Shown here: piece by piece, positions 1-64,000 of the stretch
Layout: each line of letters starts with the position of its first letter
Numbering within the stretch: the first letter of the stretch is position 1
Source of the DNA: an uncultured Tateyamaria sp.
GTDB lineage: Bacteria; Pseudomonadota; Alphaproteobacteria; Rhodobacterales; Rhodobacteraceae
Reading direction: 5' to 3'
NCBI RefSeq assembly: GCF_947503045.1
Contig: NZ_CANNCF010000001.1
Coordinates: forward strand, 248,001-312,000
Length of the DNA: 64,000 nt
Made by a program: the position numbers and the translations under genes
Notes under the pieces: model-generated
Told to the model about the DNA's origin: nothing
Databases searched by the model: none
Seen by the model: only the letters and a program-made list of their open reading frames with translations

Positions 1-2262
1 ATCGGTCACGTGATCAGCGCCGAAATGCATCCCGATGCCGACCGTCTGCGTGTCTGTCAGGTCGCCACAGACGAAGGCACCAAGCAGATCATTTGCGGAG
101 CACCCAACGCGCGCGAAGGAATCACGGTTGTCGTGGCTAAGCCCGGCGTCTACGTGCCCGGCATCGACACCACCATTGGCGTGGGCAAGATCCGCGGCAT
201 CGAAAGCTTTGGCATGATGGCTTCCGAACGCGAGATGGAGCTGTCGGACGAGCATGACGGCATCATCGAACTGCCCTCTGGCGAGGTGGGTGAACGCTTT
301 GTTGACTGGCTGGCGACCCATGACCCGGCCAAGGTTGACCCGGTGATCGAGATCGCCATCACCCCCAACCGCCCCGACGCGCTTGGCGTGCGTGGCATTG
401 CGCGCGATCTGGCGGCACGTGGTCTGGGATCGCTGAAACCCATGCGTGAACCGAGTGTCGAGGGGGCTTACCCGTCACCCGTGACCGTCACAATCGATGA
501 CGACACGCTGGATCAATGCCCCGTCTTCTTTGGCCGCCATATTCGCGGTGTCCAGAACGGGCCAAGCCCGTCGTGGCTGCAGGATCGCCTGCGCGCCATC
601 GGGTTGCGCCCGATTTCCTTCCTTGTGGATGTGACCAACTATTTCACCTTTGACCTCAACCGCCCCCTGCACGTCTTTGACGCGGACAAGATCGAAGGCA
701 GCACCTTGCGCGTGCACCGCGCGGCGGGCGGCGAGACCCTGATGGGCCTTGATGACAAGGAATACACGTTCGGCCCTGACATGACCCTGATTTCGGACAC
801 CCAAGGTGTCGAAAGCATCGGTGGCGTCATGGGTGGTGCCCGCACAGGCTGCACCGAAGAGACCGTCAACGTCTTTGTCGAGGCCGCCTATTTCGATCCG
901 GTCCGCACCGCCTATACGGGCCGCGCGCTCAAGATCAATTCCGACGCGCGCTATCGTTTTGAGCGGGGGATTGATCCCGCGTTCACGCCAACTGGCCTTG
1001 ATCTCGCCTGCGAGATGATTGTCGAACATGCAGGCGGCGAGGTGTCGAGCCGCGTGCAGGCGGGCGAGGTGCCCAACACGGCCCGCGCCTACCGTCTGAA
1101 CGCCGCCCGCGTTCAAAGCCTTGTGGGCATGGACATTCCCGAGGCCGAACAGCGCCAGACGCTCACGGCACTTGGGTTCCGCCTTGAGGGCGACATGGCG
1201 CAGGTGCCCAGCTGGCGCCCGGATGTGATGGGCGAGGCCGATCTGGTCGAAGAGGTGGCGCGCATTGCCTCGCTGACCAAGCTCAAAGGCCGTCCCTTGC
1301 CCCGTATCGGCGAGGGTGTCCCCAAGCCGGTGATGACGCCAATGCAACGCCGCGAACAGATCGCGCGGCGCACGACAGCGGCGTTGGGCTACAACGAATG
1401 CGTCACCTACAGCTTTATCGATCAGGCCTCGGCCGCACTGTTCGGCGGGGGTGACGACGCCACGATGCTGGAAAACCCGATCTCGTCGGACATGAGCCAT
1501 ATGCGCCCGGCGCTGTTGCCTGGCCTGTTGCAGGCCGCCGCGCGCAACCAGGCGCGCGGTTCGATGGATGTGGCTCTGTTCGAGGTCGGCCCCGCCTTTC
1601 ACGGCGGCGAGCCGGGCGAACAGCACTTGCTGGTCTCCGGCCTGCTGGTGGGCCGCACTGGTCCCAAGGACGTGCAAGGTGCCTCGCGCGCGGTCGATGT
1701 CTTTGACGTCAAGGCCGATGCCGAGGCGGTACTGGCCGCGATGGGTGCCCCGGCCCGGGTGCAAATCCTGCGCGGTGCTGCCGGGTGGTGGCACCCGGGC
1801 CGGCACGGCATGATCTGCCTTGGCCCCAAGAAGGTGCTGGGCGTGTTTGGCGAGTTGCACCCGCGCGTGGTCGAGGCGATGGACATCAAGGGGCCCGCGA
1901 TGGCCTTTACCCTGTGGCCCGGCGAAGTGCCGATGCCGCGCAAGGCCGGTGCCAACCGCGGTGCGCTGGAGATCAGCGACCTGCAGGGGGTGGAGCGCGA
2001 CTTTGCCTTTGTGGTGGATGCCGATGTCGAAGCGCTGACACTGGTCAACGCGGCCCTTGGGGCGGACAAGGCGTTGATCACGGATGTGCGCGTGTTTGAT
2101 GAGTTCATCGGCGGATCGCTGGGTGAGGACAAGAAATCCCTTGCCATCACCGTGCGCCTGCAACCGCGTGACGCGACGCTGAAGGATGCCGATATCGAAG
2201 CCGTCGGTCAGAAAGTGGTCGAAAAGGTCACCAAGGCGACGGGTGGTACCCTGCGCGGCTAG
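1..2262 (+). CDS. pheT: Phenylalanine--tRNA ligase beta subunit, 5' truncated by the window edge
   Basis: Charges tRNA-Phe in the cytoplasm as the beta chain of the alpha2beta2 PheST enzyme. The frame is already open at base 1, so about 40-45 N-terminal residues lie outside; 753 residues are visible. The N-terminal OB-fold tRNA-binding (EMAPII-like) region shows HPDADRLRVC near visible residue 15. The B3/B4 editing region ends near SDARYRFERGIDP (about residue 317). B5 and the catalytic-like core follow, and the last 95 or so residues are the ferredoxin-fold anticodon-binding domain (VERDFAFVVD near its start). The gene ends in TAG, which shares the palindrome CTAG with the stop of the convergent LysR gene. 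pheS would be expected upstream. Identification is secure; only the start is missing. Confidence 0.98.
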   Translation: MGHVISAEMHPDADRLRVCQVATDEGTKQIICGAPNAREGITVVVAKPGVYVPGIDTTIGVGKIRGIESFGMMASEREMELSDEHDGIIELPSGEVGERFVDWLATHDPAKVDPVIEIAITPNRPDALGVRGIARDLAARGLGSLKPMREPSVEGAYPSPVTVTIDDDTLDQCPVFFGRHIRGVQNGPSPSWLQDRLRAIGLRPISFLVDVTNYFTFDLNRPLHVFDADKIEGSTLRVHRAAGGETLMGLDDKEYTFGPDMTLISDTQGVESIGGVMGGARTGCTEETVNVFVEAAYFDPVRTAYTGRALKINSDARYRFERGIDPAFTPTGLDLACEMIVEHAGGEVSSRVQAGEVPNTARAYRLNAARVQSLVGMDIPEAEQRQTLTALGFRLEGDMAQVPSWRPDVMGEADLVEEVARIASLTKLKGRPLPRIGEGVPKPVMTPMQRREQIARRTTAALGYNECVTYSFIDQASAALFGGGDDATMLENPISSDMSHMRPALLPGLLQAAARNQARGSMDVALFEVGPAFHGGEPGEQHLLVSGLLVGRTGPKDVQGASRAVDVFDVKADAEAVLAAMGAPARVQILRGAAGWWHPGRHGMICLGPKKVLGVFGELHPRVVEAMDIKGPAMAFTLWPGEVPMPRKAGANRGALEISDLQGVERDFAFVVDADVEALTLVNAALGADKALITDVRVFDEFIGGSLGEDKKSLAITVRLQPRDATLKDADIEAVGQKVVEKVTKATGGTLRG

Positions 2263-3146
2263 ACCTCGCGTTCGCCCAGCATCTCAGCAAGAAGATCGAA
2301 CACCAGCCGGATACGGCGGCTGGTGTGCAGGTCGCGGTGCGTGACCAGCCAGACCGGAAAGGACAGGTCGGTGACCTCACCCAACACAGGCTCGACATCA
2401 TCAAACTGACCCGCGATGTCCTGCGACATCGGAAATATGCCGAAGCCTTTGCGCACCATCTCCCAAATGGTGATGCCGCTGGTGGACCCGGACCGCAGGT
2501 TTTCGGCCCGCACCGGAATCCCGCGCTCATGCATGGCCTGCATGAACAGCGTATCATCACCCATACTGATGAAATCATGCTGTTCCAGCTCGGACAGTTG
2601 CGCTGGTCGGCCACGCGCAGCGAGATAACCCTTTGAAGCGTAAAGGTTGGCAGGGGCGTCGCCAATGCTGCGCGCGATCAGATCGGATTGGTCTGGGCGC
2701 ACATGACGGATGGCGATGTCGGCCTCGCGTTTGAGGATATCGCGCACGTCATTGCTGGCGATCACGTCCACCCGCAGCCGCGGCGCAAGAGCGCGCAGTT
2801 TCAGCAACGTGTCGGGCAGAACATAGGCGCTCATCATGTCGCTGGCGGTGATGCGGACGGTCCCCTCGAGCGTTTGCCCGCGCCCGTAGGCCAGCATCGC
2901 GATCCGGTTGGCAGCGTCGCCCATGGCCCGCGCGTCCGTTAGCAGGTCGCGTCCCGCATCCGTTAGGGTCATGCTGCGCGCTGTGCGTTCGAACAGGGCA
3001 AGGCCCAACTCTTCTTCCAGGGCGCTGACCTGGCGACCGACTGTGGGCTGGGTCAGGCCCAGCTTGCGCGCCGCCGCCGACAGTGATCCCGTCTCTGCCG
3101 TGGCCAGTAACGCCCGCATGCGGTTCCAGTCAAACATGTTATCCAT
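2259..3146 (-). CDS. LysR-family transcriptional regulator
   Basis: A 295-residue DNA-binding regulator. The N-terminal winged helix-turn-helix (about residues 5-64) contains SLSAAARKLGLTQPTVGRQV, and the rest is the two-lobed periplasmic-binding-like effector domain. It is transcribed away from the methyltransferase at 3232 across an 85-base gap, the usual arrangement when a LysR protein controls its neighbour; that control is inference. ATG 3146 is given; ATG 3137 (MFDWNRM) is nearly as good, since neither has a strong ribosome site. The stop codon overlaps the pheT stop. The effector is unknown. Confidence 0.9.
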   Translation of the reverse strand: MDNMFDWNRMRALLATAETGSLSAAARKLGLTQPTVGRQVSALEEELGLALFERTARSMTLTDAGRDLLTDARAMGDAANRIAMLAYGRGQTLEGTVRITASDMMSAYVLPDTLLKLRALAPRLRVDVIASNDVRDILKREADIAIRHVRPDQSDLIARSIGDAPANLYASKGYLAARGRPAQLSELEQHDFISMGDDTLFMQAMHERGIPVRAENLRSGSTSGITIWEMVRKGFGIFPMSQDIAGQFDDVEPVLGEVTDLSFPVWLVTHRDLHTSRRIRLVFDLLAEMLGEREV

Positions 3147-3231
3147 GCGATTTTGTATACCTTCCCTGCGAAATTCGCTAATTTTCAGCGCTGGTCACGG
3201 TCATTATATGCGCGCATGAAGGAGACATACA

Positions 3232-3861
3232 ATGAAATCAAATCCGGACTTCTGGAGCAAAATTTCCGAGAAATACGCAGCCTCGCCCATTTCCGACATC
3301 GGGGCCTATGAGGCGACGATGGATCGTGTTCTGGTCCATCTGCCAAAGGACGCGCGGGTTCTCGAGCTTGGATGCGGCACCGGTTCCACTGCGCTGCGCC
3401 TTGCGCCGCATGTCCACAGCATCGTCGCAACGGATTTCGCAGACGGCATGATCGCGCAGGCCAAGGCCAAGCCGGGGGCCGATAACGCGCAGTTTCTATG
3501 TGCCGACGCCTTTGATCCGGCGCTGGAGGATGGCGTGTTCGATGTGGTGATGGGGTTCAACCTGTTTCATCTGGTCGAGGACACGCCTGCTGTCATGGGC
3601 CGCATACACGATCTGCTGGTGCCGGGCGGGCTGTTCATCTCAAAATCTGTTTGCCTCGGGGAACGTTCGCTCGGCCTGAAATTCGGGCTGATGAAACGGC
3701 TTATTCCTGTGTTGCAATGGGTTGGCAAAGCCCCTTTTGTCCGGTTCGAGACCATTGCGGGTCTGGAGGCCGACATTGTCGCGTCGGGGTTCGAGATCAT
3801 CGAGACGGGGGACTATCCTGCCCGTCCGCCAAGCCATTTTGTCGTCGCCAAACGGGTCTGA
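3232..3861 (+). CDS. Class I SAM-dependent methyltransferase
   Basis: A 209-residue methyltransferase with a Rossmann core: motif I VLELGCGTGSTALRL near residue 40, the acidic end of strand 2 at VATDFADGMI, and VMGFNLFHLV near residue 105, as in Methyltransf_11/25 proteins. No membrane segment is evident. A strong AAGGAG lies 6-7 bases before the ATG. It is divergent from the LysR gene at 2259-3146 and may be its target. The substrate cannot be told from sequence; UbiE-like small-molecule methylation is one possibility. Confidence 0.85.
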   Translation: MKSNPDFWSKISEKYAASPISDIGAYEATMDRVLVHLPKDARVLELGCGTGSTALRLAPHVHSIVATDFADGMIAQAKAKPGADNAQFLCADAFDPALEDGVFDVVMGFNLFHLVEDTPAVMGRIHDLLVPGGLFISKSVCLGERSLGLKFGLMKRLIPVLQWVGKAPFVRFETIAGLEADIVASGFEIIETGDYPARPPSHFVVAKRV

Positions 3862-3923
3862 CCCTTGCCTCATCTGTGCAACCTGACAGGATGGGGGCGA
3901 ACCGAACCCAAGGGAGCAGGCGC

Positions 3924-4370
3924 ATGCTGAACGTTTACCTATCTGGCGAAATCCACACGGACTGGCGCGAGCAGATCATTGACGGGGCACAAGGTCTGGA
4001 TGTGACCTTTCACGGGCCGGTCACTGATCATGGGGCCAGCGATGATTGCGGTGTCGTGATCCTTGGGGCAGAGCCGGACAAGTACTGGCACGACCATAAG
4101 GGCGCCATGGTCAATGCCATCCGTACCCGCAAGGGGATTGCGGAGGCCGATGTGGTCGTTGTCCGCTTTGGCGATCAGTACAAGCAGTGGAACGCCGCCT
4201 TTGATGCGGGATATGCGGCGGCCTTGGGCAAGTCGCTGATCATCCTGCACGGGCCTGACCATGCCCATGCCTTGAAAGAGGTGGACGCCGCCGCGCTGGC
4301 CGTGGCGCGGGAGCCGGCGCAGGTGGTTGATATCTTGCGGTATGCGATGACCGGGGCGTTGCCGAAATAG
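3924..4370 (+). CDS. YtoQ family protein
   Basis: A 148-residue soluble protein that I recognise as YtoQ-like, distantly related to nucleoside 2-deoxyribosyltransferases: MLNVYLSGEIHTDWRE at the N-terminus, then VILGAEPDKYWHDH and ADVVVVRFGDQYKQWNAAFDAGYAAALGK. The last stretch resembles the region of that fold that holds the catalytic Glu/Asp. No activity is established for the family, so a function in nucleoside handling is only a guess. The ATG at 3924 has AGGGAG 7 bases upstream; the longer open frame before it overlaps the methyltransferase and is unlikely to be translated. It lies 62 bases after the methyltransferase and may be co-transcribed. Confidence 0.8.
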   Translation: MLNVYLSGEIHTDWREQIIDGAQGLDVTFHGPVTDHGASDDCGVVILGAEPDKYWHDHKGAMVNAIRTRKGIAEADVVVVRFGDQYKQWNAAFDAGYAAALGKSLIILHGPDHAHALKEVDAAALAVAREPAQVVDILRYAMTGALPK

Positions 4371-4377
4371 CGGATAG

Positions 4378-4402
4378 GCCGGAGTCCGACGCGGACTCCG
4401 GC
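4378..4402. terminator. 11-bp perfect hairpin between convergent genes
   Basis: GCCGGAGTCCG and CGGACTCCGGC pair perfectly around an ACG loop, just after the YtoQ stop. There is no clean T-tract on either strand (TGATCTTTG follows on +), so it may be a weak terminator or an mRNA-end stabiliser rather than a strong intrinsic terminator. Confidence 0.55.
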
Positions 4403-4428
4403 TGATCTTTGTCTCAAAGACCGTTTTT

Positions 4429-4473
4429 GGGGGCGCTGCCCCCACACCCCCGTGGTATTTCTGGTCAGAAGAA
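4429..4473 (-). repeat. Dispersed intergenic repeat, copy A
   Basis: Read on the - strand it begins just after the glutathione-transferase stop with TTCTTCTGACCAGAAATACC and runs into a G-rich part and a GGGGGC/GCCCCC stem-loop. The 29 bases at 4445-4473 are identical to 9890-9918 (copy B). Related copies are at 39225-39282 and, in the other orientation, 10051-10080. It probably forms an RNA 3' end; it is not coding. Confidence 0.8.
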
Positions 4474-4475
4474 GA

Positions 4476-5174
4476 TCAGGGACGTTGCGGGATATTCTTG
4501 CCCTTGTCCACAGCCGGGCGCGCCATGAAGCGGTCGAGGTAGGCAACGAGGTTCTTGTGGTCGTCCCAGCCCACCATGTCGCGCGCTTCGTAAAAGTTCA
4601 GCGCGTTGAGCCATGGAGCGATTGCGATATCGGCAATGGAGAATTGCCCGGTCACCCAGTCCTGCCCGTCCAGCTGTTTTTCCAGCACGGCCAGCAGGCG
4701 CTTGGCCTCGTCCACATAACGTTGCTGGGGCCGTTTATCTTCCCACTGGCTTCCCGCGAATTTCACGAAAAAGCCCATCTGCCCCAGCATCGGCCCGAGG
4801 CCGCCCATCTGGAACATCAGCCACTGGATCGTGCGCGCCTTGTCACTGGCGGTTTCGCCGATCAGCTTGCCGGATTTCTCGGCGAGATAGATCAGGATCG
4901 CGCCAGACTCAAACAGGCCCACAGGCGTGCCATCCGGACCGTTCGGGTCAATGATCGCCGGGATCTTGTTGTTGGGGTTGAGCGACAGGAATTCGGGGCT
5001 TTTCACATCTGCATCGGACAGGGTGACGAGGTGGGCCTCGTAGGGGATCTGCATCTCTTCAAGGGCGATGGAGGCCTTGACCCCATTGGGCGTCGGAAAC
5101 GAAAAAAGTTGCAGGATGTCCGGGTTCTTCGGAGTCCATTTCTGCGTGATCGGGAAGGCGCTGAGGTCGGCCAT
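4476..5174 (-). CDS. Glutathione S-transferase family protein (YghU/YfcG-like)
   Basis: A 232-residue cytosolic glutathione-dependent enzyme. The N-terminal thioredoxin-like domain carries FSFPTPNGVKASIALEE, followed by NKIPAIID (the cis-Pro) and LFESGAILIYLAEK, where Glu-Ser bind glutathione. The helical C-terminal domain has QFSIADIAIAPWL. The N-terminal extension before PDILQLFSF and the Thr-Pro-Asn sequence fit the Nu-class/Ure2-like disulfide-reductase group typified by E. coli YghU and YfcG. ATG 5174 is preceded by AGGAGAG. It stands alone, convergent with the YtoQ gene. The substrate is unknown. Confidence 0.9.
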   Translation of the reverse strand: MADLSAFPITQKWTPKNPDILQLFSFPTPNGVKASIALEEMQIPYEAHLVTLSDADVKSPEFLSLNPNNKIPAIIDPNGPDGTPVGLFESGAILIYLAEKSGKLIGETASDKARTIQWLMFQMGGLGPMLGQMGFFVKFAGSQWEDKRPQQRYVDEAKRLLAVLEKQLDGQDWVTGQFSIADIAIAPWLNALNFYEARDMVGWDDHKNLVAYLDRFMARPAVDKGKNIPQRP

Positions 5175-5323
5175 TTGGGTCTCTCCTGTTTGTGCTGTTT
5201 AAGACATAGGGGAAAAGTGCGAACAAAATACCCTTTGAGATGTCTGGCCATGTGTTATCTGCTGTTCATCAGCGCACAATGCCGCAAGAAGCGTGCTGCG
5301 CAAGACTGAGTGAGGGACAACAT

Positions 5324-5758
5324 ATGCTAAACGAATTCAAAGACTTCATCGCCAAGGGCAATGTCATGGACATGGCTGTTGGTATCATCATTGGTGCGGC
5401 GTTCACGGCGATCGTGTCGTCGCTGGTTGCCGATTTGATCAACCCGTTCATCGGATTGTTCATGGGCGGCATCGACTTTACCAACATGTATGTCGTGCTG
5501 TCGGGCGAGGTTGCCGCCGGAACATCGCTTGAGGCCGCACGCGAGGCCGGGGCAGCGGTGTTTGCTTATGGCTCTTTCATCATGGCCATCATCAACTTCC
5601 TGATCATCGCCTTTGTGGTGTTCATGCTGGTGCGCAACGTCAACAAGATCAAGGAAGCAGCAACCGCAGACGAGCCCGAGGCCGAAGAGGCCCCAGCTGG
5701 TCCAAGCGAGCTGGATGTTCTTTTGGAGATCCGCGACTCGCTCGCCAAACAGGGCTAA
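5324..5758 (+). CDS. mscL: Large-conductance mechanosensitive channel MscL
   Basis: Inner-membrane tension-gated pore that releases solutes on osmotic downshock. It has 144 residues, normal for the family. [20 protein letters not shown] is the amphipathic N-terminus and the start of TM1 ([16 protein letters not shown]); the second segment is [19 protein letters not shown], and an acidic linker and C-terminal helix follow ([15 protein letters not shown]). The ATG at 5324 follows GAGGGA by 6 bases. A clear intrinsic terminator follows, so it is probably monocistronic. Confidence 0.97.
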
Positions 5759-5777
5759 GCCACATCGCTGACAATAT

Positions 5778-5810
5778 GCGCCGCTCCGGACTTCGGGGCG
5801 GCGTTTTTTT
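5778..5810 (+). terminator. Intrinsic terminator of mscL
   Basis: CGCCGCTCCG pairs with CGGGGCGGCG around a 5-base loop and is followed by seven T residues, 20 bases after the mscL stop. Confidence 0.9.
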
Positions 5811-5819
5811 ATGCGCGGT

Positions 5820-7319
5820 TCAGCCGGGCAGGTGCCAATAGTCCTCTCCATCTTTGGACAAGACACGATAGGCGACGGTGCGCGCATCTGGTGGCCGCGT
5901 GCCAAAGCGCATCAGATTGCCCAGATCGGTCAGGATTTCGCGGTCCTCGGCGAACAGCGAATGGTCGAGGAATGAATCGTCTCCGAGATATTTCTGCAGA
6001 GAAAAGACGCGATTGCCCACGGCGCTGATGTCGATGGTATCAATGCCTGCCACCACCACAGGGCCGGTCTGCCCAGGTACATCTCCGGCGCGCGGATAGT
6101 CGTTGCGCAGCTTTTTCGACGCGATCAGCGCCAGATCGGTGGCGCAGGCATAAAGCGTGACGCCTTTGGCGAATTTCTGCATGTAGTCGCTGACATCGCG
6201 AAAGGTGCCCACGTCGATGTCGGGAGCCGCCAGGATCAGCTGGTCGATAGTCTTGGTGTTGCGCGCCTGTATCTTGGTGCCGGCCTTGTCGAACCATTCC
6301 GCCAGCAGCTTGTTGCCCATGGAATGGGTGATCATGTGCACTCGCTCGACCCCCCGGGTTTGCAACACGAGGTCCACGAATTCATCCAGATGGGTCGCGG
6401 CCTGATCCGCGCTTTCGATGTCCGTCACATAGTTGATCGTGCCCTTGATCCCGCCGCCCATTGCGGGCCAGGAATAGAGGAACGCAGGCCCGTCAAAGCC
6501 GATGTCTTCGGCCATCTGCGCACAACGGAACAGGGCCGCGTTGAACTGGACGTTGAACCCGTGCACGAAGATGAACGCAGATTTGTCGAACCGGGTGGCA
6601 CTTTGCGCTTCGGCCGCAGCGGCGGTGGTGAAGGTGTTGGCATCCACGGGGCGGCAATCGGAGATGGTGAAATGCTTGGCCGCTTTTTCCCGTTCGATGG
6701 TAAAGCCCAGGATTGGCATCGTGCGCGGGCGCGGGATTGTCCCCCACGGGCGTTTGCGCGGCACGGTGATATGGGCAATGCCAAGGGTCAGCTCACCACT
6801 GCGCTCATGACCAAAGTTTACGACGTCTTTCGACATCGTCGCCGCGCGCCGGTCGGTGCCAAAGAACACCCGGCGCATGTCGTAGTCCGGGTGATCTTCG
6901 GGCATGGTCGGAATGGACATGGGGCTGACCGGTGGCGGTGCCGCAGTTGCCGGACTGCCTGTTGTTTCGGTGTGATCGGGCGGCAGTTCGAACGGGTCGG
7001 AAAAATCCGAGCTGAAGGGATCGTCGAGGTTGGTCGCTGCGGGTTCCTGGCGTTCTTTTGTGGTCAGGTCCACGTCTTCGGGGATATAGGGCGGGGGCGG
7101 CGATTCCTTTGAGGTTTCGGGCTTGCGGTTCGGGCGCGGCGCGCCCTTTGGCTGAATATACCGGTCAAACCGCCGCTCGACGTGAAGCTTGCGCTGATAG
7201 CTACGGCCGATCACCCGGTAGATTAGATAGGCGATCGCAAGGACGCTGATCCCAACCAGCAGCGGCCCAATCCAGCCAATCTCCAGAACAAGACGGATAT
7301 CATCAACAACAATTTCCAT
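5820..7319 (-). CDS. Membrane-anchored alpha/beta hydrolase (DUF900 type)
   Basis: A 499-residue protein with one N-terminal membrane segment (about residues 10-32, GWIGPLLVGISVLAIAYLIYRV), then about 120 residues rich in Pro, Glu and Asp with no obvious fold, then a hydrolase domain. The domain shows FIFVHGFNVQFN (oxyanion region), YSWPAMG, and the nucleophile elbow HSMGN in MITHSMGNKLLAEWF, followed by LAAPDID, as in DUF900 proteins. The catalytic domain probably sits on the periplasmic or cytoplasmic membrane face; orientation is not determined. The first in-frame start is TTG at 7346; I prefer ATG 7319, which has GGTGGG just upstream. The substrate is unknown. Confidence 0.85.
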   Translation of the reverse strand: MEIVVDDIRLVLEIGWIGPLLVGISVLAIAYLIYRVIGRSYQRKLHVERRFDRYIQPKGAPRPNRKPETSKESPPPPYIPEDVDLTTKERQEPAATNLDDPFSSDFSDPFELPPDHTETTGSPATAAPPPVSPMSIPTMPEDHPDYDMRRVFFGTDRRAATMSKDVVNFGHERSGELTLGIAHITVPRKRPWGTIPRPRTMPILGFTIEREKAAKHFTISDCRPVDANTFTTAAAAEAQSATRFDKSAFIFVHGFNVQFNAALFRCAQMAEDIGFDGPAFLYSWPAMGGGIKGTINYVTDIESADQAATHLDEFVDLVLQTRGVERVHMITHSMGNKLLAEWFDKAGTKIQARNTKTIDQLILAAPDIDVGTFRDVSDYMQKFAKGVTLYACATDLALIASKKLRNDYPRAGDVPGQTGPVVVAGIDTIDISAVGNRVFSLQKYLGDDSFLDHSLFAEDREILTDLGNLMRFGTRPPDARTVAYRVLSKDGEDYWHLPG

Positions 7320-7390
7320 GACCCACCAATTGCTTTGCTGAAACAACTGCAGGTTAGCGAACTCCGTGGTTCTGGCAAAAGGTTAATCGC

Positions 7391-7426
7391 ACAAAAACAA
7401 ACCCCCGCGGCGGGGCCACGGGGGTT
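7391..7426 (-). terminator. Intrinsic terminator of rpsU
   Basis: On the - strand AACCCCCG and CGGGGGTT pair around a GC-rich loop and are followed by TGTTTTTGTG, about 30 bases after the rpsU stop. Confidence 0.75.
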
Positions 7427-7456
7427 GAAACTGTGTCAAACAGCGCGGGCTTGGAC

Positions 7457-7663
7457 TTACATCATGCCTTCGCGTTGCGCTTTTTTGCGTGCCAGCTTGC
7501 GGGCACGGCGGATCGCTTCAGCTTTCTCGCGCGCTTTTTTCTCGGACGGTTTCTCGAAATGTTGCTTGAGCTTCATTTCACGGAACACGCCTTCGCGCTG
7601 GAGCTTTTTCTTCAGAGCCCGGAGGGCCTGATCGACATTGTTGTCGCGAACACTAACCTGCAT
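7457..7663 (-). CDS. rpsU: 30S ribosomal protein S21
   Basis: A 68-residue, strongly basic component of the small ribosomal subunit. It starts [20 protein letters not shown], the usual bS21 N-terminus, continues [20 protein letters not shown] and ends in an Arg/Lys/Ala-rich helix. AGGTGG lies upstream of the ATG. It has its own terminator and is divergent from the COQ9 gene. Confidence 0.97.
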
Positions 7664-7770
7664 GTGGTTGTCACCACCTTTCTAGTTTCGAGTTGCAAGG
7701 ATTTGCAGGAAGTGGCCACATAGCAAGAGCGCCCTAGTTTGTCCAGTGCCTTGCGGAACAGGAGACCGTT

Positions 7771-8466
7771 ATGACCACCCCCTATGAAACGACCAAGGAT
7801 GCACTGCTGGATGCGGCCCTGATGCATGTGCCGTTCGATGGCTGGTCCGAGACGACGTTCAAGGCGGCGGCCGCTGATGCAGATGTCGATCTGGCCATGG
7901 CCCGCGCTGTTTGCCCGCGCGGCGCGCTTGATCTGGCGCTGGCCCATCACGCCCGCGGCGATGCAGCGATGGTGGCCCGTCTCAAGTCTGACGAGCTGCC
8001 CGACCGCTTTAGCGACAAGATCGCCGCCGGGGTTCGTTTCCGGATCGAAGCGGTCAGCGACAAAGAGGCGGTGCGCCGGGGCACGACCCTCTTTGCCCTG
8101 CCCATGCATGCCGCCGATGGCGCCAAAGCGATCTGGGGCACGGCGGACAAGATCTGGGACACGCTGGGTGACACATCCGAGGATGTAAACTGGTACACCA
8201 AACGCGCTACGCTTGCGGGCGTGTACAGCACCACAGTACTCTACTGGCTGGGCGACGACAGCACCGACAATCAGGCCACTTGGGCCTTTCTGGACCGTAG
8301 GATCGCCGATGTGATGCAGATCGAGAAGGTCAAGGCGCAGGTGCGCGACAACAAGCTGCTCAGCACCGTGTTTGCAGGTCCGAACTGGCTGCTCGGTCAG
8401 ATCAAGGCCCCGCCGCGTATGCCCAACCCGGACCTTCCCGGTATGTGGAATTCACGCGGCGATTAG
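7771..8466 (+). CDS. COQ9-family ubiquinone biosynthesis protein
   Basis: A 231-residue protein of the COQ9 family, which has a TetR-like fold, binds lipid and supports ubiquinone hydroxylation by COQ7-type enzymes. Seen here: an N-terminal helical segment (ALLDAALMHVPFDGWSETTF) and the typical C-terminal part YTKRATLAGVYSTTVLYWLGDDS, then TWAFLDRRIADVM. AGGAG precedes the ATG by 7 bases. Its 3' end overlaps the convergent membrane-protein gene by 15 bases. Its precise role in bacteria is inferred from the family. Confidence 0.9.
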   Translation: MTTPYETTKDALLDAALMHVPFDGWSETTFKAAAADADVDLAMARAVCPRGALDLALAHHARGDAAMVARLKSDELPDRFSDKIAAGVRFRIEAVSDKEAVRRGTTLFALPMHAADGAKAIWGTADKIWDTLGDTSEDVNWYTKRATLAGVYSTTVLYWLGDDSTDNQATWAFLDRRIADVMQIEKVKAQVRDNKLLSTVFAGPNWLLGQIKAPPRMPNPDLPGMWNSRGD

Positions 8467-8814
8467 ACCTGCACGCAGCGCGGTGATGCAAACGGTGAGT
8501 TGGGCGACAACCACCAGCACGTTTGTGATGACAACCGGATTGGCGATGCCCACCACCCAGACCGTTCCCAGCTTGTAGGTGATTTGCACGGCAAACAGCG
8601 CAAGGGTCATTGGGATGGCCCAAGGGTGCCCGTCGACATGCAGACCGATCAGCGCGAGGCTCACCGGCGCGATCGATGCGTAAATACAGGCCAATATCCG
8701 TCGCGCCGGGCTGTCTAAGCCTAAGGCTGCTTGCAGTCCCGCGCTGTCCCGACCCAATGACCAAAGCACGGGGACCAGCACGGCAACGTTCAGCATCAGC
8801 GCAGTGATCTGCAT
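8452..8814 (-). CDS. Small four-helix membrane protein, function unknown
   Basis: A 120-residue hydrophobic protein with about four predicted membrane segments: ITALMLNVAVLVPVLWSL, ILACIYASIAPVSLALIGL, AIPMTLALFAVQITYKL and ITNVLVVVAQLTVCITALR. I do not recognise a catalytic motif. It is divergent from the quinone oxidoreductase (56-base gap) and its last 15 bases overlap the COQ9 gene tail to tail. Confidence 0.75.
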   Translation of the reverse strand: MQITALMLNVAVLVPVLWSLGRDSAGLQAALGLDSPARRILACIYASIAPVSLALIGLHVDGHPWAIPMTLALFAVQITYKLGTVWVVGIANPVVITNVLVVVAQLTVCITALRAGLIAA

Positions 8815-8870
8815 TTGGATTCCTTTCCCGTTCTCAATAGGGATACGATGCCGGAAAAGGAGTGGATGCC

Positions 8871-9860
8871 ATGGCCCAGAATATGCGAGCAGTTGAAATC
8901 AGTGCGCCCGGCGGGCCGGATGTGTTGCGGGTGACCGAGCGCCCGCGTCCCGTGCCGGGCCACGGGCAGGTGGTAATCAAGGTCGCATGGGCCGGGGTCA
9001 ATCGTCCCGATGCGTTGCAGCGCGCCGGCCTATACAACCCGCCCCCCGGCGCAAGCGATCTGCCCGGGCTGGAAGCCTCCGGCACAATTGAGGCCATTGG
9101 CTCCGGCGTTAGCGGCTGGGCCGTGGGTGATCAAGTCTGCGCCCTTTTGCCCGGCGGCGGCTACGCCGAATATGTCGCTACCCCGGCGGCCCACTGCCTG
9201 CCGGTACCCGACGGCATGGGGCTGAAAGAGGCTGCCTGCCTGCCCGAGACCTATTTCACGGTCTGGTCCAACGTCTTTACCCGGGGCGGTCTGAAAGGCG
9301 GCGAGCGATTCCTGATCCATGGCGGGTCCAGCGGCATCGGCACCACGGCGATCCAACTGGCCAACCATTTTGGCGCGCGTGTGTTCGTGACCGCCGGGTC
9401 GGACGAAAAGTGCCAGGCCTGCCGCGATCTCGGGGCCGAGGTGGCGATCAACTATCGCGATGCGGATTTTGTCGAGGTGATGAAGGAACAAGGCGGTGCG
9501 GACCTGATCCTCGACATGGTGGGTGGCCCTTACATCCAGCGCAATCTGAGCGCGCTGGCCGATGACGGGCGTCTGGTGCAGATCGCGTTTCTGCAAGGGC
9601 CCACGGTCGAGCTGAACATGGTGCAAATCATGACGCGGCGCCTGACCGTGACCGGCAGCACCCTGCGCCCACAAAGCGATCTGGCCAAGGCCCGGATCGC
9701 ACAGGACCTGCGCGAGGCGGTGTGGCCATTGCTGGCAGCCGGGCGGATCGGACCTGTTATGGATTCGGAATTTCCGTTGGATCAGGCGGCCGCCGCGCAT
9801 ACCCGGATGGAAGGCAGCGGCCACATAGGCAAGATCGTTTTGGAGGTGGCAGGCGGGTAG
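8871..9860 (+). CDS. NAD(P)H quinone oxidoreductase, MDR superfamily (PIG3-like)
   Basis: A 329-residue zinc-free medium-chain reductase. The N-terminal GroES-like domain has GPDVLRVTERPRPVPGHGQV and GVNRPDALQRAG; the nucleotide site is FLIHGGSSGIGTTAIQLA; the C-terminal part has GKIVLEV. The family reduces quinones or enones with NADPH. ATG 8871 is chosen because AAGGAG lies 8 bases upstream; the GTG at 8862 would overlap that site. A dispersed repeat follows directly after the stop. Confidence 0.92.
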   Translation: MAQNMRAVEISAPGGPDVLRVTERPRPVPGHGQVVIKVAWAGVNRPDALQRAGLYNPPPGASDLPGLEASGTIEAIGSGVSGWAVGDQVCALLPGGGYAEYVATPAAHCLPVPDGMGLKEAACLPETYFTVWSNVFTRGGLKGGERFLIHGGSSGIGTTAIQLANHFGARVFVTAGSDEKCQACRDLGAEVAINYRDADFVEVMKEQGGADLILDMVGGPYIQRNLSALADDGRLVQIAFLQGPTVELNMVQIMTRRLTVTGSTLRPQSDLAKARIAQDLREAVWPLLAAGRIGPVMDSEFPLDQAAAAHTRMEGSGHIGKIVLEVAGG

Positions 9861-9918
9861 GGGGCCAGCCCCCTCGGCGCGGCGCGCCTCACCCCCGTGG
9901 TATTTCTGGTCAGAAGAA
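9861..9918 (-). repeat. Dispersed intergenic repeat, copy B
   Basis: It starts at the base after the quinone-oxidoreductase stop and consists of a GGGGGC.../...GCCCCC stem-loop, a GGCGCGGCGCGCC block and the conserved tail. The 29 bases at 9890-9918 are identical to copy A. The rest of 9919-10050 shows no gene. Confidence 0.8.
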
Positions 9919-10050
9919 ACGGTTTATTAAGGTTAATCAGCGTTCATGCCCGCACGGTACGGGCTGTGGAGCCGATGGCCGCGTCAGGAGAAGCTTTGCT
10001 TTTCCCTCGCCCGCAGTGCTCACAGGATGGGTGGTGCGGGCGATTTTGTC

Positions 10051-10080
10051 TCTTCTGACCAAAAACACCACCGCCGGAGG
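10051..10080 (+). repeat. Dispersed intergenic repeat, copy D, partial and inverted
   Basis: TCTTCTGACCAAAAACACCA followed by CCGCCGGAGG matches the TTCTGACC tail of copies A-C, but on the + strand and without the full stem-loop. It lies 36 bases before the RNase T2 stop, facing copy B. Confidence 0.55.
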
Positions 10081-10116
10081 CTCCCACGCTGGCAACTCTG
10101 ACAGAGCAGACGCGCC

Positions 10117-10746
10117 TTATCGCACCGGTGCAAACCGCGCATCCCGCGCTGTGCAATCGCGCACCACGTCCTGTCCGCACGGCACCGGGTCCAGATCACG
10201 CGACAGGCATATGCGCGCCTCCTGAATAAACCCGTCCCGACAGGTGATCGTGATCCCGTCCCGTTCCATGCCCGGATTGGCTTTCAGAAATGCATCCTCA
10301 ACCACCGATGCAGGCAGTTTGACCTCGCGATCCAGCTTGCGAAACACCTCTGGACGGACAACGCGCCCGTAGGCTTCGCGCGACAGGGCGTAGTAGTCTG
10401 ACGCTGACAGGCCAGAGCAGACCCCGTGTTTCTTCCACTGGTGCCAGGCCAGCCCGCCTGTCCCCATGATATCCGCCATTTGGGTCGTCATCGCGCGCGA
10501 CGGGGATCGCTCTGACGTGCGACAATAGGATGGATAGCCTTGGTGAAACTGCGGCCAGAGCCCGTGCATGATCCAGCCGTGATCGTGGCGCGCATCACAT
10601 TGGTCTGATCCGCGCGCGTCCCCTTCATAGGCGCACCAGTTCGGCGACCAGCTGAGGCTGAGCACAAAATAGTCGAAGGTGCCGGCCTTTTCCCCTTCGG
10701 CCCAGAGGGGCGCGGCCAGACACAGCCAGATCAACAGTGCACGCAT
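10117..10746 (-). CDS. Ribonuclease T2 family protein, secreted
   Basis: A 209-residue secreted endoribonuclease of the T2 family. A short signal peptide (MRALLIWLCLAAPLWAEG) is followed by FDYFVLSLSWSPNWC. Both catalytic segments are visible: CAS I in IMHGLWPQ and CAS II in WHQWKKHGVC, where the His pair cleaves RNA to 2',3'-cyclic products. Several Cys residues suggest disulfides in the periplasm. ATG 10746 has AAGGAAAG upstream; an earlier in-frame start would remove the clean signal peptide. It is divergent from trcR. A role in scavenging RNA fits with the phosphodiesterase at 19384, but they are not linked. Confidence 0.93.
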   Translation of the reverse strand: MRALLIWLCLAAPLWAEGEKAGTFDYFVLSLSWSPNWCAYEGDARGSDQCDARHDHGWIMHGLWPQFHQGYPSYCRTSERSPSRAMTTQMADIMGTGGLAWHQWKKHGVCSGLSASDYYALSREAYGRVVRPEVFRKLDREVKLPASVVEDAFLKANPGMERDGITITCRDGFIQEARICLSRDLDPVPCGQDVVRDCTARDARFAPVR

Positions 10747-10873
10747 TGGGCTTTCCTTTTTCTGCGATGCCACTTATACGCCACCCAAGTTCCCCCACAA
10801 CGGAAACCCGCCTTGCACGCCAAGGCCGCCCAATCCGGGCGACGGGAAAGATATGCGCGAAGGAGCACAAGAA

Positions 10874-11635
10874 ATGGCAAAACCGATCATGGCACGGGCC
10901 ACCGCCGTCTGGCTGGTGGACAACACGACCCTCAGCTTCAAGCAGATTGCCGACTTTGTCGAAATGCACGAGCTGGAGGTGCAGGGCATCGCTGATGGTG
11001 ATGTGGCCGCCGGTGTCAAAGGCTTTGATCCCATTGCCAACAACCAGTTGACGCAGGAAGAAATCGACGCAGGCGAGAAAGATCCGCTGCACAAGCTGAA
11101 GCTGAAATTCTATGCCGCCGCTGCGGGCGAGGAAAAGCGTCGCGGCCCCCGCTACACGCCGCTGTCCAAACGGCAGGACCGTCCGGCGGCAATCTACTGG
11201 CTCGTGAAATTCCACCCCGAGCTGACCGATGGCCAGATTTCCAAACTGGTGGGCACAACCAAGCCGACAATTCAGTCGATTCGCGACCGCTCGCACTGGA
11301 ACATCTCGAACATTCAGCCGGTCGACCCTGTCGCTCTTGGTCTGACCAAGCAGTCTGAATTGGACGCCGCCGTGCAAAAGGCGGCCGCCAAGAAGGCCGC
11401 CGATCAGCCCGTCATGTCCGACGACGAGCGCCGCAAGCTGGTCAGCACCGAACAATCCCTCGGCATGGAAGCTGAACCCAAGATCCCCACCGCAATCGAG
11501 GGGCTCGAAACTTTCTCGCTCTCCATGGATGTTGAGGGGGATGATGAGGATGAAGACAAATCGACACTCGTGGACGCCGACAGCCTGTTCAATCTGCCCA
11601 AAGGCGACGGCAAAGACGAAGACGAACAGCCCTGA
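10874..11635 (+). CDS. trcR: Cell-cycle transcriptional regulator TrcR (DUF1013)
   Basis: A 253-residue protein of the alphaproteobacterial DUF1013/TrcR family, named from Caulobacter work. It begins MAKPIMARATAVWLVDNTTL; the N-terminal 190 residues contain helix-turn-helix-like parts (LSFKQIADFVEMHELEVQGI and LTDGQISKLVGTTKPTIQSI). The C-terminus is Ala/Lys-rich, then very acidic (VEGDDEDEDK), probably disordered. AAGGAG lies 8 bases before ATG 10874. An in-frame ATG 21 bases upstream is possible but lies before that site. An intrinsic terminator follows. Confidence 0.9.
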   Translation: MAKPIMARATAVWLVDNTTLSFKQIADFVEMHELEVQGIADGDVAAGVKGFDPIANNQLTQEEIDAGEKDPLHKLKLKFYAAAAGEEKRRGPRYTPLSKRQDRPAAIYWLVKFHPELTDGQISKLVGTTKPTIQSIRDRSHWNISNIQPVDPVALGLTKQSELDAAVQKAAAKKAADQPVMSDDERRKLVSTEQSLGMEAEPKIPTAIEGLETFSLSMDVEGDDEDEDKSTLVDADSLFNLPKGDGKDEDEQP

Positions 11636-11661
11636 TCGTCGACACGGCCTTTTACATTTCG

Positions 11662-11693
11662 ACGGGCGCGCTTAATCTGGGCGCGCCCGTTTT
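11662..11693 (+). terminator. Intrinsic terminator of trcR
   Basis: ACGGGCGCGC and GCGCGCCCGT pair around TTAATCTGG and are followed by TTTCGTTTTC, 27 bases after the trcR stop and 22 before the next gene. Confidence 0.85.
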
Positions 11694-11714
11694 CGTTTTC
11701 CCGAGGATTTGTCG

Positions 11715-12755
11715 ATGAACCAGTATGCCACGATGCAGGATGCGCCTGCCGTTCCGATCCTTTGCGATTTGCGCAGCGACACGGTAACCGCTCCGGATGC
11801 TGCCATGCGCGCTGTGATGGCGGATGCCGAGGTTGGCGATGACGTTTACGGCGAGGACACCACCGTCAATCGACTTGAGGCGATCCTGGCCGAGCGTCTG
11901 GGCAAAGAGGCGGGCCTGTTCCTGACCTCGGGCACCCAAAGCAACCTTGTCGCCATGCTCAGCCATTGCGCTCGGGGCGAAGAGATCATCACAGGGCGCG
12001 GTTATCACATCTGGACCTACGAGGCGGCGGGGGCGTCGGTGCTCGGGGGCATCGCGCTGGACCCGCAAGGGGTGGCGCAAGACGGAGCATTGGAGCCTGA
12101 CGCCATCCGCGCCGCCATCAAGGAAGACGATTCGCACCATCCGATCACCCGTCTGCTGACGCTGGAAAATACGCATAACGGCATGGCTGTCCCGCTGGCG
12201 CGGTGTCAGGCTGCTGTCGATGTCGCCCGCGCTGTTGACCTGTCGGTGCATCTGGACGGGGCGCGATACTTCAACGCCATTGAAGCGCTTGGATGTGCCG
12301 AAACCGACCTTGCCGACCTGTTTGATACCGTATCGATTTGCCTGTCCAAGGGGTTAGGCGCACCGGTCGGCTCTGTCCTTGTCGGTCCGCGTGACTTGAT
12401 TGATCGTGCCCGGCGCTGGCGCAAAATGCTGGGCGGCGGCACCCGGCAGGCCGGCGTACTGGCTGCGGCAGGTCTGCACGCGCTGGATCACAACGTGACC
12501 CGCTTGGGCGAAGATCGCATGCGGGCTGAACGTTTGGGTCAGGTGCTGTCTGCATATGGCGATGTAACGCAAGCGACGAACATGATCTTTTTCACACCCA
12601 AGGGTGGGGTCACACCCGCGTTACAACAACACATGGCAGCCCATGGCGTGCGCCTGAGCGGTGCAACCGGCACCACCCGGCTTGTGCTGCACAAGGACGT
12701 CACGGACGAAGGCCTAGCCGCCGCCATCTCGGGGTTCGAGGCCTATTTCGCCTGA
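11715..12755 (+). CDS. ltaE: Low-specificity L-threonine aldolase
   Basis: A 346-residue PLP enzyme that splits L-threonine or allo-threonine to glycine and acetaldehyde. Seen: the N-terminal DLRSDTVTAPDAAMRAVMADAEVGDDVYGEDTT region in pieces (LRSDTVTAP, GDDVYGEDTT), HLDGARYFNA with the PLP-nitrogen Asp, and SICLSKGLGAPVGSVLVG with the Schiff-base lysine. ATG 11715 follows CGAGGA by 7 bases; the TTG two codons earlier is not needed. It follows trcR after a terminator and probably has its own promoter. Confidence 0.93.
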   Translation: MNQYATMQDAPAVPILCDLRSDTVTAPDAAMRAVMADAEVGDDVYGEDTTVNRLEAILAERLGKEAGLFLTSGTQSNLVAMLSHCARGEEIITGRGYHIWTYEAAGASVLGGIALDPQGVAQDGALEPDAIRAAIKEDDSHHPITRLLTLENTHNGMAVPLARCQAAVDVARAVDLSVHLDGARYFNAIEALGCAETDLADLFDTVSICLSKGLGAPVGSVLVGPRDLIDRARRWRKMLGGGTRQAGVLAAAGLHALDHNVTRLGEDRMRAERLGQVLSAYGDVTQATNMIFFTPKGGVTPALQQHMAAHGVRLSGATGTTRLVLHKDVTDEGLAAAISGFEAYFA

Positions 12756-12829
12756 CTGGCTCCGCGCGCCTTTTGGCGAGCGTTCGCTACTTGCGTACGC
12801 ACCTTCCAGATTGCCTGTCCACCGGGGGG

Positions 12830-13423
12830 TCAGATTGCTTTACGCGCCCGCATGGCCGCCGTGATCGTGCCGTCATCTAGGTAGTCCAGCTCTCCACCTA
12901 TCGGCACGCCTTGTGCGAGCGACGTCAGTCGGACCCGTCCGTCGAGCTGGTCCGCGATGTAGTGTGCCGTGGTCTGACCGTCGATCGTGGCGTTGAGGGC
13001 GAGGATGACTTCGCTGATGTTTTCTGTCTCGACCCGGTCGATCAGGCGGGGGATTCGCAGCTCGTCCGGGCCTACGGCATCCAGCGCGGAAAGGGTGCCG
13101 CCCAGCACGTGATAGCGGCCCTTGAACACGGCCGAACGCTCCATTGCCCACAGGTCGGCGACGTCTTCGACCACGCACAACTCTCCGGTCGCGCGCTTTT
13201 CCGAGGCGCAGATGTCGCACACGTCCGTCGTGCCCACATTTCCGCAATTCAGACATTCGCGCGCGGTGGCGGCGACGATCTGCATCACATCGGCCAGCGG
13301 GGTCAGCAGCAATGCGCGTTTGCGGATCAGGTGCAGCACGGCGCGGCGCGCCGAGCGTGGGCCAAGGCCGGGCAGTTTCGCCATCATCTCGATCAGGGCG
13401 TCGATGTCTTTGGTGCTGCTCAT
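12830..13423 (-). CDS. recR: Recombination protein RecR
   Basis: A 197-residue RecFOR component that helps load RecA at gaps. N-terminal helix-hairpin-helix at [17 protein letters not shown], the four-cysteine zinc finger [16 protein letters not shown] (residues about 57-72), a Toprim domain with [14 protein letters not shown], and the C-terminal [19 protein letters not shown] and [19 protein letters not shown]. Its usual partner ybaB is 750 bases away on the same strand, with the gene at 13545 inserted in the opposite orientation between them. Confidence 0.97.
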
Positions 13424-13544
13424 GTCTTTGGACTCTATTGCCGTTTCCGCGCGACAGAAAGTGCAGAATGTAGCTGCGTGATTTACACGTTCTCAATACG
13501 TTCCGTGCATGGTGAGCCGGAATTTTCCTGTTTGTCGAGGGAAC

Positions 13545-14180
13545 ATGAGCCGCGCCGCCTTGCTTTTTTGGGTTTTGATCGTCTGGACGATGACGTCCAT
13601 GGCGGCGGCGGCTTGCGCCTATCCAGCTTCTTTGCAGATGGTGAACAAAACGATGATCGCCCAGCTCAAACGGGGTGGTGAGGTCAGCATGTTTGTGCGC
13701 AACAGCCTGCGCCGGTCCCTTGATCGCATGCCTGCCGATGCGATGTTGACGACCTTGTCCGGCGAGGTCGGGTGGCGCGATCTGCGCGCTGCACGCACGG
13801 TGCTTGAGGTGGCAACGGCGCTGGCGGATGGTCGCGGGTTCACTATTGACCCGGATTTGCGCCAGCACACGTCGCGCCTGAACGATGCGGTGCAGGCGGC
13901 CTGTTCAGACGGCACACAAGGCGCCAGTGGAGCGGCAGAAACCAATGCTGTCGAACGGAGCGATGCGCGCAAAGAGGTTGGCACAAGCGTTGGGCTGACC
14001 TTTGGCGAGGGGATGGCCCGACTGAGCGTGGCCTTTTCCATATATGCGGTGTTTCTGGCGTTCCTTTTCGCGTTCCGCCAGTTTTACCACCACAATTATG
14101 TGACGCGCCCGGGTGGTGCATCGGACGAGGCAATTGGCCCGATGGCGGAAATACCGCCGGACCTGCGCCGCACCCGTTAA
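13545..14180 (+). CDS. Hypothetical exported protein with C-terminal membrane segment
   Basis: A 211-residue protein I do not recognise. An N-terminal signal peptide (LLFWVLIVWTMTSMAAAACAY) is followed by a mostly helical domain of about 130 residues (MFVRNSLRRSLDRMPADAML, GEVGWRDLRAARTVLEVATAL) and one membrane segment near the end (LSVAFSIYAVFLAFLFAFRQF), leaving a short polar tail. ATG 13545 is preceded by GAGGGA; the longer frame from 13509 would bury the signal peptide. It is inserted between recR and ybaB on the opposite strand, and its TAA overlaps the ybaB stop through a shared TTAA. Confidence 0.75.
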   Translation: MSRAALLFWVLIVWTMTSMAAAACAYPASLQMVNKTMIAQLKRGGEVSMFVRNSLRRSLDRMPADAMLTTLSGEVGWRDLRAARTVLEVATALADGRGFTIDPDLRQHTSRLNDAVQAACSDGTQGASGAAETNAVERSDARKEVGTSVGLTFGEGMARLSVAFSIYAVFLAFLFAFRQFYHHNYVTRPGGASDEAIGPMAEIPPDLRRTR

Positions 14181-14521
14181 AAGGGCAACTTCATACCCGC
14201 AGGCAGGCCCATGCCTTCGGTCAGCTTGCTCATCTCTTCCTGTGCGCGTTCGCCGGCCTTGCTCTGGGCGTCCTTTATCGCGGCGAGGATCAGGTCCTCG
14301 ACCACTTCCTTGTCATCGCCGTTAAATATGGATGGGTCGATATCGAGGCTGGTCAATTCGCCCTTGGCGGTGGCCGTGGCCTTGACCAGACCCGCTCCGC
14401 TTTCGCCGGTGACCGTGATGCCGTGCAGGTCGTCCTGCATCTGCGCCATCTTGGTCTGCATTTCCTGCGCCTTTTTCATCATCCCGGCCATATCGCCGAG
14501 CCCGCCTAGTCCTTTGAGCAT
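14177..14521 (-). CDS. ybaB: YbaB/EbfC family nucleoid-associated protein
   Basis: A 114-residue DNA-binding protein of the YbaB/EbfC family. It begins MLKGLGGLGDMAGMMKKAQE, continues KMAQMQDDLHGITVTGESGAG and has the family core LVKATATAKGELTSLDIDPS, then EVVEDLILAAIKDAQSKA and a Gly/Met-rich tail. ATG 14521 has GGAG 7 bases upstream; the longer frame from 14569 overlaps the upstream gene. It lies one base after the small membrane gene and downstream of dnaX, the usual dnaX-ybaB(-recR) order with insertions. Confidence 0.95.
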   Translation of the reverse strand: MLKGLGGLGDMAGMMKKAQEMQTKMAQMQDDLHGITVTGESGAGLVKATATAKGELTSLDIDPSIFNGDDKEVVEDLILAAIKDAQSKAGERAQEEMSKLTEGMGLPAGMKLPF

Positions 14522-14522
14522 G

Positions 14523-14933
14523 TCATTCGTTCTCCGAGTGTCGGTCGCGACCAAAGGGCGGTGCGACATATAAAATCATCCCGATACATATTGCAGCGGC
14601 AGCAGCGATGAACAAGGTCGGCGGGCCAATGCAGCCTTCCTGGGCTGCCAAAACCTGCACCTCGTCGCCTGCGCCATAAAACACGATGATCGACACCCAG
14701 GCCGTCCACAAAAGCACAACAACCAGCGCGCCCCATTCATGGCGAAATCGCACAGCAACGGCGGACATGAGCAACAGCGCAAGGGAAAAGGGCGTGCCCA
14801 TCAAGGCGATCATCTCGCCCCACGCGCTGGCCTCGGTGCCGGGCGTCCACAACGGACGCACCTTGTCACAGACTTCGGCCCATGCGACCCCCGGCAGCAG
14901 GGTCAGGATCAATCCTCCTCGAAGGGGTCCCAT
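14523..14933 (-). CDS. Small membrane protein between dnaX and ybaB
   Basis: A 136-residue protein without a family I can name. A signal-like start (MGPLRGGLILTLLPGVAWAEV) is followed by three hydrophobic helices: MIALMGTPFSLALLLMSAVAV, GALVVVLLWTAWVSIIVFY and TLFIAAAAAICIGMILYVAPP. If ATG 14933 is used it overlaps the 3' end of dnaX by 25 bases, so translation may be coupled; a later non-ATG start is possible. It ends one base before the ybaB start. Confidence 0.65.
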   Translation of the reverse strand: MGPLRGGLILTLLPGVAWAEVCDKVRPLWTPGTEASAWGEMIALMGTPFSLALLLMSAVAVRFRHEWGALVVVLLWTAWVSIIVFYGAGDEVQVLAAQEGCIGPPTLFIAAAAAICIGMILYVAPPFGRDRHSENE

Positions 14934-16657
14934 TCGTCGTCCACTTCGGGCAGGGCCTCGATATGCGCCTCTTGGGCGATGTCGGCGGCGGTGCGGATGT
15001 CGGTTATCTTGGCCTTGGGGAACTGCGCGATCACGGCCTGGACCAGCGGGTGGGACATCGCCTCGGCCTCGCGGGCGTATTTTTCGGCGTTGCGCACCTC
15101 GTCAATCGTCTTGCCGCCGCCTACGGAGACAACGGTGACTGCCCAGCGGTTTCCCGTCCAGAGTTGCAGGCGCTGGCCCAGCCGTTGGGCCAGATCGCGC
15201 GGCGCCCTTTCGGTTGGTTCGAATTCGATGCGCCCGGGTTCATAGCGGGCCAGCCGCAGGTCGGTTTCCACATCCACCAGCAATTTGCCGTCCCGGTTGG
15301 CGCGGATCAGTTCAAGCACGTGATCAAAGGTGGGATACCGGGCGAGTGCGGCTTCGCGATCTTGCGCAAGGGCCGTGTTTTGCCCACTGGCGTTTGGGTT
15401 GGCAGCCATCCGGGTCTGCGCCTGCGCGACGGCCTGCGCGCCACTTGACGACGGAGCCGCGCTCCCGCTTTGGACCGGCGCGGCCGGTGGCGGCGTGGCG
15501 TTTTGCAATTTGCGTACCAGTTCGTCCGGGCTGGGCAGGTCAGCCACATGGGTCAGCCGGATGATCGCCATTTCGGCAGCCATCATCGCGTTGGGGGCCA
15601 TCCCGACTTCGTCCAGTGCCTTGAGCAGCATTTGCCACAACCGTGTCAGCACCCGCATCGGCAGGGTTTCGGCCATCGCCAGCCCCCGGCTGCGTTCGTC
15701 CGGAGAAATGGTCGGATCATCGGCGGCTTCGGGCGTGATCTTGACCACCGAGACCCAATGCGTGATCTCGGCCAGATCGCGCAGCACGGCCATCGGATCA
15801 GCCCCGTCAGCATATTGCGCGCCCAACTCGGTCAGCGCACCAGCCGCGTCGCCCTTGAGAACCATGTCAAAGAGATCAAGCACGCGGCCCCGATCTGCCA
15901 GCCCCAGCATCGCGCGCACCTGATCGGCGGTCGTCTCGCCCGCACCATGGCTGATCGCCTGATCGAGAAGTGACGTGGCATCGCGCGCGGACCCTTCGGC
16001 GGCGCGGGTGATCAGCGCCAGCGCGTCGTCGGCGATTTCGGCGCCTTCGGACGTGGCGATCTTGCGCAAAAGGCCAATCATCACCTCGGGTTCGATCCGG
16101 CGCAGATCAAAGCGTTGGCAACGCGACAGTACCGTCACCGGCACCTTGCGGATTTCGGTGGTGGCAAAGATGAATTTGACGTGCTCTGGCGGCTCTTCGA
16201 GCGTTTTCAGCAGCGCGTTGAAGGCGCTGGTGGACAGCATGTGTACTTCGTCGATGATGTAGATCTTGTAGCGGGCCGAGGCGGCGCGATAGTGCACCGA
16301 GTCGATGATTTCGCGGATGTCGTTGACGGATGTGTTCGAGGCAGCGTCCATTTCCAGCACGTCCACATGCCGCCCTTCCATGATCGCGCGGCAGGGTTCG
16401 CATTGGCCGCAAGGCTCGGTGGTAGGTCCGCCATTTCCGTCCGTGCCAACGCAGTTCATCCCTTTGGCAATGATGCGCGCGGTTGTCGTCTTGCCCGTCC
16501 CACGGATGCCGGTCATCACAAAGGCCTGCGCGATGCGGTCGGCCTGAAACGCGTTTTTGAGCGTGCGCACCATCGCATCCTGCCCCACCAGATCGGCAAA
16601 GGTCTCGGGGCGGTATTTGCGCGCAAGCACCTGATATTTGGGGGCTGTGTCTGACAT
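14909..16657 (-). CDS. dnaX: DNA polymerase III subunit gamma/tau
   Basis: The 582-residue clamp-loader ATPase. It begins MSDTAPKYQVLARKYRPETF; Walker A is GIRGTGKTTT (residues 50-59); the zinc module has C69, C83, C86 and C89; the Walker B/DEAD-like motif is DEVHM (136-140), followed by LLKTLEEPPEHVKFIFATTE and the sensor region VLSRCQRFDLRR. A Pro/Ala/Ser/Gln-rich linker leads to a tau-type C-terminal domain. I see no slippery A-tract of the E. coli type, so gamma need not be made by frameshift. The 156 bases before it separate it from the divergent metallopeptidase gene. Confidence 0.97.
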   Translation of the reverse strand: MSDTAPKYQVLARKYRPETFADLVGQDAMVRTLKNAFQADRIAQAFVMTGIRGTGKTTTARIIAKGMNCVGTDGNGGPTTEPCGQCEPCRAIMEGRHVDVLEMDAASNTSVNDIREIIDSVHYRAASARYKIYIIDEVHMLSTSAFNALLKTLEEPPEHVKFIFATTEIRKVPVTVLSRCQRFDLRRIEPEVMIGLLRKIATSEGAEIADDALALITRAAEGSARDATSLLDQAISHGAGETTADQVRAMLGLADRGRVLDLFDMVLKGDAAGALTELGAQYADGADPMAVLRDLAEITHWVSVVKITPEAADDPTISPDERSRGLAMAETLPMRVLTRLWQMLLKALDEVGMAPNAMMAAEMAIIRLTHVADLPSPDELVRKLQNATPPPAAPVQSGSAAPSSSGAQAVAQAQTRMAANPNASGQNTALAQDREAALARYPTFDHVLELIRANRDGKLLVDVETDLRLARYEPGRIEFEPTERAPRDLAQRLGQRLQLWTGNRWAVTVVSVGGGKTIDEVRNAEKYAREAEAMSHPLVQAVIAQFPKAKITDIRTAADIAQEAHIEALPEVDDEWDPFEED

Positions 16658-16813
16658 GGGCCTTCGGTCGGATTCGCTGTGACCTGACAAGACTAAGGGC
16701 CGCGTCGCGCGGCGTCCACCGCTAGAGTCGGCCCTCGGCATTTCATTTTGCGCGCGGATGCAACTATTATGGCGGGGCCGCGTTATGCGGGGACACACAG
16801 TGAGGAACGGCAT

Positions 16814-17665
16814 ATGCGCCTGCGCGGGATCACCAGAAGCCGGAACATCGAAGATCGCCGTGGGCGCAGCGGACGTCGCGGGCGACGGGGCGGCGCTGTC
16901 GGTGGCCTTGGCATCGGTGGCATCCTTATTGTGCTGGTCATCGGCTGGCTCACCGGCGTGGACGTGATGCCGCTGTTGTCCGGCGGTTCTGCACCCGCCA
17001 CAGCCAGCCGCCCGTTGACCGAAGCTGATGCGCGTGAAGGCGAATTTGCCGCCCGCGTTCTGGCTACGACAGAGGCCGTCTGGTCACGCGAATTCCCCGC
17101 GCAGGTGGGCCGGGCCTACACCCCTCCGGTCATGGTGCTGTTTTCCGGCACAACCACCAGCCCATGCGGCGGTGCCTCAGGCGCGACGGGCCCGTTTTAT
17201 TGTCCCGCCGACAACAAGGCCTATCTCGACACAGCATTTTTCACGACCATGCGTGACCGCCTTGGCGCCGGTGGTGATTTTGCCGCCGCTTATGTGATTG
17301 CTCATGAGGTTGCGCATCATGTTCAGAACGAATTGGGCGTGCTGGCGCAGGTCCAGCAGGCCCGGCGGGGGGCGAGCGAGACGCAGGCCAACAATATCAC
17401 CATGCGGTCGGAGTTGATGGCCGATTGCCTGTCCGGCATCTGGGCGCGCAATGTGGGTGAGTTGATGGAGCGGGGTGATCTGCAAGAGGCGCTGAATGCG
17501 GCCCGGATGATCGGGGATGACCATTTGCAACGGCAGGCGGGCCGCGTGCCCCAACCTCACACCTTTACCCACGGCACGTCCGAACAACGCGCGCGTTGGT
17601 TCGAGCGGGGTTATGATTCGGGCAACATGCGCGACTGCGACACGTTCGCGACCGACCGCCTCTAA
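16814..17665 (+). CDS. Neutral zinc metallopeptidase (YpfJ-like)
   Basis: A 283-residue membrane-anchored protein of the putative neutral zinc metallopeptidase family. Arg/Gly-rich N-terminus (RDRRGRSGRR-like, basic), one membrane helix (GLGIGGILIVLVIGWLTGV), then the protease domain with CPADNKAYLDTAFF, the zinc motif HEVAHHVQ and RSELMADCLSGIWA, where the Glu is the likely third ligand. ATG 16814 has GAGGAA 6 bases upstream; the extension to 16748 lacks one. Its stop overlaps the TetR gene stop. Proteolysis is inferred from the motif; no substrate is known. Confidence 0.9.
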   Translation: MRLRGITRSRNIEDRRGRSGRRGRRGGAVGGLGIGGILIVLVIGWLTGVDVMPLLSGGSAPATASRPLTEADAREGEFAARVLATTEAVWSREFPAQVGRAYTPPVMVLFSGTTTSPCGGASGATGPFYCPADNKAYLDTAFFTTMRDRLGAGGDFAAAYVIAHEVAHHVQNELGVLAQVQQARRGASETQANNITMRSELMADCLSGIWARNVGELMERGDLQEALNAARMIGDDHLQRQAGRVPQPHTFTHGTSEQRARWFERGYDSGNMRDCDTFATDRL

Positions 17666-18210
17666 AGCTGGCTGGTGAGCGTGCGCAGCACGTCCGAACT
17701 GCGCCGCGCGCGGGCCAGCATCCACCCGCCCTGGATCAGGACAAAGAGATGCTCGGCCTTGGCCTTTGCATGGTCTTCGGACAGGCCAAGGCGCCCGGCA
17801 TGGTCAAGCACTTCGGCGATCCACCCCTCGTAGATGTGGCTGGCATGGGCGCGCATGTCCGTGCTGTCTGGTCCCTCGAACAGGGTGGCGGCGATCGGGC
17901 AGGTGTCCCAACCGGTTTTGTCGAACAATTTGGCCAGCTTATAACACAGCGTGGTGGCCCCGGCCTCGAACGTCTTGGCCCCGTCAAAACTGGCCGCGAT
18001 AAGGCGCAGCATTTCATCCGAGGCCCATGTCGCTGCTGCAATGGCGAGGTCCGATTTCCCGTTCGGAAAGTGGTGATAAAGCGATCCCTTCGGGGCCTGC
18101 GCGTCCGCCAGTACATCCGCCAATCCAACCCCATGATAGCCGCGCGTGCGAAACAACGTGGCGGCAGAGTGGATCAGGCGGTCTTTGGTCGGGCGTGGGG
18201 TATCAGTCAT
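17662..18210 (-). CDS. TetR/AcrR family transcriptional regulator
   Basis: A 182-residue repressor-type protein. The N-terminal DNA-binding region reads LIHSAATLFRTRGYHGVGLA, then ADAQAPKGSLYHHFPNGKSD, as in TetR proteins of the LmrA/YxaF-like group. The C-terminal ligand domain has C-P at TCPIAATLFEG; a cysteine there could sense electrophiles, but that is speculation. It is divergent from the hydrolase at 18300, with two copies of a TAGACC-N4-GGTCTA palindrome in the gap, so autoregulation and control of the hydrolase are likely. Confidence 0.9.
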   Translation of the reverse strand: MTDTPRPTKDRLIHSAATLFRTRGYHGVGLADVLADAQAPKGSLYHHFPNGKSDLAIAAATWASDEMLRLIAASFDGAKTFEAGATTLCYKLAKLFDKTGWDTCPIAATLFEGPDSTDMRAHASHIYEGWIAEVLDHAGRLGLSEDHAKAKAEHLFVLIQGGWMLARARRSSDVLRTLTSQL

Positions 18211-18229
18211 ACTTGCATCTTGACAGGAG

Positions 18230-18271
18230 TAGACCGATTGGTCCAGCGTGCGGAATAGACCGATTGGTCTA
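18230..18271. promoter_or_regulatory. Twin TetR-type operators
   Basis: TAGACCGATTGGTCCA (18230-18245) and TAGACCGATTGGTCTA (18256-18271) are two copies of an inverted repeat TAGACC-N4-GGTCTA, 26 bases centre to centre. The second is perfect and the first has one mismatch. They lie between the divergent TetR gene and hydrolase gene. The half-site resembles those described for NemR-like TetR regulators. TTGACA at 18220-18225 may belong to a promoter. Confidence 0.75.
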
Positions 18272-18299
18272 GGGCGTGACAGAAACGCAGGAGCCGACG

Positions 18300-19169
18300 A
18301 TGTTTGACGACAATGCCATCCAGCACCCCGTTGCAGAGACTTCTCTGACGTTCAAAACACAGGATGGCGCAGAACTGGTTGGCCGTCTCTACCGTACTGA
18401 AACGCCCCCCGTAGCTGCGGTGGTTCTGAACAGCGCAACCGGCGTACCACAGCACTTTTATGCGCATTTCGCCCGCTGGCTGGTCGAAGAGTGTGGGATG
18501 GCGTGCCTCACCTATGACTATCGCGATGTCGGGCGGTCCTGGTCGGGGCCGTTGCGGGCCTCCACAGCCGATATGTCCGATTGGGGCATCCGCGATCAGG
18601 TCGCGGCCCGCCGCGCTATGGTCCGCACATTCCCGGATGCGCCATTGTGGGTCGTTGGCCACTCGCTGGGTACCATGCTGCTGCCCAATCAGCCCGAGAC
18701 AGACAACATCGCACGCGTGATCGGTATCGCGACTGGCATGGTGCATCACAGTGATCACCCGTGGCCCTATCGTGCCCTGGCGATGAATTTCTGGTTTCTT
18801 GTCGGTCCACTGGCGACCGCCTTGTGCGGATACCTGCCCGGCAGGCGGTTGAGGTTTGGCGAGGATTTGCCAAGCGGCGTGTTCTGGCAGTGGCGCAAAT
18901 GGTGCACATCGCGCGGCTTCAATACTGGCGATTTCGGACCGAAGCTGCCTCCGCCGAACTGGACCAGCCGTGCGCCCGTGCGCCTGCACGCCTTTATGGA
19001 CGATGATCTGATCCCGCCGCATTGCGTCGAGCGTTTGGCGCGGAACTATGGCGACGGGGCCGAGGTTGTGCGGATTGATCCAAAGGATCACGGGCTGGAT
19101 GCGGTCGGACACCTGAGCGCGTTTTCACGACGCAACAGCGCCCTGTGGCCGGTGTTGTTGGAAGTGTAG
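18300..19169 (+). CDS. Alpha/beta hydrolase, likely TetR-controlled
   Basis: A 289-residue hydrolase. After LTFKTQDGAELVGRLYRTE come TYDYRDVGRSWSG and the nucleophile elbow VVGHSLGTML (Ser about residue 121), with FMDDDLIPPHCVE and DPKDHGLDAVGH supplying the probable Asp and His. This fits the serine aminopeptidase/lysophospholipase-like (YheT-like) fold. AGGAG lies 6 bases before ATG 18300; the GTG at 18276 is less likely. The divergent TetR gene and twin operators suggest induction by its substrate or a related molecule, which is unknown. Confidence 0.85.
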   Translation: MFDDNAIQHPVAETSLTFKTQDGAELVGRLYRTETPPVAAVVLNSATGVPQHFYAHFARWLVEECGMACLTYDYRDVGRSWSGPLRASTADMSDWGIRDQVAARRAMVRTFPDAPLWVVGHSLGTMLLPNQPETDNIARVIGIATGMVHHSDHPWPYRALAMNFWFLVGPLATALCGYLPGRRLRFGEDLPSGVFWQWRKWCTSRGFNTGDFGPKLPPPNWTSRAPVRLHAFMDDDLIPPHCVERLARNYGDGAEVVRIDPKDHGLDAVGHLSAFSRRNSALWPVLLEV

Positions 19170-19244
19170 GTGGGTGTAGCCCTCTTGGCGCTTTCTTTGA
19201 ACACGCCTGCCGGGTTGCGCCAGAGCCTGTCGCTTTGGACTTGG

Positions 19245-19342
19245 GTGAGAGATTGACAACGACCCAAGCGGGGCTCGTTACGGCTGCTTCCTTCCGGATC
19301 TGACCGGGTTGGCGAGGCGCCTGCCCGCGCCAACCTCTCGAG
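19245..19342 (-). ncRNA. ffs: Signal recognition particle RNA (small, 4.5S type)
   Basis: On the - strand the highly conserved SRP domain IV core is present: GGTCAGATCCGGAAGGAAGC followed by AGCC. It is preceded by a GGTTGGC/GCCAACC hairpin, and terminal GAGAG (19335-19339) can pair with CTCTC (19247-19251) to close the molecule at about 95 bases. It binds Ffh to target membrane proteins. Ends are approximate. The gap 19170-19244 shows nothing else. Confidence 0.92.
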
Positions 19343-19383
19343 TCGTGATATAGGCGCGGTGCCCTTCGGGTGCAAGCATCTGT

Positions 19384-21183
19384 TCAGATCAGGACGCTGA
19401 GCTCAAGAAAGCCCTGATCGTTTCGCCCGATCTCCTGCGGATCAAATGCTGCGATCTCATTCAGATGCGCCATCGCATTGGGTGATGTTTCGATGACCAC
19501 CCGTTGATGCCGCGCGGGCGCAAAACGCCACACAGACGGACAAAGCTCCGGGTCCGGAGGGCCTTGCATCGCGGTTCTGTGCAGCGCCTCGGTCAGATCG
19601 TGATCGGTGCGCAGCACTTCGCGCGCGCCCGAAAGACCCGGAAAATTCCCGCCCCCCGCACCGCGATAGCTGGTCATGGCCACAAGAAAGGACGCGTCTG
19701 CATCGACCGGCTCGCCCTGATGCGTCAATGCCCGGACCCGCCGGGCGTGGCGATCGATGCGCTGTCCGGCCGGGTTGAAACCCGGCGGAGCAAATGGGTC
19801 AATTCGCGCCTCAAGCCCATGCAGCATGTCAAAATGAAAGGCGGGTGCGTCCGGATTGACCAGCCGCGGGCATCCTTGCAAGTCATCGGCGAAAAAGGTG
19901 GCGGACCGTTCCACCCAACACATCAGGTCTGCACCCGTCAGGACGACGGCCCAGATCGCGTTTGGAAACGGGGCCAACATCGCGATATGGCGCGCGCGCA
20001 CCGGTCCTGCGGGGACTTCGACATAGTTGCTGGGACCGCCAAGCCCGCCCATCGACATCGGCGCAACCGAAGCGAGCAGGGGGAGGTTGGCCAGATCTGT
20101 ACCTGCGACCTGGGCGGCAATGACTTGCGTCATCGCCTTTGCGATCAGGGCATCCGACGGGCCCGACTTGAGCATGCCGAAATAGGTGTGAAACCCGTTG
20201 GGGCAGTGCGTTAACGTGCGATCCAGCGCCGTCTTTGTTTGCGCAAGGGCGGGGGCCGCAAGGGCGGTGATGAGGGGCACAGGGTTGTCGTTGACTTGGG
20301 GAATGCGCAGCGTTGCGTCATGACCGGCGACATGCCAGCCGTTGTCGGTCCAGCCAAGGTGCAGGTCGATCTGCCCAAGGACCTCTGCAGCATGGCCGGG
20401 CATCACCACAGGTACGCCGTTCAATGCCTGAGGGCCGTCCGGCGCAGGCAGCCGCTGGTGCGTGTGGCCCAGCACCATGGCGTCGATCCCTTCGACCTGC
20501 TGGGCGAGGAATGCTCCGAAATTTTCACCATCATCTGTGTCCGGTAGGCCGACTCCGCTGTGACACAGCAGCACAATAACGTCCGCGCCCTGTGCCTGCA
20601 GCGATGCGACCGCGCGCTGCGCCGCCGCCGCTCCTGCCTCAAATTCAAGCACGCCCGCGAGATAGCGGTTGTTCCAGATCGCGGTACTTGGCGGCAGCAC
20701 CGACGTGATCCCCACCAAAAGGGTGCGCACTTCGGAATCTGAACGTGTGACTCTGCGCTGCAACAGGGCGGTTTGCGTCACACCAACCACACGGCCCGAG
20801 GAGATGTTCGCGCACAAGGTAGGTGCGTCTGTTTGGGCCACGCTGCGTTCCAGAAACGGGACGCCAAAATCGAAATCGTGGTTGCCCAGCCCGACGGCAT
20901 CGTAGGACAAGGCGTTCAAAACGTCCGGCCATGGATGGGCGAAGCCAGGGGGCTGGTTGGCGCAGATGGTGCCCACGGGTGTGCCCTGCAATGCATCGCC
21001 GTTGTCGAGCAACACGCAGGCCCCTTTGGCCGACATGCGTGCGGTCTGGATTGTGCCTGCCAGCAAATCCATGCCGCGTCCCGCGACCCGGTGGTCGTGC
21101 AAAACATCCCATCCGGTCAAATGCATATGTACGTCGCTTGTGGCGAGTATGCGCAAATCAGCAAAAGCACGAGGCGAACTCAT
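19384..21183 (-). CDS. Bifunctional 2',3'-cyclic-nucleotide phosphodiesterase/3'-nucleotidase-like
   Basis: A 599-residue metallophosphoesterase plus 5'-nucleotidase C-terminal protein (CpdB/UshA superfamily). Metal motifs: ILATSDVHMHL, DNGDALQGTP, GLGNHDFDFG, VLLCHSG and VLGHTHQRLP. The C-terminal domain ends with a substrate region containing TSYRGAGGGNFPG, which matches the CpdB subgroup rather than UshA. Start is uncertain: ATG 21183 or ATG 21201, neither with a good ribosome site. With either start I see no signal peptide, unusual for a family that normally acts in the periplasm. It is divergent from nudC. Confidence 0.85.
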   Translation of the reverse strand: MSSPRAFADLRILATSDVHMHLTGWDVLHDHRVAGRGMDLLAGTIQTARMSAKGACVLLDNGDALQGTPVGTICANQPPGFAHPWPDVLNALSYDAVGLGNHDFDFGVPFLERSVAQTDAPTLCANISSGRVVGVTQTALLQRRVTRSDSEVRTLLVGITSVLPPSTAIWNNRYLAGVLEFEAGAAAAQRAVASLQAQGADVIVLLCHSGVGLPDTDDGENFGAFLAQQVEGIDAMVLGHTHQRLPAPDGPQALNGVPVVMPGHAAEVLGQIDLHLGWTDNGWHVAGHDATLRIPQVNDNPVPLITALAAPALAQTKTALDRTLTHCPNGFHTYFGMLKSGPSDALIAKAMTQVIAAQVAGTDLANLPLLASVAPMSMGGLGGPSNYVEVPAGPVRARHIAMLAPFPNAIWAVVLTGADLMCWVERSATFFADDLQGCPRLVNPDAPAFHFDMLHGLEARIDPFAPPGFNPAGQRIDRHARRVRALTHQGEPVDADASFLVAMTSYRGAGGGNFPGLSGAREVLRTDHDLTEALHRTAMQGPPDPELCPSVWRFAPARHQRVVIETSPNAMAHLNEIAAFDPQEIGRNDQGFLELSVLI

Positions 21184-21331
21184 ACCTATAGTTGCCCCCA
21201 TAGGTAGAGCAAACGCAACCCTGTACGGTGCAGTAGGGTGCAATGTGGGTCGGAGGCCACCATTGCGTCCATGTCGCGCCCGTGCCACTCCTGCGCGTCT
21301 GAATGCCACGGATGTCACAGGGAAAAGGGCC

Positions 21332-22300
21332 ATGCGTCACGCCGAAACAGTCACCTTCGGAGGGTCCGCGCTGGATCGTGCGGGCGAGTTGCGCGCAGAT
21401 GCAGCAGCTTTGGCTGCGGCAGCCGCTGATCCTGCTGCCCGCACCATTCTGATGTGGCGGGGCAAGCCGCTGATCAATCGCGCCCGCCCTGCATCGCTGC
21501 TGCGTTTGCCGCTCGATCACCCAGCACTGGCCGAGGCCGACCCCGCGTCGATCTTTCTGGGTCGCGAAGATGGTGCCCCGCGTTTTGCCCATGATCTGTC
21601 GGGCTGGCAGCCCGAAGACCTTGATGCCAGCCAGCTTGGCGGCTTTCTGGACCCCAGCGAACAGCGCCACCCGGCCTTTGCGGCGGACGAGGTGTTTGTG
21701 GAACTCAGGCGCGTGATGACGTGGCTATCGCCTCGCGATGCAGAACTGGCAGCCACGGCCAAGGCGGTGTTCGGCTGGCATGACAGCCATCGGTTCTGTG
21801 CCAAATGCGGTGCGCCGTCAGAGATCAGCATGGGCGGCTGGCAGCGCACCTGCCCGGCCTGCCACGCGCATCACTTTCCGCGCACGGACCCGGTGGTGAT
21901 CATGTTGATCACCCATGGCAATGCGGTGCTAATGGGCCGCTCTCCGGGTTGGCCGGAGGGGATGTATTCGCTGCTGGCCGGTTTCGTGGAACCGGGCGAG
22001 ACGCTGGAGGCGGCAGTGCGGCGCGAAGTCTTTGAAGAGGCGGGAGTGCGGGTTGGCGCGGTTGACTACCTCTCGAGCCAGCCATGGCCTTTTCCCGCTT
22101 CGCTGATGTTTGGCTGTCAGGGCGAAGCAACCAGCCACGAGATCACCATTGATCCGGCGGAAATCGAGGCGGCCATGTGGGTCAGCCGCGAAGAGATGAT
22201 GACCGTGTTCGCAGGCGATCACCCGGCCATCCTGCCTGCACGCAAGGGTGCAATCGCGCACTTTTTGATTGAAAACTGGCTTGCGGACACATTGGATTAA
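21332..22300 (+). CDS. nudC: NAD(+) diphosphatase NudC
   Basis: A 322-residue Nudix hydrolase that cleaves NADH/NAD+ to NMN and AMP and can remove NAD caps from RNA. The variable N-terminal domain is followed by a zinc ribbon (CAKCGAPSE... CPACHAHHFPRTDPVV) and the Nudix box GFVEPGETLEAAVRREVFEE-AG, then SSQPWPFPASLM, the SQPWPFPxS signature of NudC. ATG 21332 follows GGGAAAAGGG. It is divergent from the nucleotidase, which also handles nucleotides. Confidence 0.96.
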   Translation: MRHAETVTFGGSALDRAGELRADAAALAAAAADPAARTILMWRGKPLINRARPASLLRLPLDHPALAEADPASIFLGREDGAPRFAHDLSGWQPEDLDASQLGGFLDPSEQRHPAFAADEVFVELRRVMTWLSPRDAELAATAKAVFGWHDSHRFCAKCGAPSEISMGGWQRTCPACHAHHFPRTDPVVIMLITHGNAVLMGRSPGWPEGMYSLLAGFVEPGETLEAAVRREVFEEAGVRVGAVDYLSSQPWPFPASLMFGCQGEATSHEITIDPAEIEAAMWVSREEMMTVFAGDHPAILPARKGAIAHFLIENWLADTLD

Positions 22301-22339
22301 TCCGAAACTGCGTTCCACAAAAGCAAACAGGCACCCTTC

Positions 22340-22807
22340 ATGAAATTCTCGGCAAGAGAAGACATTTCCGGCCCGATCGAACAGGTGTTTGACGCCTTGT
22401 GCGATTTTGAAGCGTTCGAGCGGCTGGCGATGCGCCGTGGCGCCGAATTGCAGCGGGTCGATTCGATTGCGCAGCCCGGTGTTGGCATGCAGTGGCGGGT
22501 GAAATACCGCATGCGCGGGCGCAAACGGGAATTCGATCTGGCGCTGATCGAGTTCGACCGGCCCAACCAGATGGTGTTTGACGCTAAGTCCTCGGGCATC
22601 GAGGCGAAGTTCTCCGTTGATCTGCTGGCCCTGTCCCGTAGCCGCACGCGGATGGCGGTTGCGCTGGACATGACGCCGCTGAACCTGTCCGCCCGTCTGC
22701 TGATTCAGTCGTTGAAACTGGCCAAGTCGAACCTCTCCAAGCGGTTCAAGGATCGGGTGGCCGATTATTGCAAAGGCCTGGGCGAGCGGTTGCAGCGCAC
22801 GGCCTGA
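22340..22807 (+). CDS. SRPBCC family protein
   Basis: A 155-residue protein with a START-like helix-grip fold: MKFSAREDISGPIEQVFDAL at the N-terminus, WRVKYRMRGRKREFDLALIE in the middle strands, and a long C-terminal helix (LKLAKSNLSKRFKDRVADY). Members bind hydrophobic ligands or act as cyclases; no catalytic residues are apparent. It follows nudC by 39 bases and may be co-transcribed. Confidence 0.8.
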   Translation: MKFSAREDISGPIEQVFDALCDFEAFERLAMRRGAELQRVDSIAQPGVGMQWRVKYRMRGRKREFDLALIEFDRPNQMVFDAKSSGIEAKFSVDLLALSRSRTRMAVALDMTPLNLSARLLIQSLKLAKSNLSKRFKDRVADYCKGLGERLQRTA

Positions 22808-22831
22808 CGCTCTGGCCACCGGGCGGCTCTG

Positions 22832-22871
22832 TTTGACCCTGTCGGGTCAAAGGCGCCCGCCCGCCGACCCT
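22832..22871. terminator. Bidirectional terminator-like repeat, copy 1
   Basis: TTTGACCC and GGGTCAAA pair around TGTC, giving T-rich and A-rich ends so it can terminate on both strands. The tail GGCGCCCGCCCGCCGACCCT follows. It lies between the convergent SRPBCC and pheA genes. Similar hairpin-plus-tail units occur at 38157-38205 and 59600-59643. Confidence 0.7.
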
Positions 22872-22874
22872 GGA

Positions 22875-23705
22875 TCAGTCCCGTTTGGCCGCCGCCGGGT
22901 ACACGCCCAGAATATCCAGCCTGTTGGTGAAAAAGGACAACTCGTCCAGCGCGCGCGCCAGTGCCGGGTCGTCCGGGTGCCCTTCGACGTCCGCATAGAA
23001 TTGCGTGGCGGTAAAGGCGCCGCCGACCATGTAGCTTTCCAGCTTGGTCATGTTGACCCCGTTGGTGGCAAAGCCGCCCATCGCTTTATAAAGCGCGGCT
23101 GGAATGTTGCGCACCTCAAAGACAAAGGTGGTGATCATCGTCTCGCCGCGCCGGGACGTGTCGTCCTTGGGCGACATCAGCAAAAAGCGGGTCGTGTTGT
23201 GCCCCTGATCTTCGATGTCACGGGCCAGAATATCGAGCCCGTGGATATCTGCGGCCACGGCCGAAGCCAGCGCACCGACACCCATTTCGCCCACCTGTGC
23301 GATGGCGGCGGCCGCCCCGGCACTGTCAGCTGCCGCTTCGGAGGTGATCCCATGCGTATCCAGAAAGGCGCGGGCCTGCGGGATCAGCACAAGATGGGCG
23401 CGCACGTGTTTGATGTCACTCAAGGACTGGCCCGGCATCGCCATCAGCGCAATGCGCACCCGGATAAAGGCCTCGTCGACAATATGCATACCGCTTTCGG
23501 GCAGTAGGCGGTGGATGTCGGCCACCCGCCCGTAGGTGGTGTTTTCGACCGGCAACATGGCCATGTCCGCCCGGCCCTCGCGCACGGTCGCAAAGGCGTC
23601 TTCGAAGGTGGTGCAGGGCACCGGAATGGCATCCGGACGGGCCTTGACCACGGCCTCGTGGCTGTAGGCTCCCAATTCTCCCTGGAACGCAATTCGGTCT
23701 GCCAT
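22875..23705 (-). CDS. pheA: Prephenate dehydratase
   Basis: A 276-residue enzyme converting prephenate to phenylpyruvate for phenylalanine synthesis. It begins RIAFQGELGAYSHEA; then VENTTYGRVADIHRLL, and the catalytic motif NTTRFLLMS near residue 168. The C-terminal ACT domain (FVFEVRNIPAALYKAMGGFA, then LESYMVGGAFTATQFY) binds phenylalanine for feedback. No chorismate mutase domain is fused. ATG 23705 has AAGGA upstream. It is divergent from the cytochrome gene. Confidence 0.95.
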   Translation of the reverse strand: MADRIAFQGELGAYSHEAVVKARPDAIPVPCTTFEDAFATVREGRADMAMLPVENTTYGRVADIHRLLPESGMHIVDEAFIRVRIALMAMPGQSLSDIKHVRAHLVLIPQARAFLDTHGITSEAAADSAGAAAAIAQVGEMGVGALASAVAADIHGLDILARDIEDQGHNTTRFLLMSPKDDTSRRGETMITTFVFEVRNIPAALYKAMGGFATNGVNMTKLESYMVGGAFTATQFYADVEGHPDDPALARALDELSFFTNRLDILGVYPAAAKRD

Positions 23706-23774
23706 AGTCTGGTCCTTGTAAGCAGCCCGGCATATTGCGCAGCGCAGGCAGGGCGATTGGTCGCGCTATCTATA

Positions 23775-23791
23775 CCTTGCCAGTGGCAAGG
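23775..23791. promoter_or_regulatory. Perfect inverted repeat between pheA and cytochrome c_y
   Basis: CCTTGCC and GGCAAGG flank AGT, in the 140-base divergent gap. It could be an operator or the leader hairpin of the cytochrome mRNA; there is no T-tract, so it is not a terminator. Confidence 0.4.
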
Positions 23792-23845
23792 GGAAGCCGT
23801 AGATACCCGCGGACAGCAACTGGCGACACGAGGCAACGATTCCAA

Positions 23846-24352
23846 ATGTTCGACACGATGACCTTCACCAAGATCGCGAGCAGCCTGTGCGGCGCTCTGC
23901 TTATTTTACTGTTGGGCAAATGGGCCGCTGAAGAGCTTTATCATGCAGGCGGGCATGGTGATCAGTCCTATGTGATCGACACCGGTGCCGACGAGGCAGA
24001 AGAAGAAGTGGTCGAAGTGCCCTTTGCCGAAGTATTGGCCGCTGCCGACATTGGTGACGGCGCCAAAGTGTTCCGCAAGTGCAGCGCCTGCCACAAGGTC
24101 GAACAGGGTGCGAACGCCACCGGTCCCTATCTTTATGGTGTCGTCGGTCGCGACGTGGACGCGGCATCCGGCTTTACCTCTTACTCCGGCGCGCTGGAGC
24201 AGGTCGTAGAGGTGTGGACGCCCGAAGCGCTGAATGATTTCCTTGAGAACCCCAAAGGCTACGCGCCCGGCACCTCCATGGGCTTTAACGGCCTGCCAAA
24301 GGTCGAAGACCGCGCTGACGTCATTGCCTATCTCGATAGCCTCGACGACTAG
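23846..24352 (+). CDS. cycM: Membrane-anchored cytochrome c (c_y/CycM type)
   Basis: A 168-residue periplasmic electron carrier tethered by an uncleaved N-terminal helix (MFDTMTFTKIASSLCGALLI, then LLLGKWAAEEL), an acidic linker (DEAEEEVVEV) and a class I cytochrome domain. The haem site is C79-S-A-C82-H83 and the likely axial Met is 145 in GTSMGF. The MFDTM start and architecture match Rhodobacter cytochrome c_y and Paracoccus CycM, which carry electrons from the bc1 complex to terminal oxidases. The ATG at 23846 has a weak ribosome site; MTF at 23858 is an alternative. A strong terminator follows. Confidence 0.93.
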   Translation: MFDTMTFTKIASSLCGALLILLLGKWAAEELYHAGGHGDQSYVIDTGADEAEEEVVEVPFAEVLAAADIGDGAKVFRKCSACHKVEQGANATGPYLYGVVGRDVDAASGFTSYSGALEQVVEVWTPEALNDFLENPKGYAPGTSMGFNGLPKVEDRADVIAYLDSLDD

Positions 24353-24380
24353 GTCCAAAGGTCACTCCAGACAAGAAACA

Positions 24381-24409
24381 GCCGTTCGCACCCCGCGAGC
24401 GGCTTTTTT
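24381..24409 (+). terminator. Intrinsic terminator of cytochrome c_y
   Basis: GCCGTTCGC and GCGAGCGGC pair around ACCCC and are followed by six T residues, 28 bases after the stop codon. Confidence 0.88.
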
Positions 24410-24546
24410 CTTGCCGGTTTGGGCGTCCGATCACGCACAAGCGCGCCACATCACATATTCTCAAGTTGCATATTGGCAGCGGGCATCATTAGCTTATGTC
24501 ACCAAAGACAAGACGGCCCAGAATGCCACGAGACGGAGGATCATCC

Positions 24547-26499
24547 ATGCACAAGACCCGGGATCAGCACCATGCACAGGCCCGCGTGACCACGGCACGT
24601 GAACGACACACGCGATGGGGGGCCTTGGGTGTTCTGGGGTTGATTGCCACATTTGCGCTGGCCAGCCTTGTCCGTGCCGACGGGCATGAGAATATCATCG
24701 AGTCGCACGGCTTTTCCTTCTACGGGGATCTGAAATATGCAGAGGATTATCCGCATTTTGAGTATGTGAACCCGGATGCACCCAAAGGGGGCGAAATCTC
24801 GCTGGGGACGGTTGGGACGTTTGATTCCCTCAACCCCTATTCCCGCAAAGGGCGTGGTGCGGCGCTGTCGACGGTCATGTACGAAAGTCTGCTCGGTGAG
24901 GGTGTAAATGGTGCGCCAGCCCCTGCGGATGTCTATGGTGAATATTACGGCCTGCTGGCTGAGCGTCTCGAATATGACGAGGGCAAGAACTGGGTCATCT
25001 TCCACATGCGCCCCGAAGCCCGGTTTTCCGATGGCACCCCGGTCACAGCCCATGACATCGAATTCAGCCATAACCTGCTGCTGGATCAGGGCCTGAAATC
25101 CTATGGCGATGCGGTGCGCAAACGCATTCCCAAGGTCGAAGTGCTAAGCGATCACAGCATCAAGTTCTACTTTACCCCCGGCATCTCGCGCCGCTCGCTG
25201 ATTGATCAGGTTGGCTTTGTCCCGGCATGGTCCAAGAAGTGGTACGAGGAATCCGGCGCGCGGCTGGACGAAAGCCGCCTGACGACCTCGCCCGGTTCCG
25301 GCCCATACATGCTGGACAGCTTCGATGTGAATCGCCGCATCATCTACAAGCGCAACCCCGACTACTGGGGCAACGATTTGCCGCTCAATGTGGGGCGCAA
25401 CAATTTCGACACCATCCGCATCGAGTATTTCGGTGACGCCGAAGCAGCCTTCCAGGGCTTCTTGGCGGGTGAATTCACCTATCGGACGGAAAACGACTCC
25501 AAAAAATGGGCCACCGGGTACACGGCACCCAAAGTCGAAAGCGGCGCGATTTCAAAGCGCGAATTGCATGATGGCACACCTGCCACACCGTCGGGGATCG
25601 TGTTCAACCTGAACCGACCGGTGTTCGCCGACAAACGCGTGCGCGAAGCAGTGTCGCTGGCCTATAATTTCGAGTGGACCAACGCATCCTTGCAATACGG
25701 CCTGTTCAAACAGCGCACATCCTTCAGTCAGGACACGCCCGTGATGGCCAAGGGCGTGCCCGAAGGGGCCGAGCTTGCGTTCCTGCAGAACCTTGGCGAC
25801 GTCGTCCCGGCGGGTATGCTGACCGAGGAGGCACGTTTGCCACATACCTCGAACGAGGCCCGCCTGTTTGACCGGCGCAACGCGCGCAAGGCGATGGCAT
25901 TGTTGGACGAGGCAGGCTGGGCGGTTGGCGATGACGGTATTCGTCGCAATGCCGAAGGCACGCCGCTCAAGATAAACTTCCTGTTCAACTCCTCCTCTCC
26001 GGACACGCTGTCTGGCGCGATGGAAAACTTCGTCTCCAACGTCCAAAAGCTGGGGATCGACATCACCTTGGAAAAGGTCGACCCCTCGCAATACACCTCA
26101 CGTGAGCGGGACCGGGACTATGATCTGGTCTATGACAGCTACCCGGCGATCCTGGGTGTCGGCACAGGTTTCCGCCAGTTCTTTGGGTCCGAAGCGTCTG
26201 AGTTCTCGCTGTTCAACCCCGCAGGTTTGGCCAGCCCGATGGTCGATGCGATCATCGACGCCGCCCTTCAGGCTGAAACGCGCGAAGAGGAAACCACGGC
26301 CGTCATGGCGCTGGATCGTGCCTTGCGCCACGAACTGATCATGATCCCCCTTTGGTACAAGCCCAACCACTGGGTCGCCTTTTACGACATGTACGAATTC
26401 CCGGATGTCCTGCCAGCCTATGCGCTGGGGCAGCTGGATTTCTGGTGGTACAACGAGGAAAAGGCCGCCGCTCTGAAAGCCTCTGGCGCGCTAAGGTAG
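24547..26499 (+). CDS. yejA: Peptide ABC transporter substrate-binding protein (YejA-like)
   Basis: A 650-residue periplasmic binding protein of family 5. N-terminal export signal with hydrophobic core [20 protein letters not shown], then [40 protein letters not shown] and [20 protein letters not shown], all typical of YejA. ATG 24547 is chosen because ACGGAGGA lies 6 bases upstream; the GTG/ATG region before it gives a longer polar leader. First gene of a tight yejABEF operon. Yej systems import peptides, in enterobacteria including the antibiotic microcin C; the ligand here is not known. Confidence 0.93.
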
Positions 26500-26503
26500 A
26501 TCC

Positions 26504-27595
26504 ATGGGCCCCTATATCCTGCGCAGGCTGCTCTTGGTCATTCCGACCTTGCTGGGCATCCTGCTGGTCAACTTCACCCTCACCCAATTTGTGCCCGGCG
26601 GCCCGGTCGAACAGGCCATCGCACGGGCGCAGGGCGGCGGGGACGTGTTTGGCGGCTTTGCCGGGGGCAACAATGATGCAGGCACGGACGAGCTGAACAA
26701 CGCCTCTGACAGCACCTATGTGGGTGCGCGGGGTCTGCCGCCGGAGTTCATCGCTGAGCTGGAAAAGGAGTTCGGGTTCGACAAACCCCCGGTGCAGCGG
26801 TTCCTCAATATGGTCTGGAACTATGCACGGTTTGATTTCGGCGAGAGCTATTTCCGATCTATCGGGGTCATAGACCTCGTGATCGAAAAGCTGCCCGTTT
26901 CGATCACCTTGGGTCTGTGGTCAACCCTGATTGCCTATGCGATTTCGATCCCGCTGGGCATTGCCAAGGCGGTGCGTGATGGGACGGCCTTCGATACATG
27001 GACGTCCGGTGCGATCATCGCCGCATATGCGATCCCCGGCTTCCTGTTTGCGATCCTGTTGCTGGTGCTCTTTGCGGGCGGCTCCTATTGGCAAATCTTC
27101 CCGCTCAGGGGCCTGACCTCGGACAATTTCGATGACCTGACCCTGCTGGGCAAGGTCGGCGACTATTTCTGGCACATCACCCTGCCGGTGTTGGCAGGCA
27201 CCATCGGGGCCTTTGCCACGCTGACGCTGCTGACCAAGAACAGCTTTCTGGACGAGATCAAAAAGCTTTACGTGATGACCGCCCGCGCCAAGGGCCTGTC
27301 AGAGCGCCGCGTGCTTTATGGTCACGTGTTTCGCAACGCCATGCTGATTGTTATCGCAGGCTTTCCGGCCGTGTTCATCGGCGTGTTTTTCGGCGGCTCG
27401 CTGATCATCGAAACCATCTTTTCGCTCGACGGCCTCGGCCGGCTCGGGTTCGAGGCGGCGGTGGCGCGGGACTATCCGATCGTGTTCGGCACGCTCTACA
27501 TCTTTGGGCTGATGGGGCTGCTGGTCGGCATCATTTCCGACCTCATGTATGTGCTGGTCGACCCTCGCATCGACTTTGAGCGGAGGGAAGGCTGA
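26504..27595 (+). CDS. yejB: Peptide ABC transporter permease YejB
   Basis: A 363-residue inner-membrane permease of the OppB/DppB type: [20 protein letters not shown] at the N-terminus, an extended periplasmic loop with [10 protein letters not shown], and six membrane helices. The coupling EAA-like loop is at [20 protein letters not shown]. It starts 4 bases after yejA and its TGA overlaps the yejE ATG by one base. Confidence 0.94.
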
Positions 27596-28764
27596 TGGCC
27601 GTGCAAGAGGCAGAGCTGGACACGCCCGTTGTCGCGCCCCCGCGCAAGCGCCGCATGTTCCAGTTGTCGCCGCTCAACCAGCGGCGCTGGCGAAATTTCA
27701 AGAAAAACCGGCGCGCCTTCTGGTCGTTGTGGATTTTCGCGATCCTGTTTGGCGCGTCCCTGTTTGCCGAATTCCTCGCCTATGACAAACCCATCGTGGT
27801 GCGCTACCAGAACGAATTCTATTTCCCGATCTGGAACTTCTATGCCGAAACCGACTTTGGCGGCGATTTCCAGACCGAGGCCAGCTATCGCGACCCCGAG
27901 GTCGAATGCCTGATCGTGTCGGGCGGGTTGATCGATTGCTTTGACGACCCCGAGGGTGTGATCGAAGACGCTCAGGACGGTGAAGTGAATGGTGAGGCGA
28001 TCACCAAGGGTTGGACGATCTGGCCGATCATTCCCTACAGCTTTGACACCGCCGTGGATCGCCCCGGTGCGGCGCCGCTGGCCCCGAACGAGGAAAACTG
28101 GCTGGGTACAGACGGCACCAAGCGCGACGTGATGGCTCGTGTCATCCACGGATTCCGCCTGTCGGTGTTGTTCACGCTGCTGGTCACTGGCGCCTCGGCT
28201 GTGATCGGCGTGATCGCGGGCGCGGTGCAGGGCTATTTCGGGGGTCGGACGGACCTCATTTTCCAGCGGATCATCGAAATCTGGTCCTCTACGCCCAGCC
28301 TCTATGTGATCATCATCATGTTTGCCATTCTGGGACGAAGTTTCTGGCTGCTGGTGTTCCTGTTGGTGCTGTTCGGCTGGACTGGCCTTGTGGGTGTGGT
28401 GCGGGCCGAATTCCTGCGTGCGCGCAACCTCGAATATGTACGCGCCGCACGCGCCCTTGGGGTCGGCAACCTCACCATCATGTTCCGCCACATGCTGCCC
28501 AATGCGATGGTGGCGACGCTGACCATGCTGCCCTTCATCATCACGGGCACAATCTCGTCCCTGGCCGTGCTCGACTTTCTCGGCTTTGGCCTGCCGTCCT
28601 CTGCACCCAGCCTGGGCGAGCTGACCCTGCAGGCCAAACAGAACCTGCGCGCGCCATGGATCGCCTTTACCGCGTTCACAGTGTTCGCGATCATGCTCAG
28701 CCTGCTGATCTTTATCTTCGAAGGCATCCGCGATGCGTTCGATCCGCGAAAGACGTTTTCCTGA
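27595..28764 (+). CDS. yejE: Peptide ABC transporter permease YejE
   Basis: A 389-residue permease of the OppC/DppC type, with the long periplasmic insertion after the first helix (about residues 60-150) usual for YejE. LSPLNQRRWRNFKKNRRAFW precedes helix 1; DVMARVIHGFRLSVLFTLLV opens the transport domain; the coupling loop reads ARNLEYVRAARALGVGNLTI. One-base overlaps with yejB and yejF indicate translational coupling. Confidence 0.94.
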   Translation: MAVQEAELDTPVVAPPRKRRMFQLSPLNQRRWRNFKKNRRAFWSLWIFAILFGASLFAEFLAYDKPIVVRYQNEFYFPIWNFYAETDFGGDFQTEASYRDPEVECLIVSGGLIDCFDDPEGVIEDAQDGEVNGEAITKGWTIWPIIPYSFDTAVDRPGAAPLAPNEENWLGTDGTKRDVMARVIHGFRLSVLFTLLVTGASAVIGVIAGAVQGYFGGRTDLIFQRIIEIWSSTPSLYVIIIMFAILGRSFWLLVFLLVLFGWTGLVGVVRAEFLRARNLEYVRAARALGVGNLTIMFRHMLPNAMVATLTMLPFIITGTISSLAVLDFLGFGLPSSAPSLGELTLQAKQNLRAPWIAFTAFTVFAIMLSLLIFIFEGIRDAFDPRKTFS

Positions 28765-30341
28765 TGGCATTGCTTCAAGTCAAGAACCTGAACGTCGGCT
28801 TTCGCCAGGACGGAAAGCTGACGCAAGCGGTGCGCGGCGTGTCTTTTTCCGTGGACCGCGGCGAAACGGTTGCCCTTGTGGGGGAATCCGGGTCGGGCAA
28901 GTCTGTTTCGGCGCTGTCGACCGTGTCCCTGTTGGGCGACAGTGCGGAAGTCTCAGGCTCGGTCACCTATGACGGGCAAGAGATGATCGGTGCCAGCGAG
29001 AGTCTGCTGCGCAAGGTGCGCGGCAACGACATCTCGTTTATCTTTCAAGAGCCGATGACCTCGCTCAACCCGCTGCACACCATTGAAAAGCAACTGGGCG
29101 AAAGCCTGGCGCTGCATCAGGGGATCGCCGGGTCTACGGCCCGTGCCCGCATTCTGGAACTGCTCGACAAGGTTGGAATCCGCGACGCCGAAAGCCGCCT
29201 TGGCGCCTATCCCCACCAACTCTCAGGCGGGCAACGCCAGCGGGTTATGATCGCTATGGCGCTGGCCAACCAGCCCGACGTTCTGATCGCGGATGAGCCG
29301 ACGACGGCGCTCGATGTGACCATTCAGGCGCAGATCCTCGACCTGTTGGCCGGGTTGAAACAGACCGAGCGGATGGGTCTTTTGTTCATCACCCACGACC
29401 TTGGTATCGTGCGCCGCATCGCCGACCGGGTCTGCGTGATGCAGAACGGCGAGATCGTGGAAACCGGCCCCACGGCCGAGATTTTCGCCAACCCGCAACA
29501 CCCCTACACCCAAAAGCTGCTGGGCGCGGAACCTACGGGTCAACCCGCCCCTGTGCCCGCCGATGCGCCGCTGATTGCTGAAACGCAAAACCTGAAGGTC
29601 TGGTTTCCGATCACCGCAGGCCTGCTGCGCCGCACCGTGGGCCATGTGAAGGCCGTCAACGATGCCACCCTTCAGATCCATGCCGGAGAGACAGTTGGAA
29701 TTGTCGGCGAAAGCGGGTCGGGCAAGACCACACTGGCGCTGGCCATCATGCGCCTGATCTCTTCTGAGGGCGGCATCGTCTATATGGGGCAGGACATTCG
29801 CGGCTGGAAAGTGCGCGAGCTGCGCCGCCTGCGCAAAGACATGCAGATCGTGTTTCAGGATCCCTACGGCTCGCTGTCGCCGCGGATGACGGCCGCGCAG
29901 ATTATTTCCGAAGGGTTGGCAATCCACGGCGTCGAAGACGGGCGGGACACCCGCACCGTTGTCGCCGAGATCATGGCCGAGGTTGGCCTCGATCCGTTGT
30001 CGATGGACCGCTATCCGCATGAATTCTCGGGCGGGCAGCGCCAGCGCATCGCCATCGCGCGCGCCATGGTGCTGCGCCCCAAACTGGTGGTGCTGGATGA
30101 ACCGACCTCTGCGCTGGATATGACGGTGCAGGTGCAGATCGTTGAGTTGTTGCGCGGCTTGCAGCAGAAATACGGATTGGCCTTCCTGTTCATCAGCCAC
30201 GATCTCAAGGTCGTGCGTGCCATGTCGCACAAGGTGCTGGTGATGAAACAGGGGGACGTTGTCGAACAGGGCACAGCGGACGATCTGTTCGAACGTCCGC
30301 AGTCGGATTACACCCGCACGCTGTTGCAGGCGACGCACTAA
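28764..30341 (+). CDS. yejF: Peptide ABC transporter ATP-binding protein YejF, two ABC domains
   Basis: A 525-residue protein with both nucleotide-binding domains in one chain. The first has [13 protein letters not shown] (Walker A), [16 protein letters not shown] and [13 protein letters not shown]; the second has [29 protein letters not shown] and [12 protein letters not shown]. Each ends in the peptide-transporter tail (PYTQKLL, YTRTLLQ). It powers YejBE at the cytoplasmic face. A small CAGGGC/GCCCTG hairpin lies just after the stop. Confidence 0.95.
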
Positions 30342-30383
30342 GGGCAGCGGTCAGGGCATTCAACAACGCCCTGCCCACCGTTC

Positions 30384-30620
30384 CTATGGGGCCAACAGTC
30401 CGATCAGCATCGCGGCGGCGGCGACGATATGGATCAGCATGATGGCCCGGTCGTTCCAGTGTAGGCCCACGATGAACCACCCCATCAGCCCGATTGTGAA
30501 AAAGTACAGGTTGAGAGGGTGCGCGCCCATTGCCGTGGCGCCATAGCCAAGGATCTGTGCGATGGACGCGCCCCATTTGATCGTATCCGTCCCGAACGGC
30601 AGACGTCGCGCGCGGATCAC
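30384..30620 (-). CDS. Small two-helix membrane protein, function unknown
   Basis: A 78-residue protein from a GTG start at 30620: IKWGASIAQILGYGATAMGA, NLYFFTIGLMGWFIVGL and AIMLIHIVAAAAMLIGLL are hydrophobic, two to three helices. The GTG overlaps the TGA of the upstream small ORF as GTGA, suggesting coupled translation. The first ATG (30665) would overlap that ORF by 49 bases. I do not recognise a characterised family. Confidence 0.6.
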   Translation of the reverse strand: MIRARRLPFGTDTIKWGASIAQILGYGATAMGAHPLNLYFFTIGLMGWFIVGLHWNDRAIMLIHIVAAAAMLIGLLAP

Positions 30621-30751
30621 AGCCGTTCCAGATTGATGCAGACGGTCTGGCGTGGCTGCCACCACTTGCGCTTGCGGCCATCGTCAACGCGGGTGCAGCG
30701 AGTCTCGTTCCGGCTCGCCGTCATGAAAGTATGAGCATAGATGTTCAGCAT
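30617..30751 (-). CDS. Possible 44-residue basic miniprotein
   Basis: An ATG at 30751 with AGGTG 4 bases upstream opens a 44-residue frame beginning MLNIYAHTFMTASRNETRC and containing DDGRKRKWWQPRQTVCINLE. It is Arg/Lys-rich with two Cys and paired Trp. It ends in TGA overlapping the GTG start of the membrane protein. It lies upstream of, and divergent from, the LysR gene at 30855. The ribosome site and coupling argue that it is real; there is no family evidence. Confidence 0.45.
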   Translation of the reverse strand: MLNIYAHTFMTASRNETRCTRVDDGRKRKWWQPRQTVCINLERL

Positions 30752-30854
30752 GGTACACCTCTTGGGGTTGTCGTCTATTGGTGCATTCAATATTGATCGT
30801 TAGCCGGTTTCATGCGAGTCAAAGAGAATACTGTTATGTAAGTTGAGATGACAT

Positions 30855-31730
30855 ATGGAATGGCGCGAACTTCCCCCGCTTGCCGCATTGCGGGCCTTTG
30901 CGGCCTATGTGGACACCGGCAGCGTGGTGGCTGCGGGCGATGCGTTGTCGGTCAGCCATGCGGCGGTCAGCCAGCAGTTGCGCGCGCTGGAAACCTATCT
31001 GGGGGTCAGCCTGTTGGATCGGTCCGGGCGTGCGTTGCGGTTGACCAGCGATGGTGAAATCCTCGCGCAGGGCTGCGCAGATGGTTTTGGCCAGATCGCC
31101 CGCGCCATTGCTCTGGTCAGCGGTGCCGAGGCCTCGCGCCCGCTACATATCTCGCCCACGCCCAGCTTTGCCGCTGCATGGCTGATGCCGCGCCTGCCGG
31201 AATTCCGCGCCGCACATCCGGGTCTGAACATGGTGCTCGACCCGACGCCGGAACTGGTCACACTGGACCCCGGCGGCGTCGATCTGTCGATCCGTTATGG
31301 CGACGGTGATTGGCCGGGTCTCGACAGTGAGTTGCTGCTGGAAAGTGCGATGGTCGTCGTGGCCGCGCAGTCGCTGGTTGACGGGCTGGACACGTCCGAT
31401 CCGGGCAACCTCAGCACTTTACCCTGGCTCGAAGAGGTGGGCACCACGGAAAGCACGCGCTGGCTGGATGCGCGCGGCGTGGCGCGGGGTATGCGCGGCA
31501 CGCTCATGCAGGTGCCTGGCAACCTGCTGCTGGACGGCGCGCGAGACGGGCAGGGGGTGGCGGTGACCGTGCGCCATTTCGTCGAGGCGGACATCCAGTC
31601 GGGTCGTCTTTGCATCCTGCACGAAGATGCGACAGCCGGCATCGGATATCACCTTGTGACGCGTCCGGGTATTCAGCGCCCGCCGCTCAAAGCGTTCCTG
31701 CGCTGGATCCGAAAAGCGGCACAGGTCTGA
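30855..31730 (+). CDS. LysR-family regulator (GcvA-like)
   Basis: A 291-residue regulator. Winged helix at LPPLAALRAFAAYVDTGSVV and ALSVSHAAVSQQLRALETYL, then LLDRSGRALRLTSDGEIL; the effector lobe includes FAAAWLMPRLPEFRAAHPGL and DLSIRYGDGDWPGLDSELLL, a pattern common in GcvA-type members. The ribosome site before ATG 30855 is weak. It is divergent from the two small ORFs at 30384-30751, the obvious candidate targets. The effector is unknown. Confidence 0.9.
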   Translation: MEWRELPPLAALRAFAAYVDTGSVVAAGDALSVSHAAVSQQLRALETYLGVSLLDRSGRALRLTSDGEILAQGCADGFGQIARAIALVSGAEASRPLHISPTPSFAAAWLMPRLPEFRAAHPGLNMVLDPTPELVTLDPGGVDLSIRYGDGDWPGLDSELLLESAMVVVAAQSLVDGLDTSDPGNLSTLPWLEEVGTTESTRWLDARGVARGMRGTLMQVPGNLLLDGARDGQGVAVTVRHFVEADIQSGRLCILHEDATAGIGYHLVTRPGIQRPPLKAFLRWIRKAAQV

Positions 31731-31827
31731 GCCGCAACGTCCCTTCGACAGCGCCACAAGTTCGTGCTATGCTAGAGAAATTGATACGACCCATTTTTTA
31801 GATACCATTTCAGAAGGAACACACATT

Positions 31828-32268
31828 ATGCCCGATCTTATTCCGGCTGCTGCCAAGAAAAAGATGGAAGGCGCTTGCAAGAAGGTTGCCAAAAAGGTCG
31901 GCAAGGCCGTCAAACCCATCGACGACAAGGGCAAGCTTGAAAAGGCCATCAATGAGAAGTGCAAGAAAGAGATCAAGTCGCTCGACAAGACGGTGGTGAA
32001 GTTCTTTGTCGAGCAGTTGAAAAAGGAACTGGCCAAGAAAAACAAGAAGATTGACGGTGAAGGCGTTGTGCCCAAGATCGACAAGAAATGGGTGCCCAAA
32101 CCGCCCGGGTCGGGTGTGCCATCCCTCACCATCCCGATCACCGAACTGGTGCTGGATCAGCAGAACGACGTGAAGGGCAAATTCTCGATCAAGGTCTGGG
32201 CCGACCCGCGCGCCTTTGAAAAGAAGGACAAGGGGGTGATGGTTAATTTCACCCTTGTGAACTGGTAG
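31828..32268 (+). CDS. Lysine-rich hypothetical protein
   Basis: A 146-residue soluble protein with 34 lysines (23 percent) and no signal peptide or membrane segment. The first 80 residues are Lys/Ala/Val-rich amphipathic helix (KKVAKKVGKAVKPIDDKGKL), and the rest is a small strand-rich domain (LTIPITELVLDQQNDVKGKF, VMVNFTLVNW) after a Pro/Gly hinge. AAGGA lies upstream of the ATG. It stands alone, convergent with the carboxypeptidase gene. I do not recognise it; nucleic-acid or membrane binding by the basic part is possible but not shown. Confidence 0.75.
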   Translation: MPDLIPAAAKKKMEGACKKVAKKVGKAVKPIDDKGKLEKAINEKCKKEIKSLDKTVVKFFVEQLKKELAKKNKKIDGEGVVPKIDKKWVPKPPGSGVPSLTIPITELVLDQQNDVKGKFSIKVWADPRAFEKKDKGVMVNFTLVNW

Positions 32269-32272
32269 AGCG

Positions 32273-32295
32273 TCGGGCCGTTCAGGACGGCCCGA
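32273..32295. terminator. Hairpin spanning the carboxypeptidase stop codon
   Basis: TCGGGCCGT and ACGGCCCGA pair perfectly around TCAGG; the - strand stop codon (32282-32284) lies in the loop. No T-tract on either strand. It may act as a weak terminator for the convergent pair. Confidence 0.45.
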
Positions 32296-33730
32296 TCATA
32301 AAGCAGGTCACATTGCGCGCCTGAAGCCGACGGCAGGCAAGGTCCGCGCCGTCCCGCGTCATGCCCATGAAATTGGCGTCAAACCCGGTGGGTCGCCGCA
32401 CGACTTTGCGCAGGGACCCGTCCAGCGTCGACATCTCGGCCAGCGCCGTTTTGAGCAGAACCTTCTCCGCCTTGTAGCGGCTGGTATAGCGGCCGATGTT
32501 CACGCCCCAGTGGCGCCCGCCCGAGGTGGACACACGGGTGACGACCTCGGGTTCGAGGCTGGCAAGGACAACGTCCTTGGGCCGTGCGGCAGGGCGTTTG
32601 ACCGGGGGCACGACATTGCCTGCCTGCGTCGCCGTTGCGACGACATCTGCAACCGTGGTGGTTTGGGCCGCCTCAAGTGCGGTCTGGATATCATCAGGCA
32701 GAACGCTTGAGGCCGCAGGCGCGGCCGCCACAAGCACGGGTGCCTCTGCACCAGGCCGCATCTTGGGCCGGGCCGAGGTTTTTACCGCTCCGCTCAGGCG
32801 GATGATCTTGCCCGCAGCGCGCGGGCCGGTTTTGCTGCCCGCCACCACGATCGGTTCATCCCCCGGCACATAGGCTGGTTTGTTGGGACGACGCAGAGGT
32901 GCGCGGCTGGGTGCGCGACGAAAGCCGAGGTCAAGCAATTCGGCGACCTTGGCGTTGCGGTTGGCGGTCGATGTGCCGCCAAAGACGGTTGCGATGATGC
33001 GCTCCTGGCCCCGCTCGGCGGACGAGACGAGGTTGAAGCCTGCGGCCCGCGTATAGCCCGTCTTGATCCCGTCAGCGCCCTTATAAGCGCCGAGAAAGCG
33101 GCGGTTGGTGTTGGCCACTTCGCGCATGCCTGCATCGGTCGAGATGCGCGAGAACAGGTTATAATATTGCGGGAAATCATAGATCATGTGCCGCCCCATG
33201 GTGGACATGTCGCGGGCAGTGGACAAATGCCCGCTTTCGGTCAGGCCGTGGGCGTTCTTGAATGTTGTGCGGGTCATGCCCAGCGACGCCGCCGTTCGGT
33301 TCATGCGTCGCGCAAAGGCGGCCTCTGAGCCGGAGATCGCTTCGCCGATGGCCGTTGCCGCATCATTGGCTGACTTAACGGCCGCAGCGCGCACCAGAAA
33401 GCGCAGCTTGATCTTTTGCCCCTTGCGAAGGCCCAGCTTCGAAGGCGGTTCGGCGGCGGCATTGCCCGAGATGGTCACCACCGTGTCCATGCTGATCTCG
33501 CCGCGCTCGACCGCCTGAAACGCGACATAGAGCGTCATCATCTTGGTCAGCGATGCGGGATGCAGCCGGGTGTCGGCGTTGCGCGAGTGCAAAACCTCGC
33601 CGGTGCGCGCATCCATCACGAATGCGGCGTAGGGGGCGGCAAGCGCAGACAGTGGCGCAATGACCAACATCCAGAATGCCAATAATACGAATAGCCCGAA
33701 ACGGGCCGGCGTTATGTGCCGAACCTTCAC
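32282..33730 (-). CDS. D-alanyl-D-alanine carboxypeptidase with SPOR domain
   Basis: A 482-residue penicillin-binding protein of the S11 family that trims stem peptides in peptidoglycan. After a signal sequence (FGLFVLLAFWMLVIAPLSALA) come the three active-site motifs: S60-L-T-K63, S120-A-N122 and K223-T-G. A Pro/Ala-rich linker (residues about 290-400) leads to a C-terminal SPOR domain (HWGVNIGRYTSRYKAEKVLL, ending CRRLQARNVTCFMIGPS) that in other proteins binds denuded glycan at the septum. So it is probably a periplasmic enzyme recruited to division sites. The 200 bases upstream (33731-33930) show no gene. Confidence 0.93.
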   Translation of the reverse strand: MKVRHITPARFGLFVLLAFWMLVIAPLSALAAPYAAFVMDARTGEVLHSRNADTRLHPASLTKMMTLYVAFQAVERGEISMDTVVTISGNAAAEPPSKLGLRKGQKIKLRFLVRAAAVKSANDAATAIGEAISGSEAAFARRMNRTAASLGMTRTTFKNAHGLTESGHLSTARDMSTMGRHMIYDFPQYYNLFSRISTDAGMREVANTNRRFLGAYKGADGIKTGYTRAAGFNLVSSAERGQERIIATVFGGTSTANRNAKVAELLDLGFRRAPSRAPLRRPNKPAYVPGDEPIVVAGSKTGPRAAGKIIRLSGAVKTSARPKMRPGAEAPVLVAAAPAASSVLPDDIQTALEAAQTTTVADVVATATQAGNVVPPVKRPAARPKDVVLASLEPEVVTRVSTSGGRHWGVNIGRYTSRYKAEKVLLKTALAEMSTLDGSLRKVVRRPTGFDANFMGMTRDGADLACRRLQARNVTCFMIGPS

Positions 33731-33930
33731 GATGAACCTGCCTATGTCTGCCTCTGGCCGCCGATTATTCGACTGACCTTTTTATTGTTGCCGACACGCT
33801 AACATGGTTCGGATTTTCGATAAAGTGTTGATGCTGTTAACGATTTGATTTTTCTGCGCTGCCAATTCCCACATGTGGGGGCGTGGCTCAGTTGACCCCC
33901 AAGACAGGCGATTGTGGCAGGAATGTGGCA

Positions 33931-34257
33931 TCACGGTTCGTGGCGATTGGTCACGTATGTCTCGCTGCTGAAGTGCAGGTTCAGGGAAAAGAAACAGGCC
34001 ACCGGGATCATCGCCTTGATCGCCACCTCCAGATCGTCGGTGAGGGCGCGCATGAAGGCCGCATCGCGGTGCGACTTGCGCAACAGGGAGATGTCGGCAA
34101 GGAGGTGAGAGTGATGGAACTCTGCCGCCGGATAGGCCCGCCCCTTGCATTCACCGGACCCTGCGTCGCGGGTCTGAATGATCGCCTCGATCCGCGCCAG
34201 AACGGCCGGTGCATCAATTCCAAGATCGGCGGAAAATTTCAGTTCGGCATGGGGCAT
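33931..34257 (-). CDS. 5-carboxymethyl-2-hydroxymuconate isomerase family protein (HpaF-like)
   Basis: A 108-residue member of the CHMI branch of the tautomerase superfamily, which use an N-terminal proline as base; here Pro follows the initiator Met ([12 protein letters not shown]). The C-terminal HFSSETYVTNRHEP region is present. CHMI normally acts in homoprotocatechuate breakdown, but no other gene of that route is in the window. Its ATG overlaps the TAA of the HAD gene by one base, so the two are co-translated. Its real substrate here is uncertain. Confidence 0.8.
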   Translation of the reverse strand: MPHAELKFSADLGIDAPAVLARIEAIIQTRDAGSGECKGRAYPAAEFHHSHLLADISLLRKSHRDAAFMRALTDDLEVAIKAMIPVACFFSLNLHFSSETYVTNRHEP

Positions 34258-34955
34258 TATCGGACCTCGTTCAGAAAATCAGGCAGCGCACCAAGGTCGC
34301 TGAGTTCGGCATAGCGTGGATGGCCTTCGGGGGCTTCGGCGGATTCGAATCCCCATTCCAGATCATGGGGCACATAGACGCCGAATCCACCGGCATCGAT
34401 CATCGGGCGCACATCCGATTTCATGGAATTGCCGATCATCATACCCACTGACGCCCCACCGAAGGGCGCGAATATGCGTGTGTAAACATGGGCTTGCTTG
34501 TCCGACACGATCTCGACCCCGTCAAACATTTCGCCAAGGCCGGACTGGGCCAGCTTGCGTTCCTGATGCAGCAAGTCGCCTTTGGTGATCAGCAGCACAG
34601 GCCCGCGAGATTTGGCGGCGGCCACGGCCTCGGCGGCGTGAGGCAGCAGATCGATGGGATGTTGCAGCATGTCCTGCCCCGCTGCGATCAGATCAGCGAT
34701 GACGTGGCCGGGCACGCGCCGGTCCGTCACGTCCAGCGCAGTTTCGATCATCGACAATACGAAGCCTTTGATCCCAAAGCCATAATGTCCAAGGTTGCGT
34801 CGCTCTGCGGCCATCAGGGCTGCGTCCAGATCAGGGGCATCGGTGTGCGGGGCCAGCAGCTCGGCGAACCGTTCCTGGGTCAGCTTGAAAAACCGTTCGT
34901 TGTGCCAAAGTGTGTCGTCCGCATCAAAGCCAATGCACTCGATTGTGTCGGACAT
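34257..34955 (-). CDS. HAD-family hydrolase
   Basis: A 232-residue phosphatase-type protein. Motif I is [14 protein letters not shown], with the nucleophile Asp and the general acid two residues later; motif II is [12 protein letters not shown]; motif III/IV are [11 protein letters not shown] and [18 protein letters not shown]. The helical cap lies between residues 20 and 95. ATG 34955 is used; the open frame starts at TTG 34961. It forms a two-gene unit with the CHMI-like gene and is divergent from clpS. Substrate unknown. Confidence 0.88.
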
Positions 34956-35045
34956 ATCCAAAGGCCCTCTTTTCTAACGCCCCATCTGCGTTATATAGAC
35001 CACCCACAGCACCACCACAGGATTCTAGGATTGATGAGGACGCAG

Positions 35046-35387
35046 ATGCATCCAGATGTGCATATGATGGCGGGTCCACAGGACGATGACAGCGATACCG
35101 TTGTCATCACCGACGTCAAACCCAAGACCAAGCGCCCGCCGCTCTACAAGGTGCTGCTGCTGAATGACGACTACACGCCGATGGAATTTGTCGTCCATGT
35201 GCTGGAACGGTTCTTTGGCCTCAACCACGCCCAGGCGTTCGAGATCATGCTGACCGTCCACAAAAAGGGGCTGGCCGTGGTTGGCGTGTTCAGTCACGAG
35301 ATTGCCGAGACCAAGGTGGCCCAAGTCATGGACTACGCCCGGCGCCACCAGCACCCCCTGCAATGCACCATGGAAAAAGAAGAGTAA
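35046..35387 (+). CDS. clpS: ATP-dependent Clp protease adaptor ClpS
   Basis: A 113-residue adaptor that delivers N-degron substrates to ClpAP. The core is [20 protein letters not shown], which holds the N-end residue pocket, then [20 protein letters not shown] and [20 protein letters not shown]. The acidic N-terminus ([10 protein letters not shown]) is the usual flexible arm. Starts at 35034, 35046 and 35067 are all in frame; 35046 has GAGGA 5 bases upstream. The next gene starts directly after the stop. Confidence 0.95.
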
Positions 35388-36371
35388 GTGATCACTGATC
35401 GCCTGCCTCTTGCGCTCGAAGCGGTAACGCTGCCGGGCGACGGCCCCGTGGCCGTGTTGCACCCGGCTGTTGGGGTGGACCTGTCTGCCCTGCCGCAGGA
35501 CCGTGTGCTGGTCGTCTCGCCCATGGCCACGGTCTGTGCCGGCTTTGCCGCGCGGGGGTACGATGTGCGCGCCGATATGCCCGACGATGTGCGCTTTGCC
35601 GCCAGCATCGTGTGCCTGACCCGTGCCCGGGCCGAGGCGCAGGCGCTGATCGCTGCGGCCATGGCCCGTACAGATGGGTTGGTGATCGTGGACGGTCAAA
35701 AGACCGATGGCGCGGATTCGATGCTGAAGGCACTGCGCAAACGGGTCGAGATCAGCGCGCCGATCTCCAAGGCCCATGGCAAGATCTACTGGACTCAAGG
35801 CGGTGCGGATTTCACCGACTGGGCCCGTGGGCCCGAGTTGCATCCCGGCGGGTTCTGGACAGCACCGGGTGTGTTTTCCGCCGATGCGGTCGATCCGGCT
35901 TCGGAAATGCTGGCGCAGGCCTTGCCCGATGTCATGGCGGGCACCGTCGCCGATCTGGGCGCGGGTTGGGGGTACCTGTCGGCCCACATCCTGACCCGCG
36001 ACGTCAAGGCGGTGCATCTGGTCGAGGTCCATGACATGGCCCTGCAATGCGCACGTCACAACGTGACCGACCCGCGCGCGCAGTTTCACTGGGCGGATGC
36101 GACCACCTGGACCCCGCCAGAACAGGTCGATGCAGTGGTGATGAACCCGCCTTTTCACGCCGGCCGCACGGCGGACCCATCGCTGGGCCGCGCCTTTATC
36201 GCCGCAGCAGCGCGGGTGCTGAAACCGCATGGCGCGCTGTGGATGGTGGCCAACCGGCACCTTCCGTACGAGGCAGCACTGGCCAAGGCATTCACCAAAA
36301 CTGTTGATCTGGACGGCGATGCGCGGTTCAAACTGGTGCGGGCCGAACGACCCAAACGGAAACGGGGATAG
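35388..36371 (+). CDS. RsmC-like class I methyltransferase
   Basis: A 327-residue protein with two tandem methyltransferase-like domains as in rRNA guanine-N2 methyltransferase RsmC. The first is degenerate; the second has VADLGAGWGYLSAHIL (SAM motif I), VHLVEVHDMALQCARHNV and the catalytic NPPFHAGR. RsmC methylates G1207 of 16S rRNA in E. coli. Translation starts at GTG 35388, immediately after the clpS TAA, and the SDR gene begins 3 bases after its stop, so clpS, this gene and the SDR form one unit. Confidence 0.88.
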   Translation: MITDRLPLALEAVTLPGDGPVAVLHPAVGVDLSALPQDRVLVVSPMATVCAGFAARGYDVRADMPDDVRFAASIVCLTRARAEAQALIAAAMARTDGLVIVDGQKTDGADSMLKALRKRVEISAPISKAHGKIYWTQGGADFTDWARGPELHPGGFWTAPGVFSADAVDPASEMLAQALPDVMAGTVADLGAGWGYLSAHILTRDVKAVHLVEVHDMALQCARHNVTDPRAQFHWADATTWTPPEQVDAVVMNPPFHAGRTADPSLGRAFIAAAARVLKPHGALWMVANRHLPYEAALAKAFTKTVDLDGDARFKLVRAERPKRKRG

Positions 36372-36373
36372 CA

Positions 36374-37177
36374 ATGTCATTTTCCATCAGCGGCAAGACC
36401 GCCATCGTGACAGGGGCCGCCAATGGCATCGGACTGGCCATCGCCCGCCAATTTGCGGATCGTGGCGCGAACGTCATGTGCGCGGACATGGATGAAAAGC
36501 GGCTGGCCGCCGAACTGGGTGACATGCCCGACGATGCCAACATCCGCTACTTTGCCGGTGATCTGCGGCAACGGCTGACCATCGCCAACCTGATTTCGGC
36601 CACCATCGACGCCTTCGACCAGATCGACATTCTGGTCAACGCCTCGCGTCAGGTGATGGAAACCGATGCGCTGGACCCCGAGGATATGTCCGTCGACGCC
36701 CTGTTTCAGCAGAACGTCATGACCGCCCTACGCCTCACCCAGCAGGTCGCGCGGCGCATGATCAAGCAGAACGCAGGCAACGAAAGCGAAGGCGGCAAAG
36801 GCTCGATCATCAATCTCAGCTCGATTGCAGCGCATCAAACGCGGCCTGAACTGCTGGGCTATTCCATCGCCTCGGCGGGTTTGGAGCAGATGACGCGGTC
36901 CATGGCGCTGGCGCTGGCACCCGAGGGCATCCGTGTGAACGCCGTGGCCTTTGGCTCAGTGATGTCGGCTTCGCTCAAATCCTCTATCGGCAACCACCCC
37001 GACTGGCGCGATGAGATCGAGCAGCAGACACCCCTGCACCGGATCGCAAGCCCGAACGAGTTGGTGGACGCGGTGCAGTTCTTTGCCTCGGACGGGTCCG
37101 GCTTTGTCACCGGCGATGTGCTGACGGTGGATGGCGGGCGCAGTCTGCTGGACGCGGTCGAAGCCCCCGCGCACTGA
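36374..37177 (+). CDS. SDR-family protein lacking the catalytic lysine
   Basis: A 267-residue short-chain dehydrogenase/reductase fold: cofactor motif TGAANGIGLAIARQ (residues 13-26), CADMDEKRL, catalytic-type Ser in INLSS (149-150) and Tyr163. The canonical YxxxK reads Y163-S-I-A-S167: codon TCG at 36872-36874 gives Ser instead of Lys. The usual NAG also reads NAS (89-91). Without that lysine normal oxidoreductase chemistry is doubtful, so it may be a degenerate enzyme or a binding protein. Upstream neighbour is the RsmC-like gene (2-base gap); hemF follows after 68 bases. Confidence 0.88.
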   Translation: MSFSISGKTAIVTGAANGIGLAIARQFADRGANVMCADMDEKRLAAELGDMPDDANIRYFAGDLRQRLTIANLISATIDAFDQIDILVNASRQVMETDALDPEDMSVDALFQQNVMTALRLTQQVARRMIKQNAGNESEGGKGSIINLSSIAAHQTRPELLGYSIASAGLEQMTRSMALALAPEGIRVNAVAFGSVMSASLKSSIGNHPDWRDEIEQQTPLHRIASPNELVDAVQFFASDGSGFVTGDVLTVDGGRSLLDAVEAPAH

Positions 37178-37245
37178 GGCGTTTTGCCCTTGGCCCGCAG
37201 GTCGGCATTGGGCTAGAAAACTGTCAACCTGACAGGACAGTGCCA

Positions 37246-38139
37246 ATGACCGAACAGTTCGACACCCAGAAAACCCGTGCCGCTGCGTGGTTTCGCACAT
37301 TGCGCGATGACATCGTCGCCGCCTTCGAGGGGCTGGAGGCCAGCCATGATGTCGGCCCGATGGCCGATTCCGCCCCCGGCGCCTTTGAAGTGAGCGAGAC
37401 CAAGCGGACTTCGGATGACGGATCGGACGCGGGTGGCGGCTTGATGAGCGTGATGCGCGGCGGTCGCGTGTTTGAAAAGGTCGGCGTCAATATCTCGACC
37501 GTTTACGGCACATTGGGCGAGCGTGCGCAGATGGCCATGGCCGCGCGCAAGGGCATTCCGGGGATGAAGGATGACCCGCGCTTCTGGGCCTCGGGCATCT
37601 CGCTGGTTGCCCATATGCAGAACCCACATGCCCCTGCTGTGCACATGAATACCCGCATGTTCTGGACCCCCCATGCGTGGTGGTTCGGTGGTGGCTCTGA
37701 TCTCAATCCTTGCATCGAATATGCGGAGGACACGACTCATTTCCACGACCAGCAGCGATTGCATCTGGACCCGCACGGAACGGATTTCTACCCTCGGCTA
37801 AAGGAATGGGCAGACGAGTATTTCTATGTGCCCCATCGGGGCCGGGCGCGGGGCGTCGGGGGCATCTTTATGGATGATCACTGCACGGGAGACTGGGAGG
37901 CGGATTTTGCGCTGACCCAGGACATTGGCCGCGCCTTCCTGCCCGCCTATCTGCCGCTGGTCGAAAAACGCCGTGTGCAGGATTGGGACGCGGCCGACAA
38001 GGATGCGCAACTGGTCCATCGCGGGCTTTATGCGGAATACAACCTTGTCTACGACCGTGGCACCAAGTTCGGTCTGGAAACCGGCCATGACGCCAATGCG
38101 GTACTGATGAGCCTGCCGCCGCTGGCCAAATGGGTTTAG
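37246..38139 (+). CDS. hemF: Oxygen-dependent coproporphyrinogen III oxidase
   Basis: A 297-residue haem-biosynthesis enzyme that decarboxylates two propionates of coproporphyrinogen III using O2. Family motifs include GGGLMSVMRGGRVFEKVGVN, MNTRMFWTPHAWWFGGGSDL and YLPLVEKRR, then NLVYDRGTKFGLETG. AGGA lies 8 bases before ATG 37246. hemC and hemE are 1.1 kb downstream. A bidirectional terminator-like repeat follows. Confidence 0.97.
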   Translation: MTEQFDTQKTRAAAWFRTLRDDIVAAFEGLEASHDVGPMADSAPGAFEVSETKRTSDDGSDAGGGLMSVMRGGRVFEKVGVNISTVYGTLGERAQMAMAARKGIPGMKDDPRFWASGISLVAHMQNPHAPAVHMNTRMFWTPHAWWFGGGSDLNPCIEYAEDTTHFHDQQRLHLDPHGTDFYPRLKEWADEYFYVPHRGRARGVGGIFMDDHCTGDWEADFALTQDIGRAFLPAYLPLVEKRRVQDWDAADKDAQLVHRGLYAEYNLVYDRGTKFGLETGHDANAVLMSLPPLAKWV

Positions 38140-38156
38140 GCCCGCTGGCTGGTCTG

Positions 38157-38205
38157 TTTTCTGCGCAGCGGCGCTGCACCTAAAAGGCGCCCACCCACCG
38201 ACCCT
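38157..38205. terminator. Bidirectional terminator-like repeat, copy 2
   Basis: TTTT, a GCAGC/GCTGC hairpin and TAAAA are followed by GGCGCCCACCCACCGACCCT, which matches the tails at 22852-22871 and 59623-59643. It lies between convergent hemF and the desaturase gene and runs into the desaturase stop. The stem is weaker than in the other copies. Confidence 0.6.
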
Positions 38206-39142
38206 AGCGCCAGCCTGCCTCGGCCAGCGCGGCGCGGTAGCTTGGCGCGATGTTCATCTTGTCCCCCAGACCCTTGGTGACCAGCAGATCATGCATCTTG
38301 GGCAGTCGCCAGCAGGGCACATGCATGATCAGGTGATGTTCCAGATGATAGTTGACCCAATAGGGGGCCACGAAGGTCTTGGCAATTGGCCCGGCGCGCG
38401 TGGTGCGCACATTGCGCAGTGGGTCCTCGGACATCTCGGTCGCGCCATGTTCGGCGATGTTGCGCACCCGCAGCACAAACTGGAACCACGTCAGGTAAGG
38501 TACGATCCAGAACACGATGCCCCACCACCAATCTCCGATCAGGCTGATCACCAGAGCGATGCCGAAGAACACCGGGAATGCTGTAAAGATCGTGTTGGAT
38601 TTGAAAGCCTGCGCGGCGTCGCCCTCGGCTGCCTTGATGGCATCGTCATCCCCGGCCAGAAGCACAAATGCCATGATCTGGCTGATCAGTTGTTTGACCC
38701 CCGTCTGCCCGGTCAGGTCGCGGAGGAATTTTCGACGCAGCGAGGCCCGCGAGGTCGGGAATTTCGCGCTGAGCACCAGGTCGGGGTCCTTGTCGGTCTG
38801 GGTAAAGCGGTGATGGGTCAGGTGGTAGTGCCGGTAGGCCGCGAGGTCGGCCATGATCGGCCAGCCACACAGCCAAGTGCCGACAAATTCGTTCAACGCG
38901 CGGGTCTTGAACATCGCATTGTGCGCCGCCTCGTGCATCAGGATCGCAAGACCCAACTGGCGCGAGCCGATCAGAAGGATGGCCAGAAGCGCCGTTACCG
39001 GGTTGGGCCAAATTGCGAAGAGCGCGATCGCGCCTGCAATCACGCCCCAGCAATGCAGGATCAAGAGCGTGCCTGCGAGGTCAGAACGTGCCGCAAGCGG
39101 GCGAATGTCGTCGGGATCAAGAAAGGCTTTGCCGGGGGTCAT
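38204..39142 (-). CDS. Membrane fatty acid desaturase
   Basis: A 312-residue integral-membrane di-iron enzyme. The three histidine boxes are visible: HEAAH in LAILMHEAAHNAMF, HYHLTHH in AAYRHYHLTHHRFT, and HLEHH in VNYHLEHHLIMHVP, with a further His in NIAEHGATE. Four or so hydrophobic stretches flank them. The family introduces double bonds into acyl lipids; close relatives hydroxylate carotenoids or desaturate sphingoid-like lipids, so the substrate is open. ATG 39142 has GGAGG 8 bases upstream, better than the ATG at 39163. Confidence 0.88.
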   Translation of the reverse strand: MTPGKAFLDPDDIRPLAARSDLAGTLLILHCWGVIAGAIALFAIWPNPVTALLAILLIGSRQLGLAILMHEAAHNAMFKTRALNEFVGTWLCGWPIMADLAAYRHYHLTHHRFTQTDKDPDLVLSAKFPTSRASLRRKFLRDLTGQTGVKQLISQIMAFVLLAGDDDAIKAAEGDAAQAFKSNTIFTAFPVFFGIALVISLIGDWWWGIVFWIVPYLTWFQFVLRVRNIAEHGATEMSEDPLRNVRTTRAGPIAKTFVAPYWVNYHLEHHLIMHVPCWRLPKMHDLLVTKGLGDKMNIAPSYRAALAEAGWR

Positions 39143-39224
39143 GGCTATATCCTCCAACTGCAAGATGGGGATTGAGGGCCCGTCGCGTCAAGAAAAACGC
39201 CGCGTCCTTTGGTCCGTCGGGGCA

Positions 39225-39282
39225 GGGGCTTTGCCCCTCGGCGCTTGCGCGCCTCACCCCATGGTATTTTCAGTCAGAAGAA
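39225..39282 (-). repeat. Dispersed intergenic repeat, copy C, overlapping the hemC stop
   Basis: It has the stem-loop GGGGC/GCCCC, a GGCGC...GCGCC arm pair and the tail TTCTTCTGACTGAAAATACC on the - strand. The tail encodes the last three residues of HemC and its TGA (39270-39284), so the repeat supplies the end of the gene. Confidence 0.7.
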
Positions 39283-40238
39283 ACATGCCAGTCGAAAAAG
39301 GCCGGTCCTGCGCGGTTGAGCAACGTCTTGGCAAGCTCAGTGCCCATGGCGGAGCCGTCTGTGATGGGGCCCGAGATGCTGTCTGACAACGCCTCTGATC
39401 CATCCGGTCGCAGCACTTCGCCTGTCAGGGTCAGCGTGGTGCCGTCAAGGGTCGCAAGCCCCGCAATGGGCGTTTCGCAAGAGCCATCAAGCGTCAGCAG
39501 AAATTGCCGTTCCGCTGCGAGTCGCTGCCCGGTTGCACCATCATGGATAGCTGCCAGCATGCCGGCGGTGTTGGTATCATTCGTGCGCCTCTCGATCCCG
39601 ATGGCGCCCTGCGCAATGGCGGGCAGCATGTCGGTTGTGGCGACGGGTGTGGCGGGCACATATTTCATATCCAGCCGGTTGAGGCCCGCGCAGGCGAGGA
39701 AGGTGCAGGCGGCCACGCCATCCTGCAGCTTTTTCAGCCGGGTCTGCACGTTGCCGCGAAATTCGACCACGTTGAGGTCGCCCCGTTTGTTCAGCAATTG
39801 TGCGCGGCGGCGCAGCGACGAGGTGCCGACGATAGCACCCTCGGCAAGGTCGGCGATTTGCGACGCCGAGGGCGACACAAACGCGTCCCGCACATCCTCG
39901 CGCGGCAAGTACGTGTCGAGGATCAGGCCGTCGGGCTGGACAGTCGGCATGTCCTTCATCGAGTGAACCGCGATGTCGATCTTGCCTGCCAGCAGATCCT
40001 CTTCGATCTCGCGGGTGAAAAGGCCCTTATTTCCAATTTCCTTGAGCGGACGGTCGGCTGCGACCATCGAACGGTCATCGCCCATGACCTTGATCACGAT
40101 GATCTCGAACGCCTCAAGCGGCAGGTCAAAAGCCGCCGCGAGACGGGCCCGTGTCTCGTAAGCCTGGGCCATCGCCAGAGGTGAGCCGCGCGTACCGATT
40201 TTCATTGGCGCGGTTGTGTTTGGAAGTCGCACTGTCAT
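39270..40238 (-). CDS. hemC: Hydroxymethylbilane synthase (porphobilinogen deaminase)
   Basis: A 322-residue enzyme joining four porphobilinogens. Motifs: MKIGTRGSPLAMAQA at the N-terminus, NKGLFTREIEEDLLAG, AVHSMKDMPT with catalytic Asp, GTSSLRRRAQLL and RGNVQTRL, and GSCETPIAGLA, whose Cys carries the dipyrromethane cofactor. ATG 40238 is chosen; its ribosome site is poor, and ATG 40205 (MKIGTRG) would also keep the whole domain. The last codons lie in a dispersed repeat. It is divergent from hemE with a 67-base gap. Confidence 0.96.
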   Translation of the reverse strand: MTVRLPNTTAPMKIGTRGSPLAMAQAYETRARLAAAFDLPLEAFEIIVIKVMGDDRSMVAADRPLKEIGNKGLFTREIEEDLLAGKIDIAVHSMKDMPTVQPDGLILDTYLPREDVRDAFVSPSASQIADLAEGAIVGTSSLRRRAQLLNKRGDLNVVEFRGNVQTRLKKLQDGVAACTFLACAGLNRLDMKYVPATPVATTDMLPAIAQGAIGIERRTNDTNTAGMLAAIHDGATGQRLAAERQFLLTLDGSCETPIAGLATLDGTTLTLTGEVLRPDGSEALSDSISGPITDGSAMGTELAKTLLNRAGPAFFDWHVSSD

Positions 40239-40305
40239 GGGTTTATCTTTTAGGTGTGTCAACTTATCCTGACAACTGGAAACGACGAGTCAAAGGCGCG
40301 CGGCG

Positions 40306-41349
40306 ATGAAAGATGCAGTTCAAACCAAGACGATACTGAGGGCGCTGGCCGGAGAGACCCTGCCGACACCGCCCATCTGGATGATGCGTCAAGCGGGTCG
40401 CTATCTGCCCGAGTACAAGGCGACGCGCGCGCAAGCCGGGGACTTCCTGTCGTTGTGCTACAATCCCGAACTGGCCGCCGAGGTGACCCTGCAACCCATC
40501 CGTCGCTATGGGTTTGACGCTGCGATCCTGTTTGCCGACATTCTGCTGGTGCCGCAGGCGCTGGGGGCGGATTTGTGGTTCGTGACGGGTGAGGGGCCGC
40601 GACTGTCCACGATCACCGCGCAGTCCGATTTTGACGCGTTGAAGCCGGTGGAAGCCATCCATGACACGCTGAACCCGATCTATGAGACGGTGAAGATCCT
40701 GCGCCATGAATTGCCCGAAGAGACCACTTTGATTGGCTTTGCTGGTGCGCCGTGGACGGTGGCGACCTATATGATCGCGGGGCAGGGCACGCCGGATCAG
40801 GGGCCTGCGCATGCTCTGATGCAGGGCAATGTGGCGCTGTTTGAGGCTCTTTTGGCGCGGATCACGGCTGCTACAATCGAATACCTCTCTACCCAGATCG
40901 AGGCGGGGGCGGAAGTGGTGAAAATCTTTGACAGCTGGGCCGGGTCGCTGAAGGGCGAGGCCTTTGAGAAATACGCCGTCGCGCCCTGTGCCGAGATCAC
41001 GGCGGCGATCAAGGCGCGCCATCCCGGCATTCCGGTCATTGGGTTTCCGCGCGAGGCGGGGGACGGGTACATCGGGTTCCATGGTAAGACGGGCGTGGAC
41101 TGTGTGGCGCTCGACAATTCGGTGTCGGCGGAGTGGGCGGCCAGACACGTGCAGGTCGATGGCTGTGTGCAGGGCAACCTCGCCTCATCCCATATGGTGA
41201 CCGGCGGACAGGCGCTGGTGGACGAGACGCGCGCCATTGTGAAGGCGCTGTCGGGCGGGCCGCACATCTTCAACCTTGGGCATGGGATCACGCCGGATGC
41301 GGACCCCGACAACGTCACGCTGATGATCGAGACGGTGCGTGGAGGCTGA
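40306..41349 (+). CDS. hemE: Uroporphyrinogen decarboxylase
   Basis: A 347-residue enzyme converting uroporphyrinogen III to coproporphyrinogen III, between HemC and HemF in the pathway. Signature [20 protein letters not shown] near residue 22, with the Arg cluster that holds substrate carboxylates; [28 protein letters not shown] and IFDSWAGSL follow, and [16 protein letters not shown] lies near the end. It is divergent from hemC. Confidence 0.97.
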
Positions 41350-41404
41350 GGCCGGATTTCGGCCTTGACGAGTCGCGGGGGCTGACATAGGTCACGCCTC
41401 CAAT

Positions 41405-41481
41405 GGCGCGGTAGCTCAGTTGGTTAGAGCGATCGACTCATAATCGATAGGTCGGGAGTTCAAGTCTCCCCCACGCCACCA
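41405..41481 (+). tRNA. tRNA with CAU anticodon, probably elongator tRNA-Met
   Basis: A complete 77-base cloverleaf with encoded CCA: acceptor GGCGCGG/CCACGCC, D arm GCTCAGTTGGTTAGAGC, anticodon stem ATCGA/TCGAT with loop CTCATAA (anticodon CAT at 41439-41441) and T arm GGGAG-TTCAAGT-CTCCC. C5 faces A68, the only mismatch in the acceptor stem. Not the initiator, since the anticodon stem lacks the three G-C pairs. tRNA-Ile2 with lysidine also has CAU and cannot be fully excluded. Confidence 0.93.
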
Positions 41482-41563
41482 TCGCTCCACCTTTTGTGCC
41501 GGTTGACAGGTCCCGCTGAGCGGAGGACCCGACGGACGCGCGTCCGCTGGCGCGGCCACTCTG

Positions 41564-41591
41564 GGTCGGGAGTTTAAGTCTCCTCCACGCC
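41564..41591 (+). repeat. Copy of the tRNA 3' end
   Basis: These 28 bases match tRNA positions 41450-41477 (variable loop to acceptor 3' strand) with two C-to-T changes and lack the CCA. The copy lies 82 bases after the tRNA. Such a partial duplication is what an integrase attachment site or a past recombination would leave. No integrase or cargo lies between. The rest of 41482-41685 shows no gene. Confidence 0.75.
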
Positions 41592-41685
41592 CCTGCGAGG
41601 GGCCCTGCAAAACAGGTGTCCCGCGCTGGGACGCTTCCCCGCCCACGTGATTTCAAGGGGTTACAGAGGCGGATTTACTTCTTGT

Positions 41686-42096
41686 TCATATATTCTCGGC
41701 AGAACGCTGGCAGTCTTGCAGCGCGGCCAGTGCCCTTTCGGCATCCGTTTCCGGGACAAACACATGGTCATGGTGATAGGCCGCCACCACATTGCAGGAG
41801 ATACCCGCCTGCGTCAGGGCCTGCGCTACGGCGGCCGTGAGGCCAATGCCTTCGAGGTCCGAAAACACGTTCAGCGTAATCAGGCGCATCGAAAGGGTGC
41901 AATCATAGCCTGCTTCTGCCGCGACGGAGGTGGGCAGAATCAGAGTGATCCCCTCGGCCTCGCGGATCATGGCAAAGGCGTTACGGATCAGAGGTGTGCT
42001 GCGCGCCGGGTCGGGCTCAACGCAATAGACCCACAACCCCTCCGTCAGCACGGGGGTCATGGACGCGATCATGGCATTGGTGTCTTTGACGGTCAT
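41686..42096 (-). CDS. ACT domain-containing protein
   Basis: A 136-residue stand-alone ACT-type protein. It begins VKDTNAMIASMTPVLTEGLW, with VYCVEPDPARS and AFAMIREAEGITLILPTSVA in the first half; the second half is the ACT motif LRLITLNVFSDLEGIGLTAA-like core followed by AGISCNVVAAYHHDHVFVPE. ACT domains usually bind amino acids; no enzyme is fused here. ATG 42096 matches the usual short start of such proteins; ATG 42126 is in frame. Ribosome sites are weak for both. Confidence 0.8.
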   Translation of the reverse strand: MTVKDTNAMIASMTPVLTEGLWVYCVEPDPARSTPLIRNAFAMIREAEGITLILPTSVAAEAGYDCTLSMRLITLNVFSDLEGIGLTAAVAQALTQAGISCNVVAAYHHDHVFVPETDAERALAALQDCQRSAENI

Positions 42097-42203
42097 GAGC
42101 GCATCTGATGCGGCGCAAGGGTGCATGTCAAACAGGCATCGCTGGTCGCGCGACAGGGCAAGCGGTGTCGCCTGCTTTTGGCGTCAGCAAATGCATGTTT
42201 TCA

Positions 42204-42258
42204 GAACAATGAAGATGCAGGGCGGAGATTGACCCAGCGTGTCTGTTCTTCATTGTTC
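42204..42258. promoter_or_regulatory. 12-bp inverted repeat upstream of the sarcosine-type dehydrogenase
   Basis: GAACAATGAAGA (42204-42215) and TCTTCATTGTTC (42247-42258) are perfect inverted copies, 43 bases centre to centre (about four helical turns), with TTGACC (42229-42234) between them as a possible -35. Either two half-sites for a regulator or a long-looped leader hairpin, 30 bases before the ATG. Confidence 0.55.
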
Positions 42259-42288
42259 CGATAAATATGCAAAATCCCGAGGTGTGCC

Positions 42289-44703
42289 ATGAAGACCCAG
42301 ACCAGAGCCGTTGTGATCGGCGGCGGCATTGCAGGCTGTTCGACGCTTTATCATCTGACCCAGGAGGGCTGGAGCGATGTGGTGCTGGTCGAGCGGGATG
42401 AGTTGACCAGCGGCACCACCTGGCATTCGGCGGCGCAGGTGACGAATTTTGGCATGACGCAGACGATGGTCGGCCTCAAAAGCTATTCGATCAAACTGTA
42501 TCAGGAATTGCGCGACGATCCGGATTATCCAGTGCAGTACGATCACGGGGATGGCGGTATCCGGCTGGCCAACACCGAGGCGCAGATGGACGGCTATCGC
42601 CATTTTGCGTCGATGGCGCGGGGAATGGGGGTGGAGTTCGAGGTGATTGATGCCGCTGAATGCGCGCGCCGCCATCCGCTGATCTCGACCGAGAACCTGC
42701 TGGGCGGGTTGTGGGATGGCAATGACGGGGACATTGACCCGGCCTCGCTCTGTCAGGCGCTGGCGCGCCGGGCGCGCAAGGCGGGCGCGGAGGTGTACCG
42801 TCAGACCGAGGTGACGGGGCTGACCCAGCACAAGGATGACAGCTGGACCGTGCATACCAGCAAGGGTGATATCGATTGCGAGGTGGTGGTGAACGCTTGC
42901 GGTTACCGGGTGAACGAGGTGGGCGCGATGATGGGAGTGCATCACCCTGTCACCTCGATGGAGCATCAGTATTTCGTCACCGACGAAATCCCCGGCATTG
43001 TCGCCGCTGGCCACCGGATGCCGCTGCTGCGCTGCCCGATCAGCGACTATTACTGTCGGCAGGAAAAGAACGGATTGCTGCTCGGGTTTTATGAACAGGA
43101 CTGCAAGACCTGGGGCATGGACGGGATTTCGCCCGACTTTTCCAACGATCTCTGCCCCGACGATCTGGACCGGATCACGGATGTGCTGGAAGGCGCGTTT
43201 GAGCGCATGCCCGCGCTGACCGAGGTGGGCATCAAGAACGTGGTGAACGGGCCGATCACCTATACGATTGACGGAGCCCCTCTGGTCGGGCCGATCCCGG
43301 GCAAGCGCAATGCGTTTTGCATCATTGGCCTGCGCGCCGGTCTGGGCGAGGGCGGTGGCCATGGTTGGCTGCTGGCGCAACAGATCGTGCATGGCGAGGC
43401 GTGCTATGACACCTGGGTGATCGACCCGCGCCGCTTTACCGGCCACGCCAATGTGGAACTGACCGCGCTGAAGGCGATCGAGGATTACCAGAACGAGTTC
43501 CGCTTTCATTTCCCCCACGAGCATCGCCCCGCCGGACGGCCGATCAAGACGACTCCGTTGACGCCTGTGTTGGCCGGTGAAGGGGCGGAATTCACTGTGG
43601 TGAATGGCTGGGAGCGGGTGGAGTATATAAAGCCTGCGCCGGAGTTCGAGGTCACCCACGGCTTCCATTTTGATGAGGCTTTTGAGGTGGTTGCAGGAGA
43701 AGTGGCCGCCGTGCAGAACGCTGTAGGTCTGTGCGAAGTCAACGGGTTTAACCGGATCGAAATTGACGGGCCGGACACGCATGCCTTTCTTGATCACATG
43801 ATCTGCGGACGGGTCAGCCGCAAGGCGGGGCGCGTTGGTCTGGGCTATTTGCTCAACCATCATGGCTGCATCAAGGGCGAGGCGACGGTGGCCAATATTC
43901 CTGGCGGGCCGGTCTGGTATGGCTCGGCTGCGGCATCGGAATGGCACGACATGGATTGGCTGGCAGCCCATGCGGACGGGTTTGACGTGACTTTGAAGTC
44001 ATTGACCAATGATCACACGATCCTTGTGCTGGCAGGCCCCAAGGCGCGCAATGTGTTGAGCGCGGTCAGCCGGGGGGATTGGTCGGCGGCTGCGTTCCCG
44101 TGGTTGTCCGTGCGCCGGGCTTTTATTGGGATTGCGCCTGCGGTGGTGATGTCGGTGAGTTTTTCGGGCGAATTGGCTTATGAAATCCACGTGCCCAACG
44201 CGCAGCTTTATGCCGCCTATCTGGCCTTGCGCGCCGCCGGTGAGGCCCATGCCTTGCGCCTGTTTGGCGCGCGGGCGGTGGAGTCGATGCGGATGGAAAA
44301 GGGCTATTTGCACTGGAAAGCCGATCTGATCACCGAATTTGACCCGTTCGAGACGGGGCTGGGGAAGTTTGTGAAGATGGACAAGGACTTTGTCGGGAAG
44401 GCGGCGCTGGAGGCGCGGCGTGCCAAGGGGCCGGGGGTGCAACTGGTCAGTTTGCAGGTTGCCTCCACCACCACGCCCGCCCACCCCGGCGCGTCGGTGA
44501 TGCTGGACGGGGCGGTTGTGGGCACTGTCACCTCGGGCGATTGGGGCCACCGTGTGGGCATGAACATCGCCTATGCTTTTGTCCGTCCCGATCAGGCAGA
44601 GATCGGGGCAGCGCTGGCCATCGACATGCTGGGCACGCCCGTTGACGCAAAGGTGATCGCGCCCGGCCCTTACGATCCTGAAACGACATTGCCCCGCGGC
44701 TGA
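42289..44703 (+). CDS. FAD-dependent dimethylglycine/sarcosine dehydrogenase-like protein
   Basis: An 804-residue two-part oxidoreductase. The N-terminal FAD domain has VIGGGIAGCSTLYHLTQEGW and TSGTTWHSAAQVTNF, where the His is the usual covalent flavin site. A DAO/FAO middle domain follows, and from about residue 430 a GcvT-like aminomethyltransferase domain that binds tetrahydrofolate (HMICGRVSRKAGRVGLGYLL, SFSGELAYEIHVPNAQLYAA, MRMEKGYLHWKADL). The family oxidatively demethylates methylated glycines, passing C1 to folate, fitting breakdown of betaine-type osmolytes. It is a single-gene unit with an inverted repeat upstream. Exact substrate is not determinable. Confidence 0.9.
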   Translation: MKTQTRAVVIGGGIAGCSTLYHLTQEGWSDVVLVERDELTSGTTWHSAAQVTNFGMTQTMVGLKSYSIKLYQELRDDPDYPVQYDHGDGGIRLANTEAQMDGYRHFASMARGMGVEFEVIDAAECARRHPLISTENLLGGLWDGNDGDIDPASLCQALARRARKAGAEVYRQTEVTGLTQHKDDSWTVHTSKGDIDCEVVVNACGYRVNEVGAMMGVHHPVTSMEHQYFVTDEIPGIVAAGHRMPLLRCPISDYYCRQEKNGLLLGFYEQDCKTWGMDGISPDFSNDLCPDDLDRITDVLEGAFERMPALTEVGIKNVVNGPITYTIDGAPLVGPIPGKRNAFCIIGLRAGLGEGGGHGWLLAQQIVHGEACYDTWVIDPRRFTGHANVELTALKAIEDYQNEFRFHFPHEHRPAGRPIKTTPLTPVLAGEGAEFTVVNGWERVEYIKPAPEFEVTHGFHFDEAFEVVAGEVAAVQNAVGLCEVNGFNRIEIDGPDTHAFLDHMICGRVSRKAGRVGLGYLLNHHGCIKGEATVANIPGGPVWYGSAAASEWHDMDWLAAHADGFDVTLKSLTNDHTILVLAGPKARNVLSAVSRGDWSAAAFPWLSVRRAFIGIAPAVVMSVSFSGELAYEIHVPNAQLYAAYLALRAAGEAHALRLFGARAVESMRMEKGYLHWKADLITEFDPFETGLGKFVKMDKDFVGKAALEARRAKGPGVQLVSLQVASTTTPAHPGASVMLDGAVVGTVTSGDWGHRVGMNIAYAFVRPDQAEIGAALAIDMLGTPVDAKVIAPGPYDPETTLPRG

Positions 44704-44818
44704 GCGGGCCCGGAAAAGTTACAAACGCGCGTGACAGGACTGGCGCTGTTGCATAACACTTTGCCTGAACAATCGAGTCAGGCGGTCAATGCCTGGCCGC
44801 ACCTCGGGAGAAAACCAC

Positions 44819-45856
44819 ATGTCACTGACACGCAAATCCTTTCTGAACATGGTGGGGGCGGCGGCCCTTGCGATCACCAGCGGCGCGGCCGCGCAGGCCC
44901 AGGAGGTGGTGCTGTCGCTGCACCAGTTCCTGCCTGCACAGGCCAATGTGCCCAAGCTGATCCTCGATGTCTGGGCGGACAATGTCGAAGCGGCAAGCGA
45001 TGGCCGCATCAAGATTGACCGCTATCCGTCGATGCAGTTGGGGGGCCGTCCGCCCGAGCTGATGGATCAGGCCATCGATGGTGTCGCTGACATCGTGTGG
45101 ACCGTGGTCGGCTATACGCCCGGTCGCTATCCAAGCACCGAAGTGTTCGAGCTGCCTTTCATGATGACGGACGCGCGTGCGATGTCCTCGGCCTATTGGC
45201 AGATGTTTGAAAAACACATGAAGGATACCGAGTTCAAGGACGTCCATATCCTTGGCACTTGGGTGCACGGCCCCGGCATGCTGCACGTGAACAAAGAGGT
45301 GAACACCCCGGCTGACATGGAGGGCATGAAGATCCGGGGCGGGTCGCGTACGGTGAACATTCTGCTCGAGAAGATGGGTGCGACGCCTGTCGGGATGCCT
45401 GTGCCTGCGGTGCCCGAGGGGCTGAGCAAGGGCGTCATCGACGGCACCACCATTCCGTGGGAAGTCACCGCGGCCCTGAAGGTGCCTGAGCTGGTCGGCA
45501 ACCATACCGAGTTCGAGGGCAATGCCCTTTATACGCTCACCTTTGTGCTGGCGATGAACAAGGACCGCTACGAGGGGCTGCCTGCCGATCTGCAGAAGGT
45601 CATCGATGACAATTCCGGCCTTGAGTTCAGCATCTTTGCAGGTGGCACGCAGGCGGATTCCGATGGCCCTGCCCGCAAGCTGGCTGTGGAGCGCGGCAAC
45701 AACATCGTGACCGTAGCGGGCGCCGATCTGGATGCGTGGAAGGCCGTGTCCGAGCCGATCTTTGCCGAGTGGGTCGCGGATATGGAAAGCAAGGGCATCG
45801 ACGGTCAGGCGCTGATCGACGAAGCCCGCGCGTTGATGGACGCCTATGACGGCTGA
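44819..45856 (+). CDS. dctP: TRAP transporter substrate-binding protein (DctP)
   Basis: A 345-residue periplasmic solute-binding protein. Signal peptide with RKSFLNMVGAAALAITSGAAAQA, then LSLHQFLPAQANVPKLILDV, and the DctP pattern MQLGGRPPELMDQAIDGVADIVWTV in parts, KIRGGSRTVNILLEKMGATPV with the Arg that binds a ligand carboxylate. ATG 44819 has GGGAG 8 bases upstream. It opens the gene run leading into the aromatic-CoA genes, so an aromatic or phenylpropanoid acid is a reasonable ligand; that is inference. Confidence 0.93.
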   Translation: MSLTRKSFLNMVGAAALAITSGAAAQAQEVVLSLHQFLPAQANVPKLILDVWADNVEAASDGRIKIDRYPSMQLGGRPPELMDQAIDGVADIVWTVVGYTPGRYPSTEVFELPFMMTDARAMSSAYWQMFEKHMKDTEFKDVHILGTWVHGPGMLHVNKEVNTPADMEGMKIRGGSRTVNILLEKMGATPVGMPVPAVPEGLSKGVIDGTTIPWEVTAALKVPELVGNHTEFEGNALYTLTFVLAMNKDRYEGLPADLQKVIDDNSGLEFSIFAGGTQADSDGPARKLAVERGNNIVTVAGADLDAWKAVSEPIFAEWVADMESKGIDGQALIDEARALMDAYDG

Positions 45857-45864
45857 GCCAATCC

Positions 45865-45899
45865 GGGGTCGCTGCCCAATGCAGCGACCCCATTTTATT
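45865..45899 (+). terminator. Intercistronic terminator/attenuator between dctP and dctQ
   Basis: GGGGTCGCTG and CAGCGACCCC pair perfectly around a 7-base loop and are followed by ATTTTATT, 6 bases after the dctP stop. It would let dctP be made in excess over the membrane genes or protect the dctP mRNA end. Confidence 0.75.
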
Positions 45900-45917
45900 C
45901 CATGACATGAGGCGTTT

Positions 45918-46475
45918 ATGCACCGTTTGGTGAAATGGCTGTCGCGCGCGTCGGCGGTGATCGGTGGCATTGTGCTGGTGGGTCTGGTCGTGCTGACCAC
46001 CCTGTCGATCATCGGGCGCGAGCTGTCCAAGCTGGGCCATGCCTGGCCAGAGGGATGGCTGGGCCAGATGCTGATCGCGAGCGGCGTGGACGAGATCAAC
46101 GGCACTTACGAGTTGACCGAAGCCGGCGTCGCCTTTGCCATCTTTGCCTTTTTCCCGGTCTGCCAGTTCCACGGCAACCACGCGACGGTGGATGTGTTCA
46201 CCTCGGCCCTGCCGCGCCGCGCCCTGGGATGGTTGCGTGCCTTTTGGGAGCTCGTGCTGGCCGCCATCATCGTCTTTATCTCTCTACGCCTTTACGAGGG
46301 CATGCTGCGATATCTCGGCAATGGAGAGACGACGCTGTTCCTGCAATTTCCTGTCTGGTGGGCCTATGCGGCCAGTGTCGGTGCGTCCATCATCGCCAGC
46401 CTGACGTCCCTCTATTGCGCCTGGGCGCGGATCGCCGAGGCCGCGACCGGCCGTGCGATCCTGCCCAAAGGATAG
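45918..46475 (+). CDS. dctQ: TRAP transporter small permease (DctQ)
   Basis: A 185-residue four-helix membrane subunit: IGGIVLVGLVVLTTLSIIGR in helix 1, VAFAIFAFFPVCQFHGNHAT with the family GNH motif, LRAFWELVLAAIIVFISLRL and VWWAYAASVGASIIASLTSL. It bridges DctP and DctM. The ATG follows a GAGG by 5-6 bases; dctM begins 4 bases after its stop. Confidence 0.93.
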   Translation: MHRLVKWLSRASAVIGGIVLVGLVVLTTLSIIGRELSKLGHAWPEGWLGQMLIASGVDEINGTYELTEAGVAFAIFAFFPVCQFHGNHATVDVFTSALPRRALGWLRAFWELVLAAIIVFISLRLYEGMLRYLGNGETTLFLQFPVWWAYAASVGASIIASLTSLYCAWARIAEAATGRAILPKG

Positions 46476-46479
46476 GGCG

Positions 46480-47835
46480 ATGGAGTGGATCCGCGACCTT
46501 GTACAATTTGTCGGCCTGAGCCGTCTGGAACTGGGGTTCTGGTCCTTTCCGATCCTGCTGGGGCTGATCTTCCTGCGCGCGCCCATTGGGCTGGCCATGT
46601 TCCTGTGCGGCCTTGTGGGCTGGATTTTCGCGATGAACGGCAACCCCACACCGATCCTCGCCAAGCTCAAATCCGAGACCTACACCACCTTTTCCAACTA
46701 CTCGCTCACCATCATCCCGATGTTCCTGCTGATGGGGCAATTCGCGACCCTGTCGGGCATGTCGAGCGCGCTGTTCAAGGCGGCCGAAAGCTGTCTGGGC
46801 CACCGCAAGGGCGGTGTGGCGATGGCGAGCGTGGGGGCCTGCGCGGGCTTTGGCGCGATCTGTGGATCGTCGCTGGCCACCGCCGCCACGATGAGCCGCG
46901 TCGCCCTGCCGGAGCTGAAAAGATACGGATATTCAGGGGGATTCTCGACCGCGACGCTGGCGGCGGGGGGCACGTTGGGCATCCTGATCCCGCCCTCGGT
47001 GATCCTTGTGATCTATGCGATCATCACCGAGCAGAACATCGCCAAACTGTTCCTGGCGGCCTTCATCCCCGGCATTCTGGCCGCGATCGGCTATGTCATT
47101 ACCATCTCGATCTATGTGCGCCTTTACCCCGGATCGGTGGGCACGCGGGCCCCTGTGCCGATGGGTGAACGCTGGCGCGCGCTGGCCGAAACATGGCCTG
47201 TGCTGGTCATTTTCAGCATCGTGGTCGGAGGCATCTATGCGGGCTGGTTCACCCCGACCGAGGGCGCGGCCATCGGCGCGGCGGGCACCGGGATCGTTGC
47301 ACTTGTGGGGGGCAACCTGAGCTGGCGCGTGCTGGGCGAGGCACTGATCGGCACGGCCAAGACCACGGCCATGATCTTTTTTATTGTGTTGGGGGCCGCA
47401 CTTTACAACAACTTTCTCGCGCTGTCCGGTGCGCCGCAATACCTCGCGGATTTTGTTCTGGGGCAAGAACTTAGCCCGTTTTTCGTGCTGTCGATTATCC
47501 TGTTGTTCTACCTGATTTTTGGGTGCGTGATGGACAGCCTGTCGATGATCCTGCTGACGGTTCCGATCTTTTTCCCGGTCATCTCGGGCCTCGATTTCGG
47601 GATGACACCAGAACATGTGGCGATCTGGTTTGGCATCCTTGTGCTGATCGTGGTCGAGGTTGGACTGATCACGCCGCCAGTGGGCATGAACCTCTTCATC
47701 ATCAATGCGATGGACCGCGAAACACCGATGACCGAGACCTATAAGGCGGTCATGTTCTTTGTCGGATCGGACATCGTGCGGGTCATTCTGCTGGTCGCCT
47801 TCCCGGTTATCACGCTGTTCCTGATCCCGGCCTGA
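46480..47835 (+). CDS. dctM: TRAP transporter large permease (DctM)
   Basis: A 451-residue, roughly twelve-helix Na+-coupled translocation subunit. Family features: APIGLAMFLCGLVGWIFAM, GFGAICGSSLATAATMSRVA, AAGGTLGILIPPSVILVIYA and LITPPVGMNLFIIN. ATG 46480 follows AAGGATAGGG. It ends 72 bases before the crotonase gene; no terminator is apparent, so read-through into the catabolic genes is possible. Confidence 0.95.
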   Translation: MEWIRDLVQFVGLSRLELGFWSFPILLGLIFLRAPIGLAMFLCGLVGWIFAMNGNPTPILAKLKSETYTTFSNYSLTIIPMFLLMGQFATLSGMSSALFKAAESCLGHRKGGVAMASVGACAGFGAICGSSLATAATMSRVALPELKRYGYSGGFSTATLAAGGTLGILIPPSVILVIYAIITEQNIAKLFLAAFIPGILAAIGYVITISIYVRLYPGSVGTRAPVPMGERWRALAETWPVLVIFSIVVGGIYAGWFTPTEGAAIGAAGTGIVALVGGNLSWRVLGEALIGTAKTTAMIFFIVLGAALYNNFLALSGAPQYLADFVLGQELSPFFVLSIILLFYLIFGCVMDSLSMILLTVPIFFPVISGLDFGMTPEHVAIWFGILVLIVVEVGLITPPVGMNLFIINAMDRETPMTETYKAVMFFVGSDIVRVILLVAFPVITLFLIPA

Positions 47836-47907
47836 TGAGGGGCGCGGGCTTGTACGTGCGCGCCGAATCAGCGTTGATCTGCCTGTTGCATAACCAAAGG
47901 CCAAGAT

Positions 47908-48672
47908 ATGGGTGACGCCCTTGAGATCGGGATTGATGGCGCGATTGCTGTTCTGACCCTGAACCGCCCGGATAAGCGCAACGCCATGTCCGATGGATTG
48001 CTGGCCGAGATTGACGGGTTTTTCCGCAGCCCGCCCGAAAGCGTACGGGTTGTCGTGCTGCACGGGGCGGGCGGGCATTTCTGTGCTGGTCTCGACCTCA
48101 GCGAACATGTGGCGCGCGATGCGGAAGGCACCCTGCACCATTCGCGCGGCTGGCATTCCGTGATGGACCGGGTGCAGGGGTCGGGCCTGCCGGTGGTGTC
48201 GGCGCTGAACGGTGCGGTGATTGGTGGCGGGCTGGAGCTGGCCACCTCGACCCATGTGCGCGTCGCCGAACCCGACTGCATCTTTCAACTGCCCGAGGGG
48301 CGGCGCGGCATCTTTGTCGGTGGTGGGGCCACGGTGCGGGTGGGTCGCATTCTGGGCGCGGACCGCATGACCGAGATGATGCTGACGGGTCGCAAATATG
48401 GCACCGAGGACGCGGTTGCGCTGGGGCTGGCCCATTACGCGGTGAGCACGGGCGAGGCCTTGCCCCGCGCGATGGAGATTGCCACGCAGATTGCGGGCAA
48501 TGCGCCGCTGAGCAATTACATGATGATCCAGGGCATTGCGCGGATTTCGGATATGGGCCGCAGTGACGGGCTGTTTGTGGAGTCGCTCTGTGCGGCGCTG
48601 GCGCAGACCAGCCCGGATGCGCTTGAGGGGTTGGCGGCGTTTCTTGAAAAACGCCCGCCGAGCTTTCGCTGA
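47908..48672 (+). CDS. Crotonase-family enoyl-CoA hydratase, probable phenylpropanoyl-CoA hydratase
   Basis: A 254-residue crotonase. LNRPDKRNAMSDGLLAEIDG opens the fold; the oxyanion hole comes from HFCAGLDLSE and GAVIGGGLELA. Glu residues in GGGLEL and LPEGRRG match the two catalytic glutamates of enoyl-CoA hydratases. It sits directly before the feruloyl-CoA-synthase-like gene, as in Agrobacterium ferulate loci where a crotonase hydrates feruloyl-CoA. Hydration of a cinnamoyl-type CoA ester is therefore my reading; a general beta-oxidation role is the alternative. Confidence 0.85.
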   Translation: MGDALEIGIDGAIAVLTLNRPDKRNAMSDGLLAEIDGFFRSPPESVRVVVLHGAGGHFCAGLDLSEHVARDAEGTLHHSRGWHSVMDRVQGSGLPVVSALNGAVIGGGLELATSTHVRVAEPDCIFQLPEGRRGIFVGGGATVRVGRILGADRMTEMMLTGRKYGTEDAVALGLAHYAVSTGEALPRAMEIATQIAGNAPLSNYMMIQGIARISDMGRSDGLFVESLCAALAQTSPDALEGLAAFLEKRPPSFR

Positions 48673-48706
48673 TGTTTTGCGGTGTGGTTGATTTCGTGGT
48701 GCGGCC

Positions 48707-50482
48707 ATGACGGAGCATCTGGGACTGCGCCCGCATCAGGTGCGCCGCGAGGACCGCGCCGATGGCAGCATTTTGCTGCAGTCGGGATATGCGCTGGGGC
48801 CTGTGGATCGCTCGACCGGCGTCTGGCTGGATCGTTGGGCCAATGCGACGCCCGAGGCGCTGTTTCTGGCCGAGCGGTCGGGGCCGGGCTGGCATACGCT
48901 ATCGTATACCGAAACACGCGACCGCGTCCGGGCACTGGCCGCCGGGTTGCTGGCGCGCCGTCTTGAAGGGCCGATCCTGATCCTGTCGGGCAATTCGGTG
49001 GATCACGCGGTGCTGTCACTGGCTGCGCAATATGTGGGCCTTGTGACCGTGCCGGTGGCTGAACAGTACAGTTTGATCCCCGCGGCGCATAAGCGATTGA
49101 AATACGTGGCTGATCTGGTGAAACCTGCGCTGGTTTTTGCCGCGGACGGGGATGCCTATGGCGAAGCGCTGCGCCTTGTGGGTGGCCCGGCGGTCTGTTC
49201 GAACGTCGGCAACAGCGGGGCGATGCCTCTGGCCGATTTGCTGCGCGACGGCGGGGATGTGGAGGCCGCCCACAAGGCGGTGGGGCCCGAAACGGTGGCG
49301 AAGCTGTTGCTGACCTCGGGGTCGACCTCGGAGCCGAAAGCGGTCGAGACGACCCATGGCATGATGACCGTCAATCAGGCACAGGTGCGTGACAGTCTGC
49401 CCTTTCTCGACGCCCGCCCGCCGGTTCTGGTCGACTGGCTGCCGTGGAACCATGTCTTTGGCGGGTCGCACAATTTCAATCTTGTGCTGGCCAATGGGGG
49501 TGCGCTCTATATCGACGATGGCAAGCCGCTGCCCGCGCTGTTTCCCCGCACGCTTGAAAATCTGGGGCTGGTGTCGGGTACGATTTCGTTCAACGTCCCC
49601 GTGGGTTTTGCGCAACTCGCCGCAGCGCTGGAGGCGGACTCGGGTTTGCGTGAGACCTACTTTCGCGACCTCGACATGATCTTTTATGCGGGTGCCTCGC
49701 TGCCACAGGAAACGTGGACCAAACTGGAGCGTATGGCGCTGGATACTGCCGGGCGCATGCCGCTGATCACCTCAAGCTGGGGCCTGACCGAGACGGCACC
49801 CGCCACGTTCCTGCAGCATGAACCGGCCAAGGGCGCGGGGATTGTCGGGGTGCCGCTGCCGGGCGTGACGGCCAAGCTGCTGGACGACGGGACGGGCCGG
49901 ATGGAGGTGCGTGTGAAGGGACCGAACGTCTTTGCGCGCTATCATGCGAACTCCGAGAAAACCGCCGAAGCTTTTGATGATGAGGGGTTTTTTCGCACGG
50001 GTGACGCCATGCGCTTTGTCGATGCGGAGGTGATGGAGCGGGGTTTGCAATTTGACGGACGTCTGAGTGAGGATTTCAAACTGAGCAGTGGGACGTGGGT
50101 GCATGCGGCGCAAATCCGGCTGGAGATGCTGACCTGCCTTGGCCCCTTTGCGCAGGACGTTGTGGTTTGCGGGCATGGGCGGGACGCGCTGGGCATCCTG
50201 ATCGTGCCCGGACCAGAGGCGCGGGGTGGGCAGGTTGATAATGGCGCCTTGCTGAGTGATGTGACCTCTAACATACGAGAGCGTATGCAAGAAATCGCAG
50301 AAGTCACCACGGGCTCGGCCCGCTGCGTGGTGCGCGCACTTGTGCTGGCCGACCCGCCCGACATCGGTGCGGGTGAGGTGACGGCCAAGGGGAACATCAA
50401 CTTTGCCCGGTTGCTTGAGCGGCGCGCGGAGCTTGTTGCGCGGCTTTACGATGATGATGACCCGGCGAGTATTCTCATATGA
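48707..50482 (+). CDS. fcs: Feruloyl-CoA synthase-like acyl-CoA ligase
   Basis: A 591-residue ANL-superfamily enzyme that would adenylate a hydroxycinnamate and transfer it to CoA. The AMP site is LLLTSGSTSEPKAVETTHGM. DWLPWNHVFGGSHNFNLVLA and ALYIDDGKPLPAL are close to the pattern I know from feruloyl-CoA synthases, as is SSWGLTETAP. The C-terminal domain is variant: FDGRLSEDFKLSSGTWVHAA carries the Lys-containing hinge. It overlaps the amidohydrolase gene by ATGA. Substrate among cinnamate, coumarate, caffeate and ferulate is not resolved. Confidence 0.85.
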   Translation: MTEHLGLRPHQVRREDRADGSILLQSGYALGPVDRSTGVWLDRWANATPEALFLAERSGPGWHTLSYTETRDRVRALAAGLLARRLEGPILILSGNSVDHAVLSLAAQYVGLVTVPVAEQYSLIPAAHKRLKYVADLVKPALVFAADGDAYGEALRLVGGPAVCSNVGNSGAMPLADLLRDGGDVEAAHKAVGPETVAKLLLTSGSTSEPKAVETTHGMMTVNQAQVRDSLPFLDARPPVLVDWLPWNHVFGGSHNFNLVLANGGALYIDDGKPLPALFPRTLENLGLVSGTISFNVPVGFAQLAAALEADSGLRETYFRDLDMIFYAGASLPQETWTKLERMALDTAGRMPLITSSWGLTETAPATFLQHEPAKGAGIVGVPLPGVTAKLLDDGTGRMEVRVKGPNVFARYHANSEKTAEAFDDEGFFRTGDAMRFVDAEVMERGLQFDGRLSEDFKLSSGTWVHAAQIRLEMLTCLGPFAQDVVVCGHGRDALGILIVPGPEARGGQVDNGALLSDVTSNIRERMQEIAEVTTGSARCVVRALVLADPPDIGAGEVTAKGNINFARLLERRAELVARLYDDDDPASILI

Positions 50483-51351
50483 TCGATCTCGACAACATCC
50501 GCGCCATCGACATCCACACCCATGCCGAAGAACCGTGCGGGTGCCACGCGGATGATGGCTATGACGATCTCCAATCGACCATGGCCGAGTACTTTCGCGC
50601 ACCATGGAAACACCCGCCCACCGTGCCGGAAACCGCCGCCCATTATCGTGCCCAAAACATCGCCGCCGTGATCTTTCCCGTCGATGCAGAGCGCGAGACG
50701 GGCTATCGCCGTTACGCCAATGAGGAGGTGGCCGAGATTGCCGCCGAGAACAGCGATGTGCTGATCCCGTTTGCCAGCATTGATCCATGGAAGGGCAAGA
50801 TGGGCGTGCGCGAGGCGCGGCGTCTGATCCGTGACTTCGGCATCAAGGGGTTCAAGTTTCACCCCACGATGCAGGGCTTTTATCCCAATGATCGCATGGC
50901 ATATGCGCTGTACGAAGCCATCGAGGCCGAGGGCGGGATTGCCCTATTCCATACGGGCCAGACTGGAGTTGGATCAGGCATGCCGGGCGGCAATGGGATG
51001 CGTCTTAAATACTCGAACCCGATGCATATGGATGATGTGGCGGTGGACTTCCCCGACCTGAAAATCATCCTCGCCCACCCGAGCTTTCCCTGGCAGGAAG
51101 AGGCGCTGGCCGTCGCGCAACACAAGCCCAACGTCTATATCGACCTCAGTGGCTGGTCGCCGAAATACTTCCCCGACATCCTCGTGCGCTACTGCAATTC
51201 AATCCTGAAAAAGAAGGTTTTGTTTGGCTCGGACTGGCCCATGATTGCGCCTGAACGCTGGCTGAATGATTTCGAGCAGATCGCCATCAAGGATGAGGTT
51301 CGCCCTGATATCCTGAAACAAAACGCGGCGCGGCTGCTGAGTTTGCAGTAA
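50479..51351 (+). CDS. Amidohydrolase-2 family protein, probable beta-ketoacyl-CoA deacylase
   Basis: A 290-residue TIM-barrel metal enzyme. The HxH metal site is IDIHTHAEEPCG; further ligands are probably His in GFKFHPTMQG and IILAHPSFPW, and Asp in FGSDWPMIAP. Relatives near feruloyl-CoA synthase genes in Agrobacterium (Atu1421) and Rhodopseudomonas (CouO) hydrolyse 4-hydroxyphenyl-beta-ketoacyl-CoA to the benzoate. The ATGA overlap with the ligase gene supports that role. A related decarboxylase activity is possible from the fold alone. Confidence 0.8.
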   Translation: MIDLDNIRAIDIHTHAEEPCGCHADDGYDDLQSTMAEYFRAPWKHPPTVPETAAHYRAQNIAAVIFPVDAERETGYRRYANEEVAEIAAENSDVLIPFASIDPWKGKMGVREARRLIRDFGIKGFKFHPTMQGFYPNDRMAYALYEAIEAEGGIALFHTGQTGVGSGMPGGNGMRLKYSNPMHMDDVAVDFPDLKIILAHPSFPWQEEALAVAQHKPNVYIDLSGWSPKYFPDILVRYCNSILKKKVLFGSDWPMIAPERWLNDFEQIAIKDEVRPDILKQNAARLLSLQ

Positions 51352-51435
51352 ACTGCGCAACGAGCGGTGATCCATTGCGGCGGGATGTCGCGGGTCGCAG
51401 TATAACGCAAAATCCGCGCCTTTGGGAGGAGTCGC

Positions 51436-52962
51436 ATGAGCAACGCTGCCAGCTATTTCGTGGACCGTCATGTGGACGAAGGGCGCGCGCTGAAGGTCGC
51501 CTTTCGCGAGGCCGGGACCGGGCGCACGCTGACATATGGCGCGCTGTCTGACGCCTCCGGCCGGGCGGCGACGGCACTGGCGACCCATGGCATCGCGCGC
51601 GAGGAACGCATGGCGATGCTGGTGCTTGATCAGGTCGAATTTCCGGTGTTGTTCTGGGGCGCGCTCAAGGCCGGGGTGATCCCGGTGCCGCTGAATACGC
51701 TGCTTGCGACCCCGGTGTATGACGCGATCCTGCGCGACAGTCGCGCGACGATGCTTGTGGTGTCCGAGGCATTGTTTGACGTCGTAGCGCCAGTTCTGGC
51801 GGACAACCCTTACCTGCGCAGTGTGGTTGTGATCGGGGCGGCGCAGCCGGACACGCTGGATTACGCGTCCTTCATGTCGCTGGGGGCGGAGGTCACCGCG
51901 CCTTTCGAGGCGAGCGATGATGAGACGGCATTCTGGCTTTACTCGTCGGGCTCGACCGGGCAGCCCAAGGGTGTACATCACGTCCATTCTGCGCTCCGCG
52001 CAACGGCGGATACCTATGGTGCGCAGGTCCTGGGGATGCGTGAGGATGATGTGGTTTTTTCCGCGGCCAAGTTCTTTTTCGCCTATGGCCTCGGCAATTC
52101 GATGACCTTTCCCATGGCGGTTGGGGCGACGGTAGCGATCTTTGGTGGTCGTCCCACGCCGGAGGGGATCGTGGACATTATCGCGGCTGAGCACCCAACG
52201 GTATTCTGCGGCGTACCAACACTTTACGCAGCCATGGTGGCACATATGCAGGCCAATGGCGCGCCGGATGCGCCGTTGCGTGTGTGTATCTCCGCAGGCG
52301 AGGCGCTGCCGGAATCGGTGGGCACAAGGTGGCGGGATCTGACCGGCGTCGACATTCTGGACGGGGTCGGATCAACCGAGATGTTGCACATCTTTCTCAG
52401 CAATGCACCGGGCGACGTGGTCTATGGCACCTCCGGCGTGCCGGTGCCGGGCTATGACGTGCGCCTTGTCGATGAGGCGGGGGCCGATGTGGGCGTCGAC
52501 GAGGTGGGCGAATTGCTGGTCAATGGCGCTTCGGCGGCGGCGGGGTACTGGAACAAGCGCGACAAGACGCGCGAAACATTCCAAGGCGTATGGACGCGGA
52601 CGGGTGACAAGTATGAGCGTCGCGCCGATGGCCGGTTTGTCTATTGCGGGCGGACGGATGACATGTTCAAGGTCTCGGGCATCTGGGTCAGCCCGTTTGA
52701 GGTGGAGCAGGCCATCGCGAGCCATCCTGCGGTGCTGGAATGTGCCGTTGTCGCCGCTCGGGACGAGGATGATCTGGACAAACCCAAGGCCTTTGTCGTG
52801 ATGCAGGGCGAGCGCCCCGATGATCTGGAAGAGGTGCTGAAGGAGCATGTGAAAGACCGCATCGGCAAGTGGAAATACCCGCGCTGGGTTGAGTGTGTGG
52901 AGAGCCTGCCCAAGACGGCGACGGGCAAGATCCAACGGTTCAAGCTGCGGGAGGGCGCGTGA
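51436..52962 (+). CDS. bclA: Benzoate--CoA ligase
   Basis: A 508-residue ANL enzyme that activates benzoate or a hydroxybenzoate to the CoA ester, the entry step of the box pathway. AMP motif WLYSSGSTGQPKGVHHVHSA; AAKFFFAYGLGNSMTFPMAV and DGVGSTEMLHIFLSNAPGDV are typical of benzoate-CoA ligases; the C-terminal hinge is YCGRTDDMFKVSGIWVSPFE and the catalytic Lys is in PKTATGKIQRFKLR. GGGAGGAG lies upstream of the ATG. An ACGCAAAAT sequence at 51405-51413, also seen near boxC and boxB, lies in its leader. Overlaps the next gene by one base. Confidence 0.92.
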   Translation: MSNAASYFVDRHVDEGRALKVAFREAGTGRTLTYGALSDASGRAATALATHGIAREERMAMLVLDQVEFPVLFWGALKAGVIPVPLNTLLATPVYDAILRDSRATMLVVSEALFDVVAPVLADNPYLRSVVVIGAAQPDTLDYASFMSLGAEVTAPFEASDDETAFWLYSSGSTGQPKGVHHVHSALRATADTYGAQVLGMREDDVVFSAAKFFFAYGLGNSMTFPMAVGATVAIFGGRPTPEGIVDIIAAEHPTVFCGVPTLYAAMVAHMQANGAPDAPLRVCISAGEALPESVGTRWRDLTGVDILDGVGSTEMLHIFLSNAPGDVVYGTSGVPVPGYDVRLVDEAGADVGVDEVGELLVNGASAAAGYWNKRDKTRETFQGVWTRTGDKYERRADGRFVYCGRTDDMFKVSGIWVSPFEVEQAIASHPAVLECAVVAARDEDDLDKPKAFVVMQGERPDDLEEVLKEHVKDRIGKWKYPRWVECVESLPKTATGKIQRFKLREGA

Positions 52963-53780
52963 TGGAGTGGGCATCGGGCGCGTTGGAAATTGGCGGCCAT
53001 ACGTTGGAGTATGCATGCTGGGGGCCGCCGCCGGGTGAGGCCCCGACGCTGGTCATGCTGCATGAGGGATTGGGGTCTGTGGGCCTGTGGCGCGACTGGC
53101 CTGCTGTCTTGGCAGAGGCGACGGGCATGGGGGTCTTGGCCTATGCGCGGGCGGGGTATGGCCGCTCGTCCCCTTGTGCGTTGCCCCGTCCGCTCGACTA
53201 TATGAGCCGCGAGGCGACGGAGGTGCTGGGCCCGGTTCTGGATGCTGCGGGTGTCGGGCCTTGCGTGCTGCTGGGCCATTCGGATGGCGCGAGTATTACG
53301 GGCCTTTATGCCGGGTCGGTGTCGGATATGCGCGTGCGTGGCCTGATCCTGATCGCGCCGCATTTCTTTGCCGAAGCGCAGGGGTTGAAGGCAATCCGCG
53401 CGGTGGGCCGCGCCTATGAGGGCGGCGATCTGAAAGCCAAGCTCGCCCGTCATCACGATGAACCGGATGTGGCCTTTCGCGGTTGGCATGACGCCTGGAC
53501 CGATCCCGGATTTGCTGACTGGAACGTGGCGGATGCCATTGATCACTGGCGCGTGCCGTCGCTGATCATTCAGGGCACGGCCGATCCTTATGGCACCCTT
53601 GCGCAGGTCCGCGAGATTGAAGAGCGGACCTATGCCCCGGCGGAAGTGCTGGTGCTGGAGGGCTGCGGGCATGCGCCGCATCAGGAGCGGGCGGATGAGG
53701 TCACCGCAGAGATCGCGGCCTTTTGCCAACGCCTGCAGGCATTCGAGACGGCGGACGTTCACATCCCGGAAAGCGTTTGA
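52962..53780 (+). CDS. Alpha/beta hydrolase of the box cluster
   Basis: A 272-residue hydrolase: MLHEGLGSVGLWRDWPAVLA near the N-terminus, DYMSREATEVLGPVL, the nucleophile elbow LLGHSDGASITGLY, IQGTADPYGT with the acid, and GCGHAPHQERADE with the His. Similar genes accompany box clusters in other bacteria; ring-opening or thioester hydrolysis has been suggested but I know of no firm assignment. Its ATG overlaps the TGA of the ligase gene. A 108-base regulatory gap follows. Confidence 0.85.
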   Translation: MEWASGALEIGGHTLEYACWGPPPGEAPTLVMLHEGLGSVGLWRDWPAVLAEATGMGVLAYARAGYGRSSPCALPRPLDYMSREATEVLGPVLDAAGVGPCVLLGHSDGASITGLYAGSVSDMRVRGLILIAPHFFAEAQGLKAIRAVGRAYEGGDLKAKLARHHDEPDVAFRGWHDAWTDPGFADWNVADAIDHWRVPSLIIQGTADPYGTLAQVREIEERTYAPAEVLVLEGCGHAPHQERADEVTAEIAAFCQRLQAFETADVHIPESV

Positions 53781-53783
53781 GCT

Positions 53784-53870
53784 GCATTAAATTGCAGTAT
53801 TTTTCCAATTTTTGCGTCTTCTCTGCCTGTGACGCTCTATGTGTTGTAAAATACTGCGTAATTCCTCGCA
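53784..53870. promoter_or_regulatory. Probable BoxR-controlled promoter region of boxC
   Basis: TGCA-N6-TGCA occurs at 53784-53797, the operator form described for BzdR of the BoxR/BzdR family. TGCG-N8-CGCA is at 53855-53870, and AATTTTTGCGT at 53808-53818 resembles the arms of the boxC-boxB hairpin. The region is more AT-rich than its surroundings. A boxR gene lies in the same cluster. Confidence 0.6.
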
Positions 53871-53888
53871 AATGAGCCTGTCTGATTC

Positions 53889-55547
53889 ATGCCCAAGATC
53901 ATCGATTTCCAAACCGATCCGTCGAACTATCGCCACTGGCGGGTCGAATATGACGGGCCGGTGGCCAACCTGTTCATGGATGTGGACGAGGATGGCGGGC
54001 TGTTCGAGGGCTATCAACTCAAGCTGAATTCCTACGATCTGGGTGTGGATATCGAGCTGGCGGACGTGGTGCAGCGCATGCGGTTTGAACACCCCGAGGT
54101 CAAGGTTGTGGTGATGCAATCGGCCAAGGACAAGGTATTCTGTGCGGGCGCCAATATCCGGATGCTGGGCGGCGCGGCGCATGCCCACAAGGTCAACTTT
54201 TGCAAGTTCACCAACGAGACCCGCAATTCTTTTGAGGCCGCCGAGGCGGACAGCGGCCAGAAATACATCGCAGCTGTCAAAGGCGCCTGTGCGGGGGGCG
54301 GCTACGAATTGGCGCTGGCCTGCAATCACATCATGCTGGTCGACGATTCATCGTCTTCGGTGTCGCTGCCGGAGGTGCCGCTGTTGGCCGTGCTGCCTGG
54401 CACCGGCGGGCTGACCCGCGTGACCGACAAGCGTCATGTGCGCCGCGATCTGGCGGATGTGTTTTGCTCGACCGAAGAAGGCGTGAAGGGCAAGCGCGCG
54501 GTGCAGTGGAAGCTGGTGGACGAGGCGATCCCCAATTCGAAATTCGACGCGGTGGTGGCCGAACGGGCGCGCGCCTTTGCCGATGCGTCGCCCAAGGCGG
54601 ATGTGGCGCAGGGGATCGCGCTGGGGCCGCTCGACAAGAGCATCGGCGATGACGGGTCGGTGACCTATTCGCTGGTCGAGGTGGCCGTGGATCGCGCGGC
54701 GCGGCGTGCAACACTGACTCTGAGCGGCCCGTCCGAGGCGGCACCCGCGGATATGGCTGCGTTTCAGGCACTGGGTGATCAGGCCTACACGCTGCGGCTG
54801 GCGCGTGAGCTCGACGATGCCATCCTGCATCTGCGTCTGAACGAGATCGAACTGGGCCTGCTCGTGTTCCGCACGCAGGGCGATCCCGAGATGCTGCTGG
54901 CCCACGAGGCACAGTTGTTGGGCAATGCGGATCATTGGCTGGCCAATGAGGTGCTGAAATACTGGAAACGGGTGTTGAAACGGGTCGATGTGACCTCGCG
55001 CTCCATGGTCGCTTTGGTCGAACATGGCAGTTGCTTTGCCGGAGTGCTCGCCGAATTGCTGTGGTCGGTCGATCGCAGCTACATGATGGAAGACGAATTC
55101 GAGGGCGACAATCGACCCATCGCGACGGTGACGCTGAGCGCGGGGAATTTCGGCACGTACCCAATGGGCAACGACCTGACGCGGTTGCAGACGCGGTTTT
55201 ATGGCGGTGCCGGGGGCGACGGTCTTGAGGATCAGATCGGCGAAGCATTGGAAGCCGAAGAGGCCGAAGAGCTGGGGCTGGTCACCATGATCCTTGATGA
55301 CATCGACTGGGAGGATGAAATCCGCATCTTCATGGAAGAACGCGCGTCGTTCTCGCCCGATGCGATGACGGGGATGGAGGCAAACTTGCGCTTTGCCGGA
55401 CCTGAGACGATGGAGACGCGCATATTCGGGCGTCTGACCGCCTGGCAGAACTGGATATTCAACCGCCCCAACGCGGTTGGGGATGACGGCGCGTTGCAGC
55501 GCTATGGATCGGGCCTGCGGGCGGACTTTGATATGAAACGTGTGTGA
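53889..55547 (+). CDS. boxC: 2,3-epoxybenzoyl-CoA dihydrolase BoxC
   Basis: A 552-residue enzyme that hydrolyses and opens the ring of 2,3-epoxybenzoyl-CoA to the dehydroadipyl-CoA semialdehyde and formate. It begins MPKIIDFQTDPSNYRHWRVE, and the crotonase-like half has DKVFCAGANIRMLGG and KGACAGGGYELALACNHI, then PEVPLLAVLPGTGGLTRV. The second half (LVEVAVDRAARRATLTLSG onward) is a further crotonase-like domain. The ribosome site before ATG 53889 is weak (GAG at about 10 bases). It precedes boxB by 76 bases containing a strong hairpin. Confidence 0.96.
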   Translation: MPKIIDFQTDPSNYRHWRVEYDGPVANLFMDVDEDGGLFEGYQLKLNSYDLGVDIELADVVQRMRFEHPEVKVVVMQSAKDKVFCAGANIRMLGGAAHAHKVNFCKFTNETRNSFEAAEADSGQKYIAAVKGACAGGGYELALACNHIMLVDDSSSSVSLPEVPLLAVLPGTGGLTRVTDKRHVRRDLADVFCSTEEGVKGKRAVQWKLVDEAIPNSKFDAVVAERARAFADASPKADVAQGIALGPLDKSIGDDGSVTYSLVEVAVDRAARRATLTLSGPSEAAPADMAAFQALGDQAYTLRLARELDDAILHLRLNEIELGLLVFRTQGDPEMLLAHEAQLLGNADHWLANEVLKYWKRVLKRVDVTSRSMVALVEHGSCFAGVLAELLWSVDRSYMMEDEFEGDNRPIATVTLSAGNFGTYPMGNDLTRLQTRFYGGAGGDGLEDQIGEALEAEEAEELGLVTMILDDIDWEDEIRIFMEERASFSPDAMTGMEANLRFAGPETMETRIFGRLTAWQNWIFNRPNAVGDDGALQRYGSGLRADFDMKRV

Positions 55548-55576
55548 GGGGCCGGGTTTTTAAGGAAAAATCCGAC

Positions 55577-55600
55577 ACGCAAAATTTCTGAATTTTGCGT
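55577..55600. promoter_or_regulatory. Perfect 10-bp hairpin/operator between boxC and boxB
   Basis: ACGCAAAATT and AATTTTGCGT are perfect inverted copies around TCTG, 24 bases before the boxB ATG region. There is no T-tract. The half-site ACGCAAAAT recurs at 51405-51413, and a close form at 53808-53818 in reverse. It may be a second regulator site or an mRNA-processing hairpin. Confidence 0.6.
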
Positions 55601-55623
55601 CCCGCGCCAACAGGAGATGAAAG

Positions 55624-57072
55624 ATGGATTTGGTCAACGTCAGTTATGACTCGCAGATTCCCAACAATGTGGGGCTGAGCCAGGACCGCAAGGTGCTGAA
55701 GGCGCTGGAAAAATGGCATCCCGGTTACATCAACTGGTGGAATGAACTGATCCCGCAGAACTTTCAGGAAAGCATGGTCTATTTGCGCACTGCCGTCAGC
55801 GTGGATCCGAAAGGCTGGGCCAAGTTCGACTACGTGAAGATGCCGGAATATCGCTGGGGTGTGCTTCTGGCCCCTGCGGTCGAGGATCGTCGCATTCCCA
55901 TGGGCGAGCATTATGGCGAGCCTGCGTGGCAGGAAGTGCCGGGCGAGTATCGCAACATGCTCAAACGTCTGATCGTGATTCAAGGCGATACCGAGCCGGG
56001 CTCGGTGGAGCAACAACGCTTTCTCGGGCTGACCGCGCCGAGCCTTTACGACATGCGCAACCTGTTTCAGGTCAATGTCGAAGAGGGCCGCCACCTTTGG
56101 GCGATGGTGTATCTCTTGCAGAAATATTTCGGCAAGGATGGCCGGGAAGAGGCGGATGACATGCTTGTTCGCTCTTCCGGCTCGGATGAGGCGCCGCGCA
56201 TGTTGGGGGCGTTCAATGAGGAAACGCCCGACTGGCTGTCCTTCTTCATGTTCACCTATTTCACCGATCGCGATGGCAAGATGCAGTTGGAAAGCCTCGC
56301 GCAATCCGGCTTTGACCCGCTGTCACGCACCTGCCGTTTCATGCTGACCGAAGAAGCGCATCACATGTTTGTCGGCGAGACCGGCGTCGGGCGCACCATT
56401 CAGGCGACGCTGGAGGCGATGCAGGCCAATGGCATCGATGATCCCTATGACATCGACAAGATCCGCGCCCTTGGAGTGATCGACCTGCCCACGATCCAGA
56501 AAAAGCTGAACTTGCATTATACCCTGTCCCTCGATCTGTTTGGGCAAGAGGTCAGCACCAACGCGGCCAATGCGTTCAGTGCAGGCATCAAGGGCCGTTA
56601 TCTGGAGCAGCGGATCGAGGATGATCACAAGCTGCAAAGCGACACCTATGCGGTGGCGAGCATCAAGGACGGGCAGATCGTAACCGAAGATGTGCCCGCG
56701 CTGACGGCCATCAACATGCGTCTGCGCGATGATTATGTGCGCGATGCCTCCGGCGGTCTGCGCCGCTGGAACAAGCAGATCCAGCGCACCGGGATCGAAT
56801 TCGAGTTGAAGCTGCCGCATGAAGGGTTCCATCGCAAGATTGGCGTCTTTGCCGGTCAGCCGATCACACCCGAGGGCACCTTCATCAGCGCCGAGGACTG
56901 GGCCGCGCGCGAGGCGGACTGGTTGCCCACCAAGGCGGATGGGGATTTCATCCAGTCGCTGATGAAGCCCTGTTTCGAGCCCGGCAAATACGCCAGCTGG
57001 ATCGCCCCGCCCCGCGTCGGGATCGACAACAAGCCGGGCGACTTCGAATATGTCAAACTGCACATGGCCTGA
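55624..57072 (+). CDS. boxB: Benzoyl-CoA 2,3-epoxidase subunit BoxB
   Basis: A 482-residue di-iron oxygenase that adds one O atom of O2 to benzoyl-CoA. It begins MDLVNVSYDSQIPNNVGLSQ; the first metal-binding pair lies near EEGRH (residues 152-156) and the second near EEAHH (243-247), on a four-helix bundle of the class I di-iron type. LNLHYTLSLDLFGQEVSTNA and RGRYLEQRIEDDH-like sequence follow. It needs electrons, normally from BoxA; in this window a flavodoxin follows instead. CAGGAG lies before the ATG. Confidence 0.97.
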   Translation: MDLVNVSYDSQIPNNVGLSQDRKVLKALEKWHPGYINWWNELIPQNFQESMVYLRTAVSVDPKGWAKFDYVKMPEYRWGVLLAPAVEDRRIPMGEHYGEPAWQEVPGEYRNMLKRLIVIQGDTEPGSVEQQRFLGLTAPSLYDMRNLFQVNVEEGRHLWAMVYLLQKYFGKDGREEADDMLVRSSGSDEAPRMLGAFNEETPDWLSFFMFTYFTDRDGKMQLESLAQSGFDPLSRTCRFMLTEEAHHMFVGETGVGRTIQATLEAMQANGIDDPYDIDKIRALGVIDLPTIQKKLNLHYTLSLDLFGQEVSTNAANAFSAGIKGRYLEQRIEDDHKLQSDTYAVASIKDGQIVTEDVPALTAINMRLRDDYVRDASGGLRRWNKQIQRTGIEFELKLPHEGFHRKIGVFAGQPITPEGTFISAEDWAAREADWLPTKADGDFIQSLMKPCFEPGKYASWIAPPRVGIDNKPGDFEYVKLHMA

Positions 57073-57084
57073 GGGAGAAACGCG

Positions 57085-57264
57085 ATGCAGATCAACCGTT
57101 CCACCCTGTCAACGGACACGACGCCGACCCGCGCGTTTTGTCCGCTGGAATGCGAAGAATGTAGAGGGATGTGTTTGCCGCTCTATATGATGTTGACGCG
57201 CGACGAGCAGGACGAGATGTGTCGCCGTTATGGTTTGGGCGCGCAGCCGGTCACACGGCATTGA
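57085..57264 (+). CDS. 59-residue cysteine-rich protein between boxB and flavodoxin
   Basis: Starts at ATG 57085 with AGGGAG 7 bases upstream, 12 bases after the boxB stop, and ends with TGA 17 bases before the flavodoxin. It begins MQINRSTLSTDTTPTRAFC and holds CPLECEECRGMC, spacing C-x3-C-x2-C-x4-C (Cys19, 23, 26, 31 or so by count), with a fifth Cys near residue 48 in DEMCRRYGLG. There is no signal peptide. The spacing could hold an Fe-S cluster or zinc, but I recognise no family. Placement suggests a role in BoxB electron supply or assembly; that is inference. Confidence 0.7.
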   Translation: MQINRSTLSTDTTPTRAFCPLECEECRGMCLPLYMMLTRDEQDEMCRRYGLGAQPVTRH

Positions 57265-57280
57265 GAAAGAGGGTAAGGTC

Positions 57281-57742
57281 ATGAAAGTAGGACTGTATTA
57301 CGGCTCGGAAACCGGTAATTCCGAAATGCTGTGCGAGGATATCGAGACGGAACTGGGTGGTGAATACGACTGCCACATCTCGAGCCTTGCGGATGTGAAC
57401 CCATCCACGCTTGCCAAGGACACGTTCTATATCTTTGTCACCTCGACCTATGGCAATGGCGATCTGCCCTCGACCGCGTTGCCGTTTGAAGAGGCGATCC
57501 TGGGTCAGGCGCCTGACCTGAGCGGGGTGCGTTTTGCGATCTTTGGCCTTGGCGATCAGGTTTTTGCCGAGACGTTCAATCACGGATCGCAAAAGCTGAT
57601 GCAGATGCTGCTGGACCGCAAGGCCGAGATGATCGGGGTGCGGGGGCTGCATGACGCGTCCGGCTTTGACATGCCCGAGGACGTGGCCCTGCCCTGGGTT
57701 GCGGGTATCATGGAGCAGTTGCAGGCGGCCAAAGCGGCCTGA
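57281..57742 (+). CDS. Flavodoxin-domain protein of the box operon
   Basis: A 153-residue single-domain flavodoxin of the MioC/short-chain group. FMN phosphate loop YYGSETGNSEMLCEDI (residues about 5-20); the ring-binding loops are VTSTYGNGDLPST and FGLGDQVFAETFNHG; ending ALPWVAGIMEQL. No reductase or ferredoxin domain is fused. It sits where one would look for boxA and could pass single electrons to BoxB. ATG 57281 follows a GAGGGTAAGG stretch; the thioesterase GTG begins one base after its stop. Confidence 0.88.
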   Translation: MKVGLYYGSETGNSEMLCEDIETELGGEYDCHISSLADVNPSTLAKDTFYIFVTSTYGNGDLPSTALPFEEAILGQAPDLSGVRFAIFGLGDQVFAETFNHGSQKLMQMLLDRKAEMIGVRGLHDASGFDMPEDVALPWVAGIMEQLQAAKAA

Positions 57743-57743
57743 C

Positions 57744-58166
57744 GTGACAGACCCTTTTATCCACGACATCCGCGTCACATGGGGCGATTGTGATCCGGCG
57801 CGCATTGCCTATACCGCGCGCCTGCCATGGTTTGCGCTCGACGCCATCAATGCCTGGTGGGAGGCCCATCTGGGTGGGGATGGCTGGTATCAGCTGGAGC
57901 TGGACCGCAATATCGGCACCCCCTTTGTCCATCTGAGCATGGATTTCCGCAGCCCAGTCACCCCGCGCCACCGGTTGATGTGCGAGGTTTGGCCCAGCCG
58001 CTTGGGCGAGACGTCGATCACCTTTTCCATGTGCGCCCGGCAGGATGGCACCTTGTGTTTCGAGGGGACGTTTACCTGCGTGTTCGTTGTGGCGGACCAG
58101 TTCAAACGCCAGCCTCCGCCCCCCGACCTGCGCGATATCATCGCACCCCTTGTTCGTCTCACGTGA
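57744..58166 (+). CDS. Hot-dog thioesterase (4-hydroxybenzoyl-CoA thioesterase-like)
   Basis: A 140-residue thioesterase. The motif IRVTWGDCDPARIAYTARLP with the Asp that is catalytic in Pseudomonas 4HBT is near residue 10-30; FALDAINAWWEAHLG forms the long helix and FRSPVTPRHRLMCEVWPSRL the strands. It starts at GTG 57744, one base after the flavodoxin stop. It probably releases CoA from stalled benzoyl-CoA-type esters and so rescues the CoA pool. Confidence 0.87.
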   Translation: MTDPFIHDIRVTWGDCDPARIAYTARLPWFALDAINAWWEAHLGGDGWYQLELDRNIGTPFVHLSMDFRSPVTPRHRLMCEVWPSRLGETSITFSMCARQDGTLCFEGTFTCVFVVADQFKRQPPPPDLRDIIAPLVRLT

Positions 58167-58224
58167 GGCCTTGAAGCAGCGCATTCGAGGACTAGAACCT
58201 TCTGTTAACCGTAAGAAATCACAT

Positions 58225-59118
58225 ATGACATCACCTAAACCGATCCCCGGTGCTTCGGTGCCGCTTATCTCCCGACTCGCCACACGTGTGCGGGCGGCCC
58301 GCCTGAACATGGGATTGCCCCGTCGCGCGCTGTCGGAACGGTCGGGCGTGTCGCCCCGTTATCTCGCGCAGCTTGAGGCGGGCGAGGGCAATATCTCGGT
58401 CCTGTTGCTGCACCGCGTGGCTATGGCGCTGAACATGAACATCGAGGATTTGCTGTCCGAAACGCCGCCTTTTGATGCGGATGTGACACGGGTTGCGCAG
58501 CTGTACGAGCAGGCGTCGGTGACGGTGCAGGGCAGGGTCCGCGCGCTGCTGGCCCCGGAGAACCCGGCCACGTTGCGCGCGCAGCGCATATGCCTTGTCG
58601 GGCTGCGCGGGGCCGGGAAATCGACGCTCGGCCGGATGGCGGCGGACAAGCTGAAGATCCCCTTTGTCGAGTTGAATGACGAGATCGAGACCGAGGTCGG
58701 CATGCCGTTGAGCGAGGTCATGGCCCTGTACGGGCAGGATGGTTATCGCGCGATGGAGGCCGAGGCCATCGACCGCGTGGTGGCGCGCCATGACAAGCTG
58801 ATCCTTGCCGTGGCGGGCGGCATCGTGGCCGAAACCGCCACTTACACGCAGGTGCTGGAGCGGTTCCACACTGTGTGGGTGCGCACCAGTCCGGCCGAGC
58901 ACATGGCCCGTGTCCGCGCGCAGGGCGATCTGCGCCCGATGGAGGGCAACCCGGCGGCGATGGATCAGCTCAAGAGCTTTCTGACGACGCGCACCCCGCT
59001 CTATGAGCAGGCGCTGGCGCAGGTCGATACAAGCACCAAGCCGGTACAGACTTCGGTCAACGAATTGCTGGCCGTGATCGCCACCAACCGCTTTCTGGAG
59101 AGCATCGGAACGCAATGA
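58225..59118 (+). CDS. boxR: Transcriptional regulator BoxR (HTH plus shikimate-kinase-like domain)
   Basis: A 297-residue regulator of the BoxR/BzdR family. The N-terminal XRE-type helix-turn-helix spans about residues 18-75 (RRALSERSGVSPRYLAQLEA). The C-terminal half resembles shikimate kinase, with Walker A GLRGAGKSTLGRMAA, ELNDEIETEVG and AVAGGIVAETATY, and in BzdR binds benzoyl-CoA, which releases DNA. ATG 58225; no strong ribosome site. The likely operator TGCA-N6-TGCA is at 53784. Its TGA overlaps the start of the next gene (ATGA). Confidence 0.94.
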   Translation: MTSPKPIPGASVPLISRLATRVRAARLNMGLPRRALSERSGVSPRYLAQLEAGEGNISVLLLHRVAMALNMNIEDLLSETPPFDADVTRVAQLYEQASVTVQGRVRALLAPENPATLRAQRICLVGLRGAGKSTLGRMAADKLKIPFVELNDEIETEVGMPLSEVMALYGQDGYRAMEAEAIDRVVARHDKLILAVAGGIVAETATYTQVLERFHTVWVRTSPAEHMARVRAQGDLRPMEGNPAAMDQLKSFLTTRTPLYEQALAQVDTSTKPVQTSVNELLAVIATNRFLESIGTQ

Positions 59119-59582
59119 CCGAGCTGGTCGCGCCACTGCAGGACGCGCTCTGGCAGGCCTGCGAGCAGATGTTGATGGACCACACCAACCCGTGGGAACT
59201 GGACGAGGCGCTTGTGGCGTGGGGATATAGGCTTGGCCCGTGCGAAGCGCAGGACCTTGTTGGTCTGGACGTCGTGCTGGCGGGTCGGGCCGGATCGACC
59301 CCGGCCCCCATCCTTGGCCGTATGGTGGCCGAGGGACGGCTCGGCAAGAAGGGGGGCTGGGGGTTTTATCGTTACCCCGGTGGCGGTGGCGCGGTGATCG
59401 ACCCGCTGATCGAAGATCTGATCCGCGAAGAGGCCCATTTCGCGCAGCGTGCCCGGGAAGAACTGGAGGGTGCGCCGCTGGTCGACCGTCTGCACGGGAT
59501 GATCGCGGCGGCGCTGCGGGCTGATCCTGAGGGTGCCGTGGCGCTACTGCATTTTCCGCGATCCAAAGTGCATCTGATCTGA
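59115..59582 (+). CDS. Stand-alone 3-hydroxyacyl-CoA dehydrogenase C-terminal domain
   Basis: A 155-residue protein that matches only the helical C-terminal domain of 3-hydroxyacyl-CoA dehydrogenases: WELDEALVAWGYRLGPCEAQ, DLVGLDVVLAGR, ILGRMVAEGRLGKKGGWGFY-RY. The NAD-binding Rossmann domain is missing and there is no upstream remnant, since the gene starts inside the boxR stop (ATGA). Residues after 95 (LIREEAHFAQRAREELEGAP) are helical and extra. It may bind acyl-CoA or dimerise with a full dehydrogenase elsewhere. It ends the aromatic operon. Confidence 0.82.
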   Translation: MTELVAPLQDALWQACEQMLMDHTNPWELDEALVAWGYRLGPCEAQDLVGLDVVLAGRAGSTPAPILGRMVAEGRLGKKGGWGFYRYPGGGGAVIDPLIEDLIREEAHFAQRAREELEGAPLVDRLHGMIAAALRADPEGAVALLHFPRSKVHLI

Positions 59583-59599
59583 ACCGCCGGTCGGACGCT

Positions 59600-59643
59600 C
59601 TTTGCCGCCTTGCGGCGTCAAAGACGCCCCACCCGCCGTCCCT
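59600..59643. terminator. Bidirectional terminator-like repeat, copy 3
   Basis: CTTT, GCCGC/GCGGC around CTT, and CAAAG form a short hairpin with T-rich and A-rich flanks, followed by GACGCCCCACCCGCCGTCCC. This matches the layout at 22832 and 38157 and again separates convergent genes. Confidence 0.6.
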
Positions 59644-60131
59644 TACCCCATCGCCAGAAGGATCAGCGTGCCGATCCCCCAGAGTGTCATCTGGTAATGG
59701 GTGTTCTGTGCCCCCTCGTGGCAGAACCAGTAGCAAAAGTGGTTGCCCACGATCAGGAATCCGGCCCAGACGGCGGTGAACATCATCGCCCCGCTCATTG
59801 CGATGCTGCGCCCGGCCTCGGCGCTGGTGGTGCCTGCGATAGCCATCAACAGCGTGATCACCCCGGCCCAGAGGACAAGCGTGGCGACAAGTTCGACACC
59901 GACCACTAGCCGGAAGGCGAGTTGCTGCACCCGTCTGTTCGTGATCGCGCGATGCGCAAGACTGGCAAAGGCGTCGGGGTATTCGGACCGCAGACGCGTC
60001 ATTTCCATGACCTCGGCGGTGTAGGTTTCATTGACGGACGGGTGCAGGATGTTGTCGCGCACCCCGAGGGTGAGCCATGCAGCGATCAGCGATGTGCACA
60101 GGGCCTGCGCGGCCAAAAGCGTCGTTTCCAT
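59643..60131 (-). CDS. DUF2165-like small integral membrane protein
   Basis: A 162-residue protein with about four membrane helices: LLAAQALCTSLIAAWLTLGV, LVVGVELVATLVLWAGVITL, SIAMSGAMMFTAVWAGFLIV and MTLWGIGTLILLAMG. The strongly conserved-looking GNHFCYWFCHEGAQNTHYQM near the C-terminus is the segment by which I place it in DUF2165. Function unknown. ATG 60131 has GGAAGGAA upstream. It is separated from the binding-protein gene by a strong terminator. Confidence 0.78.
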   Translation of the reverse strand: METTLLAAQALCTSLIAAWLTLGVRDNILHPSVNETYTAEVMEMTRLRSEYPDAFASLAHRAITNRRVQQLAFRLVVGVELVATLVLWAGVITLLMAIAGTTSAEAGRSIAMSGAMMFTAVWAGFLIVGNHFCYWFCHEGAQNTHYQMTLWGIGTLILLAMG

Positions 60132-60161
60132 CCGGTTCCTTCCGGGTTTCGGGCCTTCCAT

Positions 60162-60193
60162 AAAAAAAGGGGCCGCCCAAGTCTGGCGGCCCC
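60162..60193 (-). terminator. Intrinsic terminator of the binding-protein gene
   Basis: On the - strand GGGGCCGCC and GGCGGCCCC pair around AGACTTG and are followed by seven T residues, 26 bases after the stop at 60219. Confidence 0.92.
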
Positions 60194-60218
60194 GATCATG
60201 TTCACCCTGTCGTCTGGA

Positions 60219-61874
60219 TCAGGTCCAGGCGAGTTGCTCTGGGCGGATTTCGAACGAGATGTGGTGACCGCCGCCAACCAGACCATCTTTGGTGTGGTTG
60301 TAAAGCGAGCGCCAGTAGGGCTGGATCGTCACACCGTCGTTCTGCAGGATCGCCTGACCTTCGGCCATCAGGGCGCGACGCCCTTCGAGGTCGGCCGTGG
60401 CCAATGCCTTTTCCAGGATCGCGTCGAATTCGGCGCTGGAATAGCCAAACTCGTTCCAGGCTTCGCCCGAGCGATAGGCCAGGGCCCAGATCTGAACGCC
60501 GAGCGGGCGGTGGTTCCAGTTGGTGGAGCTGAACGGGTACTTGACCCAGTCGTTCCAGAAGGTCGACCCGGGCAGGATGGTCCGTTTGACCTTGAACCCT
60601 GCATCACGCAATTGCGCTGCCACCGCGTCGGTGGTGTCCTTACGCCATGCATCGTCGATCGAGAACAACTCGTGCTCGAAGTCGAGCATTCCAGCCTCTT
60701 CCATCAGCGCCTTGGCGGCTGCTGGGTCGACCTTGCGCTCTGGCATTTCGGCGTATTCGGGGTGCATCGGGCCGACATGGTGGTTTTCGGCTGGCACGCC
60801 GCGACCGGCATAGCCCAGTTCCAGCAGGACCGAGTTGTCCACGGCCATGGTGATCGCCTGACGCACACGTGCATCGGCATAGGGCTTTTTGCCATCGACT
60901 TCGGCCAATTGGTTGGGCCGGATCACGATGGTCGCCGCTGTGACGATTTCGTTGTTCACCCAGCCATCCAGCGTGTCGAAGATGTCGATGAATTCGCCTT
61001 CGATCGAATAGGTCATGTCGATCTCTTCGGCTTCGGCTGCCGCCACGAATGCCGACGGGTCGGTGCCGTAGTCGATATATTCGACCCGGTCCAGATAGGC
61101 GCCGTTGCCTTCGTTCCACCACGTGTGCTCTTCATTGCGCACGAGGACGGCGGACACACCCACTTCGAGCGATTCAGGCAGATAGGGGCCTGTGCCGATG
61201 GGGCTGTCGATGCTGTCGATGGACGTGTCGGCGTGGATGATGGCCGCCGGATAGTCGGCCATGCCGGGGATCAGCGAGATGTCCGAACCGGGTAGGTTCA
61301 GTTTCACCGTGTGGCTGTCGACAACTTCGATGGCGCCGTCGATGGCCTTGTTGGTGTCGGGGTCGATCAGGATAGCGAAACGACCGGCCATCGAGTTGCC
61401 CTCGACGTCCTTGTCACACCAGCCGGTGATGTTGCGCGCCACGTCTTCGGCGGTAAAGTCCTCGCCGTTGTTCCACTTGACGCCCTTGCGTACGTTCAGT
61501 GTGTATTCGGTGGCGTCGTCGTTGATTTCCCAGCTTTCCAGCAGTTTGCCGGTGAATGTGCCGTCGTTCTCGTAGTGGACGAGGTATTCCTGCCAGCCGC
61601 GCGAGAAGTTCGCGATTTGCGACCAGTCATAGGTGCGCGGATCCTTGAGGCCACGGACTTCCATCTGGATGCGGACGGTGCCGCCTGCCTTGTGGGCCGC
61701 CGCTTGTGCGGGCGCGGCAAGGCCAAGCATGCCATAGGCTGTCGCGGCCGTCGCGCCGAACGCGCTGGCCATGGCCAGGAACTCGCGACGGTTCACGGGA
61801 TCAGTGCCGACCTTGCCGGCCGAATCCACGACGGATTGCGGCAGCGGTTTGCCGGTACGGGTCAAAAATGTCAT
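60219..61874 (-). CDS. Peptide/nickel-type ABC transporter substrate-binding protein, Tat-exported
   Basis: A 551-residue family 5 binding protein. Twin-arginine signal [20 protein letters not shown], ending near APAQAAAHK, so it should be exported folded. Core motifs: [32 protein letters not shown] and [27 protein letters not shown] precedes the ATG. The matching permeases and ATPases are not in the window. It may work with the oxidase and dioxygenase genes upstream. Ligand unknown. Confidence 0.9.
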
Positions 61875-62006
61875 AATCTTCCTCTCTGTTGGTGTCGCGA
61901 AATCTTGTTCGCGCTCTTATAGGGCGGGTGAGTGTCCGCCATTTGGTGTTGCAGTTGTTCTGCGTTACTCCGACGCCCCTCTTTCTTGCGGGGGGACGGG
62001 CAGAGT

Positions 62007-62879
62007 TCAAACGATCAAGCGCATGGCGTCAACCCCATCCGATGTCGTCGCGGATACACAAATACTCGATAAGACGCGGGGTTTTTTGTAATTCCACGGC
62101 GTCCCACGGTGCAAAACCGCCCTTTGGTCCCAAATCAGCACGTCTCCGACCTGCCAGTGGTGGGTGTAGACATAAGGTGGCTGCGTGACCCATCCGATCA
62201 GTTCGTCGATCAGTTGCGCGCCTGCTTTGGCCTCCATCCCGTCGACAGCAAAGGCGTGGCTGGCGATATAAAGGGCGTCGTCTTGCGTGACTGGGTTGCG
62301 CCATACCGCCCGCCACAGCTGATCGGGCCATTTGTGAAACATCGGCAGCGCGGCAAGCTCCGGGCTGATCCGCGCGCGCGAATGGGCATAGCGGTGCCAC
62401 AACCCTTTGTCGCGTATCCGGTTGCGCAACCGGTCCGGCATGTCGGCCCAGCCTGCCCGGGTCGAGGCCAGTTCGGTTGCCCCGCCCGTCTCTGTCACCA
62501 CCCGCCCGATCAGGATATTGGCCAGCGCCGGGGTGGGCAGAAAGGTGCTGTCGGCGTGCCAGAGCATGTTGGCCTTGAGGTGCAATGTGTGCAGGTCCAG
62601 TTCCTCGGTGACGGTGCCATCCGCCCGCAGGTTGCTGACCTGCGGCACTTTGAACGCCTCGCCTTCGTCGCGCTCGTCCGCGGTGCGATCCTCGATCGGG
62701 CCAAAAAGCCGCGCCAGCCGCATATGGGCGTCGTCGTCGATGGTCTGGTTGCGGAACAACAGGGCAGAGTGTTGTTCGAACGCCCGCCGGACGGATGCGT
62801 ATGTTTTGGCGTTGATGGTGCTCAGGTCGATGTCGTGCAGCTCGACTCCGAACCTGTCGGTGAGGGGGCTTGTGCGCAT
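62007..62879 (-). CDS. TauD/TfdA-family dioxygenase
   Basis: A 290-residue Fe(II)/2-oxoglutarate oxygenase. The facial triad is H-x-D in LWHADSTFLPTPA and the distal His in RAVLHRGTPWNY; the Arg that binds 2-oxoglutarate is probably in KKPRVLSSICV. FGVELHDIDLSTINAKTYAS opens the fold. The group covers taurine, 2,4-D and other carboxylate or sulfonate substrates, so the substrate is open. The gene begins 4 bases after the oxidase stop. The 132 bases before the binding-protein gene may hold a promoter. Confidence 0.9.
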   Translation of the reverse strand: MRTSPLTDRFGVELHDIDLSTINAKTYASVRRAFEQHSALLFRNQTIDDDAHMRLARLFGPIEDRTADERDEGEAFKVPQVSNLRADGTVTEELDLHTLHLKANMLWHADSTFLPTPALANILIGRVVTETGGATELASTRAGWADMPDRLRNRIRDKGLWHRYAHSRARISPELAALPMFHKWPDQLWRAVWRNPVTQDDALYIASHAFAVDGMEAKAGAQLIDELIGWVTQPPYVYTHHWQVGDVLIWDQRAVLHRGTPWNYKKPRVLSSICVSATTSDGVDAMRLIV

Positions 62880-62883
62880 CGCG

Positions 62884-64000
62884 TCACTCTCCTGTCTGTC
62901 CCAGCGCTTCGATCTCGTCCGGGGTCATGTGTGCGACATCTGCCCAGAACCGTGACTTGGCCGCGTTCAGCAGCCCCTTGGGGTCCATCCGTTTCTTCCA
63001 GGCCAAATGCACATAGTCGGCCTTGAGCCCGCCACCTTCGACATTCCATGTATGCGCGTCGTAGACGGGAAAACCGTTGGCGGTGTAGGTCGCGTTGATC
63101 TCTGCCAGCCGTTCGGGAGTGGAAAACCAGATGACCGGCAGATCGAAGGTCACGATCTCGCCCCCCACGCGCGCGAATTCGTGGTGCATCCAGGCATCGT
63201 CCCCCAGTTTGGGACGCAGGGCTGCGATGGCGTCGGGGTCGGGCGGGATCGGGCAGCCCACCTGCTGGTACGTGGCAGAGCGATCCGCTTTGAGCACCTG
63301 CAACGTGGTGTGATTGTAGCTGAAATCGTAGACATGGGGCAGGCCCGCGGCCTGTCGTTCGGTGTCGGTCAGCATCAGGTCCACGTGGCCGCCGTGCCCT
63401 TCGATCAGCGCGCGGAAGGCGGCACGGTCCTCGATTGGGATCATCGAGACCAGCAAGTGCTTTTCCGGGCGAATGTGCCCTTTGAGTTTAGGGAAATAGG
63501 TGCAGATGCGCGCATCGACCGTGGTCAGCAGTTTGCGCGCGATGTCAGGGGCTTGCGCCACGGCAAGGCCCGCCCGGTAGGCGGCCTCGTAGGTGTCGAA
63601 GGTGACGATGCAGCCGACCCAGTCGCGCCGTGGCACGGTGCGCAGGGTCACATCGAGGATCACGCCGTTCAGCCCCCATGCGTGGTGGATTTGCAGGGCT
63701 TCGGGTCCGTCAAAGGTGCGTATTTGCGGCTGTGCTTCGACGCTCATGGCGGTGAGCGAGACGATGTTGCCCGGATCGCGCAGCGCGCCGTTGGCGATCG
63801 AGCCGATCCCGGCGCTGCCCCCGGCGACAAAGCCGCCGACAGTGGCGATGTCCTGCGTCGAGGGGAACATGGCCATTTCCTGACCTGAAGCCTGCAGGGA
63901 CGTGTTGATGTCGGCCATCAGCGTACCGGCCTCTGCCCGCACAAAGCCATCCCCGACCTCAATCACTGCGTCCATCGCTGTGGTGTCGATGATCAGCCCG
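62884..64000 (-). CDS. FAD-binding oxidase (GlcD/VAO type), 5' truncated by the window edge
   Basis: The frame is open to base 64000, giving 371 visible residues plus stop; the N-terminus lies outside. The FAD-binding half shows IIDTTAMDAVIEVGDGFVRA, EAGTLMADINTSLQ and ATVGGFVAGGSAGIGSIANG, the phosphate-binding part of PCMH flavoproteins; WGLNGVILDVTLRTVPRRDW follows. The C-terminal part has few familiar motifs. Related enzymes oxidise 2-hydroxy acids such as glycolate or D-lactate. It forms a tight pair with the TauD-like gene. Confidence 0.9.
   Translation of the reverse strand, partial: GLIIDTTAMDAVIEVGDGFVRAEAGTLMADINTSLQASGQEMAMFPSTQDIATVGGFVAGGSAGIGSIANGALRDPGNIVSLTAMSVEAQPQIRTFDGPEALQIHHAWGLNGVILDVTLRTVPRRDWVGCIVTFDTYEAAYRAGLAVAQAPDIARKLLTTVDARICTYFPKLKGHIRPEKHLLVSMIPIEDRAAFRALIEGHGGHVDLMLTDTERQAAGLPHVYDFSYNHTTLQVLKADRSATYQQVGCPIPPDPDAIAALRPKLGDDAWMHHEFARVGGEIVTFDLPVIWFSTPERLAEINATYTANGFPVYDAHTWNVEGGGLKADYVHLAWKKRMDPKGLLNAAKSRFWADVAHMTPDEIEALGQTGE

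Follow-up and report, generated by a model that had tools for sequence, protein, structure and literature searches.

In an uncultured Tateyamaria sp., a short single-domain flavodoxin has probably replaced BoxA in place within the box operon and taken over the one-electron supply to BoxB, a diiron epoxidase, with a ferredoxin/flavodoxin-NADP reductase (FPR) as its candidate reductase. In known box systems, BoxA is the large iron-sulfur flavoprotein feeding electrons to BoxB, and it is regarded as a half that the benzoyl-CoA epoxidase cannot do without. A box system variant with an exchanged electron donor is new within the literature searched: the accessible portions of that literature, mostly excluding subscription papers, hold nothing on a flavodoxin in connection with BoxB or benzoyl-CoA, nor on Tateyamaria in connection with benzoate, and an earlier mention is possible.

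The box operon and its flavodoxin gene

The operon within the window (the whole stretch of 64,000 nucleotides analysed) runs in the order AMP-ligase, amidohydrolase, bclA, alpha/beta hydrolase, boxC, boxB, ORF59 (the miniprotein gene), flavodoxin, thioesterase, boxR-like gene, and a gene with a 3-hydroxyacyl-CoA dehydrogenase domain, with the following features:

48707-50482: AMP-ligase (label by eye only)
51436..52962, + strand: bclA, benzoate-CoA ligase (TIGR02262, 730.1 bits against a cut-off of 375.25)
52893..53780, + strand: alpha/beta hydrolase of the box operon (PF12697; match at the same place in 19 of 20 boxA-type loci)
53889..55547, + strand: boxC, 2,3-epoxybenzoyl-CoA dihydrolase (TIGR03222, 961.3 bits against 712.3, full length)
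55624..57072, + strand: boxB, diiron benzoyl-CoA 2,3-epoxidase (TIGR03225, 893.6 bits against 499.1)
57085..57264, + strand: ORF59, Cys-rich miniprotein of 59 aa (five Cys; no Pfam or NCBIfam family)
57281..57742, + strand: short single-domain flavodoxin of 153 aa in the boxA slot (PF00258, 80 bits against 25)
57744..58166, + strand: 4HBT-type thioesterase (PF13279)
58219..59118, + strand: BoxR-like regulator with HTH and shikimate-kinase-like domain (NF006015, 359.8 bits against 204)
59115..59582, + strand: 3-hydroxyacyl-CoA dehydrogenase C-terminal domain protein (PF00725)

The sequence-only reading of this DNA had described boxC, boxB, a 59-residue Cys-rich ORF, and a single-domain flavodoxin, and its coordinates and spacings were all correct, with 12 bases between boxB and ORF59 and 16 between ORF59 and the flavodoxin gene. 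BoxB covers positions 1-471 of the 471 of the TIGR03225 profile, and five of its candidate diiron-ligand residues, E124, E154, H157, E244, and H247, are identical in 131/131 aligned BoxB sequences. Compared with five loci of other Tateyamaria, boxB has a pairwise dN/dS of 0.027-0.049 and the flavodoxin gene one of 0.093-0.174; both are under purifying selection. As it also recurs in 28 further loci, the arrangement is more than chance.

The absence of boxA noted from the 64 kb alone extends to the whole genome (4.74 Mb, 97.9% complete), in which TIGR03224 scores no higher than 21.8 bits against a cut-off of 459.2, and the three matches are partial and all fall on the first 65 positions of the model. 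A boxA over the TIGR03224 cut-off is likewise missing from all 28 further genomes that share the boxB-flavodoxin arrangement (partial matches at E 1e-10 in nine, the best of 85.2 bits in a 1086-residue frame), and an assembly gap is therefore an unlikely cause of the missing gene.

Among 295 sampled Rhodobacteraceae genomes, boxB was over the cut-off in 62 and boxA in 56 of these 62. The six boxB genomes lacking boxA are the genome under study (G000), G240, G056, G139, G102, and G220, and a flavodoxin relative adjacent to boxB was seen in exactly the first four, that is, in 4/6 boxA-less versus 0/56 boxA-bearing genomes (Fisher 2.7e-5). The contig of G102 ends at boxB and is uninformative on boxA or flavodoxin, while G220 (locus L040; 75% complete) carries boxB, the miniprotein gene, and boxR consecutively and shows no match to boxA or the flavodoxin between them, being either a true exception or a loss. 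In no genome searched for both, within the family or across the class, were boxA and a boxB-proximal flavodoxin found together. Seven boxA-bearing family genomes hold a 47-51% identical flavodoxin away from boxB, where it adjoins an adrenodoxin-reductase-like gene in another operon.

The position of the flavodoxin gene was compared with that of boxA in 20 of the 56 boxA-type family loci, which were read with their flanks. There, boxA lies after boxB in 20/20 and boxR after boxA in 19/20, L241 being the sole locus without a boxR match after boxA; thioesterase relatives stand directly after boxA in 15, and bclA and boxC (20/20) and the hydrolase gene (19/20) lie upstream of boxB. A contig search with four box flavodoxins as queries, of which the best 80 of 134 relatives were examined, found boxB beside the flavodoxin in at least 28 further loci: 13 from Tateyamaria (including the first eleven loci in the list of relatives), four from Roseicyclus, one each from Pacificoceanicola and a Rhodobacterales isolate, and the remainder from three Rhodobacteraceae MAGs, two Rhizobiaceae MAGs, and four SAR116 genomes. 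The flavodoxin gene lies between boxB and boxR in the operon under study and in 28/28 of these loci (29 in all), boxC precedes boxB in 27/28 (the L125 contig begins within boxB), and bclA and the hydrolase gene precede it in 26/28. The slot after boxB that belongs to boxA in 20/20 boxA-type loci is thus held by a flavodoxin in 29, which bears out the earlier description of a flavodoxin instead of BoxA. Relatives sharing 60-63% identity with the flavodoxin under study also occur outside box operons, at L061, L066, and L067, the first two downstream of glmU/glmS-like genes (labels by eye).

boxB genomes across the Alphaproteobacteria

A class-wide sample of 385 alphaproteobacterial genomes contained boxB in 81, and the class counts use the 80 boxB genomes other than G000, one of which (G055) belongs to Rhodobacteraceae. 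boxA was found in 14/80, comprising 13 over the cut-off and G551 with a truncated match at a contig end, and was not found in the other 66 at E 1e-40. BoxA is therefore missing from most of the sampled class boxB genomes outside the family, a wider absence than the sequence-only reading had supposed. The flavodoxin profile matches 40/80 of these genomes at E 1e-10, namely 37/66 boxA-less (including G425, where the flavodoxin is found only inside a larger frame) and 3/14 boxA-bearing. Comparison of coordinates places a flavodoxin no more than 20 kb from boxB in 23/66 boxA-less versus 0/14 boxA-bearing genomes (Fisher 0.008); a profile match within that distance is absent in 43/66 boxA-less genomes, and one anywhere in the genome is absent in 29/66 (E 1e-10), so that BoxB must also have other donors.

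When the class loci were fetched, 22 of the 23 boxB-near flavodoxins were seen again, 18 of the 22 being divergent and beside boxR, at a distance of 2.5 to 4.2 kb upstream of the boxB start. An adrenodoxin-reductase-like gene follows boxB in 9/68 class loci, in five of them directly, in the position of boxA; the product of the one boxB-adjacent gene checked matches adrenodoxin reductase 1cjc at E 7.8e-70, and a flavodoxin is also present in 8/9 of these loci, L209 being the one without. At L155, L180, L194, and L211, boxB, flavodoxin, and adrenodoxin-type reductase genes are followed by genes resembling subunits of 2-oxoacid:ferredoxin oxidoreductase (by eye), possibly an additional source of reduced carrier. 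A search of the 68 class loci for ferredoxin-like motifs around boxB gave just scattered pattern matches, mostly chance-looking.

The electron supply of BoxB

The nearest solved structure to the flavodoxin by sequence is that of cindoxin (4oxx, E 4.2e-21; next best 1.4e-12), and among the matches listed no NCBIfam flavodoxin equivalog, including FldA, reaches its cut-off, the best being MioC with 74.8 bits against 158. The protein is acidic (pI 4.2) and holds the stretches SETGN, TYGNGDLP, and FGLGD, presumably the FMN-loop motifs. The relationship to cindoxin offers a precedent for a flavodoxin as oxygenase donor, as the part of PMC9687028 available describes the P450cin system as a chain of NADPH-cindoxin reductase, cindoxin, and P450cin with cindoxin as the FMN carrier. 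Both systems would thus employ a single-domain FMN carrier as the presumed donor of an oxygenase, the differences being that the oxygenase here is a diiron epoxidase rather than a P450 and that the scan of the operon genes brought up none for a reductase. Among the matches listed for the ten operon proteins scanned, none was to a P450.

A flavodoxin stretch 37-39% identical to the protein also occurs in three plasmid genes of Rhodococcus and Gordonia annotated as cytochrome P450, which we take to be XplA, a P450-flavodoxin fusion. The available text of PMC10820124 names XplA together with an adrenodoxin-reductase-like partner, and a pairing of flavodoxin and adrenodoxin reductase recurs beside boxB in the class loci, but the flavodoxin is free-standing here and an adrenodoxin-type reductase was found in 0/30 genome entries of the in-slot type. 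The same flavodoxin subfamily is paired with an adrenodoxin-reductase-like gene in 40 of the loci of the best 80 of 134 relatives, and at L041-L047 such a pair ends another catabolic operon with genes for a ThDP enzyme, an aspartate-dehydrogenase-like protein, and an aldehyde dehydrogenase (by eye).

Gene context gives good support to the flavodoxin as the putative electron donor of BoxB. In the proposed route, NADPH would reduce FPR, which would in turn reduce the flavodoxin at its FMN; this carrier would then give the diiron site of BoxB two electrons, one at a time, for the activation of O2, and BoxC would open the resulting epoxide. The operon shares with the BoxAB system of Azoarcus evansii full BoxB and BoxC equivalogs and the companions bclA and boxR, and differs from it in the absence of the BoxA gene and the flavodoxin in its slot. 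BoxA is described in the part of PMC4498308 available as an NADPH- and FAD-specific reductase that carries two [4Fe-4S] clusters; the same source presents PaaA as a structural homologue of BoxB, and BoxB as monomeric. Phenylacetyl-CoA epoxidase (PaaABCE) is likewise an aryl-CoA epoxidase but has the dedicated reductase PaaE, whereas BoxB here has a separate flavodoxin alongside.

With regard to the reductase, the genome holds five PF00175 matches, including an FPR of 266 aa and a PaaE-like protein (399.8 bits against a cut-off of 420.8). The FPR, whose gene adjoins that of the 7Fe ferredoxin FdxA, matches 2bgi/2bgj at E 1.8e-128, which the available text of PMC3212534 assigns to the R. capsulatus enzyme. 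An adrenodoxin-type reductase was found in 0/30 flavodoxin-type genome entries versus 8/50 boxA-type entries (E 1e-30; best 23 candidates or fewer per genome), where G240 and G295 are apparently one genome and L065 and L076 are apparently the same genomes as the included G139 and G056. Such a reductase is accordingly not supported as the partner of the flavodoxin in Tateyamaria, and by elimination FPR is slightly favoured for that role.

Over 24 aligned rows, the miniprotein is invariant at M1, R5, four Cys, and one Gly, in the pattern C-x(2,3)-C-x(2)-C-x-G-x-C, and it is perhaps metal-binding. Its profile weakly matches the PsaC Fe-S loop (E 4.4e-4 over 16 positions), a Fer4-type Pfam domain was matched by one homologue at 14.9 bits against 27 and by neither three other homologues nor the miniprotein itself, and its structure model is poor (pLDDT 67.6, pTM 0.41). 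It lies downstream of boxB in 26/32 boxA-type family loci and in 0/11 boxA-type loci outside the family and 0/60 other class rows, its motif occurs near boxB in none of the 68 class loci, and it is absent from 16/28 flavodoxin-type loci, two of these from Tateyamaria. The boxA-type profile, which misses the Tateyamaria form and so yields lower bounds, finds it in at least 46/295 family genomes, at least 40 of them with boxB (39/56 boxA-bearing genomes and G220). The six boxB-less family genomes with a miniprotein include three (L223, L224, and L228) where it stands after TRAP-transporter-like genes (by eye). The miniprotein is thus a family-specific accessory of box operons, a neighbour of boxB that is not tied to the flavodoxin; its co-occurrence with boxA and its absence from the 16 flavodoxin-type loci are the grounds for rejecting it as the partner of the flavodoxin. 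The sequence-only reading had drawn a chain from a general reductase via flavodoxin, perhaps through the miniprotein, to BoxB: the chain is strengthened by the missing boxA, the replacement in the slot, the exclusion with boxA, and the presence of FPR, and the miniprotein step is not supported.

Three other accounts were weighed against the donation of electrons by the flavodoxin. The most serious holds that BoxB is fed by another reductase of the cell, PaaE-like or FPR with FdxA, and that the flavodoxin does something else. The PaaE-like protein and the FdxA-FPR gene pair could indeed serve BoxB, and some BoxB must use other donors given the 29/66 boxA-less class genomes without a flavodoxin-profile match; against this stand the flavodoxin gene between boxB and boxR in 29 loci, the place of boxA in relatives, the entry of flavodoxins into box loci probably more than once, and the exclusion with boxA, which an unrelated role of the flavodoxin would not predict, making this account unlikely. 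It is highly improbable that the miniprotein is the actual carrier, a [4Fe-4S] protein between flavodoxin and BoxB, as its invariant cysteine motif and PsaC match might suggest, when it is missing from more than half of the 28 flavodoxin-type loci, has no motif near boxB in the class loci, is present in boxA-bearing and boxB-less family genomes, and has a sub-threshold best Pfam match and a low-confidence structure model. We give equally little credence to a decaying operon, with boxA lost, BoxB idle, and the flavodoxin an unrelated arrival; the genome does lack boxA, but the low boxB dN/dS within Tateyamaria, the invariant candidate iron ligands, and the keeping of the operon in 28 further loci speak against it.

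History and meaning of the probable donor exchange

The BoxB tree comprises 131 rows with SH-aLRT support only, a midpoint root, and many weak forks, and leaves out L155 and L172 (stop in the translated match), L153, L176, L177, L189, L206, and L207 of the class loci, as well as L125 of the flavodoxin-type loci (BoxB fragment). The in-slot flavodoxin type falls inside a boxA-rich clade, starred on the tree, of 68 rows (40 boxA-type and 28 flavodoxin-type), and 54 boxA-less class sequences make up the other side of the midpoint root, which is not starred. Parsimony counts five changes for the in-slot type, of which the supported branches force only one, and a single clade of in-slot flavodoxin BoxB is neither demonstrated nor rejected (p-AU 0.304). 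Much of the flavodoxin-type count is thus shared descent and independent switches are few; across well-supported branches, a difference in boxA separates only three independent pairs, a number with which significance is impossible.

A tree of 103 flavodoxin rows places the 22 class-wide box flavodoxins in one clade (support 100/99) apart from the in-slot ones; on its supported branches the in-slot label must change four times or more, with non-box flavodoxins interleaved. Judging from these trees, box loci probably acquired a flavodoxin on two or more occasions. Two recruitments are the simplest reading of trees with a midpoint root only; an old association of flavodoxin and box genes with later losses may be the alternative.

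Taken over the class, it is rather likely that BoxB is a donor-promiscuous diiron epoxidase served by at least three supply modules in Alphaproteobacteria, with flavodoxin recruited at least twice. These modules would be BoxA, the in-slot flavodoxin with housekeeping FPR, and the divergent flavodoxin, joined in some loci by an adrenodoxin-type reductase after boxB, and another donor would operate where neither BoxA nor flavodoxin was found.

In the part of PMC10803450 available, a genomic pathway survey takes the lack of BoxA in one cluster to impede degradation. If a flavodoxin can stand in for BoxA, many alphaproteobacterial box operons that look incomplete would be complete, benzoate degradation would have been undercounted in such bacteria, and simple redox partners that are already well known could drive BoxB. 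The arrangement provides a test case for a change of donor in a non-heme diiron oxygenase, and suggests that BoxB can be powered by interchangeable partners.
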